From: Prolixibacteraceae bacterium
GTDB taxonomy: Bacteria; Bacteroidota; Bacteroidia; Bacteroidales; Prolixibacteraceae
Direction of reading: 5' to 3'
DNA length: 64,000 nt
Assembly (NCBI GenBank): GCA_021740385.1
Contig: JAIOZY010000011.1
Location: 1-64,000 of the forward strand
The notes below the pieces were generated by a model. The model was given only the letters and a program-made list of their open reading frames with translations. It was not told the DNA's origin and did no database searches. Shown here one piece after another: positions 1 through 64,000 of the stretch (position 1 is the stretch's first letter; every line of letters begins with the position of its first letter). The position numbers and the translations under genes were made by a program.

Positions 1-96
1 TTTAAAGAAAAATTTAATGAGTTGAGGAAAACGAGGGTTGAAGAACTTAAAAAGAAATATCCTTTAGAAATTAATAAAACCGGCGTTGAAATATAA
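1..96 (+). CDS. C-terminal end of an unidentified protein (5' end outside window)
   Basis: An open frame runs from the first base to a TAA at 94-96 and encodes 31 residues, ending in a charged, helical-looking tail (…KYPLEINKTGVEI). The next gene begins with ATG directly after the stop, so the two are almost certainly co-transcribed. The fragment is too short to name a family. Confidence 0.6.
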   Translation, partial: FKEKFNELRKTRVEELKKKYPLEINKTGVEI

Positions 97-1917
97 ATGT
101 TTAACAAGCAATTCCATTTTTTTGCAGTACTAATATTAATAGTATCTACTTTCCTTTACACTGTTTGTTTTGATAACTTCCTGTTTATCCAAACGGGAAC
201 TTATTTTCAACTGGCTTTTCCCATCCTTGCTATTCCGGCAGGGTTGTGGCTGGTTTTTTATAAAAAGAATAAGCCCCGTTTTGTTAAAATTGACATTACC
301 GATCTTATTCTTTTAATTTTTTCAGGATACATTTTTGTGTCATTTCTTTTCAGTAAACCTTATAATCAACTGCTTAATCCAATTATCTCATTTGTTGTAT
401 GGGGCGGAGTATATGTCATTGTAAAACAGGCCATCCAGATGGATAAAAACTCGAAAGCAAGAACTCTCTTTTACTTGTTCTCTTTTATGGCATGTCTCCA
501 GATAGTGTATGCCATTTTGCAATACATGGATATTCTACCCGGCCTTTTTTATCACCGGTATGGGGGTTCATTCGGAAACTCGGGCGATCTGGCCAACTTT
601 CTAACAGTAACTTATTCGGTTACCCTTGGGCTGTTATTTCTCGAAAAAAACAAATGGAGAAGTATACTACTATTCATTATTCTACTGCTCCACCTGCTTT
701 TAATTATCGTTTCTGTTGCCCGTACCGCATGGATTGCAGTTCTGGTTTCTACCCTGTTTTTGGTATTTAATACCCGTTTTTTCAAAAACGTTTGGGCAAA
801 AACGCTTTCTATGTTGCGGTTGAAAAAATGGATAATCCCAGTTGTCATTATCGGGATATTCCTTCTTACCAGCATTGCAGCATGGAAAATGTACGAAATA
901 AAATCATCATCGGCCGACGGGCGTTTGTTTATCTGGAAAAACTGCATACAGGTAATTAAAGAAAAACCGTTGTTCGGGCACGGGTACGAATCCTTTTTAA
1001 CGGTACAGCGTAATGAACAAATCGATTATTTTGCCAGTCATCCCGAAGACATGAAAAACGGGATGCTGGCGGCAAATTCTTCTTTTGCCTTTAACGACTT
1101 TTTACAGTTTACCGTTGAATACGGCATTTTTGGCCTTATCCTGTTACTAAGTATTTTCGCCCGCCCGTTCCGCAAAGTAAAATACCGGGGTTATACAGAA
1201 CGGAAAATTGTTTTGACAGTACAAGCAGCGGTTGTTTCCATATTCGTTTGCGCACTGTTCTCCTACCCGCTCCAAAACCAAACCATAATGCTTTTGTTTG
1301 TATCCCTTCTGGCCATCAGAAGCATTTACGACGATACCGTTTTGCAGTTCACATTAAAACCAGTTTTAAAATTCTCCCTGTTAGTTGTGTTTATCGGATT
1401 GAACCTGCTCCTGTTGAATTTTAATATCAGGAAAATTGAGGACGGGCTCAATTGGAAGCAGGCATATAACCTTTCACAAAACAATCCTGAAAAGGCCTAT
1501 GAAATCTATTTCGAAATTCACGATTTCATGGATCACGACCGGTCGTTTATTTCAAATTACGGTTCCATTTTTTACAAGCTCGGGGAATACGGCAAACTGG
1601 TTGAATATTACGAAAAGTACGGGTATTTATGCACCTCGTCCGATATTCTCCAGATGGTTGGCGATTCGTACGAAAAGCTCGAAAATTATCCCAAAGCCGA
1701 AGAGTATTACCGCAAGGCTTCAAACATGATCCCTCACCTTTTTGTACCAAGGTATATGCTTTTCAAATTGTATCTCAAAACAGGCGAGGTCGAAAAAGCA
1801 AACGAAGAAGCAATAAAGATAAGGGATATGAAAATCAAGGTATATTCCGAAAAGGTAAAATTTGTAAAAACGGAGGTGAATGAATATTTGTATAATTTAA
1901 AGGTGTCAGACAAATAA
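97..1917 (+). CDS. O-antigen ligase/polymerase (Wzy_C-type) membrane protein with C-terminal TPR region
   Basis: A 606-residue polytopic inner-membrane protein. The first ~430 residues are about a dozen hydrophobic segments. Around residues 275-297 lies the signature of the O-antigen ligase/Wzy superfamily (GRLFIWKNC…KPLFGHGYESF), the periplasmic loop that in this family acts on lipid-linked glycans. After a last membrane helix (~residue 440), residues ~450-600 form tetratricopeptide-like helices (EKAYEIYFEIHDFM, KAEEYYRKASNMIP). Fusions of WaaL/Wzy-like and TPR domains are common in Bacteroidota, and their glycan acceptor is usually unknown. The start directly abuts the preceding stop. The protein could be a ligase, a polymerase or a PglL-like O-glycosyltransferase; sequence alone does not separate these. 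Confidence 0.75.
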   Translation: MFNKQFHFFAVLILIVSTFLYTVCFDNFLFIQTGTYFQLAFPILAIPAGLWLVFYKKNKPRFVKIDITDLILLIFSGYIFVSFLFSKPYNQLLNPIISFVVWGGVYVIVKQAIQMDKNSKARTLFYLFSFMACLQIVYAILQYMDILPGLFYHRYGGSFGNSGDLANFLTVTYSVTLGLLFLEKNKWRSILLFIILLLHLLLIIVSVARTAWIAVLVSTLFLVFNTRFFKNVWAKTLSMLRLKKWIIPVVIIGIFLLTSIAAWKMYEIKSSSADGRLFIWKNCIQVIKEKPLFGHGYESFLTVQRNEQIDYFASHPEDMKNGMLAANSSFAFNDFLQFTVEYGIFGLILLLSIFARPFRKVKYRGYTERKIVLTVQAAVVSIFVCALFSYPLQNQTIMLLFVSLLAIRSIYDDTVLQFTLKPVLKFSLLVVFIGLNLLLLNFNIRKIEDGLNWKQAYNLSQNNPEKAYEIYFEIHDFMDHDRSFISNYGSIFYKLGEYGKLVEYYEKYGYLCTSSDILQMVGDSYEKLENYPKAEEYYRKASNMIPHLFVPRYMLFKLYLKTGEVEKANEEAIKIRDMKIKVYSEKVKFVKTEVNEYLYNLKVSDK

Positions 1918-1970
1918 TGGTGCAATTTCGTGTTTTTACCCAAAAAACCCTGGTATGATGTACAATGACA

Positions 1971-2046
1971 TGACCCTGAAAGGGTCAAATATTAATAACC
2001 CAGGGTGAGTGACCCCGATAAAAAATCGGGGGGACGTAACCCTGGG
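1971..2046. repeat. Nested palindromes downstream of the O-antigen ligase gene
   Basis: TGACCCT-GAA-AGGGTCA at 1971-1987 is a perfect 7-bp hairpin. Next is a nested structure at 1998-2046, with outer arms CCCAGGGT (1999-2006) and ACCCTGGG (2039-2046) and inner arms CCCCGAT (2013-2019) and ATCGGGG (2025-2031). No T-run follows, so these are repeat-family palindromes rather than clear terminators. A small open frame crossing them (2005-2190) is repeat-derived and not called as a gene. Confidence 0.75.
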
Positions 2047-2068
2047 GTAATAGTGAATGAAAATATCA

Positions 2069-2115
2069 CCGGCCACGGTAGCCCTTTCAGAAAAGGCATA
2101 ATGCACCATGGCCGG
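2069..2115 (+). repeat. 47-bp palindromic element, copy 1
   Basis: The ends CCGGCCACGG and CCATGGCCGG are an inverted pair with one mismatch. An inner pair (GCCTTTT-type) gives a second stem. The same 47-bp unit recurs at 2228-2274 in reverse and at 2524-2570 in the same direction. Confidence 0.85.
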
Positions 2116-2227
2116 AATGGAGGATTATTGGTAAACGGGATTCAGTTATTTTTGCCGTATCTGTTTTTTGTAATAATTGTAAATGTGTAAATTATGGGAA
2201 TAATCCCCTTAACGAAATCTCTTTTTT

Positions 2228-2274
2228 CCGGCCATGCAACAGGCGTTCTTTTAATAATATCCTACCGTGGCCGG
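2228..2274 (-). repeat. 47-bp palindromic element, copy 2 (inverted)
   Basis: Read on the minus strand it starts CCGGCCACGGTAG and ends CATGGCCGG, matching the ends of copy 1 at exactly the same length. The interior is more diverged. Confidence 0.8.
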
Positions 2275-2294
2275 TCGGTCTTTGGATACCATTA

Positions 2295-2332
2295 ACCCAG
2301 GGCGACTCCGCCAGCCGGCGGATTGCCCTGGG
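2295..2332. repeat. Nested palindrome with CCCAGGGC arms and a TCCGCCAGCCGGCGGA core
   Basis: Outer arms CCCAGGGC/GCCCTGGG (to 2332) enclose the 16-bp palindrome TCCGCCAGCCGGCGGA at 2307-2322. Relatives of the core recur at ~2470-2486 (TCCGCCAACTGGCGGA), 18206-18221 (TCCGCCAGCTGGCGGA) and 42888-42903 (TTCGCCAGCTGGCGAA). A further small hairpin, AAGCCT-TTC-AGGCTT, follows at 2344-2358. Confidence 0.8.
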
Positions 2333-2428
2333 CTGAAATGTAGAAGCCTTTCAGGCTTTATATTTAAGGCCGGGAAATGACAATACAATATGCAAATAAT
2401 TGCATTATATATAAATCAATATTATTGG

Positions 2429-2505
2429 GCGGGCCGAAAGCCCAAAACATTTCAGCCCGGGGCAGAGTGGTCCGCCAACTGGCGGAGAAACGCCGCCCCG
2501 GGTTG
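2429..2505. repeat. Nested palindrome, second copy of the CCGCCA..TGGCGG family
   Basis: Outer arms of the form GCCCGGGGC…GCCCCGGG enclose TCCGCCAACTGGCGGA. The architecture matches 2295-2332. A short GGGC…GCCC hairpin lies at its left edge. Confidence 0.7.
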
Positions 2506-2523
2506 GAAGTACACGAAACAATA

Positions 2524-2570
2524 CCGGCCACGGAAGCCCTTTCATAAAAGGTATATTGCTCCTTGGCCGG
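2524..2570 (+). repeat. 47-bp palindromic element, copy 3, abutting the GH5 gene
   Basis: The ends are CCGGCCACGG and CCTTGGCCGG, and the interior resembles copy 1. It finishes 9 bases before the GH5 start codon, so the element makes up the immediate 5' leader of that gene and supplies a spurious upstream start. Confidence 0.85.
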
Positions 2571-2579
2571 AATGAAAAA

Positions 2580-3716
2580 ATGTTTAAAAAAATGAGACGA
2601 AAAGACATACCTTTTATCATTTTCTTGGGATTATTGATCCTGTTATCCGGATGTAAACCCGCACCCAAACAAAGCCGGATGTTTGACCATCCCAATTGCG
2701 AAAACTATTTTCAAATTAAACGGGGTATAAACATCAGCCACTGGTTATCACAAAACCCCGATAAAAGTTCAAACCGAAAACGACTGTTTGCTGCCGAAGA
2801 TGCCGCCCTGATTGCCCGGTTGGGATACGACCACGTGCGCATACCCGTGGATGAGGAACACTTATGGGATAAACAGGGGAATCGGATAGAACCGTCATTT
2901 GAAATGCTGCACGAAGGAATAAATTGGTGCCTCGAAAACGACTTGAAAATTATTTTAGACTTGCACCAGATACGTTCCCATTCATTCAACAACCAGAATA
3001 ACCTGCTTTGGAAAAGCACAAAGGCGCAAAATGAATTTATTCAAATGTGGTTGTTTCTTTCAGGTGAATTCTCAAAATACCCGGTAGAAGAACTTGCCTA
3101 TGAATTGCTGAACGAAGCAGTGGCCGACAGCAGCAGCCAATGGAACCGTTTACTGAAAACAACAATCGATTCGATCCGAAAGCGCGAGCCTTACCGGAAG
3201 ATCATCATTGGTTCGAACAGGTGGCAAACACCTGAAACCTTTCATGAACTGGTAGTTCCCAAAAATGATTCAAACATCATCCTGAGTTTTCATTTTTACG
3301 CGCCCCATGCCTTTACCCACTACCGGGCACACTGGCTTGAAGCTGGGAAATATACCGGCCCGGTAAATTATCCCGGCCCGGTTATTGACCCTGAAAACCT
3401 GGCCGGTTATCCCGAAGAGGTTATTGAAGGAATAAACCAATCCAATGGCTATTACACAAAAGACACCTTACTGAAAATAATTCAGGAACCGGTACTTTAT
3501 GCAAAAGAACACCGGTTGCAGTTGTATTGCGGGGAGTTTGGGTGTGTGCCCTTTGTTCCCCGTACCATGCGCCTTCAGTGGTATAGGGATGTAAGGGAAA
3601 TGTTTGAAGCGAACGGCATTGCATGGTCGAACTGGGATTACAAAGGCTTGTTCGGTATTTTTAATCCCGGCAGCGGGAACACTGATCAGTATTTGATAAA
3701 TGAATTAATACCTTAA
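2580..3716 (+). CDS. GH5-family glycoside hydrolase, predicted lipoprotein
   Basis: A secreted (β/α)8-barrel glycosidase of the cellulase/endoglucanase type, about 378 residues. The N-terminus is a lipoprotein signal (hydrophobic stretch, then LLSGC lipobox), so it is probably anchored in the outer membrane or periplasm. GH5 landmarks are the barrel strand with HVRIPVD, the acid/base Glu in ELLNEAV (~residue 177), the HFYAPH motif and the nucleophile Glu in YCGEFGC (~residue 318). The polysaccharide substrate is not deducible. ATG at 2580 is preferred, with 2592 possible, because earlier in-frame codons lie inside the 47-bp repeat. It stands alone between repeat-rich gaps and is not part of a SusCD locus here. 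Confidence 0.85.
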   Translation: MFKKMRRKDIPFIIFLGLLILLSGCKPAPKQSRMFDHPNCENYFQIKRGINISHWLSQNPDKSSNRKRLFAAEDAALIARLGYDHVRIPVDEEHLWDKQGNRIEPSFEMLHEGINWCLENDLKIILDLHQIRSHSFNNQNNLLWKSTKAQNEFIQMWLFLSGEFSKYPVEELAYELLNEAVADSSSQWNRLLKTTIDSIRKREPYRKIIIGSNRWQTPETFHELVVPKNDSNIILSFHFYAPHAFTHYRAHWLEAGKYTGPVNYPGPVIDPENLAGYPEEVIEGINQSNGYYTKDTLLKIIQEPVLYAKEHRLQLYCGEFGCVPFVPRTMRLQWYRDVREMFEANGIAWSNWDYKGLFGIFNPGSGNTDQYLINELIP

Positions 3717-3790
3717 TGGTAATTGCACCTAAATGATTATGTTGATAAATCAATTTTAAGCCCCGGATTTTAATTGCCGGATTTCAATTG

Positions 3791-3846
3791 CCCCGACTTT
3801 CAAGTCGGGGAGAGTATAATGAGCAACACAAACAGGGCTTTAGCCC
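3791..3846. repeat. Palindromes upstream of the transglutaminase-like gene
   Basis: CCCCGACTT-TC-AAGTCGGGG at 3791-3810 is a perfect 9-bp hairpin. GGGCTTTAGCCC at 3835-3846 is a second, smaller palindrome. Both lie in an open frame extending upstream of the true start at 3864, so that extension is rejected as coding. Confidence 0.8.
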
Positions 3847-3863
3847 AATATTTAGTAACCATA

Positions 3864-5858
3864 ATGAAAAATAAAATTCCTGTCTGTTTAATCATATTTG
3901 TCCTTGCCTTTACCGGGTGCAGCAAATATCCAAAAGATGTTAAGGATGCGTTGAGCCTGATGAGTAAAGCTAATCGGGAAAAATTCAGGGATGTTTTTAA
4001 CAACTACAAAGCGCCAAAGGACAGCCTGAAATTAAAGGCTGCATATTTCCTGGTTGAAAACATGCAGGGTAAAGGTTTTTACAAAGGCAGACAACTGGAA
4101 GACTTCAATGTCCTTTTCGATGTACTGGCAAATAAACCTGCCGATTACCGTGAAAACTTACCCTGGTATTCCAATGAACTGAATTTTCTTTTCGATTCGC
4201 TTGAAAACATTTACGGCCCACTAAGCTATTCCAACATGTATTTTGTAAAAGATGAAGACGCTTTTACCGCCGAATCATTTACAGATTACATCGACGAGGC
4301 ATTCAAATCGTGGGAAAACCCGTGGAGTAAAAATAAAGTATCCTTCGATGATTTTCTGCACTATGTTTTACCCTACCGCAATTTCAAAGAGCCCCTTGAA
4401 CCGTGGCGGGAAATGTACACCGAAAAATTCTATTGGATTTACGATTCGGTCTCTCCCGGCGAAGACATCATCAGCGTTGCAAACAGGCTGAATGTTGGTT
4501 CCGAGTTGAAATTTTCCAACGGGTTTGGGCGGTACATCGTACCCATAGCCCCGGGTGATCTGTTAAAAGCCATGTACGGAACCTGTGCCGACAATTCCAA
4601 CCACAAGGCAATGATCATGAGGGCTTTTGGAATTCCTGTCGCCATTGATTTTCTGCCTCAATACGGCAACGACCATAACAGCCATTACTGGAATGCAGTT
4701 AAAGACCGATATGGAAATTTTATAAGTTTCGAAGAAGCGTTAGACGATATAAATGCTTTTGTTGCTTATAAATATAAAATCGGAAAAGTATTCCGAAAAT
4801 CGTTTTCAAAGAATAAGGACCTTTTGGCGTTGTTGGAAGAAGAAAAAGAAAATACGCCGTCTGTTTTTTCATCGTGCGATTTTACCGACGTTACCAATGA
4901 ATATGTGGCCACAACAGATGTAAGGCTAAAACTGAAAAACATACCGCAAAAAACCGCTTATGTTTATGCAGCCTTGTTTAATGACCATGGCTGGTCGGTA
5001 ATCGATTTTACAAAAATTGAAAAAGATGGATTTGCAACATTCAAGAACCTGGGAAGGGGCGTACTATACCTTCCTGTTTTTTCTGTTGGCGGTAATCTTA
5101 TCCCAGCCGGATTGCCTTTTAATATTACACCTAAAGGGTACATAAAATACATTGAGCCCATAAATGAAACAGAAGAAGTTATTCTTACCCGGAAATATCA
5201 TTTTCACAAGCGCAAATTAAACTGGCTGAATTGCCTGAAAGGAGGAATTTTTGAAGGTTCAAACACTCCCGAGTTCCAAAATGCTGTTACACTGGCAATG
5301 ATAGAAGAGGTTCCCGGGGAACATATAACGGAACTAAAAAACAATATTGACAGTCCTTTCAGGTACTACCGATTTAGATTTTCCAATGAAGAACAGTTAC
5401 TTACTTATGACGGCGACGGGGCCAGCATTGCAGAAATCGAATTTATAACACCCGGCGGGGAAAAACTATCAGGCAAACCGTTTGGAAGCCCGGGTAAAAA
5501 ATACAATCCTTACACACCGGATAAATGCTTTGACGGAGATCACCTGACTTTTTTTGAAGACAGTCGTACCGGTAACTTTGAGAAATATGTTGGTTTGGAA
5601 CTAAAAAAATCTCAAAAAGTAGATCAAATAAGGTTTATTGCCCGTAACGACATGAACAGCATTCAGGTTGGCAATTTGTATGAACTCTTCTATTGGGACA
5701 ACCAACAATTTCAATCACTTGGCAAAAAAATAGCAACAAGCCAGCAACTAATATATTCCAATGTACCCAAAGGTGCGCTTTTATGGCTGAGAAACTTAAC
5801 CGAAGGGAAAGAAGAACGGATTTTCACTTTTGAAAAGGGTGAACAGGTTTGGTGGTAA
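3864..5858 (+). CDS. Transglutaminase-like lipoprotein with C-terminal discoidin (F5/8 C)-like domain
   Basis: A 664-residue exported protein. The chosen start gives a clean lipoprotein signal (MKNKIPVCLIIFVL…TGC); earlier starts fall in repeats. Residues ~235-290 hold a transglutaminase-like core: Cys in MYGTCADNS, His in NSHYWNAV, followed by the strand GNFISFEEAL typical of the fold. The Cys-His pair suggests protease- or amidase-like rather than cross-linking activity, as in many bacterial members. Residues ~345-450 look like a β-sandwich, and the last ~150 residues resemble a discoidin/F5-8C carbohydrate-binding module (DKCFDGDHLTFFED…YVGLELKKSQKVDQIRF). This architecture is frequent in Bacteroidota, where it is usually linked to glycan or peptide processing. 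The substrate is unknown. Confidence 0.75.
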   Translation: MKNKIPVCLIIFVLAFTGCSKYPKDVKDALSLMSKANREKFRDVFNNYKAPKDSLKLKAAYFLVENMQGKGFYKGRQLEDFNVLFDVLANKPADYRENLPWYSNELNFLFDSLENIYGPLSYSNMYFVKDEDAFTAESFTDYIDEAFKSWENPWSKNKVSFDDFLHYVLPYRNFKEPLEPWREMYTEKFYWIYDSVSPGEDIISVANRLNVGSELKFSNGFGRYIVPIAPGDLLKAMYGTCADNSNHKAMIMRAFGIPVAIDFLPQYGNDHNSHYWNAVKDRYGNFISFEEALDDINAFVAYKYKIGKVFRKSFSKNKDLLALLEEEKENTPSVFSSCDFTDVTNEYVATTDVRLKLKNIPQKTAYVYAALFNDHGWSVIDFTKIEKDGFATFKNLGRGVLYLPVFSVGGNLIPAGLPFNITPKGYIKYIEPINETEEVILTRKYHFHKRKLNWLNCLKGGIFEGSNTPEFQNAVTLAMIEEVPGEHITELKNNIDSPFRYYRFRFSNEEQLLTYDGDGASIAEIEFITPGGEKLSGKPFGSPGKKYNPYTPDKCFDGDHLTFFEDSRTGNFEKYVGLELKKSQKVDQIRFIARNDMNSIQVGNLYELFYWDNQQFQSLGKKIATSQQLIYSNVPKGALLWLRNLTEGKEERIFTFEKGEQVWW

Positions 5859-5932
5859 AACAAAAACAAATATTACTGTAAACCCCTCATAAAATATTAT
5901 CGGAATAAGATTGCAAACAAAATATTGTAAAA

Positions 5933-6931
5933 TCACTCTTCAACAAACCAGCTTAAATCCCATTTCTCTTCCATGTTGTTCAGTGCATCGGGGTTAAGCT
6001 TCAGGTAGTTGGGCACCACATTTTTAACACCTATTTCGTTGGTGGGTTTTCCCTTCAATATATCGCCGGCCAGTTTACCGGCCACTTTACCCACTTCGTA
6101 ATACTCGGCCCCGAGGCCAAAAATGGCATTCCCATATACGTTGTACGGATTATTGGTAAACAGCGGTATTTTCGCCCGGTTTGCCGCATTTATTAGCTGG
6201 TCGATACCCGATTCCACCACATTGTCGCCGCCCAGCCACAAGGCATCTACACCACGCAGGGTAAGTCCCATGGCGGCCTCCAGAATCTGGGTGGAACTTT
6301 CAATGCCCGATTCAAGCAATTCAATACCCAGTTCGTTACACTTTTTACGGGCCAGTTTTACACAAGCCTCTGAACAAACCTCGCTGGTGCACCAAACGGT
6401 GCCGACTTTTTTAAGGCCGGGGTTCATTTTTTTTGCAATATCGAAAGCTTCTTCAACAGGCTGGAACGTGCCTATACCAACCAAATGGGGCGGGTGTTGG
6501 TTGGGGCCGGGTCCGGTAATGCCTACCCCTGAGTGATAAGGATCGGTTACGGCACTGAAAACGTGCAGCACCTTACCCTCTTTGTTTGCATTGGCCATTA
6601 CCTGCAAAGCGGGCGTACTGGCTGTTATCACCATATCAAAGCCACTGCTCACAATGTTCTGCCCAATCATGTTGGCCGTGGGCATATCGCCTTCGGCACA
6701 ATACGATTGTATGGTGCAGTTTTCACCATCGACAAAACCATGTTCTTGCAACCCATCTATAATACCCTGCTCGGTTTGATCGAGGATTAAACGGGAGGCA
6801 ATTTTAAATATGGCAATGTTATAATGTCCGTCTTTTGTGGGTGCCTTCCGGTTGTCAAGGTCAAGCAATAACAAAACAACAGCCACAACAACAAGGGCCA
6901 GCAATGCACGGATTATTTTTTGAAACTTCAT
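5933..6931 (-). CDS. ABC transporter substrate-binding protein (ABC_sub_bind/TrpX-like)
   Basis: A 332-residue periplasmic binding protein of the PF04392 type, related to TrpX. An N-terminal hydrophobic anchor (LLALVVVAVVLLLLD) ends in a DxxNR motif shared with both tandem binding proteins at 9974 and 11911, so the three probably diverged from one gene. Family landmarks are the first β-strand IAIFKIASRLILDQ, the segment ITASTPALQVM and the C-terminal PNYLKLNPDALN. It is the last gene of the leftward operon, after the ATPase (19-bp gap). The substrate is unknown; tryptophan/tyrosine is known for some relatives only. Confidence 0.85.
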   Translation of the reverse strand: MKFQKIIRALLALVVVAVVLLLLDLDNRKAPTKDGHYNIAIFKIASRLILDQTEQGIIDGLQEHGFVDGENCTIQSYCAEGDMPTANMIGQNIVSSGFDMVITASTPALQVMANANKEGKVLHVFSAVTDPYHSGVGITGPGPNQHPPHLVGIGTFQPVEEAFDIAKKMNPGLKKVGTVWCTSEVCSEACVKLARKKCNELGIELLESGIESSTQILEAAMGLTLRGVDALWLGGDNVVESGIDQLINAANRAKIPLFTNNPYNVYGNAIFGLGAEYYEVGKVAGKLAGDILKGKPTNEIGVKNVVPNYLKLNPDALNNMEEKWDLSWFVEE

Positions 6932-6950
6932 ATACTATAAAAAATTAAGC

Positions 6951-7763
6951 TTAAATGTAATTTTCCTCAAGCATGGTCGCCACAGCCGGATCGATGTTGT
7001 CTTTCCGCCTGAGCTCATCAAACAATGTCAGCAAATCGTTCACTTTCAATCGTTTCTTTTCTTCCCCCTTGAAATCGTAAGCAATCTTCCCCTGGTGCAT
7101 CATGATGATGCGGTCGCCCAGGTTTACGGCCTGTTGCATGGAATGGGTAACCATGAGGGTTGTAAGCTGGTCGCGTGAAATGACCCGCTGGGTTAAATCG
7201 ATTACCTTGCTGGCCGTTTTCGGGTCGAGAGCTGCCGTGTGTTCGTCGAGCAGCAGTAATTTAGGTTTTAATGCCGTTGACATAAGCAGTGTCAGGGCCT
7301 GGCGTTGTCCGCCCGAAAGTTTACCAATGGGGTTTTCGAGGCGGTCTTCAAGTCCCATATTTAAGGGCCGCACCATGTCCTTAAAATCGTCGATGAGTTT
7401 TTTGGGCAAGCCCCAGCCCAGTCCCCGCTTTTTACCCCGTCGCATTGCAAGGGCCAGGTTTTCTTCAATCGACATGTTAGGAGCTGTACCGCTAAAAGGG
7501 TTCTGGAAAACCCGTCCGATGTATTTGGCCCGCTTGTGTTCGCTCCATTTAGTAATGTTGGTCCCATCAAGCGTTATTTTCCCATTATCAACCATAAACG
7601 TTCCGGCCACGGCATTAAGCATGGTCGATTTTCCGGAGCCGTTGGTACCCAGCACACACACAAAACTCCCCTCTTTTATCTCGAGGGTAACTCCTTGTAA
7701 TGCCTTTACTTCGTTAGCCGTCCCGGGGTTAAATGTCTTGGTAATGTTATCTATTTTAAGCAT
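6951..7763 (-). CDS. ABC transporter ATP-binding protein
   Basis: A 270-residue nucleotide-binding subunit. Visible are Walker A GTNGSGKST (~residues 39-47), signature LSGGQRQAL, Walker B LLLLDEH and the switch histidine in MVTHSM. It belongs to the branched-chain/TrpZ-like group that pairs with PF02653 permeases. Its ATG overlaps the stop of the permease gene by 8 bp (7756-7763), a typical translational coupling. It energises import of the ligand(s) bound by the neighbouring binding proteins. Confidence 0.92.
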   Translation of the reverse strand: MLKIDNITKTFNPGTANEVKALQGVTLEIKEGSFVCVLGTNGSGKSTMLNAVAGTFMVDNGKITLDGTNITKWSEHKRAKYIGRVFQNPFSGTAPNMSIEENLALAMRRGKKRGLGWGLPKKLIDDFKDMVRPLNMGLEDRLENPIGKLSGGQRQALTLLMSTALKPKLLLLDEHTAALDPKTASKVIDLTQRVISRDQLTTLMVTHSMQQAVNLGDRIIMMHQGKIAYDFKGEEKKRLKVNDLLTLFDELRRKDNIDPAVATMLEENYI

Positions 7764-8697
7764 GAGCCCTCCTTTTAAAAGTAAGTTTCTTTTTGTTTTT
7801 CATTAAGCCCGGTAAAATAAGGGCAATAAATACAAATAGCGCGGTAATGATTTTCAGGTCGTTCGGATTTAAACCCCAACGCAAGGCAATGGCCACAAGC
7901 AGCCTGAAAAGCACCGAACCGACAACCGCGCCGGCAATTACAAATCCAAGGCTGTTGTCGTTAATAATGGCTTCGCCAATAATTACGCTTGCCAGCCCCC
8001 ACACCATCATACCAATGCCCATTTGCACATCGGCAAAGCCTTGGTATTGTGCCAGCATGGCCCCTGCAAGGGCAATAAAACCGTTCGACAATGCCACCCC
8101 GATAATGATCATGGCTTTCGTGTTCACGCCAAGTGCACGAATCATCTGGTCGTTGTCGCCGGTGGCACGCATGGCGGTACCAATGTTGGTTTTGAAAAAC
8201 CACCAAAGCCCTATGCAGAATGCCACAATTACCAACAGGCAGAAAAAAAGCAGCCATAAATCTTTTACGGCCACTTCCCAGCCAATTACATTGGCCTTTG
8301 CCCCTTCGCCCGAAACCGCAACCGAGAAGTTTTCAATCCAGGTAAAAACAGTGGTTTCGTTTAGCAGGGGCATGTTACTTTTACCCATTACATGCAGGTT
8401 AACCGAATAGAGGGCCGTCATAACCAAAATACCGGCCAAAAGCGGGTTTATTTTAAACCGGGTATGGATAAGGCCTGTTACTGCCCCGGCGGCCATCCCG
8501 GCAATAAATGCAATGAAACTGGACAGTAAGGGGTTTACCCCGGCTACAATAAGCGATGCAGCTGTTGCTGCCCCAAAGGTAAACGAACCCTCGGCTGTAA
8601 TATCGGGGAAATCGAAAATACGGAAGCTGATAAAAATCCCCAGGGCCAGTAAGGCGAGGATCAATCCTATGGTAAATGAACCTATTAATAATGACAT
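7756..8697 (-). CDS. ABC transporter permease (BPD_transp_2 family)
   Basis: A 313-residue inner-membrane permease with about eight hydrophobic helices and the family signature ITAEGSFTFGAA near the N-terminus, as in TrpY/LivH-like permeases. Only one permease gene is present, so the channel is presumably a homodimer. It is coupled to the ATPase by overlap and separated by 9 bp from the STAS fusion gene upstream. Confidence 0.9.
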   Translation of the reverse strand: MSLLIGSFTIGLILALLALGIFISFRIFDFPDITAEGSFTFGAATAASLIVAGVNPLLSSFIAFIAGMAAGAVTGLIHTRFKINPLLAGILVMTALYSVNLHVMGKSNMPLLNETTVFTWIENFSVAVSGEGAKANVIGWEVAVKDLWLLFFCLLVIVAFCIGLWWFFKTNIGTAMRATGDNDQMIRALGVNTKAMIIIGVALSNGFIALAGAMLAQYQGFADVQMGIGMMVWGLASVIIGEAIINDNSLGFVIAGAVVGSVLFRLLVAIALRWGLNPNDLKIITALFVFIALILPGLMKNKKKLTFKRRAHA

Positions 8698-8706
8698 AAT
8701 TGTGTT

Positions 8707-9957
8707 TTATTGAGTTGTTACAGTTTTGGTCGATTCAACAGGGGCTACCCAGCAAAAACCCTGAACAAAATGGCTCTCGCCCAGTCCCACAATGTCGCGG
8801 GTATCGTTCGTCAGGTGTAAAATATCGTTCAGTTCCGATGAATTGAACAGGAAACCAATGGTTTCATCAAGGTCGATGGCCGTTTTCTTAAGCGGGGTAT
8901 AAGGGAAAACGGCCGAGTGGATATGCCCGAAAAAAGGTGTTCCGGGCTGGATGTTTTTCACAAACGCCGAATCTTCTTTTCCGGGTTCAGAGGTGAAGTA
9001 GCCAACCGACAATGTCAGCATACGGTTATGAGCCGGTTCGGTAGTAAAATTAACGGTGTTTTTCACTTCGGGGAAAGAAAATATTTTTTTACCGTCGACC
9101 GGTGAAGCGTTTAACGAAGTACCAATTAAACCACCGCTTTCGGCAAGCATTACCACGGCAAACTTTTTCAAACCCGTCAATTCGTTTATGGCCGATATTA
9201 ACTGGCTTAAACCGATGGTTGCCCCTGATTTTTGGGGGTCGAAACGAACGAGATGCGAAAAATTCCCTTCAAAGTGCACGCCGTATAGCTCAACAAGACT
9301 GGCAACCAATTTCCCGCTACTCACCATATAGTCGGGTTTTCCCGATCCGTCGGCGGGCAAATAGGCAATGTTTTTCCCAAACATGATGTATTCGCCAAAG
9401 CGGCTTTTACATTCATCGAAAGAATCGCCAATAGCCCCTAAACCGACAGCAAATTTATCCGCCCCCGAATCAAGTTTTCGGGCATCGGAATTTTTGTAGG
9501 CCGATTCTTTTATCAGCTTCGGATTGCCGTACAAATACAGATCCGTTTCCCCGGGTTTATCTACCGGAATCAAACTGAAATGGGTGTTACCAACGGTGAT
9601 GTGCTCAGGCTTCGCCGGAACCTCTTCCGAAGCATCTTTTTTCGCGGGGGGCTGAGCCAGCATGTCGAGCATACCAACCATTGAAAGAACCTGATTAACA
9701 TTCTCCGACATGGCAGCAATGTAAAAATACCCGTTAACGGTTTTCAGGTTTTTGTACTGGGTTACCAACGAACGGATGCCCGCCGAGCTGATGTATTCAA
9801 TACCCGACATGTCGAGCACGATATGGTAATGGCCTTCCCGCACCATCCGGTCGACATAATCGTTCAGGTGTACCGACTGGTTGGCATCGAGCCTGCCTTT
9901 GCAGGTAAAAATCAACTCGTTTCCATTCAGTTGATGTACAATTTCTAAATTGTTCAT
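8707..9957 (-). CDS. STAS-domain protein fused to an unrecognised ~300-residue domain
   Basis: 416 residues. Residues 1-~105 are a STAS (anti-sigma-factor-antagonist) domain with the conserved phospho-acceptor context YISSAGIRSLV, the serine that RsbW-type kinases phosphorylate. A proline/charged linker (~110-125) leads to a ~290-residue soluble domain (FAVGLGAIGDSF…, MLAESGGLIGTSLNASP, HIHSAVFPYTPLKK) that I do not recognise. No membrane segment or signal peptide is visible, so it is cytoplasmic. It lies in the ABC transporter operon between the tandem binding protein and the permease, which argues that transport or ligand status is linked to a partner-switching circuit. What the second domain does is open. 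Confidence 0.75.
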   Translation of the reverse strand: MNNLEIVHQLNGNELIFTCKGRLDANQSVHLNDYVDRMVREGHYHIVLDMSGIEYISSAGIRSLVTQYKNLKTVNGYFYIAAMSENVNQVLSMVGMLDMLAQPPAKKDASEEVPAKPEHITVGNTHFSLIPVDKPGETDLYLYGNPKLIKESAYKNSDARKLDSGADKFAVGLGAIGDSFDECKSRFGEYIMFGKNIAYLPADGSGKPDYMVSSGKLVASLVELYGVHFEGNFSHLVRFDPQKSGATIGLSQLISAINELTGLKKFAVVMLAESGGLIGTSLNASPVDGKKIFSFPEVKNTVNFTTEPAHNRMLTLSVGYFTSEPGKEDSAFVKNIQPGTPFFGHIHSAVFPYTPLKKTAIDLDETIGFLFNSSELNDILHLTNDTRDIVGLGESHFVQGFCWVAPVESTKTVTTQ

Positions 9958-9973
9958 TTCCTATATTGGTTTA

Positions 9974-11908
9974 TTAGTTAATAATTTTATCGGCACTTTT
10001 TAAAAGACCTTCCGGGGTTTCAAGCCCGTAAGCCCTTGCAGCGCCTGGGTTTATTACAGTTTTTATACTTTTGATGCGCGAGTAAGGAATATCGGCAGGC
10101 GATTTACCGTTAATCACTTCAAAAGCCATGTTGGCAATTTCAATGCCCTGCTGAAAATAATCGCCCGATATGGCAGCCACAGCGCCCATTTCAACCTGGC
10201 TTGTAATGAAGCAAAAGAGCGGGGTTTTATGCTTTCGTGAAATTTTCACCATGGACATAAACCCGGGTATGGTACAATTATCTGGCAACTGGCAAATGGC
10301 ATCGATGTTTTTAATACACAACAGTTCGGTGGCATCGGTTACTTCTATTGCCGTGTTTACGGGTATTGATTCCAGTTCTATGCCCAACTCGCGGCACGAC
10401 TTTTCAAGTTCTTTCAAACCGCTTACCGAGGCCATTTCGCCGGGACAAAACAAAACGCCCAGACGTTGGGCAGCAGGCAAGTATTTCTTTATTAACGCCA
10501 AACCTTTAACGGTATAGCTCATTCCATCTATTCCCGTAAGGTTTGGGATATGATCGGCATAAGATTTTCCCAAGCCGTTTCCAACCGGATCGGCCACCAC
10601 CGTGAACAGAATTGGTACATCTTTAATTTTTGCCGAAAGGGCCTGTGTAGAAGCCAAAACCGTCGAAAAAATAAGGTCGTAATCTTTATGTGCCACCAGT
10701 TTAACAATGTCGTTTAGTGTAGGGGCATCGGCGTTGGCATTGTATACATCAAACGTATAATCGTGGTTTTGAACATGCCCCATTTCCTCGAACCTGTGCA
10801 GTATTCCTGCCTGTACATCATCGCAATCGGGCGATGAAACATAATGCACCATGGCAATTTTTTGAAGCATACCAAAGGGTTCTTTTTCTCCAATAATAAC
10901 AGCAGCCTGCCTGCGTGTATCTTCGTTAAATTCAATGCCAAATTTCCGGGCTTTTACCGGGTTAAGTTCAACAACCGATGGAGTTGGCGGATCGAAGGGA
11001 ATATCGCCCGGGCTTTTCCCGTCAATCAGAATCTGTTCGGCCTGCAAGCCTGCATTGAAACCGTTTTGAAAATAGTCAATATCCATTTGCACCAGGCTTT
11101 CCATGGGCATTCCCGGTGGCCTGGCGTTAAACTCAAAATAGGGAAGGTCTGCGTTCACCACTCCTTTAATCAGTGTTGAAATCCCGGACGACATCAGGTT
11201 ATCACCAATTTGGCATACTGCATCAATTTTTGATGTAGTCATACTCAATACAGCATCGGGCAATTCCGACGAATTATTTGCCGGAAAAAATTTCACCTTT
11301 AAGCCATATCTTTCAGCCACTTCAAAAAAATCATCTTTGAATTTTACCGAAATTATTTCTCCGGGGCAATAAATTGTGCCCAGGGTTTTTATTCGCGGTG
11401 CATTTTCGGTTATGATGCGGCACATGGTTTCAAAATCGTTTGAAAGGCGGCCACCGGTAACGTTTTTAAGGTGGTTTTCAGAATCGGTGCCGGCACCAAC
11501 CAGGATGGGATCGGCCACAGCAGCATAAACAACCGGAATTTCCTCAATGTTGTTTATTGCTGCCTGAAGTGCCGGGGTACAGGTAACTAAAATCAAATCG
11601 GGTTTTTGGTTTTTTACCTGCTTGAAAATACTGTTCAGCATTGAAATATCACCACTGGCTTTTAACACCGAAACCGAAAGGTTTTTACCTTTTTCAAGCC
11701 CGTTTTCGTGTAAAGCGTTAAAGAAACCTTCCTCAACATTCTCAACAGCCGGAACATCAATCCAGTGAATAACCGTTAGCTCAAATTTTTCTTTGCTTGA
11801 CGGAGCAACCTTTCCCCTGTTCGAAATATCGGACAAAAGCAAAACGACTGCCAGTGCAACAAAAAAAAGTACCGGTTGTATTATTTTACCAATGCGCATT
11901 GCCTGCAT
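9974..11908 (-). CDS. Tandem-duplicated ABC substrate-binding protein (two ABC_sub_bind domains)
   Basis: A 644-residue protein with two consecutive copies of the domain found singly at 5933-6931. The N-terminal membrane anchor (PVLFFVALAVVLLLSD, then NR) is shared with its paralogues. Domain 1 spans ~40-335 (TVIHWIDVPAVENVEEGF, VTCTPALQAA, ELNPVKARKFGIEF) and domain 2 ~345-640 (AMVHYVSSPDCDDVQAG, STVLASTQALSA, INPGAARAYGLETP). The domain order repeats every motif, so this is a true internal duplication. It sits 2 bp after the other tandem gene. It might bind two ligands, or tether one ligand-loaded domain while the other docks on the permease. Confidence 0.85.
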   Translation of the reverse strand: MQAMRIGKIIQPVLFFVALAVVLLLSDISNRGKVAPSSKEKFELTVIHWIDVPAVENVEEGFFNALHENGLEKGKNLSVSVLKASGDISMLNSIFKQVKNQKPDLILVTCTPALQAAINNIEEIPVVYAAVADPILVGAGTDSENHLKNVTGGRLSNDFETMCRIITENAPRIKTLGTIYCPGEIISVKFKDDFFEVAERYGLKVKFFPANNSSELPDAVLSMTTSKIDAVCQIGDNLMSSGISTLIKGVVNADLPYFEFNARPPGMPMESLVQMDIDYFQNGFNAGLQAEQILIDGKSPGDIPFDPPTPSVVELNPVKARKFGIEFNEDTRRQAAVIIGEKEPFGMLQKIAMVHYVSSPDCDDVQAGILHRFEEMGHVQNHDYTFDVYNANADAPTLNDIVKLVAHKDYDLIFSTVLASTQALSAKIKDVPILFTVVADPVGNGLGKSYADHIPNLTGIDGMSYTVKGLALIKKYLPAAQRLGVLFCPGEMASVSGLKELEKSCRELGIELESIPVNTAIEVTDATELLCIKNIDAICQLPDNCTIPGFMSMVKISRKHKTPLFCFITSQVEMGAVAAISGDYFQQGIEIANMAFEVINGKSPADIPYSRIKSIKTVINPGAARAYGLETPEGLLKSADKIIN

Positions 11909-11910
11909 GT

Positions 11911-13842
11911 TTATTCATTATTCACGGCCTCGCTTATATATTTTTCAGGAACCTTGATGTTAAAATAATCCATGGCATCCCTGTTCACTGTCACAATTGA
12001 TTTTCCCACGTACCGGTAAGGTATACTACCGGGCGATTTTCCTTTCAAAACTTCAATTGCCATATCCACGGCATCGGCCCCCGCGTTGTAATAATCGCGC
12101 GAAATGGCGGCTACTGCGCCCTGTTCCACCTGTTTCTCGATAAAAGCAAAATAGGGAATGTGGTTATCGTAGGCCACTTTAATGATTGACGAACCACAAC
12201 TGGCCGTTAGGTTGTCGGATATTTGAGTAAACGCTTCAATGCCGCGGTTGGCAATTGACAAGGCGGCATCGGCAACCTCGGTGGCCGAATTGGCGGGTAC
12301 GGCAATAAGCCTCAACCCGGCATTTTTTGCTTCCTGTTGGAGCCGCTCTTTGTAGGCTACGGAATTGACCTCGCCCGGGGTATAAACAGTACCGATGGTT
12401 TTTATGCCCGGCATCGATTCTTTTACAAGCTCTATAAGGCTTTTGAAATCGCTCATGGTTGAAATTCCGGTAACGTGTGACAAATGATCGGTAAATGATA
12501 TTCCCAGCCCTGCTTTAACGGGATCGCCTACGTTGGCAAAAACGATGGGCATGTTTTTAATTTTATTGACCAGTGTTTGGGTTGTTGGTGTGGATGTCAC
12601 AAAAACGATGTCCCATTTTTCAGCAGAAACGGCATCGGCTATACTGTTCATGGTCGACACATCGCCCTGGGCATTAAACACTTTAAGCGTATAGTCTTTC
12701 CCTTCAACCAGTCCGTTCCGTTTTAATTCTTCGCGCAAGCCGTGCTCGGCATCTTCTGAGTTGGGGCTGTCGACATAATGGGTAAGGCTGAATTTATAGT
12801 TGTTGCCTTTTAACGGGTTGCTTTTTGCCAGGTATTTTTCGGGGAATTGAATGCCCCATTTTTCAGCTAATCCGGTATTAAGCACAATCAATTCATCTAC
12901 GTAATTTTCTATCGGAATATTTTTTGGGTTTTCGCCGTTTAGCACCCGTGCCACAAAAGGCGCTGTAAAGTGGCCTGTATTGTACCAGCTAATGCCTACC
13001 CCGGCCAGGGCGCCGTTATCGACAAACTCTACATCGTTAACCACGAGGGGCATTTTATTATCGTTGCACACTTTTACAATGGCGTGAAAAGCCTGTATGG
13101 CCGTGTTATCGCCCGATATCCATATTGCATCGATGTTTCGCATGCACAATGCCGAAGTGGCCTGGTAAACTTCAGAAGTGTTTATCACCGTGCTTTCAAC
13201 CAGCTCGATGCCCGTTTTTTCACAATACGCCTTTCCCACTTCGGCTACTTTGCGGGAATTGGCTTCGGATGAATTGTAAAGTGTCCCGATCCGTTTTGTA
13301 CCGGGTATTGTTTCCCTGATAAAATCGATTGTTTTTTCAACAGGTGGGAAAGAAGCCACGCCGGTTATATTTGGTCTATGCTTTGTAAAACTCTCGCCCA
13401 CCCCGGCTTCGAGCGGGGTATACGACATGGTAAAAACCATGGGGTGCTTTTTTACCGTTGCCACCGCAGCCGAAATCCCCGGTGTAGATGTTGGAACAAT
13501 AACATCGACATCCTGGTTGTCCATGTTCAGATGAATGGGTTGCAGGTTAGCCATTTCGCCGTTGGCATGCTGGGCAATAACAATCAGGTTGCTGTCTTTA
13601 ACAAAGCCCAGTTCTTCCATCCCTTTCCACAACCCGGTTACCATCATTTCGAAAGCCTCTTCGGGTGCGAAATAGGTTAGTCCCAATTTATAGGTTATCC
13701 CTTCAACTGCTTTTGTGCCGGCTTTTCGGGTCTTTGTGCCCCTTTTTTCAGGGCCAATCCTGTTCCCCAGGTCCGAAAGCAATAATATTCCGGCTATGGC
13801 CAGCAGGGCAAGCAACGCATTCAGTACTTTTTTAATCTTCAT
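11911..13842 (-). CDS. Tandem-duplicated ABC substrate-binding protein, first gene of the operon
   Basis: 643 residues with the same two-domain plan as its downstream neighbour: N-terminal anchor (LLALLAIAGILLLSD, GNR), domain 1 (~45-340; GLTYFAPEEAFEMM, VPTSTPGISAAVA, VLNTGLAEKWGIQFP) and domain 2 (~350-640; SLTHYVDSPNSEDAEHG, VTSTPTTQTLV, VNRDAMDYFNIKVP). The two tandem genes and the single gene give five binding domains for one permease/ATPase pair. It is the first gene in the leftward transport operon; a candidate promoter lies at ~13876. Confidence 0.85.
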   Translation of the reverse strand: MKIKKVLNALLALLAIAGILLLSDLGNRIGPEKRGTKTRKAGTKAVEGITYKLGLTYFAPEEAFEMMVTGLWKGMEELGFVKDSNLIVIAQHANGEMANLQPIHLNMDNQDVDVIVPTSTPGISAAVATVKKHPMVFTMSYTPLEAGVGESFTKHRPNITGVASFPPVEKTIDFIRETIPGTKRIGTLYNSSEANSRKVAEVGKAYCEKTGIELVESTVINTSEVYQATSALCMRNIDAIWISGDNTAIQAFHAIVKVCNDNKMPLVVNDVEFVDNGALAGVGISWYNTGHFTAPFVARVLNGENPKNIPIENYVDELIVLNTGLAEKWGIQFPEKYLAKSNPLKGNNYKFSLTHYVDSPNSEDAEHGLREELKRNGLVEGKDYTLKVFNAQGDVSTMNSIADAVSAEKWDIVFVTSTPTTQTLVNKIKNMPIVFANVGDPVKAGLGISFTDHLSHVTGISTMSDFKSLIELVKESMPGIKTIGTVYTPGEVNSVAYKERLQQEAKNAGLRLIAVPANSATEVADAALSIANRGIEAFTQISDNLTASCGSSIIKVAYDNHIPYFAFIEKQVEQGAVAAISRDYYNAGADAVDMAIEVLKGKSPGSIPYRYVGKSIVTVNRDAMDYFNIKVPEKYISEAVNNE

Positions 13843-13875
13843 ATTTATTTAAATTCTCCATTCCCGGTAAAAACC

Positions 13876-13883
13876 GAAATATA
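13876..13883 (-). promoter_or_regulatory. Candidate -7 element of the tandem-SBP/ABC operon
   Basis: On the minus strand the box reads TATATTTC, one base off the Bacteroidota TAnnTTTG consensus, 33 bp before the start codon. A TTGA-like upstream box is within the usual distance. A matching TATATTTCGG sequence precedes the GH127 gene. Confidence 0.3.
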
Positions 13884-13943
13884 AGTATTAATCGGTTCAA
13901 TCTTTCATTTAAAACTTCTGAAAACCCAAAGAATCGTCATTCC

Positions 13944-15659
13944 CTAATTTTTTCTTTTCGTAAAAAAATGGTTTAACGAAACCAGTAAAACACCAACAGC
14001 CAAAATAACAACCACCGCGTTTATTACAATGAGCAGTATGTTATTTTTTTCAAAAAAATCGATCTGGTTATGAACCGCGGCCCAAATGGTAACAACACTC
14101 ATAAATAAAGCGGGCAAAGCAGTAAGCAACCAATAACGGTTGTTTTTCTGCCTTAAATACAGGGTCAACAATACTAAAGCCAGTGCTGCCAGCAACTGGT
14201 TTATTGCCCCAAAAAGCGGCCAAAGTGTTAACGCCCCTTTGCCATCGCTGCCTGTTGAATATGCCAGCAATGCAGCAGTAATTACCACCAGAGCCGAAAG
14301 GATATAACGGTTTTTAAATTTTACAGGTACTTTTTCGGGGATTATTTCGCTTATAAAATAACGCTCGAGCCGGGTAGCCGTGTCGAGGCTTGTACCCGCA
14401 AACGAAGCAACAAATACCCCCATTATTACCACAGCAATATTCCGGGGGATACCAATGGCCGTGATCATGTTTGATGAACCGATAACAAATGCCTGCACCT
14501 TAGATGCCAGACCCTGTGCGGCATGCCAGCTTGAATAATGTTCCTGCCAGGCAGGCAGCCCCGACAGCAGTTCGCCGTTTTTCGAGGTATAAGCCAAACC
14601 TATTCCGGAAACGGTTGCCAGTATTACAAATACCGATAAAGCACTCTCGGTTAACATTCCCCCGTAACCGATCATCAACGAATCTTTTTCGTTCGATATT
14701 TGTTTTGACGATGTACCCGATGATACCAGGGCGTGAAACCCCGAAACGGCCCCACAGGCGACAACAATAAAAAGGAATGGAAAAAAGTCGGGGGCTCCCG
14801 GTGGGTTTGCCACATAAGCCGGTGCAACAATATCAAATTCAGGAAAACGTATAGCCGAAAAAACAACACCCAGAAACATCAGCGCCATCATTATAAAAAG
14901 CTGATGGGAATTGATAAAATCACGCGGCTGTAACAAGGTTTTAACCGGCAGCACCGATGCAATGAACGCATAAACCAACAAAATGAGGGTCCAACTACCA
15001 GTAGGCTGAATACCTGCAATAACCGGCATTTCAATTGGCAGGTAAGTGCCTAACACTACGGTAACATACATCAGCACAACGCCAATAACACTCCATTTTA
15101 ACAAACTTTTTCCCTGCTGGCTAACCATATAGCCCACCCAAATGGCAATGGGTATTTCAGCCCATATTGGAACAACCGATCCCGGGAACATATCGAAAAT
15201 TACAGCAATGATCATCCCCAGTATCGAAATAAAAATCCACATTAACAGGAACGCAATGATAAAAATGGCGTATTTGGTTTGCTTGTTGATGTATTTCCCC
15301 GAAAAATCGGCAATGGTTTTTCCCTGGTTCCGTAAAGAAACAACAAGCACCCCCAAATCGTGAACACCCCCCATAATTACGCTGCCCACAAACACCCAGA
15401 TAAGGGCAGGCAACCACCCCCATATTACGGCAATGGCAGGCCCTACAATGGGTCCCGTACCGGCAATGGATGCAAAATGATGCCCAAACAGCACCTCCTT
15501 ACGGGTCGGGTAATAATCAACCCCATCGTTCAACTCAACCGAAGGAACTTTATTTCCGGGTTTTAACTGAAATATTTTTTTAGAAATAAAACGGCCATAA
15601 AAGCGATACATCAAAATGTACCCGATAAAAGTGGCCATCATTAAAATTATTGGTTTCAT
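13944..15659 (-). CDS. cstA: Carbon starvation protein CstA family transporter
   Basis: A 571-residue inner-membrane carrier with about 16 hydrophobic segments. The CstA N-terminal block is clear: TRKEVLFGHHFASIAGTGPI followed by GPAIAVIWGWLPALIWVFVG and GGVHDLG. Family members import peptides or pyruvate during nutrient limitation. The length fits the shorter CstA subgroup (E. coli CstA is ~700). It is oriented like the ABC operon and separated from it by ~100 bp, and it is divergent from the RsbW-GNAT gene. Given the signalling genes around it, uptake may be controlled by the local partner-switching proteins, but this is inference. Confidence 0.9.
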   Translation of the reverse strand: MKPIILMMATFIGYILMYRFYGRFISKKIFQLKPGNKVPSVELNDGVDYYPTRKEVLFGHHFASIAGTGPIVGPAIAVIWGWLPALIWVFVGSVIMGGVHDLGVLVVSLRNQGKTIADFSGKYINKQTKYAIFIIAFLLMWIFISILGMIIAVIFDMFPGSVVPIWAEIPIAIWVGYMVSQQGKSLLKWSVIGVVLMYVTVVLGTYLPIEMPVIAGIQPTGSWTLILLVYAFIASVLPVKTLLQPRDFINSHQLFIMMALMFLGVVFSAIRFPEFDIVAPAYVANPPGAPDFFPFLFIVVACGAVSGFHALVSSGTSSKQISNEKDSLMIGYGGMLTESALSVFVILATVSGIGLAYTSKNGELLSGLPAWQEHYSSWHAAQGLASKVQAFVIGSSNMITAIGIPRNIAVVIMGVFVASFAGTSLDTATRLERYFISEIIPEKVPVKFKNRYILSALVVITAALLAYSTGSDGKGALTLWPLFGAINQLLAALALVLLTLYLRQKNNRYWLLTALPALFMSVVTIWAAVHNQIDFFEKNNILLIVINAVVVILAVGVLLVSLNHFFTKRKN

Positions 15660-15849
15660 TTAGCCTGATTAGGTGAGAATTTTGTAATGAAGCATAAAAT
15701 TAAAATTTCATCGACATGAATTCAAAAAAACCTCGAATAATTCATTATTTTTTTAAAACCAACTAAAAATATATATTTTAATATGCCGGAATAGTTTTAA
15801 CTTTAGAAACTCTCGTATAACTTGAACAAAAATTTAAAATAAGGTAATC
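15660..15849. other. Divergent intergenic region between cstA and the RsbW-GNAT gene
   Basis: 190 bp, strongly AT-rich. It must hold the promoters of both genes. A TATAACTTG sequence ~30 bp before the rightward start is the best rightward -7 candidate. No operator symmetry stands out. Confidence 0.4.
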
Positions 15850-17355
15850 ATGAAATTCAGTTATCCAATTAAGCTAACGGTTCCCAACAAAGTAGAATAC
15901 CTGCCGATTATAGAGAAAGCCGTATCGGCAATGGCGCATTCAATTGGCTTTGGCAAGATGGACATTGCCAAAATTGAACTGGGGCTTGAAGAAGCCATCG
16001 TCAACATACTTAACACGGCCTTTTTGCCCGGTGAAGAAACCACTTACGAAATCATACTTCAACCCCAAACAACCGGGCTAAAAATCGTTTTAAAAGAAAA
16101 AGGGATCCCATTCGACCCCGAACAGGTTGATGAATACAAACCCGAAGATATTAAAGAAACCTTATCGGAAAAGGGATTGGGGATATTTTTAATGCAACAG
16201 TTTGTTGATGAAGTATCGTTTGTTAACCTGGGCAAAGAGGGAAAAGAAACCCATTTGTTCAAGCACTTCAACAACCGCTCGGTTGAAAAACTAATGAGCG
16301 CAGAAGAAATTGACAAAGCCCGCGATGCCAAAAAAGAAGAGCCGCTTCCGCGTAATTCAATTGATTTTAAAGTGCGCGAGATATTGGAAAAAGAAGCCAT
16401 CGAAATAGCAAAATGTGCATACAGCTCATACGGGTATACTTACATAAACGAAGACATTTATTTCCCCGACCGCATTTGGAAACAAAACCAAACGGGCGAG
16501 CTAATTTCGGTAATTAGCGTTACCAACGATGGCCAAATCATGGGGCATAATGCACTCGAAATTGAAGAACGCGATCCTTTGTTTCCCCAGCTGGGAATGG
16601 CCTTTGTTATGCCCCGATATCAAGGGCAGGGCTGCATGAAAAAAATGATTGAAAAATTAATTGAAAAAGGTAAAGAAGAAGGTTTTGCCGGAATTTATGC
16701 AAGGGGTATTACAGCGCATCCCTATTCCCAAAAGGGATTGTTAAAATACGGCATGAAAGAAACCGCACTGTTACTATCGAGTGGCCCGGGACGCGAATAC
16801 AAAGGCATTGTTGAAGGAAAGACCCAACGCGAAAGTGTTGTGTTGCTTTCACTTTTCCTGAAAGGCATTAAACACCCCACGCTTTACATTCCGCCACAAC
16901 ACAAGGCCATTATTGAAAAAATATACAACAACCTTGAGCAAAAGGTAAACCTGAAAGATGCTCCCGCGAAAAAAACACGGGCAAAGCAATTGTCGGTTTG
17001 TACCGTAACAACCGAACCCGTAAACCAGGTTGCCCATATTGTTGTGAAGGAATTTGGCAGTAATTTCAGAAAAGAGCTGGAACACACGCTCCGTTCGTTA
17101 TGTATTGACCGGTTTGAAACCATTTACCTTCACCTGAAAATGGACGACCCTCTTTTACTGCGGTATTTCAAACACATCGAAAAAATGATGTTTTTCTTTG
17201 CAGGCATCATGCCCGCATCTGCCGGAAAAGATGAGCTGATTATGCAATACCTCAACAACTATAAGGTTAATTATGAAAAAATCACAACTGCATCTGAAAT
17301 GGCTCACGAATTGAAGGATTACATCAGGCAACAAGATCCTAACCAAAAGGTATAA
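15850..17355 (+). CDS. RsbW-like ATPase domain fused to GNAT acetyltransferase and an unassigned C-terminal domain
   Basis: 501 residues. Residues ~1-140 resemble the HATPase_c_2 anti-sigma kinase fold: N-box GLEEAIVNILNTAF, G1-like KEKGIPFDP, G2-like EKGLGIFLMQQF. In the usual G1 box the first acidic residue is Asp; here it is Glu, so ATP binding or kinase activity may be altered. Residues ~175-325 are GNAT-like (GHNALEIEERDPLFPQLGMAFV, then MPRYQGQGCMKKMIEKLIEK, where RYQGQGCMKKM is the acetyl-CoA-binding loop). Residues ~330-500 form a third, unrecognised domain. The protein faces a convergent operon carrying STAS, kinase and phosphatase genes, so it probably joins that circuit. Acetylation of a partner protein is a guess. 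Confidence 0.75.
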   Translation: MKFSYPIKLTVPNKVEYLPIIEKAVSAMAHSIGFGKMDIAKIELGLEEAIVNILNTAFLPGEETTYEIILQPQTTGLKIVLKEKGIPFDPEQVDEYKPEDIKETLSEKGLGIFLMQQFVDEVSFVNLGKEGKETHLFKHFNNRSVEKLMSAEEIDKARDAKKEEPLPRNSIDFKVREILEKEAIEIAKCAYSSYGYTYINEDIYFPDRIWKQNQTGELISVISVTNDGQIMGHNALEIEERDPLFPQLGMAFVMPRYQGQGCMKKMIEKLIEKGKEEGFAGIYARGITAHPYSQKGLLKYGMKETALLLSSGPGREYKGIVEGKTQRESVVLLSLFLKGIKHPTLYIPPQHKAIIEKIYNNLEQKVNLKDAPAKKTRAKQLSVCTVTTEPVNQVAHIVVKEFGSNFRKELEHTLRSLCIDRFETIYLHLKMDDPLLLRYFKHIEKMMFFFAGIMPASAGKDELIMQYLNNYKVNYEKITTASEMAHELKDYIRQQDPNQKV

Positions 17356-17374
17356 ACACACAACAGCCATTTAC

Positions 17375-17392
17375 CCCCAATAATATTAGGGG
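17375..17392. terminator. Hairpin between convergent genes
   Basis: CCCCAATAATATTAGGGG is an inverted repeat between the convergent genes ending at 17355 and 17437. There is no run of T, so its role as a bidirectional terminator is only plausible. Confidence 0.3.
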
Positions 17393-17436
17393 CAAATTGA
17401 ATGTAGTTTACCTTTGGGAAAATTGATATTGCACTT

Positions 17437-17763
17437 TTATGCCAATGCTTCTTCTTCGGTTTCAAATATTTTAAAAATAGTTGAGAAGCCCGAAATATCG
17501 AAAATTTCTTTAATGGTGGGTTGCATTTCGCATAAATGAAGTTTACCATTTAGTGCCATTAATTTCTTCTGGGCAATTAGAAAAACCCTTAAGCCCGAAC
17601 TGCTGATATAATTCAACCCCTTGCAATTCAATACAATGTTTTTTTCTCCTGTGCCAATAATTCCTACAACCTCATTTTCAAATTCATTAAAATTGGTTGT
17701 ATCTATCCTTCCTTCGATGTTAAGGATGCAAAAACCATTCGAGTTCTTTTTTGTCAGGTTCAT
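17437..17763 (-). CDS. STAS-domain anti-sigma factor antagonist
   Basis: A 108-residue single STAS domain (SpoIIAA/RsbV-like). The conserved NCKGLNYISSSGLRVFL segment holds the serine expected to be phosphorylated by the adjacent RsbW-like kinase and dephosphorylated by the SpoIIE-type phosphatase. It is the last gene of the four-gene leftward operon 21188-17437, and the spacing to the kinase is 4 bp. It would act in the cytoplasm as the switchable partner. Confidence 0.9.
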   Translation of the reverse strand: MNLTKKNSNGFCILNIEGRIDTTNFNEFENEVVGIIGTGEKNIVLNCKGLNYISSSGLRVFLIAQKKLMALNGKLHLCEMQPTIKEIFDISGFSTIFKIFETEEEALA

Positions 17764-17767
17764 AACG

Positions 17768-18178
17768 TTATATTTTTTTCTTTAATATTAAAATGTTTTT
17801 ATCATTATCCCTTTTGTAATTTACACTATCCATTATTTTGGTAATCAGGAATATTCCCAATCCGCCAATGGGTCTTTGGTCAGCAGGCAAATCAATATCG
17901 GGTTTTTCTTTTGCAGTCGGGTCAAAAGGTATCCCGTTATCCTTTATTACAATTTCAATTTCTCCTTTTTCATAGTTAATATCAATATTAACAGTTTGTT
18001 GTTCGGCCTTGTCGGGGAAGGCATAAAACACAATGTTCGAAATGGCCTCCTCGAGTACAAGGTTCAGGTTCATGGTGAGCGGCATGGGTAAATCCCATTT
18101 TTCGCCCAGGGCTTCAATTTTTCCTGCTAAAACAGGAAGTTCATCAATCGAACTCTTAATGCTAATTTCTTCTTTCAT
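17768..18178 (-). CDS. RsbW/SpoIIAB-like serine kinase (anti-sigma factor type)
   Basis: About 136 residues from the ATG at 18178. A longer frame to 18262 runs through a palindromic repeat and is rejected. HATPase motifs are intact: N-box LEEAISNIVFYAF, G1 KDNGIPFDP, G2 GGLGIFLITKIMD. Compared with the fusion protein at 15850 it keeps the adenine-binding Asp. It lies between the STAS antagonist and the SpoIIE phosphatase, so the three form a complete partner-switching module. No sigma factor gene is adjacent, so the final output (sigma factor, transporter or enzyme) is not visible. Confidence 0.88.
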   Translation of the reverse strand: MKEEISIKSSIDELPVLAGKIEALGEKWDLPMPLTMNLNLVLEEAISNIVFYAFPDKAEQQTVNIDINYEKGEIEIVIKDNGIPFDPTAKEKPDIDLPADQRPIGGLGIFLITKIMDSVNYKRDNDKNILILKKKI

Positions 18179-18205
18179 ACTATTAAAATTGTCTGTTTTC
18201 AAAGG

Positions 18206-18221
18206 TCCGCCAGCTGGCGGA
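18206..18221. repeat. Perfect 16-bp palindrome TCCGCCAGCTGGCGGA
   Basis: A member of the CCGCCA..TGGCGG repeat family seen at 2307, ~2470 and 42888. It lies in the 87-bp gap before the RsbW-like kinase start, so the phosphatase-kinase junction carries a potential hairpin in the mRNA. Confidence 0.8.
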
Positions 18222-18265
18222 TGGAACTTCTCCCAACAGGGCGGGATCGTTTCATAGCGCATTTT

Positions 18266-20194
18266 CTATTTGCCGTAATAAACGACACACATCATGGTAA
18301 GGTCGTCCGACTGCAGGTAGTCGTTAACATGAATAACCACATCGCGGGCAACGCTCATAACAATCTCTATTGGTTCCGATTTTTTGACCAAAGATAAACA
18401 CTTTAACAATTTTTCCTCTGAATACAGATCGGCATCCCAGTTTTCAGCTTCGGTAACCCCGTCGGTATACAGAAAAATTTTATCGGAGGGCAAAAAATGC
18501 ATCTCTTTTTCTTCATACCGATGTTCGGGGAACAACCCAATGGGTATATCTTTTGTAATCTCGAACATTTTAACATCACCACCCGAACTGATAATAACAG
18601 GGGGGTTGTGGCCTGCGTTTGTATACTGCATATAACCGGTTTCGATGTTTATGATGCCCAAAAAGAAGGTCACAAACATGCTCGATTCGTTGTTTAACGA
18701 CAATGACTTATTCAGGGCATCGACAATAACCTTTGGTGAGCGCTGCTTTGGTGCTATCGAGCGCAGCAAGGTACGGGTTACGGCCATAAAAAGCGAAGCA
18801 GGCACCCCTTTGCCCGAAACATCGCCAAGGGCAATACAAAGGTGCTTATCGTCAATCAGAAAAAAGTCGTATAAATCGCCGCCTACTTCCTTGGCCGGCT
18901 CGAGCATCGCATAAATATCAATTTCGGGTATATCGGGGAATGGCGGAAATATTTTTGGTATCATGCCCATTTGTATTTCGCGGGCAATGCGCAATTCGCT
19001 TTCAATTTTCTCCTTGGCCGAAGTGGTTTCTTTAAGGTGTTCGATATACGATTTCAGGTCCTTTTGCATGTGCTCAAACGAGTTGAGCAAATCCTTCATT
19101 TCATCTTCGCTTTTTATTTCGGGCAGTTTATTATCGAAATTCCCATCGGCCACCTCGCGCGCCGATTTGGCAAAATAGCGCAGGGGTTTAATTTGCTCGT
19201 TTACAATTTTTGTAATGATAAATGTGAGTAACCCAAGACCAACAACAATTAAAATGATGAGCACAATGCTTATTTGCCTTAGCGGTGCATACATTTCGGA
19301 ACGGGGAAAAACAATAGCCAGCGACCATCCGCTTGAGCCCAGGGGGGTATAGGAAATCATCCAGCGGGTTTTGCCCTTTACATACGAAACGAAATTGGTG
19401 TTTCCTGCTTGCATGTCCCGCCCTATCTCACGTAATTGGGGACTTTCAAGTTCGTAGGCCCAGCTAAAAATGGTCTGGTTCATTATCAGTTCGGTTTTCG
19501 GGTGGGTAACAAAGGTACCGTTACGGCTGATTACCGATGCATAGCCCGTTTCAAAAATACGTACCGACGAAACAATATCAGTCAGCCATTCAAGCGATAA
19601 ATCAATGGTGATAACTCCTGCAAGCGCTTTTTCCTGTCCCGAATAACGGTAAAAAGGAACCGAGTATGTTGTTATTAACGCATCGACACCCCCGCTATCG
19701 TAGTAAGGTTCGCTCCAATAAGGTTGCTCAATGGTAACGGGTATCTGGTACCAATCCATTATAAAATAATCATAATCGGCACTGCCCAGGTATGTCGAAT
19801 GCAGTTCGCCGTTTTCGCGGTAAGTATACGGACTAAAATAATAGCCCTTTTCAGGGAAAAATTCGGGTTCGAAAGCAATGGCACACCCAATAACCTCGGG
19901 GTTGTTTTTAACAATGAGTTGGGTATAAAACATGATTGAATCGCAGTTTAACTGATGGCTCTCAATCAGCCACTTGTAGTTTTTTGATATCTTTTCGGTA
20001 GTCAGTAGTATTTGCTCTGTTTTAAAAACAGTGCTTTCCATTAACGAAAGGGCATTTTTACGGGTTGTATCTTCAATCGTTTTTTTAGAAAAGAAATAAA
20101 AAACCGAAAGTGAAATCAGGAAAAGGAAAACACAAAAGGAGAGCACATAAAATACAATCCTCGATGCTAATGATTTTGTCAGTTTAAACGCCAT
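18266..20194 (-). CDS. Cache-HAMP-SpoIIE (PP2C) transmembrane phosphatase, RsbU-like
   Basis: 642 residues. A transmembrane helix (~12-35) is followed by a periplasmic Cache sensor domain (~40-280; YFSPYTYRENGELHSTYLGS, SVPFYRYSGQEKALAGVITIDLS, ending in TPLGSSGWSLAIVFPRSEMY). A second helix (~290-310) leads to HAMP (~312-365) and a short coil. Residues ~405-640 are a PP2C-type SpoIIE phosphatase with the metal-site motifs PAKEVGGDLYDFF and ALGDVSGKGVPASLFM and the C-terminal SDDLTMM. It likely senses a periplasmic small molecule and dephosphorylates the STAS partner(s). It is 11 bp downstream of the NMT1-like binding protein, a possible ligand presenter. Confidence 0.92.
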   Translation of the reverse strand: MAFKLTKSLASRIVFYVLSFCVFLFLISLSVFYFFSKKTIEDTTRKNALSLMESTVFKTEQILLTTEKISKNYKWLIESHQLNCDSIMFYTQLIVKNNPEVIGCAIAFEPEFFPEKGYYFSPYTYRENGELHSTYLGSADYDYFIMDWYQIPVTIEQPYWSEPYYDSGGVDALITTYSVPFYRYSGQEKALAGVITIDLSLEWLTDIVSSVRIFETGYASVISRNGTFVTHPKTELIMNQTIFSWAYELESPQLREIGRDMQAGNTNFVSYVKGKTRWMISYTPLGSSGWSLAIVFPRSEMYAPLRQISIVLIILIVVGLGLLTFIITKIVNEQIKPLRYFAKSAREVADGNFDNKLPEIKSEDEMKDLLNSFEHMQKDLKSYIEHLKETTSAKEKIESELRIAREIQMGMIPKIFPPFPDIPEIDIYAMLEPAKEVGGDLYDFFLIDDKHLCIALGDVSGKGVPASLFMAVTRTLLRSIAPKQRSPKVIVDALNKSLSLNNESSMFVTFFLGIINIETGYMQYTNAGHNPPVIISSGGDVKMFEITKDIPIGLFPEHRYEEKEMHFLPSDKIFLYTDGVTEAENWDADLYSEEKLLKCLSLVKKSEPIEIVMSVARDVVIHVNDYLQSDDLTMMCVVYYGK

Positions 20195-20204
20195 ATTTCT
20201 TTGT

Positions 20205-21188
20205 TTATTTATCCGGTTCCCCTAAAACCGGTTTATAAAAATTTTTGAATGAAATTTTGGAATCAACCGTCCCATCATCCATCAAAATGCTTTGAGCCTT
20301 GTGGAAATCATATTCAGCAAGTTCGCCCTTTTTAACATTTTTTTTGCCGGTATCAATCAGTTCAATCATCCGTTCAAGCATCCACGACTGGTGCGCAAGA
20401 TTGGTTGCCACATGTTCTTCCCGCATAATGTTAAGCACAATATCAAGGGCCTCATCTTTATGGTTTTTGGCATATTCCCATCCCTTAAGCGTTCCTTTCA
20501 CAAATTTTTCAAGATCGCCGTACCGCTGCAGGCGTGTTTTGTTCAGGCAATACAGGCCATCTTCTGGTATGTTATAACCATAATCGGAAAAAAAGATGGA
20601 GGTCAGTTCATCTTCGTTAAAACCTGAATTGATAATTTGGTCGTATTCGTTGTACCACATTACCGTCATGGCATCAACGCCATCAATCATAAACATGTTA
20701 ACCGATGAAAGGATGGGCACCCAGGTAACATTATAATTGTTCGAGTTAATGATTGCTTTCGGCACTTCATCGAAACCGCTTTTCCAAATGCCAATGCGCC
20801 TACCGTTTAAATCATCGAGCGAAAGGATGTTGCTATTTTTCTTTGCAACAAACATTAATGCTGAATGTTGTGACAACTGGGCAATGTTTACCAGGTCGAC
20901 CCCCTGACTTTTTACCGATATCGCCGTTATTAAAAAGAGCGAGATCACATCCGATTCTTCATTGATCAGTTTTTCGGTGGCCATAACCGATGCCGAGGGG
21001 TGTACAATTTCAACATCAATACCCTCCTGCTCGTAAAAGCCCATTTCTTCGGCCACATAGTAACCCGCAAACTGCGCCTGCGGTAGCCAGTGCGGGGTGA
21101 AAGTAATTTTCGGTAACTGACTGAATGAATGAAATGTAAAAAATAACAAAGCAGTTAAAAGCACGGTTTTTCGAAACATCCTGTTCAT
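20205..21188 (-). CDS. NMT1/THI5-like periplasmic substrate-binding protein
   Basis: 327 residues with a cleavable signal peptide (MFRKTVLLTALLFFTFHSFSQ). The mature part is SsuA/ThiY-like: FTPHWLPQAQFAGYYVAEEMG, a motif of pyrimidine/thiamine-precursor and sulfonate binders, then GRRIGIWKSGFDEVP. No permease or ATPase of that class is adjacent; the next gene is the Cache phosphatase. This suggests a sensory rather than a transport role, delivering ligand information to the phosphatase. The ligand is unknown. The start is 21188 or the in-frame ATG three codons later. Confidence 0.8.
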   Translation of the reverse strand: MNRMFRKTVLLTALLFFTFHSFSQLPKITFTPHWLPQAQFAGYYVAEEMGFYEQEGIDVEIVHPSASVMATEKLINEESDVISLFLITAISVKSQGVDLVNIAQLSQHSALMFVAKKNSNILSLDDLNGRRIGIWKSGFDEVPKAIINSNNYNVTWVPILSSVNMFMIDGVDAMTVMWYNEYDQIINSGFNEDELTSIFFSDYGYNIPEDGLYCLNKTRLQRYGDLEKFVKGTLKGWEYAKNHKDEALDIVLNIMREEHVATNLAHQSWMLERMIELIDTGKKNVKKGELAEYDFHKAQSILMDDGTVDSKISFKNFYKPVLGEPDK

Positions 21189-21268
21189 TTTTTGTTCAAT
21201 TTGTGAAAATTACGAATAATCGGGGTTATATTAAAAACTATTTTAAGATAATGTGCCGGTTTGTGTTT

Positions 21269-22408
21269 TTACTGTATATCATCAAGCAGGAAATCGAGGT
21301 AATTTTTACGGTTAATAAACAGAAATTTACCATCGTAGTCTTCCTTCCACGATTTTGGCACCCTTGTCTTTGTTTTTGAATATTTTATTTCATAGCCCGT
21401 CAACCCTGCATTTCCTTCTTCAACATAATCAATTTCAGTTCCTGAATAGGTACGCCAGAAATAGCAATTAAATTTTTTTCGCTGGTAAAAAAGTTGTTTC
21501 TTACGTTCAGATACTATGAAGTTTTCCCACAAACTACCCATATCATTTCTTTGGCTAATGGGTTTCAGGTTATCAATTAAATAATTACGGATACCTGTAT
21601 CGTAAAAATATATTTTATCCATTTTAGATATCTCTTTTCGGGGATTTTTACTGTATGCCGAAAGCCTGAAAACCACAAATGATTTTTCAAGAAGATCAAT
21701 GTACCGATCGACAGTTTCACGGTTTAAAGAAAGTTTTTTTGTGAGCTCGTGTACAGATACTACCTGCCCCACCTGGAATGCAAGCAAACGTAACAAATCC
21801 CGGATTTTAGCTGTGTATTTGACATTTGTAAGCTGTAGCACATCTTTAAAAAGATATGATTCACATATATCTTCCAAAACATCAATTTTATCACTATTAT
21901 TCGAGGTATAAACTTCAGGATATAAGCCATATACCAAAACATCATCCAGTTTTTGATCAAGTTCGAATTTATTTAGATCCTGCCTGATTTCTTCAAGTGA
22001 AAAAGGCAGAAGATGAAATACCTTTTTACGCCCGGTTAACGGCTCTGAAGTCATATTGGCCAAATCGAATGAAGATGAACCTGTTGCAACAACTTTCAGT
22101 GATGACATTTCATCATAAAAAATTTTTAATACCAAACCAATATTTTGAACCCTTTGTGCTTCGTCGATAATCAATAACTGATACCCTTCTGTTAAATCTG
22201 AAAGGGTTTTCAAATCACGTTGCATAAGCAAAGTCTCGTTTTTCGACAGGTCAGCAGAAAGGTATAATACTTTCATACCCGATTTTGCACCTAAGTGCTT
22301 AACAAGCGTCGTTTTACCACTCTGCCGTGGCCCATAAATCAACAGCACTTTCCTGCTTTTTAAAATATGGTCATAGCATTGCCTTTCAATATATCGGGTA
22401 ATAAACAT
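21269..22408 (-). CDS. AAA-family ATPase with DUF4143 C-terminal domain
   Basis: A 379-residue cytoplasmic ATPase of the stand-alone type common in Bacteroidota. Walker A is LLIYGPRQSGKTTL (~residues 23-36), Walker B is QLLIIDEAQRV, and sensor-1-like VVATGSSSF follows. The C-terminal half is DUF4143-like, ending in FNCYFWRTYSGTEIDYVEE, a segment with nuclease-like ExD spacing. The biological role of the family is not established. A strong promoter box overlaps a palindrome pair immediately upstream (22423-22488). A second family member with the same kind of promoter is at 28181. Confidence 0.85.
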   Translation of the reverse strand: MFITRYIERQCYDHILKSRKVLLIYGPRQSGKTTLVKHLGAKSGMKVLYLSADLSKNETLLMQRDLKTLSDLTEGYQLLIIDEAQRVQNIGLVLKIFYDEMSSLKVVATGSSSFDLANMTSEPLTGRKKVFHLLPFSLEEIRQDLNKFELDQKLDDVLVYGLYPEVYTSNNSDKIDVLEDICESYLFKDVLQLTNVKYTAKIRDLLRLLAFQVGQVVSVHELTKKLSLNRETVDRYIDLLEKSFVVFRLSAYSKNPRKEISKMDKIYFYDTGIRNYLIDNLKPISQRNDMGSLWENFIVSERKKQLFYQRKKFNCYFWRTYSGTEIDYVEEGNAGLTGYEIKYSKTKTRVPKSWKEDYDGKFLFINRKNYLDFLLDDIQ

Positions 22409-22422
22409 GTAACTTTTTTGTT

Positions 22423-22488
22423 CAAAGATACAATTTTTTACGGTTGGCCGTAAAAAATAGGCTTAATTTTTATGGTCAACCGTAAAAA
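22423..22488 (-). promoter_or_regulatory. Promoter with double palindromic operator of the DUF4143 ATPase gene
   Basis: On the minus strand a perfect -7 box TATCTTTG occupies 22430-22423. Directly upstream is a perfect 24-bp palindrome at 22434-22457 (T6ACGG-TTGG-CCGTA6), covering the -33 position. A second, imperfect copy (TTTTTATGGTCAACCGTAAA plus AA) lies at 22467-22488. The pairing of a promoter with two related palindromes suggests autoregulation by a dimeric DNA-binding protein. Confidence 0.65.
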
Positions 22489-22527
22489 TTCAAGATAATT
22501 AATTTTGAATACAGGAAATATAAACCA

Positions 22528-25500
22528 TTAGTCTTTTTTCCCTTTAATGAAAGCCATGGGGTTTTCGTAAATCCGGTCACGCTTTTTGGTTAATCTTAAC
22601 AAGCGCCAGTTTTCGAAAAAGCCCGATGCTTTCCGGAACAAGTCGAAATACAATGCCACCGTTAAAATAAATGTGAAAACCCACATTACCAACACGTTGA
22701 AAAGAATAGTGCCAATTTTAATTTTTCCAACAAACTTGCAGGGGGCATAAAAATGGGCACGCCCGTTGCGGTATCTTGGTTCGCGGTAAACCGGCTCATC
22801 AACCTGAACAATGTGATCATCGATTATTTGCAGGCGGTTAAACGAATAGGTATTACGTACCAGCGACTCGAGTTTTTTATTCAGGTGTTTATTTTTAAAG
22901 GCTAATAGTTCATTGCTGCCACCCATTTCTTCGGCCAAAGCAAGGTACTTTTTGTCAATCAGGGCAGTTACCCTGTTGTATTTGTCTCGGTAATAATCAC
23001 TTACCTTCTCAAGACAACGGTTATAGTTTTCTGTTTTATCGGGAATAAAAGGCTGCAAGGCCAGCGAGCGGACTTCAGTAAAAATCGAATCGGGCCCATC
23101 TGTAAACCATTCAACCATGTCGTCGAATGAATTTTCTATAACGGGAACAAATTCCAAAGCGTCACGGGCTTTACCTTCGCGCGTGTAACGGTTATAAAAA
23201 CTGATATGCTTTTCAACCTCGGGAACCCAGTAAAAGGTTTTAAAACTGTATTCGTTTTTCTGTTTCTCAAAGTTATAGAATGCTTTCTGGTAGTCATTGT
23301 TTTTGAACCTGTCAACTGCCAACGCTTCGTAAGACCACCGCGAGGCCATTACATCGCCAAGTATTGGGGTACGGTCGTGGCTGCTCATTGACGGGTGCAT
23401 TTTGTTAAAATCGACAATCATGCCGCCAAAAAGCATCAAGGGCACCAGTAAAAGGGGAATAGCAACATAAATCGACACGATTGAACTGAGCCCTGCCGAC
23501 AAATTAAGCCCCAGCAAATTGGCCAGGCAGGCCGTACTGAACAATATAATCCAGGTTGAAAGGGTTAACCCTTCTATTTCAAGCACCAAATTACCAATCA
23601 GCACAAAACCAATAACCTGTATGGCCGATATAAAAAACAAAAGCGCAATTTTTGACATGATGTACGCCCCCCTGCTCAGATTCAGGAATTGTTCGCGTTT
23701 CAATATTTTTCGATCCTTAAAAATCTCATCGGCACTCAGGCTTAAGCCTAAAAACAGAACCACCACCATGCTCATAAAAAGGAACGAGGGAATATTGTCG
23801 TTTTCGGCAAAACTGTATTGTCCCGAGGGTGAAAATTTTGAGAAGAAACCCAGTATAAGCGCGAGCACAGGTGCCTCGAGCAGGGCCAGGGTAAGGTATT
23901 GTTTGTTTGCAATTTTTTTAAACAAATCGCGTTTCAGGAAAAGTTTCAATTGCTTAAACCATTTTGGTTTTTTATAAACAACCTCGGGAAGTTTTTCCTG
24001 CTCCACCGGGTTACTGTGCATAAAATCGACCACCCTCGGTTCAACCTTTTCTTTGTAACGCTTATACCAATCTTCGGGTGAAATTTTTCGCCGCCTGAGG
24101 CTCTTTCCAAAGGGGTCAACCATGCGTTCGGCAATAATTTTCAGCGGCTGTTCGGTTTTTACATTCCCGCAGGTAGGGCATTCGCTTTGTTCGGGGTTAA
24201 TGTAATTGGCTTCGGTTTTGAAATAAGTCACTGCTTCTATGGGATTGCCGAAAAAGACGGCCCGCCCCCCTTTGTCGAGCACAATCATGCGATCAAACAA
24301 TTTATAAATATCGCTTCCGGGTTGATGAATATTCACAATAACCAATTTACCTTTCAGGCACTGCTTTTTCAGCAGGTAAATAATTTTTTCAGAATCGGCC
24401 GACGACAGTCCCGATGTGGGTTCGTCAACCAGCAATATCGAAGGTTCCCGCATAAGCTCAAGGACAATGTTTAACCTTTTCCGTTGCCCGCCGCTGAGAA
24501 ACTTTTTCATGGGGTTTCCTACAACAAGGTCGCGGGCTTCAACCAGGTCGAAATCGGTTAACGACTGTTCAACAATGTGGTTAATTTCAGCATCGCTTTT
24601 ATCACCAAAACAAAAGCGGGCATTGAATTCGAGGTTTTGGTAAACAGTAAGTTCCTCAAGAAGAAACTCATCCTGCGTTACATACCCAATGGCCCCTTTC
24701 AGTTTATCCTTATTCCGGGGGTCGTACAAATCGAACCCGTTAATGGTAATGCGCCCTTTTTGTGGTTTTTGCTTCCCGCACAAAACATTCAGAAGGGTTG
24801 TTTTTCCCACACCGCTTCCACCTAAAATACCAACCAGATCACCCGAACGCTCCTGGAAACTAACGGGATGTAAACCGTAAACCCTGCGGCTAAAACGGTA
24901 TTCAACATTTTCAACATTCATCACAATGCGGGGTTTCCCCTTTTCCTGAATGAACCTTGATAAAATACTGCTGTAATAAATGGGTATAATGCGTGATGTA
25001 CGCAAAATGCCCCCTTGCGGGAATACATACAAACGCTGTTGTGAAAGACGGTGGCCATTGAGGTACATGTTACGTGGCCCCCAGTACTTAAAAAAGAAAG
25101 TATTGATGCTTTTAACGCGAATAAGCTCCAGTTCAACTTCCATGTGTTCGCGGAAAAGGTGTTTTACCGCGGGGTCGTGGTATGTTTCGTTGCCGTTAAC
25201 AACAAACAATATACTTTTGTCGGTTACTTTATTGATTGAATACAGATAAAACCGTACCAGGTTCTGGTACTCGCCCGGGTCGACTTTTAACCCGCGTGAA
25301 ACATTATTCACAATTTTAAGGTCGAACTTATTTACCCCACCGGGGCGACGGATAAAATTGAGCAACTGAACGATGATCATGAAACGGGAACCGAGGTTAA
25401 ACTGCTCGACAGACCGGGCACAAATGTCTTCCAACAGCTTATGGTTGATCTTTTTATCGCCCTGGCCCTGATCGTGATACAACAAAGCCCTATTCTCAAC

Positions 25501-25680
25501 ATGAAAATAATTCAGGCTGTCGGTATAAAACGTCATGTACTTTTCAACCATATCGTTGCTGAAATTTTCTTTCAGGTACGATTCTACCAAAACTCTGGAG
25601 TTTTCGCTGTTTTCCTGATCCTGGGAATCGGTAATGATCGCAAAAAGTTTAATAAGTGTATCAATAATGCCTTCGTACAT
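22528..25680 (-). CDS. ABC exporter, ATPase and permease in one chain (ABCG-like), 1050 residues
   Basis: Residues 1-~260 are a helical N-terminal region I cannot name. Residues ~265-480 are an ABC domain with Walker A GGSGVGKTT, signature LSGGQRKRLNI, Walker B ILLVDEPTSGLSS and H-loop VNIHQPG; the DEPTSGLSS form and domain order match the ABCG/White half-transporter type. A CPTCG motif (~505) may bind a metal through a partner cysteine. After ~620 come two blocks of membrane helices separated by a large ~200-residue soluble segment (~790-985), and the protein ends with a final helix and a basic tail. The exported substrate is unknown. It is the only gene of its transcription unit. Confidence 0.85.
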   Translation of the reverse strand: MYEGIIDTLIKLFAIITDSQDQENSENSRVLVESYLKENFSNDMVEKYMTFYTDSLNYFHVENRALLYHDQGQGDKKINHKLLEDICARSVEQFNLGSRFMIIVQLLNFIRRPGGVNKFDLKIVNNVSRGLKVDPGEYQNLVRFYLYSINKVTDKSILFVVNGNETYHDPAVKHLFREHMEVELELIRVKSINTFFFKYWGPRNMYLNGHRLSQQRLYVFPQGGILRTSRIIPIYYSSILSRFIQEKGKPRIVMNVENVEYRFSRRVYGLHPVSFQERSGDLVGILGGSGVGKTTLLNVLCGKQKPQKGRITINGFDLYDPRNKDKLKGAIGYVTQDEFLLEELTVYQNLEFNARFCFGDKSDAEINHIVEQSLTDFDLVEARDLVVGNPMKKFLSGGQRKRLNIVLELMREPSILLVDEPTSGLSSADSEKIIYLLKKQCLKGKLVIVNIHQPGSDIYKLFDRMIVLDKGGRAVFFGNPIEAVTYFKTEANYINPEQSECPTCGNVKTEQPLKIIAERMVDPFGKSLRRRKISPEDWYKRYKEKVEPRVVDFMHSNPVEQEKLPEVVYKKPKWFKQLKLFLKRDLFKKIANKQYLTLALLEAPVLALILGFFSKFSPSGQYSFAENDNIPSFLFMSMVVVLFLGLSLSADEIFKDRKILKREQFLNLSRGAYIMSKIALLFFISAIQVIGFVLIGNLVLEIEGLTLSTWIILFSTACLANLLGLNLSAGLSSIVSIYVAIPLLLVPLMLFGGMIVDFNKMHPSMSSHDRTPILGDVMASRWSYEALAVDRFKNNDYQKAFYNFEKQKNEYSFKTFYWVPEVEKHISFYNRYTREGKARDALEFVPVIENSFDDMVEWFTDGPDSIFTEVRSLALQPFIPDKTENYNRCLEKVSDYYRDKYNRVTALIDKKYLALAEEMGGSNELLAFKNKHLNKKLESLVRNTYSFNRLQIIDDHIVQVDEPVYREPRYRNGRAHFYAPCKFVGKIKIGTILFNVLVMWVFTFILTVALYFDLFRKASGFFENWRLLRLTKKRDRIYENPMAFIKGKKD

Positions 25681-25974
25681 AAAACGATCCTGACTTAAAA
25701 ATAATTTTCAATTTTCTATTTTAAAAAAAACTGCTCCAACATAACTTCCTCCCGATTAATGCCGATAAAATTAATCATTCAGAAGTAAAATTTTTCAAAT
25801 GATATAAAATAAATCCCTATTGCTATTAAGAATTAACCAAAGCCGTTTTTCAATGTTTGCCCGAAGCAATTTTTTTGAAAAAAAACTCATCAAAAACTCA
25901 TCAAAAACGTTTATAAAACAAGAAACCCATTTAATTTGGATATTTTCGGAATTATAAAATTTAAAAAAGCAACA
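25681..25974. other. Divergent intergenic region before the GH16 gene
   Basis: 294 bp, AT-rich. A short direct repeat (AAAAACTCATC twice in tandem, ~25883-25906) and a TTAATTTG -7-like box ~40 bp before the GH16 start are visible. Nothing else is recognisable. Confidence 0.35.
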
Positions 25975-28104
25975 ATGAAACTTATTTTTTGGGCATCCAT
26001 AACGCTGTTCTTATTGTCAGCATCAAACACAATGGCCCAAACATACAACCTGGTTTGGGAAGACAATTTCGATGGGGAATTGCTAAACCCGGCATACTGG
26101 AATATTGAGCAAAACGAGGGTATTTGGAATACCGGCGGCAACCAGGAATTGCAATATTACCGGAAAGAAAACGTTAGCGTTGGCGATGATGGTGAAGGAA
26201 ACAACTGCCTCATTCTAACAGCGAAAGAGGAAGATTACAAGGGTTATCAATTTACATCGGGCAGGGTAAACACCAAGGGCAAATTTGCTTTTAAACGCGG
26301 CAAACTCGAGGCCATGATCAAAATTCCCGACCTTGCCAACGGGCTTTGGCCGGCTTTCTGGACACTGGGTTATACGCCAACCGGCTGGCCCGATTGTGGC
26401 GAAATTGACGTGCTCGAAATGGGCCATGCGGCCGGCATAGCTGCCGGGCAGCAAAACAGTTTTATCGGGTCGCACATGTTCTGGGGGCCCTACCCACGCG
26501 ACTATGGCGGCGAATTTGTTGCGCCCAACGATTTGTCAACAGGCTATTTCAAACATTCCGTAATCTGGACCGAAAGTCTCATATCGGTCTATTTCAACGA
26601 TGCCGAAACGCCTTACTTCAGCATGGAAATTACCGGCGACGATACCGAAGAATACCGCAATTTTCAACACTACATCCTTTTTAACATGGCTGTTGGGGGT
26701 TCGCTGCCCGGCATTTACGATGCTGCCGGCATTACAGCACCTCTTCCGGCCAATATGTATATCGACTGGGTAAAAGTTTACCAGCAAACCGGCAACGAAG
26801 ATTTTGCCTCAACAGAACTCGAAATATTTGGTACTTACGGCATTTTTCAGGAAAAAAGTTCCACCGATATGTTCCTTGAAGCAGGCTACGACTTGCAGGT
26901 TGAAACCGTTGGCACAACTACAAATAATGATGAAACGCCCGTTTACGGTTCCGATGTATTGTCGTACAAACTTGAGACCGGTCAGGATTACGAAATAAAA
27001 CTTTCGTCGGTAGTGTCGCGTAACATGACAAATTACGCCAACGGTAGCATTCAATTTTACATGAAAACCGATTCGAATGATCCGTTTGTTGTTGGCATTT
27101 CCGATACCCTGAACAATGAAGCATTCATAACACTTACAAGTGAATCGGAACAAGATATTGCACGCGACAACACCTGGCAGGCCGTAAGTATAAACCTTTC
27201 AGGACTGGATAACAACATTAACCTTGATGCCCTGAAAGAAATGCTTTTTATCAGGGGAGCATCATCTTCAGAAAGTACAATTTCGATTGATGAAGTGATA
27301 TACAGTGAAACTGAACCCGTAAGCGGCATTTATGGAATTTATACAAATAACCCGGCCATTACCGAAAAATTTGAAATCGATAATATAAACGGCCATTTGT
27401 ACAATTGGGACAATACGGTTCAGTTTAACGACAATATTCCTGCTTACGAGGGGGAAGATGTTTTATCGTTTATCTCACGGGGCGGTGCCGGATGGTGGGG
27501 CTGGGGAATTTTCTCCGACAACCCGCTTAATTTGACGCACTTTTCCGAAGGGTACCTTCACCTGTCACTCAATACACAAAGTACCGAAACATTTACCATT
27601 GCCATTCAAGGGGCAAACGATACACAGGGAGAAGTTTTGTTTCAGAACGGCAATGACCCTTACGGATTCGAACGTAACGGCACCTGGCACCAACTGATTA
27701 TACCAATGGCCGATTTAATTGCCGGCGGGCTCGACCTTTCAGCCTGTGGAAACATCCTTACCATGTCGGGTGGAACCATTAACGGCCTGGCCATTGACGA
27801 TGTTTACTTGTCTGAAAGCCCCGAACCGATGGAAAACCTGCTTGTAAATTCTTCGGAAATACGATCACTTTCGCCCAATTACCCGGACATCAATTACTCG
27901 TCAAAAACAAGAATGTTGGAAATATCGGGATTAAAGGGAGATGAAATTGTATCGATATTGAACCTGAGCGGCCAACGGGTATATTCCTCAAGCCAACACG
28001 ATAAACAAATCCAATTTTTTTTAAAGGACACACAAGCCCGTGCATTAATCATACAATTAACAACCCCCAAGGGAGTACATGTTGAAAAAATCATTGTTTA
28101 TTGA
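25975..28104 (+). CDS. Secreted GH16 β-glucanase (laminarinase type) with CBM-like regions and T9SS sorting domain
   Basis: 709 residues from ATG 25975, where a Sec signal (MKLIFWASITLFLLSA…MAQ) begins; an earlier in-frame ATG lacks one. Residues ~20-270 are GH16: LVWEDNFDG, the active-site motif GEIDVLEMG (nucleophile and acid/base Glu, ~142-150) and the C-terminal MYIDWVKVYQ. Two β-sandwich, carbohydrate-binding-like repeats follow (~285-450 and ~460-615). The last ~75 residues look like a type A T9SS C-terminal domain (ISGLKGDEIVSILNLSGQRVY…VEKIIVY), so export through the type IX system to the surface is likely. The substrate is probably β-1,3- or mixed β-glucan, by family only. Confidence 0.88.
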   Translation: MKLIFWASITLFLLSASNTMAQTYNLVWEDNFDGELLNPAYWNIEQNEGIWNTGGNQELQYYRKENVSVGDDGEGNNCLILTAKEEDYKGYQFTSGRVNTKGKFAFKRGKLEAMIKIPDLANGLWPAFWTLGYTPTGWPDCGEIDVLEMGHAAGIAAGQQNSFIGSHMFWGPYPRDYGGEFVAPNDLSTGYFKHSVIWTESLISVYFNDAETPYFSMEITGDDTEEYRNFQHYILFNMAVGGSLPGIYDAAGITAPLPANMYIDWVKVYQQTGNEDFASTELEIFGTYGIFQEKSSTDMFLEAGYDLQVETVGTTTNNDETPVYGSDVLSYKLETGQDYEIKLSSVVSRNMTNYANGSIQFYMKTDSNDPFVVGISDTLNNEAFITLTSESEQDIARDNTWQAVSINLSGLDNNINLDALKEMLFIRGASSSESTISIDEVIYSETEPVSGIYGIYTNNPAITEKFEIDNINGHLYNWDNTVQFNDNIPAYEGEDVLSFISRGGAGWWGWGIFSDNPLNLTHFSEGYLHLSLNTQSTETFTIAIQGANDTQGEVLFQNGNDPYGFERNGTWHQLIIPMADLIAGGLDLSACGNILTMSGGTINGLAIDDVYLSESPEPMENLLVNSSEIRSLSPNYPDINYSSKTRMLEISGLKGDEIVSILNLSGQRVYSSSQHDKQIQFFLKDTQARALIIQLTTPKGVHVEKIIVY

Positions 28105-28123
28105 ATAAAACCGACAATAGGCA

Positions 28124-28180
28124 TTTTACCTATAAGGAAAAGTTTTCATATATTTGCGGAAAGTTTTACTTATAAGAAAA
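28124..28180 (+). promoter_or_regulatory. Promoter flanked by two related palindromes, second DUF4143 ATPase gene
   Basis: A -7 box TATATTTG lies at 28149-28156. A near-palindrome TTTTACCTATAAGGAAAA at 28124-28141 covers the upstream promoter region, and a second copy TTTTACTTATAAGAAAA at 28164-28180, with CTTATAAG perfect, ends at the start codon. One copy lies on each side of the transcription start, an arrangement typical of an autorepressed gene. Confidence 0.6.
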
Positions 28181-29395
28181 ATGAAAGAAAAACCATATAT
28201 TAAGCGTCCGCTTTATTTTAATAGAATTGAACCCTATATTGATACTGGTTTGATCAAAGTTTTAACGGGACAACGCAGGGTTGGTAAAAGCTATATTTTA
28301 TTGCAGGTAATGGATGAAATCCACAAACGTAATCCTTCGGCAAACATCATTTATATAAATAAAGAAGATTATCAATTCGAAAGCATAAAAGACCACAATG
28401 CGCTTATGGATTATCTTTCCATGTATCGTAAAAAAGGAGAAAAGCAATACTTGTTTATTGATGAAGTTCAAGAAATTTCGAATTTTGAGCTGGCATTAAG
28501 GAGCCTGTTATCAGTTGATAGTTGGGATATTTATATTACCGGGAGTAATGCAACACTTTTATCTGGTGAATTAGCAACACTTTTAAGCGGACGAACAATA
28601 CAAATAACTATACACTCATTGTTGTATCCCGAATTTATTCAATTTCATCGGTTGGAAGATAGTCCAGAATCATTATTAAAATATATCCGTTGGGGAGGTA
28701 TGCCGCATTTAATAAATCTCCCAAAAAATGATGCCATTGTATATGAATATCTAAGAAATATTCAGAATACCATAATTTTGCGAGATATTGTTGCCCGTTT
28801 TAACATTCGCAATGTTAGTTTTCTGCAAAACCTGATAAATTATCTGGCAGATATTACAGGGAGCATATTATCTGCTAAACGAATCAGTGATTATCTAAAG
28901 TCACAACGTATAAATCTTTCACCAAAACTTGTATTAGAATACCTTTCCTTTTTGGAATCTGTCTTTTTAATTGAAAGGGCAAAACGTATGGAAGTAGAAG
29001 GAAAAAAAATATTTGAAGTAGGTGATAAATTTTATTTCGAGGATATAGGCATGAGACATGCGATTATACCTTTTCAACAAAAAGACATTGGAAAAACACT
29101 CGAAAACATTGTTTATCATCATTTAATAGCTGCCGGACATGCTGTTTTCGTGGGGAAATACCGGGACAAAGAAATTGATTTTGTGGCTGTAAAAAGAGAA
29201 AATAAATCATACATACAGGTAGCTTACCTTATTGCAGATGAAAAAACACATGAGCGTGAATTTGGAAACCTATTATCCATTCCTGATAATTGCCCCAAAA
29301 TGGTAATAAGTATGGACGAACAAGCTACCGGAAATTATAAGGGCATTGAACATTTATCAATCAGAAAATTTCTGACAAGAAATTATGATTATTAA
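28181..29395 (+). CDS. AAA-family ATPase with DUF4143 C-terminal domain
   Basis: 404 residues. Walker A LTGQRRVGKSYILLQV (~residues 27-42), Walker B QYLFIDEVQEI and sensor IYITGSNATLLSGELATLLSG are typical. The C-terminal half carries KRMEVEGKKIFEVGDKFYFED and the nuclease-like YRDKEIDFVAVKR. It is a paralogue of the protein at 21269 but from a different branch, given the very different middle region. GC is lower than in neighbouring genes, which together with the solitary, self-promoted layout suggests horizontal acquisition. The function of the family is not known. Confidence 0.85.
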   Translation: MKEKPYIKRPLYFNRIEPYIDTGLIKVLTGQRRVGKSYILLQVMDEIHKRNPSANIIYINKEDYQFESIKDHNALMDYLSMYRKKGEKQYLFIDEVQEISNFELALRSLLSVDSWDIYITGSNATLLSGELATLLSGRTIQITIHSLLYPEFIQFHRLEDSPESLLKYIRWGGMPHLINLPKNDAIVYEYLRNIQNTIILRDIVARFNIRNVSFLQNLINYLADITGSILSAKRISDYLKSQRINLSPKLVLEYLSFLESVFLIERAKRMEVEGKKIFEVGDKFYFEDIGMRHAIIPFQQKDIGKTLENIVYHHLIAAGHAVFVGKYRDKEIDFVAVKRENKSYIQVAYLIADEKTHEREFGNLLSIPDNCPKMVISMDEQATGNYKGIEHLSIRKFLTRNYDY

Positions 29396-29406
29396 AGAAA
29401 AAAAAG

Positions 29407-29479
<73 letters not shown>

Positions 29480-29485
29480 GGGCTG

Positions 29486-29493
29486 CAAAAGTA
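29486..29493 (-). promoter_or_regulatory. tRNA-Lys promoter -7 box
   Basis: TACTTTTG on the minus strand matches TAnnTTTG exactly. A TTTG -33-like element lies 22 bp further upstream, within a T-rich run. Confidence 0.6.
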
Positions 29494-29555
29494 AAAAATA
29501 ATTTCGCGTTATCGTCAAAAAAAACGGGCAAAACAAGGTATCAATAAAAAAACCA

Positions 29556-29591
29556 GTTACATTTGTAACACGTTATTCACTTAAAGTGAAT
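29556..29591. promoter_or_regulatory. Two adjacent palindromes upstream of the coiled-coil lipoprotein gene
   Basis: GTTACATTTGTAAC (29556-29569) and the perfect 17-bp ATTCACTTAAAGTGAAT (29575-29591) lie 70-100 bp before the next start codon. They could be operator sites; no regulator is adjacent. Confidence 0.4.
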
Positions 29592-29658
29592 TTGATACAG
29601 CAATCTTTTTCATCAATTTTTTAAATTTCAACTTGATTATAAAACATAATTTTTCACC

Positions 29659-30567
29659 ATGAAGAAATTCCATTTTTCCCTGATTCAACTTTTAACCATT
29701 GCCATGGTTATCCTGTTTCTCTCTTCGTGCCAGAAGTACAAGAAAGAAATAGAACAGTTAAATGCGGCACAAGACAGCATCCAGGATATTGTTGACAACC
29801 GCAACGACATGATACTCGATTACGTGGTTTCGTTTAACGAAATACAGCAAAACCTCGATTCGATCAAGCGTGTGCAAAAGCTCGTTAATGTTAACCTCGA
29901 CGAAAGCAATACCGAGATTCAAAAAAGTGAAAAAGACAAAATCATCAAAGACATTGCCCTGATAAACGACCTGTTGGAACAGAATAAGAAACTGGTAACC
30001 CAGTTGCAACGAAAGCTAAAAGCCAGTAATATAAAAAATGCCGAACTGGAACAAATGATCCAAAGCTATGTTGTGCAAATTGAAGAAAAGGACGCCGAAA
30101 TTGCCGAACTAAGTGCACAAATCGGTAAAATGAAAATTAATATCTCAGAGTTGAACACAAAGGTTCAAAACCTTACAGAAGAGAGCAATCAACTGGAAGA
30201 AGAGAACCGGCAGAAAACGGAAATACTGAAAGAACAGGCCGAATTAATGAACACGGCATATTTCTGCTTTGGATCGAGAAAGGAGCTGCTTGAAAATAAC
30301 ATCGTGGAACGTAGCGGCGGCTTTATCGGGCTGGGGCAAACACTAAAACTGAAACCCGACTTTAACCAGGATTATTTCAATAAAATTGATATACGTACCT
30401 TTTCGGAAATTGTATTGATGGTTAAAAAAGCCGAAGTAATTACCGTTCACCCCGACAGCGCATACCGTTTCGAAACAAACAACAAAATTGTTGAACGTTT
30501 CATTATTGAAGAACCTACGGAATTTTGGAAAACATCAAAATACCTCGTCCTTCTCGTTCAGCCATAA
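29659..30567 (+). CDS. Coiled-coil lipoprotein (Cbp1-like family)
   Basis: 302 residues. A lipoprotein signal ends in FLSSC (Cys ~24). Residues ~27-200 are continuous heptad-rich coiled coil (EIEQLNAAQDSIQDIV … NLTEESNQLEEENRQKTEIL). The C-terminal ~100 residues form a small β-rich domain (AYFCFGSRKELLENNIVERSG, GLGQTLKLKPDF). This arrangement is widespread in Bacteroidota, where relatives are often annotated as Cbp1-like adhesins. That name rests on weak similarity, and a periplasmic structural role is equally possible. A strong terminator follows. Confidence 0.65.
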   Translation: MKKFHFSLIQLLTIAMVILFLSSCQKYKKEIEQLNAAQDSIQDIVDNRNDMILDYVVSFNEIQQNLDSIKRVQKLVNVNLDESNTEIQKSEKDKIIKDIALINDLLEQNKKLVTQLQRKLKASNIKNAELEQMIQSYVVQIEEKDAEIAELSAQIGKMKINISELNTKVQNLTEESNQLEEENRQKTEILKEQAELMNTAYFCFGSRKELLENNIVERSGGFIGLGQTLKLKPDFNQDYFNKIDIRTFSEIVLMVKKAEVITVHPDSAYRFETNNKIVERFIIEEPTEFWKTSKYLVLLVQP

Positions 30568-30592
30568 AAAAAATTAAATTAAGCACACCAAC

Positions 30593-30627
30593 AACAGGCC
30601 TCTTTAATAAAAGCGGCCTGTTTTTTT
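30593..30627 (+). terminator. Rho-independent terminator after the coiled-coil lipoprotein gene
   Basis: ACAGGCC (30594-30600) pairs with GGCCTGT (30615-30621), followed by a run of seven T. Confidence 0.85.
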
Positions 30628-30727
30628 GTCATTTATAATAAAAAACCGTATATTTAGTTGATATAAAAATACATGACCATATAAGCTGTTTTATAACAAC
30701 ATTTTCACCAAGCTTGATCAGTTTTCG

Positions 30728-32718
30728 ATGGGGTAAATCAAAAAACATACTGCAAATTCAGGTCAGTTGTCGTACTTATTTTAATACTGACCTTTTGGGG
30801 AAATTGCATATATGCACAGGAGCCCAATCTTGATTTTTACAGTCTCAACTTCGAACAACTTTCAAAAATAAAACTCGTAAGCGCCACCAAAGCGGAACAA
30901 GATGCCGATAAAATACCTTCAACCATCAGACTTATTACAGAACAAGAAATTGAAGAACGGGGATATTTTACACTCGATGAAGCACTGTCGGACCTTCCCG
31001 GCTTTCAGTTCCGGAACATGATGAGTCAGAACAGCTACATTTTTCAACGGGGAATCCCCAATCAAAACAACCTCACGCTAATACTCATTAACGGCGTACA
31101 GGTTAACGAGATAAACTCGGGCGGTTTTTATGGCGGCGGGCAATACAATTTATCAAACGTTGAACGCATTGAAGTGGTTTATGGTCCTGCATCGGTAGCC
31201 TACGGAACCAACGCCGTTTCGGGTATCATTAACATCATTACCAAAAAACCCGATAAAAGCCTGGGGAAAATTAGCGCCCTTTACGGTAACTTTAATACAA
31301 CAAACGGGAATGTAATGTATAGCCACAACAATAAAGAAAACGGTTTGGGCTTTTTGGTCTCGGCCATGTTCAAGTCATCTGAAAAAGCCAACCTGAAAGG
31401 CGTTGCCGGGGATTATAACTGGACAAGCCTTCTCGATAACTACGAAAACGACTGTTCGTTCGACCTGGTATTACGCTACAAAAACCTCACATTTGGCACC
31501 AATTACATGAACAAGCAAAGCTCTACAGCCACTACCCGGAAAACGGTTGGCACATACTATAAAGACTTTGGTTCGCTTTGGAACATCCAATTCATAAACA
31601 ATTACCTGAAATACGACAAGGCTCTGAACAGCAAACTGCACCTTTCAGCAAATTTATACAACCGCAATGCCACGGTACTGAAAAACTCGGTATATTATGT
31701 AACCGACACTTCGCAGGTTGGCTATTACCGCCCCAATAACCTTACCGGGATGGAGGGTGTTCTGCGTTACAATCCCAACAACATAATTTCGGCAACGGGG
31801 GGTGTTCTTTTTGAATATGAGCAACTGGCCAACGGCCCCACACTAACGTACAGCAATTCATGCAATGTTGCCCCCCCAACCCCTGAAAAACCACCCATGC
31901 ACAACAATTACCTCGTAAGTGCATTCATCGAACCTGAACTGGTGCTGTTAACAAACCTGGTTTTATCGGGTGGTATCCGGTTCGACCAAAGCAGCATTTA
32001 CCAACAGGTTTTTACCCCCAGTACCGGGTTAAAATACAACCTGAAAAACATATCGTTTGGGCTGCTGTATGCCGAGGCGTTCAGGGCCCCCAAACCATGG
32101 GACTACACCGACGGACTTGGCAACAAATTATTAATACCCGAAGAAATGAATTCGGTTGAGGCCAACATAACAGCATTTGCCGGAAACAATTTTAAGTTCG
32201 ATTTTTCTATGTACCGCAATTCGTTGAAAAACGGATTTGTAAAAGAATATACAGATGAGGGCTACCGATGGATAAACAGCAACGAATTCCGCACCCTTGG
32301 GGCCGAACTGTTTTTGCGTTACTCTAACCGTTTTTTTCAAGCCCTGTTTAACTATTCCTACACCAACAGCACCGATGAAACCGGGGAAACGTTGCCCGAA
32401 ATCAGCAAGCATTGCGCCAATGCCATGGTTACTGTTCCTATTGTTAAAAAAATAAAAATTAACCTAAGGGCCAATTATGCCGGCAAGCGGAAAAACCCCA
32501 AAACCATTGCTGCAACCAATTCCGATTACATTGACCCATACCTGGTTTTTAACAGCACCATTACGTGGAAACCCAACAGTGCATTAACGCTACAACTTAT
32601 TGGCAAAAATATTTTTAACAGCGAATATTACCACACATCTAACAAAACGCCTGACCGTTACCGGCAGGCACAGCGAACAATTATGCTAAAGGTGGGCTAT
32701 TCGTTTTACAATAACTAA
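30728..32718 (+). CDS. TonB-dependent outer-membrane receptor; 5' end apparently frameshifted
   Basis: About 663 residues if restored. From 30733 a continuous frame encodes a Sec signal (…FRSVVVLILILTFWGNCIYAQ), a plug domain (KIPSTIRLITEQEIEERG, RIEVVYGPASVAYGTNAVSGIINI) and a β-barrel ending in MLKVGYSFYNN. This frame has no ATG, GTG or TTG between the stop at 30715 and Met 31018, which is already inside the plug. One extra G in the run at 30730-30733 would join ATG 30728 to the frame and give MGVNQKTYCKFRS as the N-terminus. So either the sequence lost one base or the gene is naturally broken. It lacks the CarboxypepD-like N-terminal extension of SusC. It is followed by a YfiR-domain kinase 9 bp later. 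Confidence 0.8.
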
Positions 32719-32727
32719 AGCTGCAAA

Positions 32728-34689
32728 ATGAAGATGCGTTTATCCATATTGCTACTTGCAACGATTGTTTCGGCTTTACGCTTCAGTGCCCTTGCCCAGG
32801 CCGACCGTGCAAGTTTAATAGGTGCATACACCTTCAACTTTGCCCAGTATACCTCATGGCCTAACGAAAAATCATTTGAGAATTTCACCATCCTGCTTAT
32901 CAGCGATGATGAAGACCTGGTAAACGAATTTCAACAATTTGCCCAATCGAAACGGATAAAACGAAAAAAAATCGATCTCGATACTGAATCCGTACCTCCA
33001 CCTGAAATTACCCCTTCCACCCGCATGATTGTACTGCCTAAAAGCAAGTTAATCCATTTTGAAAAAATGTATAATTTAATTGGAGAAAGACCGGTGCTTA
33101 TAATCACTGAAGAATATTCAAACCGGCGTAACGTGATGATCAACCTTTTTCAAACCAGCAATAACGAAATGGTTTTTGAAGTTAACAAAGCCAACATAGT
33201 CAATCACAACCTCAACATCGACCCGGAAATATTACTGCTGGGCGGTACCGAAATTGATATTGCAGAGCTGTACCGCTCGTCACAAAAATCGATCGATTCA
33301 CTCCAGACAAAAATGAACAGCATTTCCGATTCTCTGTCATTATTAAACGAAACACTTACCCAAACCCTAAACCTGATAACGGTTCAACAGGACAGTATCC
33401 AGAAACAAAAATTGCAGCTCGAAAACCAGCATGAAGAACTGGAAAACGGTTTAAAAGAGATTGACAGGCAAAAATCGGAAATCAGCAAACGACAGGGGCA
33501 AATTACCAACCAACAAAAATTACTGAAAGAACAAAAAGAAATGCTGGAAGAGCAATTGGTTGAAATATCGGAACAACAGTCGTACAATGCCCTTCAACAG
33601 AAAGAAATAAAAAAAAGTAAGCAAACCCTTGACACGCTCTTTGCCGAAATTGACCAGAAAAACGTGGAACTGATTGAACAGGGCGAATTGATTAAACGGC
33701 AGAAACAAATTTCATTGTTGCTGATTATTGCCGGTATTTTATCACTTATCGTGCTGGTACTGGTTATATCGGGATTGCGTAACAAAGCCCGCAAAAACAA
33801 GCTGCTAATAAGGCAAAAAAAACAAATTGAAGAGATCAATCAAAAGCTAAGATCAACAAACAAAAGCCTTTACGAAACCATAACGCGGCTTAACGAAACC
33901 CAGTCGCAACTGGTTGCTTCTGAAAAAATGGCATCGCTGGGCGTGTTAACAGCCGGCATTGCCCACGAGATAAACAACCCCGTAAATTTCATTTACACCG
34001 GAATTAACAGCTTGAGAAAAGACATTGACGAATTGTATGAAATAATCGAAAAATCAAACGACTTAATAAAAACAGCCGGCACACCTGAACTAATAACCGG
34101 TATTGAAAACACAAAGTCACAATACGATTGGGATGAGCTCATTGAAATCATCCCCCAAACCATTGAAGACATAAAAATCGGTGCCGAAAGGGCAGCCGAT
34201 ATCATAAAAGGCTTGCGCGATTTTTCACGCCTCGACAAAGATGCCCGGCAGTTTTTTGATGTGCACGAAGGGCTCGATTCTTCGCTGTTGCTTTTACGAA
34301 ACAAGTTCAAAAACCATATACAAATTGTAAAAGAATACAAACAACTACCAAAAATTGAATGTTACCCCGGGAAGCTTAACCAGGCTTTCCTCAACATTCT
34401 TTCAAATTCAATCGATGCCATCGAAGGCAAAGGACAAATTACCATTCGTACATTCATGGAAAAAAACGAGTTGAAGATTCAGGTTGAAGATACGGGTAAA
34501 GGAATCCCGGAAGAAAACATCGAAAAAATTTTCGATCCGTTTTTTACAACGAAAAGCGTTGGCAAAGGTACAGGGCTGGGACTCTCGATCACCTTTGGCA
34601 TAATAAAGGAACACGAAGGGAAAATTGATGTTAAAAGTGAAATAAATAAGGGGACAATTTTCACAATTTCATTACCTTGTAAAGAATAA
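32728..34689 (+). CDS. Histidine kinase with N-terminal YfiR (DUF4154) domain
   Basis: 653 residues. A signal peptide (~1-24) leads to a periplasmic YfiR/HmsC-like domain (~26-170; LIGAYTFNFAQYTSWP, RPVLIITEEYSNRR, NHNLNIDPEILLLGG). Next come a long periplasmic coiled coil (~180-325) and one membrane helix (~330-350). The cytoplasmic HisKA domain has its His in LTAGIAHEINNPVNF (~residue 412), and the HATPase_c domain holds NILSNSIDAIEGKG, VEDTGKGIPEENI and GTGLGLSITFGIIKEHEG. In proteobacteria YfiR-type proteins act on diguanylate cyclases; here the domain is fused to a kinase. Position after a TonB receptor suggests sensing of outer-membrane transport or of a periplasmic redox or ligand signal. 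Confidence 0.88.
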   Translation: MKMRLSILLLATIVSALRFSALAQADRASLIGAYTFNFAQYTSWPNEKSFENFTILLISDDEDLVNEFQQFAQSKRIKRKKIDLDTESVPPPEITPSTRMIVLPKSKLIHFEKMYNLIGERPVLIITEEYSNRRNVMINLFQTSNNEMVFEVNKANIVNHNLNIDPEILLLGGTEIDIAELYRSSQKSIDSLQTKMNSISDSLSLLNETLTQTLNLITVQQDSIQKQKLQLENQHEELENGLKEIDRQKSEISKRQGQITNQQKLLKEQKEMLEEQLVEISEQQSYNALQQKEIKKSKQTLDTLFAEIDQKNVELIEQGELIKRQKQISLLLIIAGILSLIVLVLVISGLRNKARKNKLLIRQKKQIEEINQKLRSTNKSLYETITRLNETQSQLVASEKMASLGVLTAGIAHEINNPVNFIYTGINSLRKDIDELYEIIEKSNDLIKTAGTPELITGIENTKSQYDWDELIEIIPQTIEDIKIGAERAADIIKGLRDFSRLDKDARQFFDVHEGLDSSLLLLRNKFKNHIQIVKEYKQLPKIECYPGKLNQAFLNILSNSIDAIEGKGQITIRTFMEKNELKIQVEDTGKGIPEENIEKIFDPFFTTKSVGKGTGLGLSITFGIIKEHEGKIDVKSEINKGTIFTISLPCKE

Positions 34690-34696
34690 AACATAA

Positions 34697-35086
34697 ATGA
34701 CAATGACCGCTTCAAAGAAAAAGATATTATACATTGACGATGAGGCAATTAACCTCAGGCAATTTCGCAACACCTTTCGCAGGGAATACGAAATTATCAC
34801 CGCAAAATCGGCTTCTGAGGGTTTAAAAATCCTGAAGAACAGCCCGATAGATTTGGTTATAACCGACCAGCGCATGCCCGAAACCACCGGCGTTGAATTA
34901 CTCTCAAAAATACAGGAACGTTTTCCCAACATACCCCCCAGCCGCATGATAATTTCGGGCTACAGCGATTACGACGACATTGAACTTGCCTACAAAAACT
35001 ATCAATTGTTTAAATTTATTTCAAAACCATGGGATCCACACGAATTACTGGAAGTAATAAAAAAAGCAATGAATGATGAAACCTGA
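34697..35086 (+). CDS. Single-domain response regulator
   Basis: 129 residues, receiver domain only. The acidic pair is in ILYIDDEAINL, the phospho-acceptor Asp in DLVITDQRMPE (~residue 57) and the conserved Lys in FKFISKPWDPHE. There is no output domain, so it likely relays phosphate between the YfiR-kinase 7 bp upstream and another protein. Its stop overlaps the start of the next gene by 14 bp (ATGATGAAACCTGA). Confidence 0.92.
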   Translation: MTMTASKKKILYIDDEAINLRQFRNTFRREYEIITAKSASEGLKILKNSPIDLVITDQRMPETTGVELLSKIQERFPNIPPSRMIISGYSDYDDIELAYKNYQLFKFISKPWDPHELLEVIKKAMNDET

Positions 35087-36278
35087 AAAAAATTATACCA
35101 TCCTATATGTCGACGATGAAGAATCGAACCTGAGGATTTTTAAAAACACCTTCAGGAGGCATTACAACATTCTAACAGCCAAATCGGGGCCCGAAGGACT
35201 TGAGCTGCTTCAAAACAATAAAGTCGACCTCATTCTTACCGACCAGCGCATGCCCGGAATGAGCGGGGTTGAGTTCCTGAAAACAACCATTGACAAATAT
35301 CCCGACCTGAACCGCATACTCATCACAGCCTATACCGATTACGACATACTGCGCGAAGCCGTTAACGAGCTGAATATTTTTCAGTACATCGAAAAACCCT
35401 GGAATGAAGAAGAGATTAAAACCACCATCGACAGCGCACTGGAAATACACCGGCTGAAACTGGAGAACATGCAGCTTAATTCAAATCTTGTTAAAAACAA
35501 CGAAGAACTGATACGCATTAACGAAGAACTGAACCAGGAGATTGAACGACATAAAGAGACACAGCTCGAATTAATCAAACAAAAAGAACATGCCGAAAAA
35601 AGCAACCGCTTAAAATCGGCCTTTCTGGCAAACATGAGCCACGAAGTTCGTACCCCGATGAATTCAATTATGGGATTTACCGGCATTTTGCAAAATGAAC
35701 TCCTGTCGCTTGAAATGAGGGAAGATTTCCTGAACACTATCAATAACAGTTGTGTGCAATTGCTACAAATAATTGAAAACATTGTTGAAATTTCGAAAAT
35801 CGATTCCGATAACGTGGATATATACCCAACCAATGTCAATGTAAACAATTTGCTTGATAAAGTATTTGAAAGCCTTAACCCCGAATGCCCCGTTGATTTT
35901 GAACTGTCGAAAACCCTGCCCGAAGAAAACAGCAACCTGCTATGCGATGAAACAAAACTGGAAAACATTTTGGTAAACCTCATTAACAACGCCATTAAAT
36001 TTACCGCATCGGGGAAAATTGAATTTGGTGCAGAAATTACCGGCGGCATGGCACGCTTTTTTGTAAGTGATACAGGCATTGGCATAGAAAAAGAGCATTT
36101 TAACATGATCTTTGAACGGTTCAGCCAGGTTGAAAATTCATTTACAAAAAAATATGGCGGCAATGGCCTGGGGCTGGCCATAGCGAAAGCTTATGTTGAT
36201 AAAATGGGCGGGAAAATCTGGGTCGAATCTGATTTTGGCACTGGTTCCACCTTCTTTTTCACGCTACCCCGTGTCTAA
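35073..36278 (+). CDS. Receiver-histidine kinase hybrid
   Basis: 401 residues, soluble. An N-terminal receiver (~1-125; ILYVDDEESNL, phospho-Asp in LILTDQRMPGMSG, Lys in YIEKPWNEEE) is followed by a coiled-coil linker (~130-180). HisKA has its His in NMSHEVRTPMNS (~residue 191), and the HATPase_c domain (NLINNAIKFTASGK, FVSDTGIGIEKEH, GGNGLGLAIAKAYVDKMGG) ends the protein. It would take phosphate from upstream kinase or regulator and act on a further partner. With the receptor, YfiR-kinase and receiver it makes a four-gene operon with no DNA-binding output. The start is 35073 or 35076. Confidence 0.9.
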   Translation: MMKPEKNYTILYVDDEESNLRIFKNTFRRHYNILTAKSGPEGLELLQNNKVDLILTDQRMPGMSGVEFLKTTIDKYPDLNRILITAYTDYDILREAVNELNIFQYIEKPWNEEEIKTTIDSALEIHRLKLENMQLNSNLVKNNEELIRINEELNQEIERHKETQLELIKQKEHAEKSNRLKSAFLANMSHEVRTPMNSIMGFTGILQNELLSLEMREDFLNTINNSCVQLLQIIENIVEISKIDSDNVDIYPTNVNVNNLLDKVFESLNPECPVDFELSKTLPEENSNLLCDETKLENILVNLINNAIKFTASGKIEFGAEITGGMARFFVSDTGIGIEKEHFNMIFERFSQVENSFTKKYGGNGLGLAIAKAYVDKMGGKIWVESDFGTGSTFFFTLPRV

Positions 36279-36280
36279 TA

Positions 36281-36319
36281 GACTCTGTGAAATTGAGATT
36301 TGAGACTGTGAGAATTGAA
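36281..36319. repeat. Short degenerate tandem-repeat tract after the hybrid kinase stop
   Basis: The tract beginning directly after TAATA repeats words of the type GACTSTGTGA(G)AATTGA and TTGAGA. It looks like a decayed short-tandem-repeat array of the kind found elsewhere in this window, here without a clear inverted partner. Confidence 0.4.
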
Positions 36320-36323
36320 TAAA

Positions 36324-37211
36324 TCAAAAATCATTTACAGCAATAACCATTATTCCCGTTTGCAACCTGTTGCCCCGGATGTAATCAGGCAATGTTCCCG
36401 TTGAAATCATAACCTTGCCAAAATCGGAGGATGCATGAATCAAGTGTATTTCTTCCCCTTTCTCAACCAACATTCCGGTGTGAATAATATCGAGACCCCC
36501 GATACCGTTAGTAAAAGCCACAATCATCCCCGGTTGCAAAGCAGGCAAAAAGGTTGCAATGCTATCTTTTGGAATAAAGAAATACGCCCGTCCCGAAATA
36601 TCTTTTTCAATTTGAATTAAAGGTTGAATTAACGTTGTATCTGCTTTCAAACGCTTATAAGCATCAACATGGCTGCTCATAAAATTAACCCCGACGGGAA
36701 ATTCCACTCCTCCTGAAAGCTTTGTCACATCACGAACATATCCCTTTTTTTGGTTGTTTAAAATCCAATCGGAAAAATAGTGCAGGCGACTTAAGTAACC
36801 ATCCATGCGTCCATCGCGGTAACGGATTTTCTTCAGGTTATCGCAATATTTATGAAAACTTGGTTCGCCCGACTTTATTGTAACTGACAGGGCCAGGCAT
36901 GTTTCAATGAAAGTTGTACAATCGAATTCCCTGAGATTAACAACCAGGCTTTCTTTGTTGCCCACTTCGAGGGTATGCCCTACATAGGGTGAACCAATAA
37001 ACGATTTTGCAATGCGAACAAGAAGTTGCGGCATTGGATCGGTTGCGTAACTTTTCATTTCGTCAATCTTCTGCAAAACAATCAGCGAATCCGGTTGCGT
37101 GTAAACCACCGGGTAATCCAATTGATTGGTGTTTGTACCTCGGTTACACCCGCCCAACACAAGGAAAAAAATAATGCCTGCCAAAAAACCGATCGTTTTT
37201 AAAATTCTCAT
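36324..37211 (-). CDS. DUF1460 lipoprotein, N-acetylmuramoyl-L-alanine amidase-like
   Basis: 295 residues with a lipoprotein signal (FLVLGGC). The papain/NlpC-like DUF1460 core is visible as FIGSPYVGHTLEVGNKESLVVNLREFDCTTFIETCLALS, quoted in parts: FIGSPYVGHTL and then FDCTTFIETCL with the candidate nucleophile Cys; a His follows in GLDIIHTGML. Family members are thought to act on peptidoglycan-derived substrates. Its ATG overlaps the hisE stop (ATGA), so it rides at the end of the his operon. Confidence 0.82.
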   Translation of the reverse strand: MRILKTIGFLAGIIFFLVLGGCNRGTNTNQLDYPVVYTQPDSLIVLQKIDEMKSYATDPMPQLLVRIAKSFIGSPYVGHTLEVGNKESLVVNLREFDCTTFIETCLALSVTIKSGEPSFHKYCDNLKKIRYRDGRMDGYLSRLHYFSDWILNNQKKGYVRDVTKLSGGVEFPVGVNFMSSHVDAYKRLKADTTLIQPLIQIEKDISGRAYFFIPKDSIATFLPALQPGMIVAFTNGIGGLDIIHTGMLVEKGEEIHLIHASSDFGKVMISTGTLPDYIRGNRLQTGIMVIAVNDF

Positions 37212-37516
37212 TTGTGCCGTTTTTTTAGTTCCCTTGCCAAATCTTCAATGCGGTATCCCTTATGGGTCAACAATACAATAAGGTGATAAATCAGGTCGGC
37301 CCCTTCGTACAAAAAATTCTCATCGTCGTTGGCCATGGCACCAATAATGGTCTCCACCGCTTCCTCACCAACTTTCTGGGTTATTTTACGCGTGCCTTCT
37401 TTGAAAAGCGATGTGGTATACGAGCCTTCCGGCATTTCTGTTTTTCGCTTGTCGATAAAATCCTGAAGCTGGTTCAGGAAGAGGATGTCTTGCTGGTTTT
37501 GCGATAAATTTTTCAT
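37208..37516 (-). CDS. hisE: Phosphoribosyl-ATP pyrophosphatase (HisE), stand-alone
   Basis: 102 residues. It removes pyrophosphate from phosphoribosyl-ATP, step 2 of histidine synthesis. The MazG-like core is clear: SYTTSLFKEGTRKITQKVGEEAVETII with the metal-binding Glu cluster, then EGADLIYHLIVLL. In many Bacteroidota HisE is the C-terminal half of bifunctional HisIE; here only the E half is present, and no hisI (phosphoribosyl-AMP cyclohydrolase) is found in the window. Its stop overlaps the DUF1460 gene start. Confidence 0.93.
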   Translation of the reverse strand: MKNLSQNQQDILFLNQLQDFIDKRKTEMPEGSYTTSLFKEGTRKITQKVGEEAVETIIGAMANDDENFLYEGADLIYHLIVLLTHKGYRIEDLARELKKRHK

Positions 37517-37566
37517 TGGTTTTCTATTTATTTTTGAAACTTTTTTTGATTTACTGTTTTAAACCA

Positions 37567-39120
37567 TTATTGTTTTATATATAACTTTAATTTTCGTTGT
37601 GTAGGTAATTCTACCTTTAAATAATCGTTGTTTTGTGCAAATTCTATAAATTCCATTTCTAAACTTTCAGGGTAATAACCAGTTAAAATAGCGTCTGGTT
37701 GATTTTCTTGCATAAATTTTTCTGCTTCTTTTGGCGAAATTATATTGAACTTTTCCCGAACATCCTCCGGGATTAAATGCGAATTACGCCAAAGAAAAGG
37801 ACTACTCACAAATTCTTTATAGATAGTTATTGAATCACTTTCAATAATTTCAGCAGGAGACAGTGTTAAAACCCTTGCTTTGCCCGATATTGCTTCATCA
37901 ACCAATGTGCTGATTTTGTTCCGGTTTAATGCGTACCAACTCTTAGGATTATTTATACTACGAAACTTGCTGTAATCAGCATCAAAAATCATAAAAATCG
38001 ACATTATGAACACTAATATTGCTGCATAATTTGCATGTTTTTTTAATGCACTAACACCATAAAATACAAATAAAATCAGAAAAACAGATATTGGATATAA
38101 ATATTGAATAAGCAATAATTTACGAACCGACAGATAAACAATAAATGGCAATGTTATCAGAAGTAAATTTATCCTAAAATTGACAATATCATTTTTTAAA
38201 AGTTTAAAAAGCTTTAACACGAGCACAACAGCTGTAAGTATTAGTAATACAAGGGCTTGCCATTCATCCCGCATCAGTAAAAAAATATTTGATAATTTCG
38301 TGCCAAGAGGAAGTGCCGCTCCCGGTTGGGCTTTCATATCGATGTTGAAATGGAAATCATGCATATCAAACATAAATTCTTGCGGAGCGATAGCAAAAAG
38401 TATAAATACAGGAATCAGCCCCGCAAAAACAGCACAGGAGAAGCAAATAAACAATTTCAGTTTTTCCGATTTGGAATACTTCAAAAATAATAACAGGCTT
38501 AGTGCAAATGGTACCGTAAACATGATGAAATGCAATCGGAAACCAATCGCAATTCCCAATAAAAGGCCACTAATGGCTGCTCTAAAAAAAAAGTGTTTCT
38601 TATTCTCAAGTGAAATCAATATTAGAAATGATGAGATTGTTAGAAGTAATGGTAAATCGTATGTAAACCGTGCAAGTGCATATTGCGTAAAAGGGTTGTT
38701 TATAATAAATATCAGGGCCGATGCCCCTATCATAAATCTAAAGATTTGGTTTTTCATGGCTAATGCATTTTGAATGGAGTAAAATATTAATACGAGCATT
38801 AGAAAGAATGATGCCAGGCTAATAATTTTTGCAGTAAATGTCAGTGAAGTAGTGGCCTTAAGAATAAGGGAATAGGTAAAAACATAATATGGCATGTGAA
38901 TACAACGGTAGTCTTTGTAGGGCAACAATCCATCTTCCGCGGTGATTTTAGCCCCGGCAATGTACGGATTATCATCATGGTCGGTATAACTGTACATGCA
39001 CCTGACAAAAGCCGATTGAAACAGATAAGCAAAAAGAACAACAACCAAAATTTTATATAGAATTGGTACGAACCCCTTCGCTGAAGGGGTGTCTAAAAAA
39101 CGTATTTCAACTACTCTCAT
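37567..39120 (-). CDS. Polytopic membrane protein, ArnT/GT39-like glycosyltransferase candidate
   Basis: 517 residues with ~11-12 hydrophobic segments in the first ~390 and a soluble C-terminal ~125 residues, the plan of C-type (polyprenyl-phosphate-sugar-using) glycosyltransferases. An acidic pair lies in the first periplasmic loop (YSYTDHDDNPY, then AEDGLLPYKDYRCIHMPYY). The partner GT2 gene directly upstream, with an ATGA overlap, would make the lipid-linked sugar donor. The first ~20 residues contain a repeat-encoded stretch (TPSAKGF from a 17-bp hairpin at 39073-39089). The family assignment is by architecture only. Confidence 0.6.
   Translation of the reverse strand: MRVVEIRFLDTPSAKGFVPILYKILVVVLFAYLFQSAFVRCMYSYTDHDDNPYIAGAKITAEDGLLPYKDYRCIHMPYYVFTYSLILKATTSLTFTAKIISLASFFLMLVLIFYSIQNALAMKNQIFRFMIGASALIFIINNPFTQYALARFTYDLPLLLTISSFLILISLENKKHFFFRAAISGLLLGIAIGFRLHFIMFTVPFALSLLLFLKYSKSEKLKLFICFSCAVFAGLIPVFILFAIAPQEFMFDMHDFHFNIDMKAQPGAALPLGTKLSNIFLLMRDEWQALVLLILTAVVLVLKLFKLLKNDIVNFRINLLLITLPFIVYLSVRKLLLIQYLYPISVFLILFVFYGVSALKKHANYAAILVFIMSIFMIFDADYSKFRSINNPKSWYALNRNKISTLVDEAISGKARVLTLSPAEIIESDSITIYKEFVSSPFLWRNSHLIPEDVREKFNIISPKEAEKFMQENQPDAILTGYYPESLEMEFIEFAQNNDYLKVELPTQRKLKLYIKQ
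39073..39089. repeat. 17-bp hairpin inside the N-terminal codons of the membrane protein
   Basis: CCCCTTC-GCT-GAAGGGG is a perfect 7-bp inverted repeat, read in frame as part of residues ~10-17 of the membrane protein. Confidence 0.75.
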
Positions 39121-39863
39121 TTGTGCTGAAATATTTTATTCTTGATTAATCCCCACTTTTGCATTCGATACTGAAAAGCTGTTTTTAAAACTCCAAGAGC
39201 ATAAATAGTGCTGTTTTTCATACTAATGCTCGATGCATCATCAAAATATTTTGTTGGACATGTAATTTCGGCAATATCGTAACCTGCATACCAAATTTGT
39301 GCAAGCATTTGGTTGTCGAAAACAAAATTGTCAGAGTTTGCATTGTAGTTAATATTCTTTAAGACTTCCTTTGAAAAAGCCCTGTATCCTGTATGATATT
39401 CCGACAATTTGGCTTCAAGCAATATGTTCTCAATAAAAGTTAAAAAACGGTTTGAAATATATTTTATCATGGGCATCCCCCCTTTTAAGGCCCCTTTACC
39501 CAAAATACGCGATCCCAAAACAACATGATATAATCCGTTTGCCAGCAAATGACACATGGAAGGAATTAACTTTGGCGTGTACTGATAATCGGGGTGAAGC
39601 ATAATCACGATATCGGCTCCTATCTCTAATGCAGTATTATAGCACGTTTTCTGGTTTCCCCCGTAACCTTTGTTTTGTTCATGAACAACAATGTGTTTTA
39701 TTCCTAGTTTTTCTCCGACATCAACTGTTTCATCAGAACTTCTATCGTCAACCAGGATAACATCATCAACAATGGAAAAATCTATCTCGTTATAAGTGAT
39801 TTTAAGGGTTTTCGATGCATTGTATGCAGGCAGAACAACTACAATTTTCTTTCCGTCAATCAT
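39117..39863 (-). CDS. Family 2 glycosyltransferase (dolichol/polyprenyl-phosphate sugar synthase-like)
   Basis: 248 residues, GT-A fold: VVLPAYNASKTL at the N-terminus, DDVILVDDRSSDET (nucleotide-binding Asp pair), NKGYGGNQKTCYNTAL and the metal-binding motif HPDYQY in place of the usual DxD. There is no membrane anchor, as in DPM1-like synthases. It probably makes a polyprenyl-phosphate sugar for the overlapping membrane protein gene. Both genes are cargo between hisF and hisE. Confidence 0.85.
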   Translation of the reverse strand: MIDGKKIVVVLPAYNASKTLKITYNEIDFSIVDDVILVDDRSSDETVDVGEKLGIKHIVVHEQNKGYGGNQKTCYNTALEIGADIVIMLHPDYQYTPKLIPSMCHLLANGLYHVVLGSRILGKGALKGGMPMIKYISNRFLTFIENILLEAKLSEYHTGYRAFSKEVLKNINYNANSDNFVFDNQMLAQIWYAGYDIAEITCPTKYFDDASSISMKNSTIYALGVLKTAFQYRMQKWGLIKNKIFQHK

Positions 39864-39911
39864 AGTGATTGGTTTTGGATATTAAAAATAATATTTATCA
39901 TTTTTCAACCA

Positions 39912-40667
39912 TCATAACCGAACCGGAATATTTTTCATGTGCAAGAATTGTTTCAAATCGGGTATAGCAATTTCTTTGTAATGAAAAATACTGGCGGCCA
40001 ATCCTGCATCGGCTTTCCCTTTGGTGAATACATCAACAAAATGATCCATGTTGCCGGCACCGCCCGAAGCAATAATGGGGATTTTGAGCATATCGGCCAT
40101 GCGTGCCAGTTCGGCATTGGCAAAACCGTTTTTGGTGCCGTCGTGGTCCATGCTGGTAAAGAGGATTTCACCTGCGCCACGATTTTCGGCCTCTTTGGCC
40201 CAACTGAACAATTCTTTTTCGGTGGGAATGCGCCCCCCGTTAACAGTTACTGTCCAATGTCCATCATAATTTTTTGCATCGATGGCCACAACCACAAATT
40301 GGGTTCCGAAATTCAAGGCCATATCGTCGATAAGTTTCGGGTTACGCACTGCCGATGAGTTTATCGAAACCTTATCGGCACCGGCACTCAGCAATGCATC
40401 GGCATCTTTCAATTCGCTAATTCCACCGCCCACGGTAAACGGTATGTTAATTTCGCGGGCAATGCGTTTTACCAGCTCCACAAAGGTTTTTCGGCCTTCG
40501 TGCGTTGCCGTGATGTCGAGAAACACCAGTTCATCAGCGCCCTGTTCGGCATAGAGTGCGCCCAGTTCCACGGGATCGCCCACGGCTTTTATCCCGACAA
40601 AGTTAATGCCTTTCACGGTCTGGCCGTCTTTAATATCAAGGCAAGGTATGATTCGTTTTGCTAACAT
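39912..40667 (-). CDS. hisF: Imidazole glycerol phosphate synthase cyclase subunit (HisF)
   Basis: 251 residues, full length. The (βα)8 barrel starts [15 protein letters not shown] with catalytic Asp11. The phosphate loops FTVGGGIS and ASGGAGN and the catalytic Asp in [16 protein letters not shown] are present. With HisH (43917-44513) it converts PRFAR and glutamine into IGP and AICAR. It is separated from hisA by SatD-DUF3307 and a repeat-bounded element whose left edge lies 25 bp from this start codon. Confidence 0.97.
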
Positions 40668-40671
40668 GTTT

Positions 40672-40911
40672 TTAGTTTAACAGTTTAAAAAGGCAGAAGG
40701 CAGAAGGCAGAATAAAAAGACTTAATCTTTCTTTCAACCTAAGATAAATATTTCCTGAACTTTTTTCTTTTTCGCTTAAATGTTTTTGCTTTAATACTTT
40801 TATGATAATCTTGGGTTGTAATACAAAATATTTATTATATATCCATTGTGATATAAAAACCAATATTCCTGTTACGACAGGTACTAAAATTGCTATTAAT
40901 ATACCTTCCAT
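40672..40911 (-). CDS. Small membrane protein inside the heptamer-bounded element
   Basis: 79 residues. One N-terminal helix ([20 protein letters not shown]) is followed by a basic segment. The last ~13 residues ([13 protein letters not shown]) are read from the terminal TTCTGCC repeats, so the original C-terminus is lost or the gene was captured with its end replaced. No family is recognised. It may be cargo or a chance frame; the hydrophobic start favours a real small protein. Confidence 0.4.
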
Positions 40912-41401
40912 AATAACATCTAATTTCTTCTACTTGACAAACTTCTGCCTTCTGCCTGATAAACTTCCACCTAATTCTTCCTTTTGTTTTCCTTTATTTT
41001 TCGAATTAAACTTGAAAGCATTTTTTCAATTTCGACACTCAATGTATTTACCTCATCGTATTTTTTCTTACTGAGATATTTTAGTCTAAATCCAATTTCA
41101 AGTTGTGTCTGGAATTCGTACAATGAGCCAGATGCAATTTGTAAAAACCGAATGTAATCATTTGTGCTATTTCTGCCATATCCTTCTGCAATATTGCTGG
41201 GTATTGATATACCACTTCTTCTAATTTGACTTGTTAATCCATAAATTTCTTCATTCGGGAATTTTTTAGTTTCAGAATAAATCATTTCAACAAGGGTCAT
41301 GGCCTTTTGCCATACATTTAAATCTCTGTAAGTTTTCATTTTTATTTAAATTTTGGTGAATAATCTTTTTTCTTCAGCCCTTCTGCCTTCTGCCTTCTGC
41401 C
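40692..41401. mobile_element. Candidate mobile element: four-helix-bundle gene bounded by inverted heptamer arrays
   Basis: The left end is three perfect GGCAGAA units (40692-40712). The right end is three perfect TTCTGCC units (41381-41401), the exact inverted complement. A two-unit array (40943-40956) lies between the four-helix-bundle gene and the small membrane gene. The element is 710 bp, starts 3 bp from the stop of the DUF3307 gene and ends 25 bp before hisF. No target duplication is obvious. No transposase or reverse transcriptase is encoded. Confidence 0.6.
40971..41339 (-). CDS. S23/four-helix-bundle family protein
   Basis: 122 residues, the family that includes proteins encoded by 23S rRNA intervening sequences and the Avd accessory proteins of diversity-generating retroelements. 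The recognisable core is SIPSNIAEGYGRNSTNDYIRF and then GSLYEFQTQLEIG; the family pattern is I..NI.EG.GR. It is basic at the C-terminus (RKIKENKRKN), fitting nucleic-acid binding. It is a distant paralogue of 50289-50648, which is flanked by a different tandem repeat. Its function outside rRNA IVS is unknown. Confidence 0.88.
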   Translation of the reverse strand: MKTYRDLNVWQKAMTLVEMIYSETKKFPNEEIYGLTSQIRRSGISIPSNIAEGYGRNSTNDYIRFLQIASGSLYEFQTQLEIGFRLKYLSKKKYDEVNTLSVEIEKMLSSLIRKIKENKRKN

Positions 41402-41404
41402 TCT

Positions 41405-42088
41405 CTAACTCCTGCCTAAATACCTAATTCCTATCCCAACCACCACCGCAACTAAAAACGAAACCAGCGTTCCCAGCAGGAAATATTCGGCTTTTGGATT
41501 TCCTTCCTTTTTTATTTCACTGAAACGGAACACCGATTTGGCGGCTACCAGGAAACCAATAGCCTGGAATTGTCCGGCAAGGATGATAATCAGTATCAGG
41601 ATTCGTTCAATGATTCCAATCCACGCCGAGGCATCGGCTTTCATTGATTTGCTCTCTATCCGTGTTATTGGCTGCAAGAATTTTCCAATCAATATTCCGG
41701 CAGGAGTGGTTACCAGAACAAAACCTGCTGCATAAACCCAAAAATCTGTAAAAGACTCCTCCAAAACAATACTGGTTGCAAAAGTTAAAAGCGCCCATAA
41801 AATAGTAATGTGCAATGCCTGATCGATCAGAAAAAACAAAAGGTTGTCGCTGGTTTTTGACTTTAGTACATCGATAAAGTAATGAGTTACAAAAATTGCA
41901 GGAACGAACCACCATAAGTCAATTTGCAATGTAAACATAACCGGCAAAACAGAAGCTATCGCTGCATGTAAAAACAGGTGTTTCGATTTCCAACCGTTTT
42001 CGCGTTTCGACTCAATCCAGCTCTCGGGTTGCAGCCAAAAATCGGCAATAAGATGCCCGGTAATCATGGCGTAAAAGAGGGTGTTCAT
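41405..42088 (-). CDS. DUF3307 membrane protein
   Basis: 227 residues with ~6-7 hydrophobic segments. The DUF3307 pattern is visible at the start: ITGHLIADFWLQPESWIESKRENGWKS and later FVTHYFIDVLKS. The family is often paired with SatD-like regulators, as here (2-bp gap). The function is not established. Its stop codon (41405-41407) lies 3 bp from the heptamer array of the four-helix element. Confidence 0.8.
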   Translation of the reverse strand: MNTLFYAMITGHLIADFWLQPESWIESKRENGWKSKHLFLHAAIASVLPVMFTLQIDLWWFVPAIFVTHYFIDVLKSKTSDNLLFFLIDQALHITILWALLTFATSIVLEESFTDFWVYAAGFVLVTTPAGILIGKFLQPITRIESKSMKADASAWIGIIERILILIIILAGQFQAIGFLVAAKSVFRFSEIKKEGNPKAEYFLLGTLVSFLVAVVVGIGIRYLGRS

Positions 42089-42089
42089 T

Positions 42090-42716
42090 TTAAATCATTT
42101 TTATTGTTTGCTCGTAGCCATCCAAAAAGCTTTTAACAGCTGCCCATCCGGCCGATTTTAATGCCTTGCTTACTGCCGATTCGCTTATATTTAGCCTTTT
42201 CGCTATTTCTTTCTGTGTTTTGAAGCGTGTAACCAGCGTAATAACTGATGCTTGTCCGGTTTTCCATCCGGAAATAATGTTTTCGGCCAGGTGAAATGAA
42301 CCCGCGAGCATTGGCTGATGGCCTTTTGACTTAGTAGCTATTTTAAATATCCGGCCTTCGTCTTTCATTTTGTCAAGCTGGTGTCCCGATAGTTGAAATG
42401 CTTCTCCTTCGGATTGAAGTACATTGCCGGGCATAACCTTTGATGCTGAGCCGACTCCTATACTTATTCGCGCAAGCGTTTCTGTGGTTGATAAAAGAAT
42501 TGACTGGATGATTAATGCAATTTCAGCCGATTTTACCGGTTCTACCATCAACTGAAAGCTATCTCCCCTGTAGAACGCAAGTGGCAGTAACACATCCGTC
42601 CTTTCTTCCAGGAAGACATTGAGCCCGGTTTTCATTTTTTTTAATTGAGCTGACGTTATGCTCGATGAGTTTATGATATCCCCGGTAATTATGGCTATGT
42701 TTCTATTTTTCTTCAT
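42090..42716 (-). CDS. SatD-family protein with C-terminal HTH
   Basis: 208 residues. The N-terminal part (AIITGDIINSSSI … FYRGDSFQLMV) matches SatD-like proteins, and ~residues 160-200 form a helix-turn-helix (KTQKEIAKRLNISESAVSKALKSAG). It is coupled to the DUF3307 gene. A perfect palindrome AGACATTTTGTCT 18 bp before the start is a candidate autoregulatory site. Together they may form a small regulator/membrane-protein pair inserted between hisA and hisF. Confidence 0.78.
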   Translation of the reverse strand: MKKNRNIAIITGDIINSSSITSAQLKKMKTGLNVFLEERTDVLLPLAFYRGDSFQLMVEPVKSAEIALIIQSILLSTTETLARISIGVGSASKVMPGNVLQSEGEAFQLSGHQLDKMKDEGRIFKIATKSKGHQPMLAGSFHLAENIISGWKTGQASVITLVTRFKTQKEIAKRLNISESAVSKALKSAGWAAVKSFLDGYEQTIKMI

Positions 42717-42733
42717 TCAAATTTCCTAAAAAA

Positions 42734-42746
42734 AGACATTTTGTCT
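42734..42746. promoter_or_regulatory. Candidate operator of the SatD-DUF3307 pair
   Basis: AGACA-TTT-TGTCT is a perfect 5-bp inverted repeat 18 bp upstream of the SatD start. The next gene has an HTH of suitable type. Confidence 0.4.
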
Positions 42747-43081
42747 GGTTTGCAATTATTTAACCCGGATTATTCACAAATAATCCCTATCTCTCCCGAT
42801 GGATATCGGGACGACTAAGATTTAGTAAAACTTTTTTAAAAAGTTTAACTTTCCCGAATCAAGTTCGGGACAAGCTATCTAAGTCGGTTCGCCAGCTGGC
42901 GAATGAACTTTATTCATATTTTTAAAATTTATGAATAGTTCAGGTTAAAGTATTATTGCAACAAGTCAAATATAAGCCAAATAAGCTCAATATGCAATAA
43001 ATGAACCTAAAATAGTTGATTATTACTAAAATATACTTATTAGGTTAATTATTAGAAAATAAACTTATAATGGTTAATCCG
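42747..43081. repeat. Intergenic cluster of five palindromes between hisA and SatD
   Basis: CCCGATGGATATCGGG (42795-42810), AAAC T6 A5 GTTT-type hairpin (42828-42846), CCCGAA-TCAAG-TTCGGG (42853-42869), TTCGCCAGCTGGCGAA (42888-42903) and TTCAT…ATGAA (42913-42935) follow one another. The stretch 42936-43081 is very AT-rich and shows nothing recognisable. No gene is present. Confidence 0.75.
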
Positions 43082-43804
43082 CTACTTGTAAAATGCTTCA
43101 ATTTCAATCAACGATATCCGGTTTTCATAAATGGCTTTACCGGTTATGACGCCCGGCAGGCCCATTTCATCTAATTCGTAAATATCTTTCATGGAGGCAA
43201 TACCGCCACTGGCAATCAGTTCAAGCTTCGGAAACCGGCTCAAAATATCTCTGTACAAATCGAAGCTGGGCCCGCTTAACATCCCGTCACGCGATATGTC
43301 GGTCGAAATAACTTTCGAAATGCCTTTATCGATATAACTTTGAATAAAAGGGATAATGTCTTCTTCCGATTCTTCCTGCCAGCCGCTTACAGCAATTTTT
43401 CCGTTTTTGGCATCGGCACCGAGAATGATTTTTTCGGCCCCGTATTTTTCAATCCAACGCAAAAACGTTTCGCGGTTTTTTACTGCAATACTTCCGCCGG
43501 TAATCATGCTCGCACCGCTCTCGAAAGCAATGCGCAGATCATCGTCGCTTTTTAAACCACCACCGAAATCAATCACCAAATTGGTTTTAGAGGCAATGTT
43601 TTCAAGTACTTTATAGTTGACAATGTGCTTAGCCTTTGCCCCGTCGAGGTCTACCAGGTGCAAACGTCTAATACCGGCATCCTCAAACATTTTAGCCACT
43701 TCGAGCGGGTTTTCGTTATAAACGGTTTTCTGCTTGTAGTCGCCCTGTGACAGGCGCACGCACTTGGCATCGATAAGGTCGATGGCCGGGATGATTGTGA
43801 TCAT
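43082..43804 (-). CDS. hisA: Phosphoribosylformimino-5-aminoimidazole carboxamide ribotide isomerase (HisA)
   Basis: 240 residues. The barrel begins [22 protein letters not shown] with catalytic Asp. Other landmarks are [33 protein letters not shown] with the second catalytic Asp, and [10 protein letters not shown]. It isomerises ProFAR to PRFAR, feeding HisH/HisF. The gene follows hisH with a repeat-filled gap. The sequence right before its ATG (GGGGAGGCCTCTT) is a repeat edge. Confidence 0.97.
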
Positions 43805-43820
43805 AAGAGGCCTCCCCTAA

Positions 43821-43905
43821 CCCCTCCAAAGGAGGGGAACTTAAATTCTACTTAATAATAATTTGTTATTTCGCACTTCCCTGGCCCCTCCACTTTAGAG
43901 GGGCC
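43821..43905. repeat. C/G-rich palindromes between hisH and hisA
   Basis: CCCCTCC-AAA-GGAGGGG (43821-43837) and GGCCCCTC-CACTTTA-GAGGGGCC (43883-43905). The second copy's edge reads AAGTCCCTCCC directly after the hisH TAG stop; the same edge recurs after the hisG stop. Confidence 0.8.
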
Positions 43906-43916
43906 GGGAGGGACTT

Positions 43917-44513
43917 CTATATCTTCAAAAAATTCTCTAAAATTCTTGCTCCCACCCGCTGGCTTTTCTCAGGGTGAAACTGCGTTGCGTAAAAATTATC
44001 TTTATGCAAAGCCGCGCTAAACGGGTTAATGTAATTGCATGTGGCAGCGGTGTGTTCACCTACCTCAACATAGTACGAGTGCACAAAGTAAACAAATTCG
44101 CCTTCAATGTCGGGCGACATGATGGCGCTGTTTACATCGTGAATGCTGTTCCAGCCCATGTGGGGAACCTTCGTTATATATTCCTGCCCTGGTGCAGGTT
44201 TGAAACGCTTTACTTTTTCATCGAAAATGCCAAGGCACGCCACATCGCCCTCTTCGGAATATGAGCACATTAGTTGCTGGCCAAGGCAAATACCCAAAAC
44301 AGGCTGCTTTAAGCTACGGATCAAATCGTCAAGCTTGTGTTTTTTCAGGTAAGCCATGGTAGTACTGGCTTCGCCTACACCGGGAAAAATAACCTTGTCG
44401 GCTGCTTTTATTTTAGCGTGATCGTCTGTAACCTCAGCTTTCACACCCAGCCTCATCAATGCATTGTTTACTGATTCGATGTTACCTGCGTTGTATTTTA
44501 TGATTGCTAACAT
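43917..44513 (-). CDS. hisH: Imidazole glycerol phosphate synthase glutaminase subunit (HisH)
   Basis: 198 residues from ATG 44513 (MLAIIKYNAGNIESV). An earlier in-frame start at 44537 lies in a repeat (MGRIKEGL) and is rejected. It is a class I glutamine amidotransferase: nucleophile Cys in LGICLGQQLM and the His-Glu pair in ATQFHPEKS. It supplies ammonia to HisF, which lies 3.2 kb downstream across inserted genes, an unusual distance for obligate partners. Confidence 0.96.
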   Translation of the reverse strand: MLAIIKYNAGNIESVNNALMRLGVKAEVTDDHAKIKAADKVIFPGVGEASTTMAYLKKHKLDDLIRSLKQPVLGICLGQQLMCSYSEEGDVACLGIFDEKVKRFKPAPGQEYITKVPHMGWNSIHDVNSAIMSPDIEGEFVYFVHSYYVEVGEHTAATCNYINPFSAALHKDNFYATQFHPEKSQRVGARILENFLKI

Positions 44514-44529
44514 AAGCCCCTCCTTAATC

Positions 44530-44545
44530 CTCCCCAAAAGGGAGG
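44530..44545. repeat. CTCCCC..GGGAG palindrome at the hisH start
   Basis: A hairpin with A4 loop in the 63-bp redoxin-hisH gap. Its edge (GGGGCTT) abuts the hisH ATG. Confidence 0.7.
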
Positions 44546-44576
44546 AGATTTAAATATATTATTTGATAATATGTAA

Positions 44577-45152
44577 TTATTTTGCATCCCCTTTTATTCC
44601 TCCTCCTTGGGAGGAGGTTAGGAGGAGGCCAATCACCCGCTTCATTTCCTCAAACTCTTCTTCTTTAAACAGTCGGGTCATGAAAACGATTTTTCCTTCT
44701 TTGTCGATAATCACATTGCGGGTTACACCCGCTCCTTGTTGGGCAAACGTATAAAAAATACTTCCGTCCAAATCGAGTGCAATGGGGTATGTTACGCCAG
44801 TTTGCTTTTGAAATTCGATAACTTTTTCGGCCGGTTCTTTCAGGTCAATGCCATACAAATCGAAATTTGGGTTGTCTTTGTGTTTTTGCCAAATTTCTTT
44901 TTCGATATGCGGCATTTCCTTACGGCAAACCCCGCACCAACTTGCCGTAAACTGCAACATCAAAATCTTTCCACGTAAAGCCTGAATGTTGGTTTTTGTT
45001 CCATCAGGTAAAATGATGTCGAAATCGGGGACAATATCACCGATTTTCACCTGAAAGCCATAATCATCCGGCACATTTTGTGTTTGATGCTGAGCAATTG
45101 ACTGTAAGTTAAATACAAGAAGCAATAATAAAGGAACTATTCTAATAATCAT
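44577..45152 (-). CDS. TlpA-like thioredoxin-fold lipid/periplasmic redoxin
   Basis: 191 residues with a signal peptide (LLLLLVFNLQSIAQ). The AhpC-TSA/TlpA core is clear: VPDFDIILPDGTKTNI, ASWCGVCRKEMP with the redox CxxC, and the TlpA-type VTRNVIIDKEGKIVF. It probably acts as a periplasmic thiol-disulfide oxidoreductase. The C-terminal ~17 residues (GLLLTSSQGGGIKGDAK) are encoded by a C/G-rich palindrome at 44599-44617 and its flank, so the native tail has been replaced by repeat-encoded residues. Its start overlaps the T9SS protein stop (ATGA). Confidence 0.9.
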   Translation of the reverse strand: MIIRIVPLLLLLVFNLQSIAQHQTQNVPDDYGFQVKIGDIVPDFDIILPDGTKTNIQALRGKILMLQFTASWCGVCRKEMPHIEKEIWQKHKDNPNFDLYGIDLKEPAEKVIEFQKQTGVTYPIALDLDGSIFYTFAQQGAGVTRNVIIDKEGKIVFMTRLFKEEEFEEMKRVIGLLLTSSQGGGIKGDAK

Positions 45153-46873
45153 TGTTTAATAATTCGATAAGAGTATTGTTCATTTTCCTGATATAGGCTA
45201 ATTATGTATAGGCCTGATTTCAATTCTTTTAAATCTAAAGGAATTAAATGTCCGTTGATAAAATTTTCATCAATCAATTTGCGGCCAAAAGTGTCGAATA
45301 CTTTTATTTGAGCTTGCTTCAATTGGTTCTTTGACTTAATATATAAGGTTTCTTTAACCGGATTAGGGAAAAAATGGTAATTACTTGCGATCAAATGGTT
45401 TGAGTTTAGTGATTCCTTGCTAATATCAACCAGGAAAGACTGGTAATAATCATTGCTGCTTGCCACAATCGAAGTATTCTGATTTGTTTGGAAAAAAATA
45501 TCACCATAAAATTGTCCGGCTATTACAGCATGGCCAGACTGGTTGATCGTGAGATCATAAATTTCAAGCCACGGATCGTTTTTTTGCGGCAGATTCATGG
45601 CCTCAATCAATTCTCCATTAGTATTGAATTCGGCATAAAAAAATGCACCGCCCCAGTCAGACTCTGAGTTTAGTTCCAAAACATTATCACCCGGGTCACA
45701 ATCGATTGTATTTTCATAGGAGGCTGTGATACAGATATGGCCAAGTCCGTTGATTGCAATGTTTCCTTCCATGTCACTTCCAGTTCCCCCAATATGTTTG
45801 ACCCATGAAAAATTACCTAAAGAATCGATTTTCTGGAGAAATAAATCCTCAGATCCATTACTGTTGAATGTTACGATCTCAGTGTAATTATGAAAGTTAA
45901 ATTCTGCATTAAACCGACGTAAAAGGTAAATGTTTTCGTTGTTATCCGCAACAATAGGCACGCTTCCTTCCATTTTGTAGTCGATTGTCCCTCCGGGTTG
46001 TAATGCCCATTTAAAATTTCCTGCATGGTCGAGTTTTACTAAAAAAACAGTATAATTGTTTTCCGGGGTTAACTTATAAACAGCTGACCCGGGGTCAAAG
46101 TCGGTCTCAGCACTAAACGAACCCAGCACATAGATATTGTCATTTTTGTCTGTTCTGACTGAATGGCCAATAACATAATTTGGACTTGTAAAACTACGGG
46201 CTAAAATGAAATTTCCTTCCGAATTGAGTTTTAAAAGAAAACAATCCACTGAAAGAGGTTCTTCAAAATAATACGTATTATCACCGGGGTCAAAGTCTGT
46301 TTCATCCTGGTAATAACCAGTGAGCAATAGGTTATTATTATTGTCAATTTCGATCGAATTAACAGTATTGCCATAAGGAATAGCAGGTGTGGGCATTAGT
46401 GTCTTGACCCATTTAAATATTCCATCGACTGAATATTTTGCAATGTAACCAATATTATTACGTGTATGCATCTCAAACGATGTACCTTCCCCCGGGTCAA
46501 AATCTACTGTTTTGTCAAACGATCCAACAATGTAAATGTCATCATTATTATCGATTGCAACATCATAACAATAGTCATCGATTTCGCCTCCAAAAGTTTT
46601 TATCCAAATCAGCTCCCCATTTTCGGAATATTTCTGAATAAAAAAATCATCTAAACCCTTTGATGTATATGGAATATCACGTCCATCGATTTTTTGGGAT
46701 ATTGTACCTGTGAAGTTCCCGACTATTACAATATCATTTTTTGAATCCGTTTCGAGGGCTGTTATTTTTACATTTTTTGTTCCATCTAAAATACAACTCC
46801 AATTCAGGACTGGAGTTTGACCCATAACACAATAATTGATAAACAGCATGAATGAAAACAATAATTTTTTCAT
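45149..46873 (-). CDS. SBBP-repeat-like β-propeller protein with T9SS C-terminal sorting domain
   Basis: 574 residues from ATG 46873, giving a signal peptide (MKKLLFSFMLFINYCVMG). The body is a series of ~60-residue repeats of the SBBP type (DIYIVGSFDKTVDFDPG, NNLLLTGYYQDETDFDPG, NIYVLGSFSAETDFDPG), where DFDPG may bind calcium. The last ~75 residues are a type A T9SS signal (FPNPVKETLYIKSKNQL … LKSGLYIISLYQ). It is secreted or surface-bound. The role is unknown. It is co-transcribed with the redoxin inside the his operon. Confidence 0.82.
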   Translation of the reverse strand: MKKLLFSFMLFINYCVMGQTPVLNWSCILDGTKNVKITALETDSKNDIVIVGNFTGTISQKIDGRDIPYTSKGLDDFFIQKYSENGELIWIKTFGGEIDDYCYDVAIDNNDDIYIVGSFDKTVDFDPGEGTSFEMHTRNNIGYIAKYSVDGIFKWVKTLMPTPAIPYGNTVNSIEIDNNNNLLLTGYYQDETDFDPGDNTYYFEEPLSVDCFLLKLNSEGNFILARSFTSPNYVIGHSVRTDKNDNIYVLGSFSAETDFDPGSAVYKLTPENNYTVFLVKLDHAGNFKWALQPGGTIDYKMEGSVPIVADNNENIYLLRRFNAEFNFHNYTEIVTFNSNGSEDLFLQKIDSLGNFSWVKHIGGTGSDMEGNIAINGLGHICITASYENTIDCDPGDNVLELNSESDWGGAFFYAEFNTNGELIEAMNLPQKNDPWLEIYDLTINQSGHAVIAGQFYGDIFFQTNQNTSIVASSNDYYQSFLVDISKESLNSNHLIASNYHFFPNPVKETLYIKSKNQLKQAQIKVFDTFGRKLIDENFINGHLIPLDLKELKSGLYIISLYQENEQYSYRIIKQ

Positions 46874-46915
46874 GGTATTGTTATTTTGATTTTCAATCAA
46901 ATTTAAAGCAATTCA

Positions 46916-47800
46916 TCAACTAAAAACAACTGTCCGGTTCTTGTATACCAGAATTTTCCGGTTAATATGCTTTGCTACAGCTTTCGAAAGAACGATTTTT
47001 TCCAAATCACGCCCTTTGGCAATAAGGTCACTAACAGTATCCTTATGGCTAATATGGGAAACATCCTGCTTAATTATGGGGCCTGCATCCAGTTCGGGTG
47101 TAACATAATGACTGGTTGCCCCAATAATTTTCACGCCCCGTTCATGTGCTGCATGATAAGGTTTAGCCCCAACGAAAGCAGGCAGGAACGAGTGATGTAT
47201 ATTGATGATCTTATCGGGGTAATGAGTGATAAACTCATCTGAAATAATTTGCATGTACCTGGCCAACACGATGAAATCGATCTTGTTTTTTTTGAGCAAA
47301 GCCAGTTCCTTTTTCTCCTGTTCCGCCTTGTTTTCTTTGTTAATCGGGAAAACATGGTAATCGATGCCAAAACCTTCGGCAACCGGGCCCATATCGGGGT
47401 GGTTGCTAATAATCAGCGGTATTTCAACATTCCATTCACCAGCGGTATACCGGGCAAGAATATCGAAAAGGCAATGCGACATTTTTGAAACGAATAAGGC
47501 CATCCGGGGCTTCTCGTCTGAAAAATGCAAATGGAAAGTCATGTTATGTTTCCCCCCAATCAGTGTCTTAAAATAATCAGCTATTTTTTCTTTGGGAATC
47601 ACAAAATGATCCAACTGCCATTCAACCCGCATGTAAAAAAGCTTTTCTTCGCGGTCGACATGTTGATCGAGGTAAAGAATGTTCCCGTTGTTCGAATTAA
47701 TAAATTCGGTAACCAGCGACAACAACCCCTGCTTGTCGGGGCAATGCAACAGCAAAATAGCTGTGTTTTTCGGTTCTGTTTTTGGTTGTATTCGTTTCAT
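46916..47800 (-). CDS. purU: Formyltetrahydrofolate deformylase (PurU)
   Basis: 294 residues. An N-terminal ACT-like domain (~10-90; LLLHCPDKQGLLSLVTEF, LDQHVDREE) precedes a formyltransferase-like hydrolase domain (ARYMQIISDEF, INIHHSFLPAFVGAKPYHAA with the catalytic His, and VTPELDAGPIIKQD with the catalytic Asp). It releases formate from 10-formyl-THF, linking one-carbon balance to histidine/purine metabolism. The metabolic link gives it some logic within the his operon. A gene-less repeat element separates it from hisB. Confidence 0.95.
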   Translation of the reverse strand: MKRIQPKTEPKNTAILLLHCPDKQGLLSLVTEFINSNNGNILYLDQHVDREEKLFYMRVEWQLDHFVIPKEKIADYFKTLIGGKHNMTFHLHFSDEKPRMALFVSKMSHCLFDILARYTAGEWNVEIPLIISNHPDMGPVAEGFGIDYHVFPINKENKAEQEKKELALLKKNKIDFIVLARYMQIISDEFITHYPDKIINIHHSFLPAFVGAKPYHAAHERGVKIIGATSHYVTPELDAGPIIKQDVSHISHKDTVSDLIAKGRDLEKIVLSKAVAKHINRKILVYKNRTVVFS

Positions 47801-47815
47801 ATCTTCAAATTTTCC

Positions 47816-47906
47816 ACCACAGAGAACACAAAGATTTTTTCAATTGTTTTATTTTCTGACAAAAAATCTCTGTTTTCTTCGTGTTAATCTCCATTTTCTC
47901 TGTGGT
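47816..47906. repeat. Gene-less miniature repeat element between hisB and purU
   Basis: Perfect 10-bp terminal inverted repeats ACCACAGAGA (47816-47825) and TCTCTGTGGT (47897-47906) enclose 71 bp. Each arm continues as a degenerate array of ACACAGAGA-like words (AACACAAAGA; AACACGAAGA, AACAGAGA). The right edge overlaps the hisB stop codon by one base. Confidence 0.75.
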
Positions 47907-49108
47907 TAAAGCATCCCCTTGGTTGAAGGCAGCTCAAAGTTAAACACATCTTTTTTTATCGCCATTTTAATGGCTTTAGCCAGGGCTTTAAATATCCCTT
48001 CTATTTTGTGGTGCTCGTTTTGCCCTTCAGCTTTAATGTTCAGGTTGCATTTTGCCGCATCGCTAAACGATTTAAAAAAGTGCATGAACATTTCGCTGGG
48101 CATATCGCCTACTTTTTCTCTTTTAAATTCGGCATCCCACACCAACCATGGGCGGCCACCAAAGTCGAGTGCAACCTGTATAAGGCTTTCGTCCATGGGC
48201 AGGCAAAAACCGTAACGTTCAATGCCGCGTTTGTTGCCCAGGGCTTTTAGAAATGCTTCTCCCAGTGCCAAAGCTGTATCTTCAATGGTGTGGTGTTCGT
48301 CAACTTCGAGGTCGCCTTTAACAATCACTTTCAGGTCGATACCCGAGTGGCGGCCAATTTGCTCCAGCATGTGGTCGAAAAAACCCAGTCCGGTAGATAT
48401 TTCGGTTTTGCCCGTACCGTCGAGGTCGAGCCAAATATCGATATCGGTTTCTTTGGTTGTACGTTTTACTGTTGCTGTTCGGTCGGTTTTGGCTACTTCG
48501 GCATACACCTCGTCCCAGTTGGTTGTTTTGAGTACACAAACATCGGAAAGGTCTTTTTCGGCAAGCAGTTCGTCAGGTTCATTGCTTAGCCATATCGCTT
48601 TGCAGCCAAGGTTTTTGGCCAGCTCCACATCGGTAAGGCGGTCGCCAATAACGTAGCTGTTGGCCATGTTGTAGCTGCCATCGATGTATTTACCCATCAT
48701 ACCGGTACGGGGTTTCCGGTTCGGTGAATTCTCTTCAGGAAGACTTGGATCAATCAGAATATCATCAAAAACGACCCCTTCTCCTTCGAAAGTTTTCAGT
48801 ATTTTATTTTGCGCCGGCAAGAATGTTTCTTTAGGGAATGATTCAGTCCCTAGCCCATCCTGATTACTTACCATTACCAACTCGTAATCGAGGTTTTTGG
48901 CAATGAAGTGCATATTACGGAACACCCCGGGGTAGAACTCGAGTTTTTCAAGGCTGTCGAGCTGGTAATCTTCGGGTGGCTCAATTACCAGGGTTCCGTC
49001 GCGGTCGATGAACAAAACCCCCCGACCCCCTAAAGGGGGAGTTTTACTACCCCCTAGCCCCCTAAAAGGGGGATTTTGGGTATCTGCGTTATTGTAATTA
49101 TCGTTCAT
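47906..49108 (-). CDS. hisB: Bifunctional histidinol-phosphatase/imidazoleglycerol-phosphate dehydratase (HisB)
   Basis: 400 residues. The N-terminal HAD phosphatase has nucleophile DRDGTL (~residue 36) and a zinc-loop-type segment. The C-terminal IGP dehydratase domain (~205-400) has the manganese motifs [27 protein letters not shown] and [10 protein letters not shown]. It carries out steps 6 and 8 of the pathway. The first ~32 residues ([12 protein letters not shown], then [14 protein letters not shown]) precede the conserved [10 protein letters not shown] and are encoded by palindromic repeats. No later in-frame ATG exists before the HAD motif, so the repeat supplies the start. Confidence 0.95.
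49017..49108. repeat. Palindromic repeat forming the first 31 codons of hisB
   Basis: Contains CCCCCT-AAA-GGGGG type palindromes (around 49028-49040 and 49068-49081) and a leader with the start codon. The leader aligns with that of hisD (51995-52077): both read MxxN…[12 protein letters not shown]. Confidence 0.8.
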
Positions 49109-49136
49109 TTATTTCAACTTTAAATGTACAAATGTC

Positions 49137-49213
49137 AAAATATAGTGGCTGCCCAAGTCCCCTTTAGGGGATTTAGTGGTTTTTACCACCCCCTTTTTAG
49201 GGGGCGGGGGGTG
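49137..49213. repeat. Palindromic repeat spanning the hisB-hisC gap and the hisC C-terminus
   Basis: CCCCTTTAGGGG and a GTGGTTTTTACCAC hairpin, then CCCCCTTTTTAGGGGG. The last is read through by hisC to give its final residues (NTPPAP). Confidence 0.78.
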
Positions 49214-50240
49214 TATTTTTTAATTTTTCTACTAATTCCCTGTTTTCCTCAGGGCTTCCCACCGTAATACGCAGGCTGCTTTCACAAAGGGCCACTTTTG
49301 TACGGTCGCGGACAATTACCCCCTGATCCATTAAATATTCAAATATTTCACGTGCCTTTTTCATTTTTACCAACAGGAAATTTGCATCGCTCGGATATAC
49401 TTTTTCTACAAAATTAAACTGTTCAAGTTCCTTTGCTAATTTTTTTCGTTCATCAATGATGGTTTTTACCCACAAATCTTTTTGCTCCTTAGTTTCGAGC
49501 ATCTTCAATACATGTTGCTGCGTTAAGGCATTAATGTTGTAAGGATATTTTATTTTACTCAAAACTGATATTATTCCGGGTTGGGCAAATGCCATCCCCA
49601 GCCTTATGCCTGCGAGCCCCCAGGCCTTTGAAAAAGTTTGAAGTACAACCAGGTTCGGGTATTTTTCCAGGTCGGGCAGCATGGATGTTCCGGGGGCAAA
49701 ATCGATGTAGGCTTCATCGAGCACAACCAACCCTGAAAAACCGGTAATAATTCTGATCATCTCATCCTTGTTAAGGTTGTTACCGGTAGGATTATTAGGC
49801 GAACACAGGAAGATGAGTTTTGTTTTTTCATCGGTAGCTTCAAGTATCTTTTTTGCTTCAATCTGATAGTATTCGTTAAGGAGTACACTTTTCACCTGAA
49901 TATCGTTGATTCCGGCTGCAACCTTGTACATACCGTACGATGGTTCAATGGCCACCACATTATCGACACCCGGATTACAGAAAGCACGAAACAACAAATC
50001 GATGGGCTCATCGCTGCCATTTCCCAAAAATATCTGCCCGGGTTGTGTGCCTTTTATTTCGGCAATGCGTTTTTTAACGTCCATTTGATATGGGTCGGGG
50101 TAGCGGTTGTAGCCCGTATCGTACGGATTCTCGTTGGCATCGAGATATACCGAAGCACTGCCGCTAAACTCGTCGCGGGCAGAGGAGTAAGGTTTTAACG
50201 CTAAAATATTGGGCCGTAACAATTTGTTTATTCGTTTCAT
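49197..50240 (-). CDS. hisC: Histidinol-phosphate aminotransferase (HisC)
   Basis: 347 residues from ATG 50240 (MKRINKLLRPNILAL); an upstream frame to 50279 reads into repeat DNA. It is a fold-type I PLP enzyme: YLDANENPYD and NRYPDPYQMDVKKRI at the N-terminus, FLCSPNNPTGN, VLDEAYIDFAP and the PLP Lys in QTFSKAWGLAGIRLG. It transaminates imidazole acetol-phosphate. The last six residues (NTPPAP) come from a C/G-rich palindrome that also supplies the stop. Confidence 0.96.
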   Translation of the reverse strand: MKRINKLLRPNILALKPYSSARDEFSGSASVYLDANENPYDTGYNRYPDPYQMDVKKRIAEIKGTQPGQIFLGNGSDEPIDLLFRAFCNPGVDNVVAIEPSYGMYKVAAGINDIQVKSVLLNEYYQIEAKKILEATDEKTKLIFLCSPNNPTGNNLNKDEMIRIITGFSGLVVLDEAYIDFAPGTSMLPDLEKYPNLVVLQTFSKAWGLAGIRLGMAFAQPGIISVLSKIKYPYNINALTQQHVLKMLETKEQKDLWVKTIIDERKKLAKELEQFNFVEKVYPSDANFLLVKMKKAREIFEYLMDQGVIVRDRTKVALCESSLRITVGSPEENRELVEKLKNTPPAP

Positions 50241-50253
50241 CAATTTTTGTTTT

Positions 50254-50727
50254 GAAAGCAATAGGATGCAATAGAACACTATCGAATGCTATTGTATATT
50301 TTTTTCTAATGATTTTACGTAATTCCAAAGCTTAACTTGAAGATTATTACATTCTTGTTTGAATGAATCATAGATATCATGTCCTATCAAGCCTCGATTG
50401 TATGATTTAAATAGCCACGTAGTCGTTTCATATAATGAACCTCTTGCAAAAATGCAAAATCGACGATTGTCTTTTGGAGATAAACGACCAAAACCTTCTG
50501 AGATGTTTGCACCAATTGAATCAGCAGCATCGGTCAATTGTTGCCCAATACCCCGCTTTTCAAACCATTCCCATTTGATAACAATATCCCAGACTTTATC
50601 TCCAAGGTTGTTCGCTAAATTATACACTTCTAATTCTTCAATTTTCATTCTTTAAGTTATTAAGGTATATTTTCAATTGTATTTTTTCATTACGTTCAAC
50701 TGCTTTCTATTGCGTTCTATCGCGTTC
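50254..50727. mobile_element. Candidate mobile element: four-helix-bundle gene bounded by inverted decamer arrays
   Basis: The left array at 50254-50293 has four 10-bp units (GAAAGCAATA, GGATGCAATA, GAACACTATC, GAATGCTATT). The right array at 50688-50727, read on the minus strand, has GAACGCGATA, GAACGCAATA, GAAAGCAGTT, GAACGTAATG. The consensus is GAAnGCAATA, inverted between ends. The 474-bp unit holds one gene and lies exactly between hisD and hisC. HisD's last residues and stop codon are read from the right array. Confidence 0.6.
50289..50648 (-). CDS. S23/four-helix-bundle family protein
   Basis: 119 residues. Core motif SIGANISEGFGRLSPKDNRRF, then ARGSLYETTTWLFKS, is the same family pattern as at 40971 but a different branch (acidic/aromatic N-terminus MKIEELEVYNLANNLGDKVW). 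It is the only gene in the decamer-bounded element, and its stop lies within the left array. It may bind the flanking repeats or the corresponding RNA hairpin; this is inference from its rRNA-IVS and Avd relatives. Confidence 0.88.
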   Translation of the reverse strand: MKIEELEVYNLANNLGDKVWDIVIKWEWFEKRGIGQQLTDAADSIGANISEGFGRLSPKDNRRFCIFARGSLYETTTWLFKSYNRGLIGHDIYDSFKQECNNLQVKLWNYVKSLEKNIQ

Positions 50728-52077
50728 ATTTTTCATACGGAACACTGCTGCATTTTTATGTGCAAACAACCCCTCGGCTTCGGCCATATTTTCAATTACC
50801 GGCCCCAGATTTTGGATTCCTTCCCTGCTGATTTCCTGAAAGGTAATTTTCCGGATAAAACTGTCGAGGTTCACTCCACTGTAACTTCTTGCCCAGCCAT
50901 TAGTGGGCAGGGTATGGTTGGTTCCCGAGGCGTAATCGCCGGCGCTTTCAGGCGTATAACTGCCGAGGAAAACGGAACCGGCATTGATGATTTTTTCAGC
51001 TATTTCAGCATAATTTCTCATCTGAATGATGAGGTGCTCGGCAGCGTACATATTCATCATGTCAATCATTTCCTGTTCGGTTTTCACCAAAAAGATGCGG
51101 CTGTTTACGAGTGCTTTCATAGCGTAATCCATGCGGGGCAGCACTTTAAGCTGCTTTTTAAGTTCTACCTGCACGTTGTCAATCAGCTTTTCAGAAGTGG
51201 TAACCAATATTACCTGGCTGTCGGCACCGTGTTCGGCTTGCGAAAGCAGGTCGGAAGCCACAAAGGCAGGGTTTGCTATTTCGTCGGCCATTACGGCCAC
51301 CTCGCTGGGGCCGGCCGGCATGTCAATAGCCACATCGCTCATGCTCACAAGCTGCTTGGCGGCTGTTACATATTGGTTGCCGGGGCCAAATATTTTAAAC
51401 ACGTTGGGAACCGTTTCTGTGCCGTAAGCCATAGCACCAATTGCCTGAATTCCACCTATCCTGAAAATTTTCGTAACACCCGAGAGTTTTGCGGCAAACA
51501 AAACTTCGGCAGGCAGCTTACCATCTTTTTGCGGCGGCATACAAAGCACAATCTCTTTACAGCCGGCAATCTTTGCAGGTATGGCCAACATCAGCACGGT
51601 AGAAAACAACGGTGCAGTTCCACCGGGAATATACAGGCCCACTTTTTCGATTCCCACACTTTTTTGCCAGCATTTAACGCCGGGCGTGGTTTCAATCACT
51701 TTGGTCTCGAAGCGTTGTGCCTCGTGAAACTTGTAGATGTTGGCAGCTGCACTCTCGATGGCTTTTTTTAGCTGAGGAGATAACTGCGCTGCTCCGGCTG
51801 TAATATCGTCATTTGACACCAGCAGGTTATCGGGTTCAACCTTGTCGAACTGTACGGTATATTTGCGAACAGCCGCATCACCATTTGTTTTCACATCATC
51901 GAGTACAGCTTTCACTTTTTCGTTGAGTGAAGCCGTTTCGAACGCGGGGCGCTGCAATAGCGAAGGCCAATCGGTACGGTTAGGGTAAGAAAAGACCCCC
52001 CAACCCCCTAAATCACTACCCCCTAACCCCCTAAAGGGGGAATTTTGAGTGCTTGCGATATTGTTATTGTTGCTCAT
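50707..52077 (-). CDS. hisD: Histidinol dehydrogenase (HisD)
   Basis: 456 residues. It oxidises histidinol to histidine. Conserved blocks are WQKSVGIEKVGLYIPGGTAPLFSTVLML (given in part as VGLYIPGGTAP), FGPGNQYVTAAKQLVS, DMPAGPSEVAVMAD, ASDLLSQAEHGADSQ and the zinc-site region NHTLPTNGWARSYSG. Both ends are repeat-derived. The first ~27 residues (MSNNNNIASTQNSPFRGLGG…) come from a C/G-rich palindrome, and the last seven (NERDRTQ) from the decamer array. The conserved protein starts about FSYPNRTDWPSLLQRP with no in-frame Met of its own. Confidence 0.95.
   Translation of the reverse strand: MSNNNNIASTQNSPFRGLGGSDLGGWGVFSYPNRTDWPSLLQRPAFETASLNEKVKAVLDDVKTNGDAAVRKYTVQFDKVEPDNLLVSNDDITAGAAQLSPQLKKAIESAAANIYKFHEAQRFETKVIETTPGVKCWQKSVGIEKVGLYIPGGTAPLFSTVLMLAIPAKIAGCKEIVLCMPPQKDGKLPAEVLFAAKLSGVTKIFRIGGIQAIGAMAYGTETVPNVFKIFGPGNQYVTAAKQLVSMSDVAIDMPAGPSEVAVMADEIANPAFVASDLLSQAEHGADSQVILVTTSEKLIDNVQVELKKQLKVLPRMDYAMKALVNSRIFLVKTEQEMIDMMNMYAAEHLIIQMRNYAEIAEKIINAGSVFLGSYTPESAGDYASGTNHTLPTNGWARSYSGVNLDSFIRKITFQEISREGIQNLGPVIENMAEAEGLFAHKNAAVFRMKNERDRTQ
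51995..52077. repeat. Palindromic repeat forming the first ~27 codons of hisD
   Basis: Holds CCCCCTAAAGGGGG and an additional ACCCCCCAACCCCCTAAAT tract. The start codon and first 20 residues parallel those of hisB. Confidence 0.8.
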
Positions 52078-52130
52078 TTATTAATAATCTTACGCCCTTT
52101 CATGGCTTGATTTCATATCTTGTTTCGTTT

Positions 52131-52174
52131 CATAGGGCGTTGCCCTATGCTAATTCTTTAGCCCCTTTGGGCTA
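52131..52174. repeat. Two palindromes in the hisG-hisD gap
   Basis: CATAGGGC-GTT-GCCCTATG (52131-52149) and TAGCCC-CTTT-GGGCTA (52159-52174), perfect inverted repeats of unknown role. Confidence 0.75.
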
Positions 52175-52182
52175 TCTCAATT

Positions 52183-52257
52183 GGATATTGGATATTCATT
52201 ATTTAAAATTGGATATTTTTAAAATTCCCAATAATCAATATCGAATAACCAATATCC
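52183..52257. repeat. Gene-less miniature of inverted heptamer arrays between hisG and hisD
   Basis: The left array has GGATATT units at 52183-52189 and 52190-52196, a degenerate CATTATT and TAAAATT, then GGATATT at 52211-52217. The right array in inverse orientation has GGATATT (52257-52251), GGTTATT, CGATATT, GATTATT and GGGAATT. All are in 7-bp phase. There is no gene inside. Confidence 0.75.
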
Positions 52258-52294
52258 ATAGAACGCCACTTCCAAATCAGTTAGCCCGTAAAGT

Positions 52295-52323
52295 CCTCCC
52301 CTTGGGGGAGGATTTAGGAGGGG
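52295..52323. repeat. C/G-rich palindrome abutting the hisG stop
   Basis: CCTCCCC-TTG-GGGGAGG (52295-52311). The edge AAGCCCCTCC directly follows the hisG TAG stop. Confidence 0.78.
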
Positions 52324-52326
52324 CTT

Positions 52327-53187
52327 CTACATTATCATCTTCTCAATGGGCAACACCAGAATACCTTCGGCGCCCATGGCTTTTAGTTTTGAAATGTTTT
52401 CCCAAAAGAATTTTTCTTCGATTACCGAATGCACCGAGCTCCATCCGCTTTCGGCCAGAGGCATAACGGTTGGACTTTTCATACCCGGGAGCATCGAAAT
52501 TATTTGATCGAGTTTGTTGTTGGGCGCATTCAGCATAATGTATTTTTTCCCTTTTGAACGCTCAACCGATTCGATACGGAATAATAACTCATCGAGAACA
52601 ACCTGTTTTTCGGCACTTAAGCCCGGTGTCTTTATCATTACGGCCTCGCTTGGCGCTACCACTTCCACCTCTTTCAATCCGTTCGATACCAATGTTCCAC
52701 CCGAACTAACAATATCAAAAATGGCATCGGCCAGTCCAATTCCCGGAGCTATTTCCACCGAACCGGTTATGACATGTATTTCTGCATTTATATTTCTTTC
52801 TGCAAAATATTTTCCCAGGATAACCGGGTACGAGGTTGCTATTTTTTTTCCTTCGAACCATTGGGGGCCGTTGTATTCCTGCCCTTTCGGTATTGCCAGC
52901 GACAAACGACAACGGCTAAAACCAAGACGTTTTACCAGTTCAACATCCTTATCTTTTTCGAGCATTTCGTTTTCTCCTACAATACCCACATCGGCAACAC
53001 CATCGGCAACCGATTCCGGAATATCATCGTCGCGCAGGTAAAGCACCTCGACGGGAAAATTTTTGGCAGGCGAAAGCAACTGGCGTTTGCCTACTGTAAG
53101 TTTTATGCCGCATTCCCTGATCAATTCAACCGATTCTTCGTTTAACCGGCCTTTGGTTTGAATGGCAATGCGTAAAATAGTGTCCAT
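52327..53187 (-). CDS. hisG: ATP phosphoribosyltransferase (HisG), long form
   Basis: 286 residues, the long form with a C-terminal ACT-like regulatory domain that binds histidine (~210-286; KKYIMLNAPNNKLDQIISMLPG). The catalytic part has LRIAIQTKGRLNEESVELIREC, shown here as IAIQTKGRLNEES, DVGIVGENEM and the PRPP-binding ISDIVSSGGTL-type loop (DIVSSGGTLVSNGL). First committed step of the pathway and first structural gene of the operon, behind an attenuator with a His-rich leader peptide. Feedback by histidine is expected for this form. Confidence 0.97.
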   Translation of the reverse strand: MDTILRIAIQTKGRLNEESVELIRECGIKLTVGKRQLLSPAKNFPVEVLYLRDDDIPESVADGVADVGIVGENEMLEKDKDVELVKRLGFSRCRLSLAIPKGQEYNGPQWFEGKKIATSYPVILGKYFAERNINAEIHVITGSVEIAPGIGLADAIFDIVSSGGTLVSNGLKEVEVVAPSEAVMIKTPGLSAEKQVVLDELLFRIESVERSKGKKYIMLNAPNNKLDQIISMLPGMKSPTVMPLAESGWSSVHSVIEEKFFWENISKLKAMGAEGILVLPIEKMIM

Positions 53188-53209
53188 ATTTTCTCTTTTA
53201 ACAGTTTTA

Positions 53210-53245
53210 CAAAAATAAAAAAGGCTTACTAAACAGTAAGCCTTT
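53210..53245 (-). terminator. his attenuator terminator
   Basis: On the minus strand AAAGGCTTACT (53245-53235) and AGTAAGCCTTT (53230-53220) form a perfect 11-bp stem with loop GTTT, followed by a T-rich run (TTTTATTTTTG). It lies between the leader peptide gene and hisG. An upstream pair TGAATAT…ATATTCA and the segment AGGCT near the leader stop can form competing structures. Confidence 0.85.
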
Positions 53246-53287
53246 AAAGTGTTGAATATTTTTCAATCAGGACATATTCACATCAGC

Positions 53288-53344
53288 CTACTGCTTTGGC
53301 AGGTAAAAATGATGGCCGTGATGATGTCCGTAACGTATTGTCAT
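53288..53344 (-). CDS. hisL: his operon leader peptide
   Basis: An 18-residue open frame with the translation MTIRYGHHHGHHFYLPKQ, five histidines in six residues around a glycine. Its TAG stop lies 43 bp before the terminator stem, and hisG begins ~100 bp downstream. Ribosome stalling on the His codons when His-tRNA is scarce would be expected to prevent the terminator, as in classical his attenuation. Sequence composition and position make a chance occurrence unlikely. Confidence 0.88.
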   Translation of the reverse strand: MTIRYGHHHGHHFYLPKQ

Positions 53345-53365
53345 GTCATTTTTCAATTTCTCGTG

Positions 53366-53396
53366 CAATAATAATTAATATTTGATTGTTTACAAA
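53366..53396 (-). promoter_or_regulatory. his operon promoter candidate
   Basis: On the minus strand TTTG (53396-53393), a 19-bp spacer and TATTATTG (53373-53366) fit the Bacteroidota TTTG/TAnnTTTG layout with one mismatch. This puts the start of transcription about 15 bases before hisL. Confidence 0.5.
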
Positions 53397-53643
53397 TATT
53401 TTTTCTTTTAATCATTTATTCAACAGGCATAAATTAACAAAAAACATCGTTTTAAACCTTCTTCGCAATTATTGCCATTTCTCTTACGTAAAACACGTAA
53501 TATAACACACAAATTGATAAAAAGCGCCCTGTTTATTTTAATTTAGTAAAAAATATGAATGAATTTCTAACATTATGACAATTTACACAAATAATGGCCG
53601 TCTTATAATTCCGTTAGTCAAACGGAAAAAAAAAGCACAAAAA

Positions 53644-54066
53644 ATGGATGAAGACAAAGTAAGATACATTGTAACTAAAGCCTATTGTCCCAAAGGATGC
53701 AATATTATCGACCATGAAATAGATATAAACGGATTTCCTGGTATTCGAATTGCTTTTAAAAGAGATGGCATGGAGGGTGAGTTTGTTGTTTCGGCCATTG
53801 AAGGAGATTTTGACAAAAAAGTACTTCGCGGTGAATTGACCGAAGGTGCAAAAGATGAACTTTATTGCCCGCATTGCGGAACAGCTTTTGAAAAACTGGT
53901 TAACTGCAAGTGTACAGACGGTGCCGATATGGTTGTTATTGGACTAACGCCAAAATTGAATTTCAATAATGCCATTACGTTTTGTAATGTTACAGGATGC
54001 TCAAACGGTGCTTTCATCAAATCGGGCGATGCCCTGATGCATGTGAGGTTACACGAAGCACTGTAA
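53644..54066 (+). CDS. Zinc-ribbon-like protein of unknown function
   Basis: About 140 residues from MDEDKVRY; a longer start at 53575 adds a basic, low-complexity leader and is less likely. Cysteine pairs are in YCPKGCNII, YCPHCGTAFEKLVNCKC and FCNVTGCSNGAF, enough for one or two metal sites. No catalytic signature is visible. It stands alone, divergent from the his operon and followed by the GH127 gene 75 bp later. No family is recognised. Confidence 0.65.
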   Translation: MDEDKVRYIVTKAYCPKGCNIIDHEIDINGFPGIRIAFKRDGMEGEFVVSAIEGDFDKKVLRGELTEGAKDELYCPHCGTAFEKLVNCKCTDGADMVVIGLTPKLNFNNAITFCNVTGCSNGAFIKSGDALMHVRLHEAL

Positions 54067-54140
54067 AAGCCCCACTCCCACTGAAACTTTAGCAGAATTC
54101 CCCGTTTTTTTCTATATTTCGGTCATGTAAAAAAATAATC

Positions 54141-56066
54141 ATGATCATGAAACAACTCATTCCACTTCTCGCGGCAATTGTTTTATTTGCCTGTTCAACT
54201 ACAGAAGAAAAAGCCCCGGCATACCCCATAAAAGCAGTTAATCTGAACCAGGTAAATTTGACCGACCAATTCTGGCTGCCCCGTATTGAGCTGGTTCAAA
54301 AAACCACCATACCGTTTGCCCTCGATAAATGTGAAACGGAAGGCCGCATGGAGAATTTCCTGATTGCCGGCGGTATAAAAGAAGGCAAAACCCGCGGGGT
54401 AATGCCCTTCGATGATACCGATCTGTATAAGATCATCGAGGGTGCTTCCTATTCACTGGTTATGGCACCCGACCCTGAGCTCGACCGGCACATCGATTCG
54501 CTGATCTCGATTATTGCCACCGGGCAGGAAGATGACGGTTACCTCACAACATACAAAACTATCGACACAACGTATGCCCCGGCACACTGGTGCCCGGCAG
54601 GCGGCAGGTGGAAAGACCTGGCCTGCAGCCATGAATTGTACAACAGTGGCCACATGTTTGAAGCAGCTGCAGCTCATCATTGGGCAACCGGCAAAAACAA
54701 CTTTTTAAACATTGCCCTCAAAAATGCCGACCTGCTGGTTGATGTTTTCAACAAGGAAGGAAACCCCGATGTTCCCGGCCATCAAATAGTGGAAACAGGA
54801 CTGGTAAAACTTTACCAGATCACCGGAAATAAAGACTACCTCGAACTTTCGAAGCATTTTCTCGATAGCCGGGGCGACAGTACCTTACGTCAAACCTGGG
54901 GCCCATACAGCCAGGACCACCTGCCCGTTACCCAACAGGATGAAGTTGTTGGCCATGCTGTACGTGCCGTATACATGTATGCCGCCATGACCGATATAGC
55001 TGCCCTTTATAACGACAAAGCTTACCTGGATGCCGTGAACAAACTTTGGAACAACATGGTCAGTAAAAAGATGTACGTTACCGGTGGAATTGGGTCCCGG
55101 CACGATGGCGAAGCTTTTGGCGATAATTACGAACTACCCAACCTAACAGCATATTGTGAAACCTGCGCGGCCATTGGCAGCGTGCTTTGGAACCATAAAA
55201 TGTTTTTGCTTACAGGCGATGTAAAGTATTTCGACATCATTGAACGAACCTTGTACAACGGAGTAATACCGGGCTTATCGCTCGACGGCATGAACTTTTT
55301 TTACCCCAACCCACTGGAATCGGACGGGGTTTACACCTTTAACAAAGGCGCCTGCACACGTTCCCCCTGGTTCGACTGCTCGTGCTGCCCAACGAACCTG
55401 ATCCGGTTTATACCCTTCATCCCTAACCTGTATTATGCCACAGCCGGCGACAGTTTATACATTAACCTGTTTGCAGCAAACGAAGCCAGTATTGACCTTA
55501 ACGGAACGGAAATTGGCCTGAAACAAAAGACAAAATACCCGTGGAAAGGAAACGTGAAAATTAATATAAACCCATCAGAAACATCGGCATTTACCATTAA
55601 ACTGCATATTCCGGGCTGGGCAAAAAACAACGTTGCACCCGGTAACCTTTATACTTATACACAAAAAACAAAAGCCAGGCCCGTTGTTAAAGTAAACAAT
55701 GAAGAAACGGGCGCTTACGATTCACACGGATACCTTGCCATTACACGCGAATGGAAAACCGGCGATGTAATTGATATCAAACTGCCCATGAAAGTAAAAA
55801 AGGTGGTGACTAACAAAAAGGTTGTAACCAACCAGGGATTAAAAGCCCTTGAATACGGCCCGCTGGTTTATTGTGCCGAAGAAGCTGATAACCCGGATAT
55901 ACCTTTCATCCTTTCTAAAAGAGACAGGTTTGAAGTAAATTACAATCCCGATTTACTGGGCGGGGTAAATGTACTGACGACCGATAAAGGTTTAACCCTG
56001 ATTCCCTATTATGCCTGGTCGAACCGGGGCTGCGGGAAGATGAAAGTTTGGATGCCGGAGGAGTAG
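54141..56066 (+). CDS. GH127-family β-L-arabinofuranosidase-like lipoprotein (DUF1680)
   Basis: 641 residues. The lipoprotein signal is LLAAIVLFAC. The (α/α)6 barrel is recognised by FWLPRIELVQKTTIPFALDKC, given in part as FWLPRIELVQKTT, EDDGYLTTY, HELYNSGHM, ETGLVKLYQITG and the catalytic/zinc region GDNYELPN…YCETCAAIGS and WFDCSCCPTNLIRF. In characterised GH127 enzymes a Zn-bound Cys is the nucleophile; the Cys-rich motif and the Glu in YELPN fit. A β-sandwich follows (~430-640). A TATATTTCGG promoter-like box lies ~33 bp upstream. Substrate by family: terminal β-L-arabinofuranose in plant or algal glycans. Confidence 0.9.
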   Translation: MIMKQLIPLLAAIVLFACSTTEEKAPAYPIKAVNLNQVNLTDQFWLPRIELVQKTTIPFALDKCETEGRMENFLIAGGIKEGKTRGVMPFDDTDLYKIIEGASYSLVMAPDPELDRHIDSLISIIATGQEDDGYLTTYKTIDTTYAPAHWCPAGGRWKDLACSHELYNSGHMFEAAAAHHWATGKNNFLNIALKNADLLVDVFNKEGNPDVPGHQIVETGLVKLYQITGNKDYLELSKHFLDSRGDSTLRQTWGPYSQDHLPVTQQDEVVGHAVRAVYMYAAMTDIAALYNDKAYLDAVNKLWNNMVSKKMYVTGGIGSRHDGEAFGDNYELPNLTAYCETCAAIGSVLWNHKMFLLTGDVKYFDIIERTLYNGVIPGLSLDGMNFFYPNPLESDGVYTFNKGACTRSPWFDCSCCPTNLIRFIPFIPNLYYATAGDSLYINLFAANEASIDLNGTEIGLKQKTKYPWKGNVKININPSETSAFTIKLHIPGWAKNNVAPGNLYTYTQKTKARPVVKVNNEETGAYDSHGYLAITREWKTGDVIDIKLPMKVKKVVTNKKVVTNQGLKALEYGPLVYCAEEADNPDIPFILSKRDRFEVNYNPDLLGGVNVLTTDKGLTLIPYYAWSNRGCGKMKVWMPEE

Positions 56067-56070
56067 ATTT

Positions 56071-56144
56071 AGGTTAAGGTTAAGGTTTCCCGCTTCGCGG
56101 GAGTGCCCCTGTGTTGTAGAAGGTTGAGATTGAAGTTGAGGTTC
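56071..56144. repeat. Hexamer tandem-repeat tracts after the GH127 stop
   Basis: AGGTTA, AGGTTA, AGGTTT (56071-56088), the hairpin CCCGC-TTC-GCGGG (56089-56101), then AGGTTG, AGATTG, AAGTTG, AGGTTC (56121-56144), all in 6-bp phase. A related hexamer tract lies at 61632-61697. Confidence 0.7.
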
Positions 56145-56149
56145 TGAAC

Positions 56150-56462
56150 TTAGTTTCTCTTATAAAAAACCTTACCAACCCGGTTGATGTGTTCCAACAA
56201 TTTCTCGTTGCTGATCTGACGTTTCAGCGAAATATCTATTTTGTATGGGAGTAACAAATCATCTAACTGATTTTCGAGCTTCAGCAATTCTGAAAATTCC
56301 AATCCATTATCAATAATTACAAGATCAATGTCGGAACCTGCCTTGAAATTACCCATAGCCCTTGAACCATATATCATGACACCTTCAATGGCAGGGTAAA
56401 GCCCAAAAAGCTTGTTCAAAATTCTGAAATCGCTGTTTCCATCTTATATCCGGGTTATCCAT
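56150..56462 (-). pseudogene. Relic of a HEPN (HI0074-like)/MNT nucleotidyltransferase pair fused by deletion
   Basis: A promoter box TATCTTTG and an ATG at 56462 open a 25-residue frame (DIRWKQRFQNFEQAF…) that matches the start of HI0074-type HEPN partners and then stops. In another frame, directly overlapping it, the MNT nucleotidyltransferase continues from a TTG at 56419 (VMIYGSRAMGNFKAGSDIDLVI), with the GSxxxGxxxxxSDIDL catalytic motif intact but its normal first ~15 residues missing. The simplest reading is a deletion that joined the head of the HEPN gene to the body of the MNT gene. The 89-residue MNT remnant could still be made from a weak start. Confidence 0.65.
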
Positions 56463-56594
56463 CTCACAAAAATGATTCAATATCTTGCACAAAGATAAAT
56501 TATTTAAAACTCACTTCAATTGAAGGGTACGATAATTAAACCATAAACAGTTCGATTTGTTATCAGTTATAAAAGACAATAAAAAACAGAAATT

Positions 56595-57602
56595 ATGAAA
56601 GTAGCCGTTTTCAGCACCAAACCTTACGACCGTGAATACCTTGAGAAAGCAAACGCCACAACCGGCCATGAGTTTTCGTTTTTCGAAACATCGCTTAAAC
56701 CCACAACCGTAAAACTGGCCGGGGGTCACCAGGCCGTATGCGTTTTTGTTAATGACACCCTCTCGAGGGAAGTAATTGAATCGCTAACGGCGCTCGGTGT
56801 TAAATCCATCGTATTGCGCTGTGCCGGCTTTAACAATGTTGACATTGAAGCAGCCTGCAACAACGGCTTTTCTGTATTGCGTGTACCCGCTTACTCGCCC
56901 CATGCTGTGGCCGAACATGCCATAGCCCTTATCATGACCCTTAACCGGAAAACCCATAAAGCTTACAACCGGGTGCGCGAAGGAAACTTCTCCATTGAAC
57001 GGCTTACCGGATTTGAGCTGGCCGGGAAAACAACCGGGGTGGTCGGTACCGGAAAAATTGGTGCCGCATTTGCCCGCATCATGAAAGGTTTTGGCTGCCG
57101 GGTAGTGGCTTACGACCTTTACCCCAACAAACAATTAGAAACCGAAGGTGTTGAATACCTGTCCCTTGAAGATGTCTTCAAGCAATCCGACATTATTTCG
57201 CTGCACTGCCCGTTAACGCCCGATACCCATCACGTAATAAACAAACAAAGCATGAAACTGATGAAAAAAGGAGTCATGCTCATCAATACCAGCCGTGGCC
57301 AGTTGATCGACTCCGAAGCAGCCATAAATGCCCTCAAAAAAGGCCGGCTTGGCTACCTCGGCATTGATGTGTATGAACAGGAAGAAAACGTGTTCTTTAA
57401 AGACCTTTCGGAAATGATTATCCAGGATGATAAGCTCATGCGGCTTATGACTTTCCCCAACGTGCTGATCACAGCACACCAGGCTTATTTTACCGATAAT
57501 GCCCTGACCCAGATCGCCCAAACCACCATCCAAAACCTGAGCGACATTGAAAACGGGCAATTGAATGAAAAGAACCGGGTTTGCATGGATATGGTGAAAT
57601 AG
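56595..57602 (+). CDS. ldhA: D-2-hydroxyacid dehydrogenase, D-lactate dehydrogenase (LdhA-like)
   Basis: 335 residues. NAD-binding motif GVVGTGKIGAAFARI (~147-161) followed by the acidic YDLYP. Catalytic Arg in LINTSRGQLIDSEA, Glu in GIDVYEQEENVFF and His in VLITAHQAYFT. The segment LRCAGFNNVDI and the EEN-FF motif point to fermentative D-LDH of the LdhA group rather than phosphoglycerate dehydrogenase. It reduces pyruvate to D-lactate in the cytoplasm. Monocistronic. Confidence 0.92.
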   Translation: MKVAVFSTKPYDREYLEKANATTGHEFSFFETSLKPTTVKLAGGHQAVCVFVNDTLSREVIESLTALGVKSIVLRCAGFNNVDIEAACNNGFSVLRVPAYSPHAVAEHAIALIMTLNRKTHKAYNRVREGNFSIERLTGFELAGKTTGVVGTGKIGAAFARIMKGFGCRVVAYDLYPNKQLETEGVEYLSLEDVFKQSDIISLHCPLTPDTHHVINKQSMKLMKKGVMLINTSRGQLIDSEAAINALKKGRLGYLGIDVYEQEENVFFKDLSEMIIQDDKLMRLMTFPNVLITAHQAYFTDNALTQIAQTTIQNLSDIENGQLNEKNRVCMDMVK

Positions 57603-57696
57603 ACTTTACCGGATATCAGCAAAAAAAATAACACTACACATAAAATGTTGATATTGTTTAAAAAATATGTACAAACATCAACTTATTCGTTTTACA

Positions 57697-58578
57697 CTAT
57701 TCTTTGTTTGTCTTCGAAAACGATACCAGCCCGCCCATGGCTCCCAGATTCATTGAGTCGAGTGCAGAGCTTGGAACAATTACCATCGAACCTTTTTCTT
57801 TCAATCCTTCGAAAAGCATGTTCATCCCACGGAGGTGAAGCGCAACAGGATTGTCTTTGTATTGCTCGCTGGCTTTGGCAAATTTCTCGGCAATTTCGGT
57901 CTCTGCAGTTCCCAAAATGACCCGTGCACGGCGTTCCCGTTCAGCCTGGGCTTCCTTGCTCATGGCATCGGCCAGGGCTTGTGGAATAATAATGTCTTTA
58001 ATCCCCACGTTCTGGCATGTAATTCCCCACGCGTTGGTGTTATTGTCGAGTACTTTTTGAAGGTCATCGGCAATTTTATCACGTTCCTGCAACAAATCGG
58101 CAAGTTCGTGTTTCCCGATGATATCGCGCAATACGGTTTGTGCAATGTAATAAATGGCCTTTTCATATTCCTGAACCTCAAGGGCTGCTTTCTCAACATC
58201 CCAGACTGTCCAGTACACAACAGCATCAACGTTTACAGGCACTGTATCTTTTGTAAGTGTTTGTTCAGCTTTAAAGTCGGTAACCCGTATGCGCTGGTCA
58301 ATGTAATTGTCAACTCGGTCGATAATGGGAATGATCATGAACAACCCCGGCCCTCTCAGTCCCCTGAACTTACCCATCCGTAAAACAACGGCTTTTTCCC
58401 ACTGATCGGCTATTCGTAACGAGCCTGCAATTAAAAAAGAAACTACAATGAAAGAAATCATCAGGGGCATTCCAATCACCTCCAAAATATTCAACCCCAT
58501 AGAAATTACAATTAAAATCACCAATACAGTCAGTGATACCGGATTAAGAAAGCTTTTCTGAAAAGTTTTTGTTTTCAT
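57697..58578 (-). CDS. SPFH/band-7 slipin-family membrane protein
   Basis: 293 residues. Two N-terminal hydrophobic segments (~14-55) are followed by the slipin SPFH domain: WEKAVVLRMGKFRGLRGPGLF, IDQRIRVTDF, LTKDTVPVNVDAVVYWTV and the coiled RDKIADDLQKVLDNNTNAWGI. It ends SALDSMNLGAMGG. Slipins scaffold membrane microdomains and often pair with NfeD proteases; none is adjacent here. It is co-transcribed with a GntR regulator (6-bp gap). Confidence 0.93.
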   Translation of the reverse strand: MKTKTFQKSFLNPVSLTVLVILIVISMGLNILEVIGMPLMISFIVVSFLIAGSLRIADQWEKAVVLRMGKFRGLRGPGLFMIIPIIDRVDNYIDQRIRVTDFKAEQTLTKDTVPVNVDAVVYWTVWDVEKAALEVQEYEKAIYYIAQTVLRDIIGKHELADLLQERDKIADDLQKVLDNNTNAWGITCQNVGIKDIIIPQALADAMSKEAQAERERRARVILGTAETEIAEKFAKASEQYKDNPVALHLRGMNMLFEGLKEKGSMVIVPSSALDSMNLGAMGGLVSFSKTNKE

Positions 58579-58584
58579 CTTATT

Positions 58585-58953
58585 TTATTTTTGTTTTTGA
58601 AGTTGATTAATTAGCTGCTCAGTTGTAAAACCATAACTAAAAGCAATCGTACTGAACTCATTGCATATTTCCTGCAATTTCTGGTTCCGTTCCTTATCGG
58701 TGATTTTAATCTCGGTTTTTCCAATAAATGTACCCGTCCCCTGATGAGTTTCAAGAACATTTTGAATTTCAAGTTCTTTATATGCCTTAGCTACTGTATT
58801 CAGGTTTACCTTCAATTCAACAGCCAACGCCCTTACTGTAGGTAACTGCTCCCCTATTTTTAAATGACCGGTCGCAATACCAAATTTAATCTGGTCGATA
58901 ATTTGCCTGTAAAAAGGTGTTCCTGCTTTTGGGTCTAATATAAAGTTGATCAT
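58585..58953 (-). CDS. GntR-family transcriptional regulator (YtrA subfamily)
   Basis: 122 residues, short form: winged helix (FYRQIIDQIKFGIATGHL, LPTVRALAVELKVNLNTVAKAYKELE, GTGTFIG) and a ~45-residue helical tail, as in YtrA-type regulators of membrane-protein operons. A 22-bp operator-like symmetry with form TTGTAnTA-N6-TAnTACAA lies right at its promoter (58969-58990), so autorepression of regulator plus slipin is likely. The effector is unknown. Confidence 0.92.
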   Translation of the reverse strand: MINFILDPKAGTPFYRQIIDQIKFGIATGHLKIGEQLPTVRALAVELKVNLNTVAKAYKELEIQNVLETHQGTGTFIGKTEIKITDKERNQKLQEICNEFSTIAFSYGFTTEQLINQLQKQK

Positions 58954-58968
58954 GACTAAATTGTTCCT

Positions 58969-58995
58969 TTGTAATAGTTATATAGTACAAACATA
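58969..58995 (-). promoter_or_regulatory. Promoter and GntR operator of the regulator-slipin operon
   Basis: The -7 box TATGTTTG on the minus strand is a perfect consensus (58995-58988). A symmetrical site TTGTAATA-GTTATA-TAGTACAA occupies 58969-58990, overlapping the box and the start of transcription. Confidence 0.7.
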
Positions 58996-59093
58996 CAATT
59001 ATTTTTTGTAATTCAATCTGTCATTTGCAATTATTTTTAAGGGAAAACGTAAATTTGATCGGCAAAAATAAAGTTTAAACCTAAATAGATATT

Positions 59094-59864
59094 ATGAAAT
59101 CATTTATTTTCATTGTTTTAAGTTTTTTTCTTCTCAGTGGTTATACTGAAAAAAAAACTGAAAACTGGGTCTCTCTTTTTAACGGTGATAATCTTGACGG
59201 ATGGGAAATCAAATTTACCGGTCAGCCTTTGAACGAGAATTATAAAAATACTTTCCGGGTTGAAGACGGAATCCTGAAAGTAAGTTACGATGAATACGAC
59301 AGTTTGAACAACGTGTTTGGGCACCTGATCACAAAAGAGTCATATTCCCATTATAGAATCAGGGCCGAGTACCGATTTGTGGGGGAACAAATTCCGGGAG
59401 GTGCCGACTGGGCTTACCGCAACAACGGAATTATGATTCATTGCCAGCCACCTGAAACCATACCACTTGATCAGGATTTCCCGGTAAGTGTCGAAGTACA
59501 GCTTCTGGGAGGTAACGGGTTGGATGAACGCCCCAACATGAATGTTTGTACCCCGGGGACCATGGTGATGATTGACTGCAGATACCCCAAAGAACACTGC
59601 TACAATTCAACAGCAAAAACCTATCATGGCGACCAATGGGTTTCGGTTGAAGTGGAAGTACAGGGCGATTCAATCATTAAACACATCATCGACGGGGAGG
59701 TTGTATTGCAATATGAAAAGCCCCTGCTCGATCCGGAAGATCCACAGTATGCAAAACTGCTTTCGCCCGAAACCGGCAACCGTTTAACCAAAGGGCACAT
59801 TGCATTGCAGGCCGAAAGCCATCCAACGGAATTCAGGAAGGTGGAAATTCTGGTGTTGGATTAG
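59094..59864 (+). CDS. DUF1080 (3-keto-disaccharide hydrolase-like) secreted protein
   Basis: 256 residues with a signal peptide (FIFIVLSFFLLSG). The LamG/concanavalin-like DUF1080 fold is seen in WVSLFNGDNLDGWEIKFTG, FRVEDGILKVSYDEYD, YRIRAEYRFVGEQ and the C-terminal GHIALQAESHPTEFRKVEIL. Family members hydrolyse 3-keto-glycosides or act as binding modules in the same pathway. No 3-dehydrogenase gene is close, so the precise activity is open. Confidence 0.88.
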   Translation: MKSFIFIVLSFFLLSGYTEKKTENWVSLFNGDNLDGWEIKFTGQPLNENYKNTFRVEDGILKVSYDEYDSLNNVFGHLITKESYSHYRIRAEYRFVGEQIPGGADWAYRNNGIMIHCQPPETIPLDQDFPVSVEVQLLGGNGLDERPNMNVCTPGTMVMIDCRYPKEHCYNSTAKTYHGDQWVSVEVEVQGDSIIKHIIDGEVVLQYEKPLLDPEDPQYAKLLSPETGNRLTKGHIALQAESHPTEFRKVEILVLD

Positions 59865-60039
59865 TTTCCCTACAAAAGTGATTTTGGCCGGAATGGCCTG
59901 TAACCTGAAAAATCATTCGTTTTATAATGGGTTGTTTTTTGAGGTTTTTTAACGGCTACATATTTTCTTTTTCTTCTTTTTTAAATAAGGTTTACATAGC
60001 TTCAAATAAGGTTTTTCTTTAAAAATATTCAGATTCATG

Positions 60040-61122
60040 TTACAATAATTTTTTTAGTTCGTTTTCCAATTCCGACACGGTAGGCATATTAGATTTGATT
60101 GACTCCGGCAGTTCTTTAAATGTAAATTCGCTAACACCTAAAGGTTTATTCATGTCTTGGAGTGAATATTCGACATCAAATTTGTTTTTGCTTTTGCATA
60201 AAATTACACCAATGGTGGGATTATCCACATTGGATTTCAACATATCGTCAACAGCCGAAAGGTAGAAATTCATTTTTCCTGCATGTTCGGGTTCAAAATC
60301 TCCTGTTTTTAAGTCAATAACCACATAGCAATGCATTTTGGTATGATAAAAAAGCAAATCGATTTTGCGCTCTTTATTTCCAACGACTAATGGATATTGC
60401 CGTCCAACAAAAGCGAAGCCCTTGCCTAATTCGAGTAAAAATTTCGTGATATTATCGATTAACTGTTTTTCCAGCTCAATTTCCTGAACATTACTTTCAA
60501 GGGTTAAAAAATCGAATGTATAGGGGTCTTTAAGCGTTTCGTTAGCCAAATCGCTCATAGGTTTGGGTAAGGTTAGTTCAAAGTTGTTCAAAGCCTTTCC
60601 GCTTCGCTCGATTAGCTTCGAATCAATTTGTAATTCCAATACATTTCTGCTCCAATTATTACGAATGGTTTGCTCCATGTAAAAAATGGCATCGTTGCAC
60701 GACTGTATATTACTCAGTATTAATACATGATGTCGCCAGGGAATTTTGCACAAGATTGAGTGTGGAGGTAATTGTCCACCAGGCTGGTGGACTAATGGTG
60801 TTTTGGCAGATTGTTCACCAATTTGGTGGACAATTTCGAAGCTGTAATCTTTATAGAACAGATAGAACTTTCGCATGGCAAACAAATTTGTTCTCGAAAA
60901 GCCATTTGTGTGTTGAAATTCATTTTTGAGGTCTTTCGACAAATTATCCACAATTTTTGAGCCCCATTTATGTTCTTTCTGTTTTTCGATAATGCTTTTG
61001 CCAATATCCCAATAAAGCATTATCATTTCTTTATTTACCGAAGTAGCAGCTTTTAATTGTGCCGACCTTATTCTATCTTTAAGAAATATCAACCAGTTTT
61101 TATATGTTTCATCAAATTGCAT
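60040..61122 (-). CDS. PDDEXK nuclease-domain protein, YhcG/DUF1016 family
   Basis: 360 residues. The N-terminal DUF1016_N region has YWDIGKSIIEKQ, WGSKIVDNLSKDLKNEF and NLFAMRKFYLFY. The C-terminal PDDEXK domain (~205-345) has FVGRQYPLVVGNKERKIDLLFYH and VVIDLKTGDFEPEHAGKM with the D-ExK core. The family is predicted to act on nucleic acid, perhaps in defence. The linker contains a diverged tandem duplication (VHQIGEQ…VHQPGGQ), each half made of a DNA palindrome (60816-60828 and 60775-60791) in frame. Confidence 0.85.
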   Translation of the reverse strand: MQFDETYKNWLIFLKDRIRSAQLKAATSVNKEMIMLYWDIGKSIIEKQKEHKWGSKIVDNLSKDLKNEFQHTNGFSRTNLFAMRKFYLFYKDYSFEIVHQIGEQSAKTPLVHQPGGQLPPHSILCKIPWRHHVLILSNIQSCNDAIFYMEQTIRNNWSRNVLELQIDSKLIERSGKALNNFELTLPKPMSDLANETLKDPYTFDFLTLESNVQEIELEKQLIDNITKFLLELGKGFAFVGRQYPLVVGNKERKIDLLFYHTKMHCYVVIDLKTGDFEPEHAGKMNFYLSAVDDMLKSNVDNPTIGVILCKSKNKFDVEYSLQDMNKPLGVSEFTFKELPESIKSNMPTVSELENELKKLL

Positions 61123-61137
61123 AATTACTTTTTAGTT

Positions 61138-61507
61138 GCAAAAAACCAGGTTATTAAATCAAAGTTATCGGTTTTAAATTTATCGCTTACTTTCTCGTTT
61201 CGGTTAATACGGTTTGATGCGTCTTTGTCGCCGGTTTTTAATTTCGGGCGGGACAAAACGAATCTCGTTTTTATGTATGGTTAAGGCATCAAGCACCTCT
61301 TTGTGATTAATTAAAACCTGGTTTCTCCGGTTGTTTATGTAAATTAATATCGTACGATTGATAGCCCTTATTATTTTCTTTGGGTTGTTTTGCCGGATAG
61401 AAGAGCAATGCAATAATCCCGTTTTCGGGGCAACATTCGTTTACCGCTTTAAAACAAAGTGGTATAATCCCCTCAAAATTAAGGTTAAAAAGATAATATT
61501 CAAACAT
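61138..61507 (-). pseudogene. Fragmented remnant of an unidentified gene
   Basis: On the minus strand several short frames follow each other in different phases: NLNFEGIIPLCFKAVNECC, then NRRNQVLINHKEVLDALTI and NEIRFVPPEIKNRRQRR, then KVSDKFKTDNFDLITWFF. Their coding-like composition suggests a decayed gene with frameshifts. The family is not recognised. 61508-61631 shows nothing. Confidence 0.3.
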
Positions 61508-61631
61508 TTTGCATAATATATTTCTCCCTTAACCCGGTAGTATTTTATCGTTTAAGCAGATTCGATGTTTGGGCGCTTGCAGCATTCAGCTTTTTGAACC
61601 GCTGCTATTTCAAAAAAAAAGGCCAAGGTAT

Positions 61632-61697
61632 AGGTTAAGAAATTTAATGCATACAAACTTAACCTAAACCTCAGCCTCAAACTAAGCGAAACCTCAG
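61632..61697. repeat. Inverted hexamer tract downstream of the GH31 gene
   Basis: AGGTTAAG (61632-61639) pairs with CTTAACCT (61658-61665). The right side continues in 6-bp steps (AAACCT, CAGCCT, CAAACT, AAGCGA, AACCTC). The unit resembles the AGGTTA tract at 56071. Confidence 0.65.
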
Positions 61698-61703
61698 TCT
61701 CTC

Positions 61704-64000
61704 CTATCGGGTTATTTTGAAATCGGTTTTCCCTTCAAACGGATTGGCCTTCAAACCGGCCTTCGTAACTTCCACTTCTTTCAGGATGTTATCCTCCGGG
61801 AGGCAAACCAATGCTTTAGCAGTGCCATCGCCAAACACTTTCAGTTCCAGTTTGCTCCAGTCCATGAACTTGGTCGACTGGGCCAGTTTAATGTGCGGTA
61901 TGGCGGCTCCCTCACGCACTAGCATAACAACAGGGATTTCCCCGGCTTCAATCGTATTCCAGCCGCTGCTGTATACGTTGCCAGTCTGGTAATCGATCCA
62001 TTTCCCGTTACCGGGCAGATACACATTTCTCGAAGTTACTTCTTCGAACAATGGTGCTACAAGTATATCAGAACCAAACAGGTATTCATCGTCAATTAAC
62101 CATGCGCCGGGATCATCGGGGTATTCAACAAACAGGGCCCTGAGCATGGGCAGCCCGTTTTCCGATGCATGTTTGGCCTGTGCATAAATGTAAGGCATGA
62201 GTTGGTAGCGCATATTGGCAGCATCGCGGAACCCGTTCAAAAAATCGTTGCTGTACTCCCACGGTTCAGTTGGAGGTGTACCGTGGCTGCGTGTGTGTGA
62301 TGTAAGCATACCGAAGGGAGTCCAGCGGGCATAAAGGTCCTCGGGGGCCGCTTCAACAAAGCCGCCAATGTCGTGACTCCAGAAAGTGAAGCCGCTAAGC
62401 CCCATTGATAAGCCTCCCCGTAAACTGGCCGACATGGAGGTATTTGTACAGGCCGGGTCGCCGCCCCAATGAACCGGGTAACGCTGGCTGCCGGCCCAGG
62501 TACTTCGGGCCCACATAATCTGTTCGCCTTTCACCTCGCGGGTAATATCGGCAACAGCTTTGTTGTAGCGCAACGGGTACAGGTTATGTTCGTAAAAACC
62601 GGTACGTCCCGAGGCGTATATCCCGTTCAGCGGGGCTGCTTCGCCAAAATCGACTTTTATGGCACCTACACCGAGTTCCAGCAAACCGGCAATTTTATCC
62701 TGGTACCATTTCACGGTAGCCGGGTTCGAAAAATCGAGCACGGCATCTTCATACGGAAGGTTCCCTTTCGGGTTCTTCACGTACAGTTCGTTTTCAATAA
62801 TTTCGTCGAAAAGGGTATTTTTGGGCACAAAATACGGTAACTGCCACAGGCAGGTTTCAAAGCCGTCTTTTTTGAAATCTTTAATCATTTGTACAGGATC
62901 GTCGAAGCGTGATTTCGAGAACTGGTAATCGCAGCGCCAGTCGGTTTCGAACCATCCGGTATCGAAGTGGATCACATCGCACGGAACCTTGTTTTCACGC
63001 AGTTTCTTTGTAACGTTGCGTCCATCTTCTTCGGAAAAATAGGTAATGCGGCTCATCCAGAACCCAAAGGACCACAGTGGTGGCATGGCTGCTTTCCCGG
63101 TAAGGTTGGTGTATTCATCAAGTACCTCTTTGGGTGAACCCAGGAAGATGAACAAGTCGAGGGATTCATCGCCGATCATCAGTTGTTGCACCCCGTTGAA
63201 ATATTTTCCAAAGTCGCAGGTAATGGGTGTTGATGTGTGCATAAATACCCCGTAACCGTTGCTGCTCATGTAAAACGGAATGGGTTTGTACATCGTTTCA
63301 TTCTGAATACCGTTGGCATCGTCGGTATACAACACAACTTTTTGTCCGCGTTTGTTAAACTGTGTGTACGATTCGCCCAGGCCGAATATCTTTTCATCGG
63401 GTGTTAAGCCAAAGGCAGCCGAAAAGCTGCGTGAGTAATCGCTTGCGCGACGAACATAACAAAACGGCAATACCGGCGTATAGGTTTTACCGGCATTATC
63501 GGAGTTGTGGTTTGTTTCGGTCAGCAGTTTCCCGTTTGCATCGTAGAACAATACTTTCCATGGATTTTCCATGATCACAACACTTCCGCCTTCAGAAGTA
63601 TATTTATGCCCACCTTCTATTGCAGCATATTGCCATGAATTGTCAACAGGCGCCACACCATCAACCAGCATCAGCGAGGGCTGGTCTTCAGTAAAATCGG
63701 GCCCGCTGTTCATATGGAGGCGCACCGTGCGTGGTGAAACAAATTCAATGCTGAACGGAAGTTTAGGTGAAGCTTCATACTCAATGGAGGGAAACTCGTT
63801 TGGTTTCACCGGAAATAAGCTTGCCAGCATGTTGTTAAATGCCATGCGGGTTGAGTATTCATACCTTTTGTACTCAACTTTCCCGGAAGCGGTTTCCGGA
63901 TTGAACGATGCCAGGTTATCGGCAAAATAATAAGTGTTTGTAAAACTCCTGAAATCCGGGCTGATATCGACCGGTTCGTTGTTGGTTCCCATTTGCTGTA
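61704..64000 (-). CDS. GH31-family α-glucosidase/α-xylosidase (5' end cut by the window)
   Basis: At least 764 residues; an ATG lies at 63992 but the frame stays open to the window edge (…QQMGTNN), so the signal peptide is probably outside. GH31 features are the N-terminal β-sandwich, FGLGESYTQFNKRG, WSFGFWMSRITYFSEEDG, CDVIHFDTGWFE, the nucleophile Asp in GAIKVDFGEAAP and the acid/base Asp in HWGGDPACTNTSM. FWMSRITY and the lack of an insert favour the α-xylosidase (YicI-like) branch. It ends the window's glycan-degrading set. Confidence 0.92.
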   Translation of the reverse strand, partial: QQMGTNNEPVDISPDFRSFTNTYYFADNLASFNPETASGKVEYKRYEYSTRMAFNNMLASLFPVKPNEFPSIEYEASPKLPFSIEFVSPRTVRLHMNSGPDFTEDQPSLMLVDGVAPVDNSWQYAAIEGGHKYTSEGGSVVIMENPWKVLFYDANGKLLTETNHNSDNAGKTYTPVLPFCYVRRASDYSRSFSAAFGLTPDEKIFGLGESYTQFNKRGQKVVLYTDDANGIQNETMYKPIPFYMSSNGYGVFMHTSTPITCDFGKYFNGVQQLMIGDESLDLFIFLGSPKEVLDEYTNLTGKAAMPPLWSFGFWMSRITYFSEEDGRNVTKKLRENKVPCDVIHFDTGWFETDWRCDYQFSKSRFDDPVQMIKDFKKDGFETCLWQLPYFVPKNTLFDEIIENELYVKNPKGNLPYEDAVLDFSNPATVKWYQDKIAGLLELGVGAIKVDFGEAAPLNGIYASGRTGFYEHNLYPLRYNKAVADITREVKGEQIMWARSTWAGSQRYPVHWGGDPACTNTSMSASLRGGLSMGLSGFTFWSHDIGGFVEAAPEDLYARWTPFGMLTSHTRSHGTPPTEPWEYSNDFLNGFRDAANMRYQLMPYIYAQAKHASENGLPMLRALFVEYPDDPGAWLIDDEYLFGSDILVAPLFEEVTSRNVYLPGNGKWIDYQTGNVYSSGWNTIEAGEIPVVMLVREGAAIPHIKLAQSTKFMDWSKLELKVFGDGTAKALVCLPEDNILKEVEVTKAGLKANPFEGKTDFKITR

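What the first reader, a model, noticed from the sequence alone, without database searches (positions are those of the whole stretch)
40692..41401. Four-helix-bundle gene in a unit closed by exactly inverted heptamer arrays
Seen: three perfect GGCAGAA units at 40692-40712 and three perfect TTCTGCC units at 41381-41401, with a further two-unit array inside, enclosing an S23/four-helix-bundle gene and a small membrane gene. The unit sits between the DUF3307 stop and hisF in the middle of an operon. Known: S23-type proteins are encoded by 23S rRNA intervening sequences, and Avd relatives serve diversity-generating retroelements. Inference: a small mobile or amplifying element in which the protein handles tandem-repeat ends. 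No transposase is present, so the mechanism would be new or borrowed in trans.
Basis: partly seen in the sequence, partly recalled or inferred. Interest (0 to 1): 0.8.

Follow-up and report, generated by a model that had tools for sequence, protein, structure and literature searches.

The report
Operon-inserted genes with inverted tandem-repeat arms
A small gene sitting inside a histidine operon, framed by mirror-image runs of a 7-letter repeat, is one copy of a widespread family of inserts of the kind known from 23S ribosomal RNA, and sampled genomes without this gene family almost lack the puzzling short tandem repeats that its carriers have between their genes.

Summary
GGCAGAA x3 (41381-41401, minus strand) and its exact inverse (40692-40712) enclose a PF05635 four-helix-bundle (FHB; S23/IVP) gene between DUF3307 and hisF. 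Five relatives lack the insert. All 11 FHB genes of this genome appear to have inverted arrays, each with its own 6-10 (once 22) nt unit. Across Bacteroidota, flanks of 104 FHB genes are inverted-complementary in 51% (controls 3.7%) and tandem in 73% (8.6%); cyanobacterial and gemmatimonad examples look alike. The arms co-vary, the 5' arm is purine-rich, the upstream gene is always co-directional, and repeat length follows protein lineage. One junction (mutA-mutB) shows all states among relatives: bare, FHB insert, remnant, gene-less arm pair, and similar arms around a different gene (GxxExxY nuclease-fold). 6-8-mer arrays are almost absent from sampled FHB-less genomes. The host has no detectable reverse transcriptase. 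The published Coxiella 23S rRNA IVS has the same plan (S23 gene, heptamers, terminal stem, RNase III excision). Best reading: an IVS-type element living in mRNA operons, closed by a tandem-repeat stem. Mobility and RNA excision are inferred, not shown.

The parts
41381..41401 (-). 5' arm in coding orientation: GGCAGAA x3, starting 3 nt after the DUF3307 stop
40971..41339 (-). FHB gene (PF05635 23S_rRNA_IVP / TIGR02436), 122 aa, four-helix bundle
40942..40957 (-). internal array GGCAGAA x2, same direction as the 5' arm
40672..40911 (-). small ORF, 79 aa, hydrophobic N-terminal stretch; C-terminus encoded by the 3' arm; no convincing homologues found; doubtful part
40692..40712 (-). 3' arm in coding orientation: TTCTGCC x3, exact inverse of the 5' arm, just before hisF
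   Evidence: pairs with the 5' arm in the RNA fold of the element
41405..42088 (-). upstream neighbour, DUF3307 protein (PF11750)
   Evidence: directly followed by hisF in five relatives
39912..40667 (-). downstream neighbour hisF
50289..50648 (-). second FHB gene in the window, in the same his operon region, between genes that read as hisD and hisC
   Evidence: hisD/hisC read from sequence
50693..50727 (-). 5' arm of the second FHB: degenerate decamers (GCAATAGAAC-type)
50258..50289 (-). 3' arm of the second FHB: inverse degenerate decamers (GTTCTATTGC-type)
   Evidence: 24-nt arm alignment, 20 matches

Best explanation
The unit is an intervening-sequence (IVS) type element sitting in a protein-coding operon instead of 23S rRNA. 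It has an S23/FHB gene between two inverted arms, and each arm is a short tandem array. Shown by sequence: it is an insert relative to related genomes (or was lost from them), its arms belong to it (they co-vary, have a fixed polarity, and their unit length follows the FHB lineage), and it lies in the sense direction of the host transcript. Inferred: the two arms pair in the polycistronic mRNA into a slippage-tolerant stem that closes the element, RNase III cuts that stem as in rRNA IVSs, and the host cistrons stay functional so the insert is tolerated. Inferred, weaker: the ring-forming FHB protein binds the repeated unit and promotes copying of the element and of bare arrays to other intergenic gaps. 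This would explain gene-less arm pairs, solo arrays and the near absence of such arrays from FHB-less genomes.
For: Empty his junction in five relatives. All 11 FHBs of the genome with inverted arrays by inspection. IR z>4 in 51% of 104 FHB versus 3.7% of 245 control genes, tandem 73% versus 8.6%; 53% and 64% in 78 other named loci. Cyanobacterial, gemmatimonad and Riemerella loci. Arms match their own partner (17.5) better than others' (10.2), also at one orthologous site, permutation p 0.001. 5' arm purine-rich 99:16. Upstream gene co-directional 89/89 versus 150/188 (82). Unit length clusters on the FHB tree, 15 versus 37 changes, and the nearest FHB at another site shares it in 76% versus 43%. 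mutA-mutB site in all states. Adjacent copies in one operon with the same unit, a different subfamily with a different unit. 6-8-mer arrays per 100 kb: 0.14 in FHB-less, 1.5 with 1-2 FHB, 4.9 with 4 or more. Inverted array pairs 33 in 1129 kb versus 0 in 696 kb; three gene-sized pairs found at unselected places encode FHB (100, 102). RNA stem closes the window element, z -3.8. The Coxiella rRNA IVS has S23 ORF, heptamers, 28-bp terminal stem and RNase III excision.
Against: No movement or RNA excision was observed. Own-genome copies are old (at most 52% identical) and orthologous sites are long-lived, so movement is rare. No clean target-site duplication could be read. Unit letters are only weakly tied to protein similarity; only the length is. 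Co-direction may reflect need for a promoter rather than an RNA mechanism. About half of FHB loci do not reach z>4 with 150-nt flanks. The array-versus-FHB genome comparison covers 39 genomes that are not phylogenetically independent, and some FHB-rich genomes showed no arrays in the small sample. In the window the inverted arm lies beyond an extra ORF.
Confidence: 0.6

Rival explanations
1. A DNA-level mobile element in the manner of REP/RAYT: inverted array arms are the DNA substrate (ssDNA hairpin), FHB is the array-binding factor, an unknown host or trans-acting enzyme (possibly the nuclease-fold GxxExxY protein) does the cutting, and solo arrays and gene-less arm pairs are non-autonomous copies.
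For: Gene-less inverted pairs and solo arrays of the same unit; array density follows FHB count; a nuclease-fold gene with a similar kind of arms occupies the same site in relatives.
Against: The insert is always in the sense direction of the upstream gene (82), not expected of free DNA transposition without selection; no transposase seen at the loci read; GxxExxY and FHB arms differ in unit type.
Confidence: 0.25
2. Arrays came first: short tandem repeats arise in intergenic gaps for other reasons, and FHB or GxxExxY genes use them as landing sites or are kept there.
For: Solo arrays in the genome; heptamer-like letters in the empty his gap of relatives; solo arrays at mutA-mutB in some genomes.
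Against: Arms are inverted, have fixed purine polarity relative to the gene and co-vary; bare junctions of 1-12 nt exist at mutA-mutB (67); 6-8-mer arrays are nearly absent where FHB is absent.
Confidence: 0.1
3. A domesticated regulatory gene: the arms form a hairpin that controls expression of FHB or of the downstream cistron, with no mobility.
For: Long-lived orthologous sites; strong RNA stem; arms close to stop and start codons.
Against: Unit changes freely between copies; gene replaced by GxxExxY or absent inside one genus at the same site (67); many unrelated host operons.
Confidence: 0.12
4. An Avd-like accessory of a diversity-generating retroelement or another reverse transcriptase supplied in trans.
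For: Fold similarity to Avd (110) and a sub-threshold bAvd match (6).
Against: No RVT_1 match in the host genome despite 11 FHB genes; RT in 83 but FHB in 153 of 198 Bacteroidota genomes (61, 28).
Confidence: 0.03

Closest known systems
23S rRNA intervening sequences (IVS) with S23p ORF, e.g. Coxiella burnetii (PMC4990558)
   Same: S23/FHB gene, complementary ends forming a stem, tandem heptamers (GACAGAT) before the ORF, sense orientation in the host RNA
   Different: host is a polycistronic mRNA, not rRNA; whole arms are tandem arrays with element-specific unit; many copies per genome; RNase III excision not tested here
Heptamer simple repeats of cyanobacteria (STRR), Xanthomonas/Nostoc GGGAATC-type (PMC4692102), Beggiatoaceae TAACTGA (PMC4679880)
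   Same: intergenic heptamer arrays, in Xanthomonas often as convergent pairs; Xanthomonas campestris also encodes the S23 protein Xcc0516 (2gsc)
   Different: no mention of S23/FHB genes in the two papers searched for it
REP/REPIN with RAYT
   Same: a gene flanked by inverted copies of a repeat that is also dispersed genome-wide without the gene
   Different: no tyrosine transposase seen; repeats are tandem arrays with a different unit at each copy; comparison rests on own knowledge of RAYTs
Avd of diversity-generating retroelements
   Same: four-helix-bundle fold
   Different: no reverse transcriptase found in the genome; template/variable repeats were not looked for

Membership tests
23S rRNA IVS (S23p type) | encodes an S23/IVP protein | tested here: met
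   PF05635 E 4.6e-42, 2gsc match
23S rRNA IVS (S23p type) | complementary ends that close the element as an RNA stem | tested here: met
   exact inverted arms; predicted MFE closes on them, z -3.8
23S rRNA IVS (S23p type) | tandem heptamers next to the ORF, as in Coxiella | tested here: met
23S rRNA IVS (S23p type) | inserted in 23S rRNA | tested here: not met
   lies between DUF3307 and hisF; other copies also in protein operons
23S rRNA IVS (S23p type) | excised by RNase III | not testable with these tools
   needs RNA from the organism
DGR Avd | works with a reverse transcriptase | tested here: not met
   no RVT_1 in the genome
DGR Avd | passes Avd curated cut-off | tested here: not met
   bAvd 30.5 of 40 bits; DivGenRetAVD 29.1 of 80
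RAYT/REPIN | Y1 (TnpA_REP) transposase next to the repeats | tested here: inconclusive
   only FHB or GxxExxY genes seen between arms at the loci read; no genome-wide Y1_Tnp search was made
RAYT/REPIN | dispersed non-autonomous inverted repeat pairs | tested here: met
   gene-less inverted array pairs in FHB-bearing genomes, none in FHB-less

The most novel reading that the evidence does not exclude
A widespread class of mobile elements whose ends are inverted short tandem arrays rather than fixed sequences. The arm unit is rewritten in concert on both sides, the cargo is either an FHB or a GxxExxY nuclease-fold protein, and these elements generate the heptamer arrays long known in Cyanobacteria and Xanthomonas and seen here in Bacteroidota; rRNA IVSs are one branch of the class.
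Probability: 0.45. Interest if true: 0.92.

Novelty: new variant of a known kind. Interest (0 to 1): 0.82.

Why it matters
It gives a testable origin for the unexplained heptamer arrays of many bacterial genomes and a natural context for S23/'four helix bundle' proteins, which are abundant, structurally solved and without known function. It also suggests that rRNA IVSs are a special case of elements that sit in ordinary operons, and it puts a second orphan family (GxxExxY) in the same frame.

Tried and rejected
RT in trans: rejected for this genome. Insertion inside RNase P RNA, suggested by flanks of L051/L075/L096: Rfam shows rnpB intact beside the FHB gene, claim dropped. Unit letters as a lineage trait: only a weak relation; unit length is the lineage trait. 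Small membrane ORF as a second cargo family: no convincing homologues in 40 family genomes. Rfam match of the element: none. Recent transposition inside this genome: copies at most 52% identical. The widest FHB alignment gave no scan pattern. Other phyla could not be used as search centres, so the array-versus-FHB comparison stays within Bacteroidota. Composition artefact: controlled by dinucleotide shuffles and by other genes of the same loci.

Full report
OBSERVATION. The arrays are present as described: GGCAGAA x3 at 40692-40712, TTCTGCC x3 at 41381-41401 and TTCTGCC x2 at about 40942-40957. They are the only perfect heptamer arrays of 21 nt or more in the window, against 0.005 expected in Markov resamples. 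Read along the coding strand the order is: DUF3307 stop, GGCAGAA x3, FHB gene, GGCAGAA x2, a 79-aa ORF, TTCTGCC x3, hisF. The FHB protein is PF05635/TIGR02436. Its predicted structure is a four-helix bundle at pLDDT 97, matching the S23 family structures 2gsc and 2rld and more distantly Avd.

EMPTY SITES. Five relatives with hisA-SatD-DUF3307-hisF in the same order have only a short gap where the unit lies here. The unit is therefore an insert here, or was lost elsewhere. A better-sampled junction is mutA-mutB (methylmalonyl-CoA mutase subunits), where this genome has another FHB. Among 30 related genomes, 11 carry FHB with short arrays on both sides (mostly inverted; in G028 also in direct orientation). 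Three carry a different gene, a GxxExxY (PF13366 / TIGR04256) nuclease-fold protein, between inverted arrays. One has an inverted array pair with no gene, one has inverted arrays around the start of an FHB-like reading frame and nothing more (read by eye; too short for the profile), and others have solo arrays or a bare junction (1 or 12 nt). Different states occur within one genus: g8 has FHB in two genomes and GxxExxY in one; g10 a bare gap and GxxExxY; g18 FHB and a gene-less pair.

GENERALITY. The genome has 11 FHB genes. By inspection all lie between short arrays that are mainly inverted, each with its own unit of 6-10 nt, one with a longer pattern of about 22 nt. Automatic scoring used 150-nt flanks, local alignment of the upstream flank with the reverse complement of the downstream flank, and dinucleotide shuffles. 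It gives z>4 for 51% of 104 nonredundant Bacteroidota FHB genes and 3.7% of 245 other genes in the same loci; tandem arrays in either flank 73% versus 8.6%. 78 further named loci give 53% and 64%. These are underestimates where the arm lies further out, as in the window. Loci on cyanobacterial plasmids, including cas6-FHB-cas4 and cas10-FHB-cmr3 operons, on a Gemmatirosa plasmid and in Riemerella mostly look the same; so does a contig labelled Thiobacillus, whose bin assignment was not checked.

ARMS BELONG TO THE ELEMENT. Each 5' arm pairs better with its own 3' arm than with those of other copies (17.5 versus 10.2), also among orthologous mutA-mutB sites (14.9 versus 11.1, permutation p 0.001). 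The 5' arm is purine-rich in 99 of 115 cases and lies close to the gene. The upstream neighbour is co-directional in 89 of 89 FHB loci against 150 of 188 controls; some loci are orthologous sites, so these are not all independent. Unit length is 7 in 88 and 8 in 25 of 128 typed loci. It is clustered on the FHB tree (15 changes versus 37 shuffled) and shared with the nearest FHB at another site in 76% versus 43%. Within one ABC operon of G009 two sister FHBs carry hexamer arms and a third, of another subfamily, carries heptamers; in G001 two sister FHBs sit in successive gaps of the cys operon with the same hexamers. The window's own his operon region holds a second FHB with decamer arms. Unit letters change fast and are only weakly tied to protein similarity.

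ARRAYS ELSEWHERE. GGCAGAA arrays occur at eight other places of this genome, intergenic as far as read, without an FHB gene beside them. In 20-kb samples taken without regard to FHB position, intergenic 6-8-mer arrays number 0.14 per 100 kb in 18 FHB-less genomes, 1.5 in seven with 1-2 FHB and 4.9 in fourteen with 4 or more (Spearman 0.55, p 3e-4). The congeneric pair G152 (no FHB) and G093 (9 FHB) shows 0 and 8 arrays in 100 kb each. Inverted array pairs number 33 in 1129 kb of FHB-bearing genomes (part of that sequence was chosen for FHB) and 0 in 696 kb of FHB-less genomes. Three gene-sized pairs at unselected places proved to encode FHB, one with an in-frame stop; a fourth, GC-rich pair looks like chance. 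Most of the others at unselected places have little or nothing between the arms. These samples are modest and the genomes are related, so the trend needs a phylogenetically corrected whole-genome test.

MECHANISM. The RNA of the window element is predicted to fold with the two arms as its closing stem, z -3.8. The Coxiella 23S rRNA IVS has the same plan: S23 ORF, GACAGAT heptamers before it with copy number varying between strains, a 28-bp terminal stem, and RNase III cleavage at the first repeat (PMC4990558). The simplest account is that these are IVS-type elements in mRNA, tolerated because their stem is processed and because they sit between cistrons in sense direction. How they spread is not shown. 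A reverse transcriptase is not needed in this host as far as RVT_1 detects. A repeat-binding role of the FHB ring, with DNA- or RNA-level copying of arms by host enzymes or by GxxExxY, is inference.

NOVELTY. No paper found in the searches links S23/FHB or GxxExxY genes with inverted tandem arrays in operons, or heptamer arrays with FHB genes outside the rRNA IVS; only open-licence papers could be searched. IVS elements themselves are known, hence 'new variant of a known kind'; the mobile-element reading would be a new class.

Noticed in passing
L276, L284, L287 (mutA-mutB gap); L305-L334: GxxExxY (PF13366/TIGR04256) genes, up to 16 per genome, are also often flanked by inverted and direct short repeats, many with CACAGAG/CTCTGTG-like units of 8-10 nt.
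   Followed up: partly
window 50258-50727: A second FHB gene in the same his operon region, with decamer instead of heptamer arms.
   Followed up: partly
L265, L267, L272 (cyanobacterial plasmids): FHB elements sit inside CRISPR operons (cas6-FHB-cas4, cas10-FHB-cmr3).
   Followed up: no
L051, L075, L096: In genus g6 an FHB gene lies directly before the RNase P RNA gene; in L051 its ORF is cut short and runs into rnpB.
   Followed up: partly
window 40672-40712: The array is read as the C-terminus LPSAFCLF of the small ORF; array-encoded protein tails of this kind may occur in annotated hypothetical proteins.
   Followed up: no
L003: The FHB at G000:C98 is framed by longer, roughly 22-nt repeats containing CGAAGCGAAC-type words, in both directions.
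   Followed up: no
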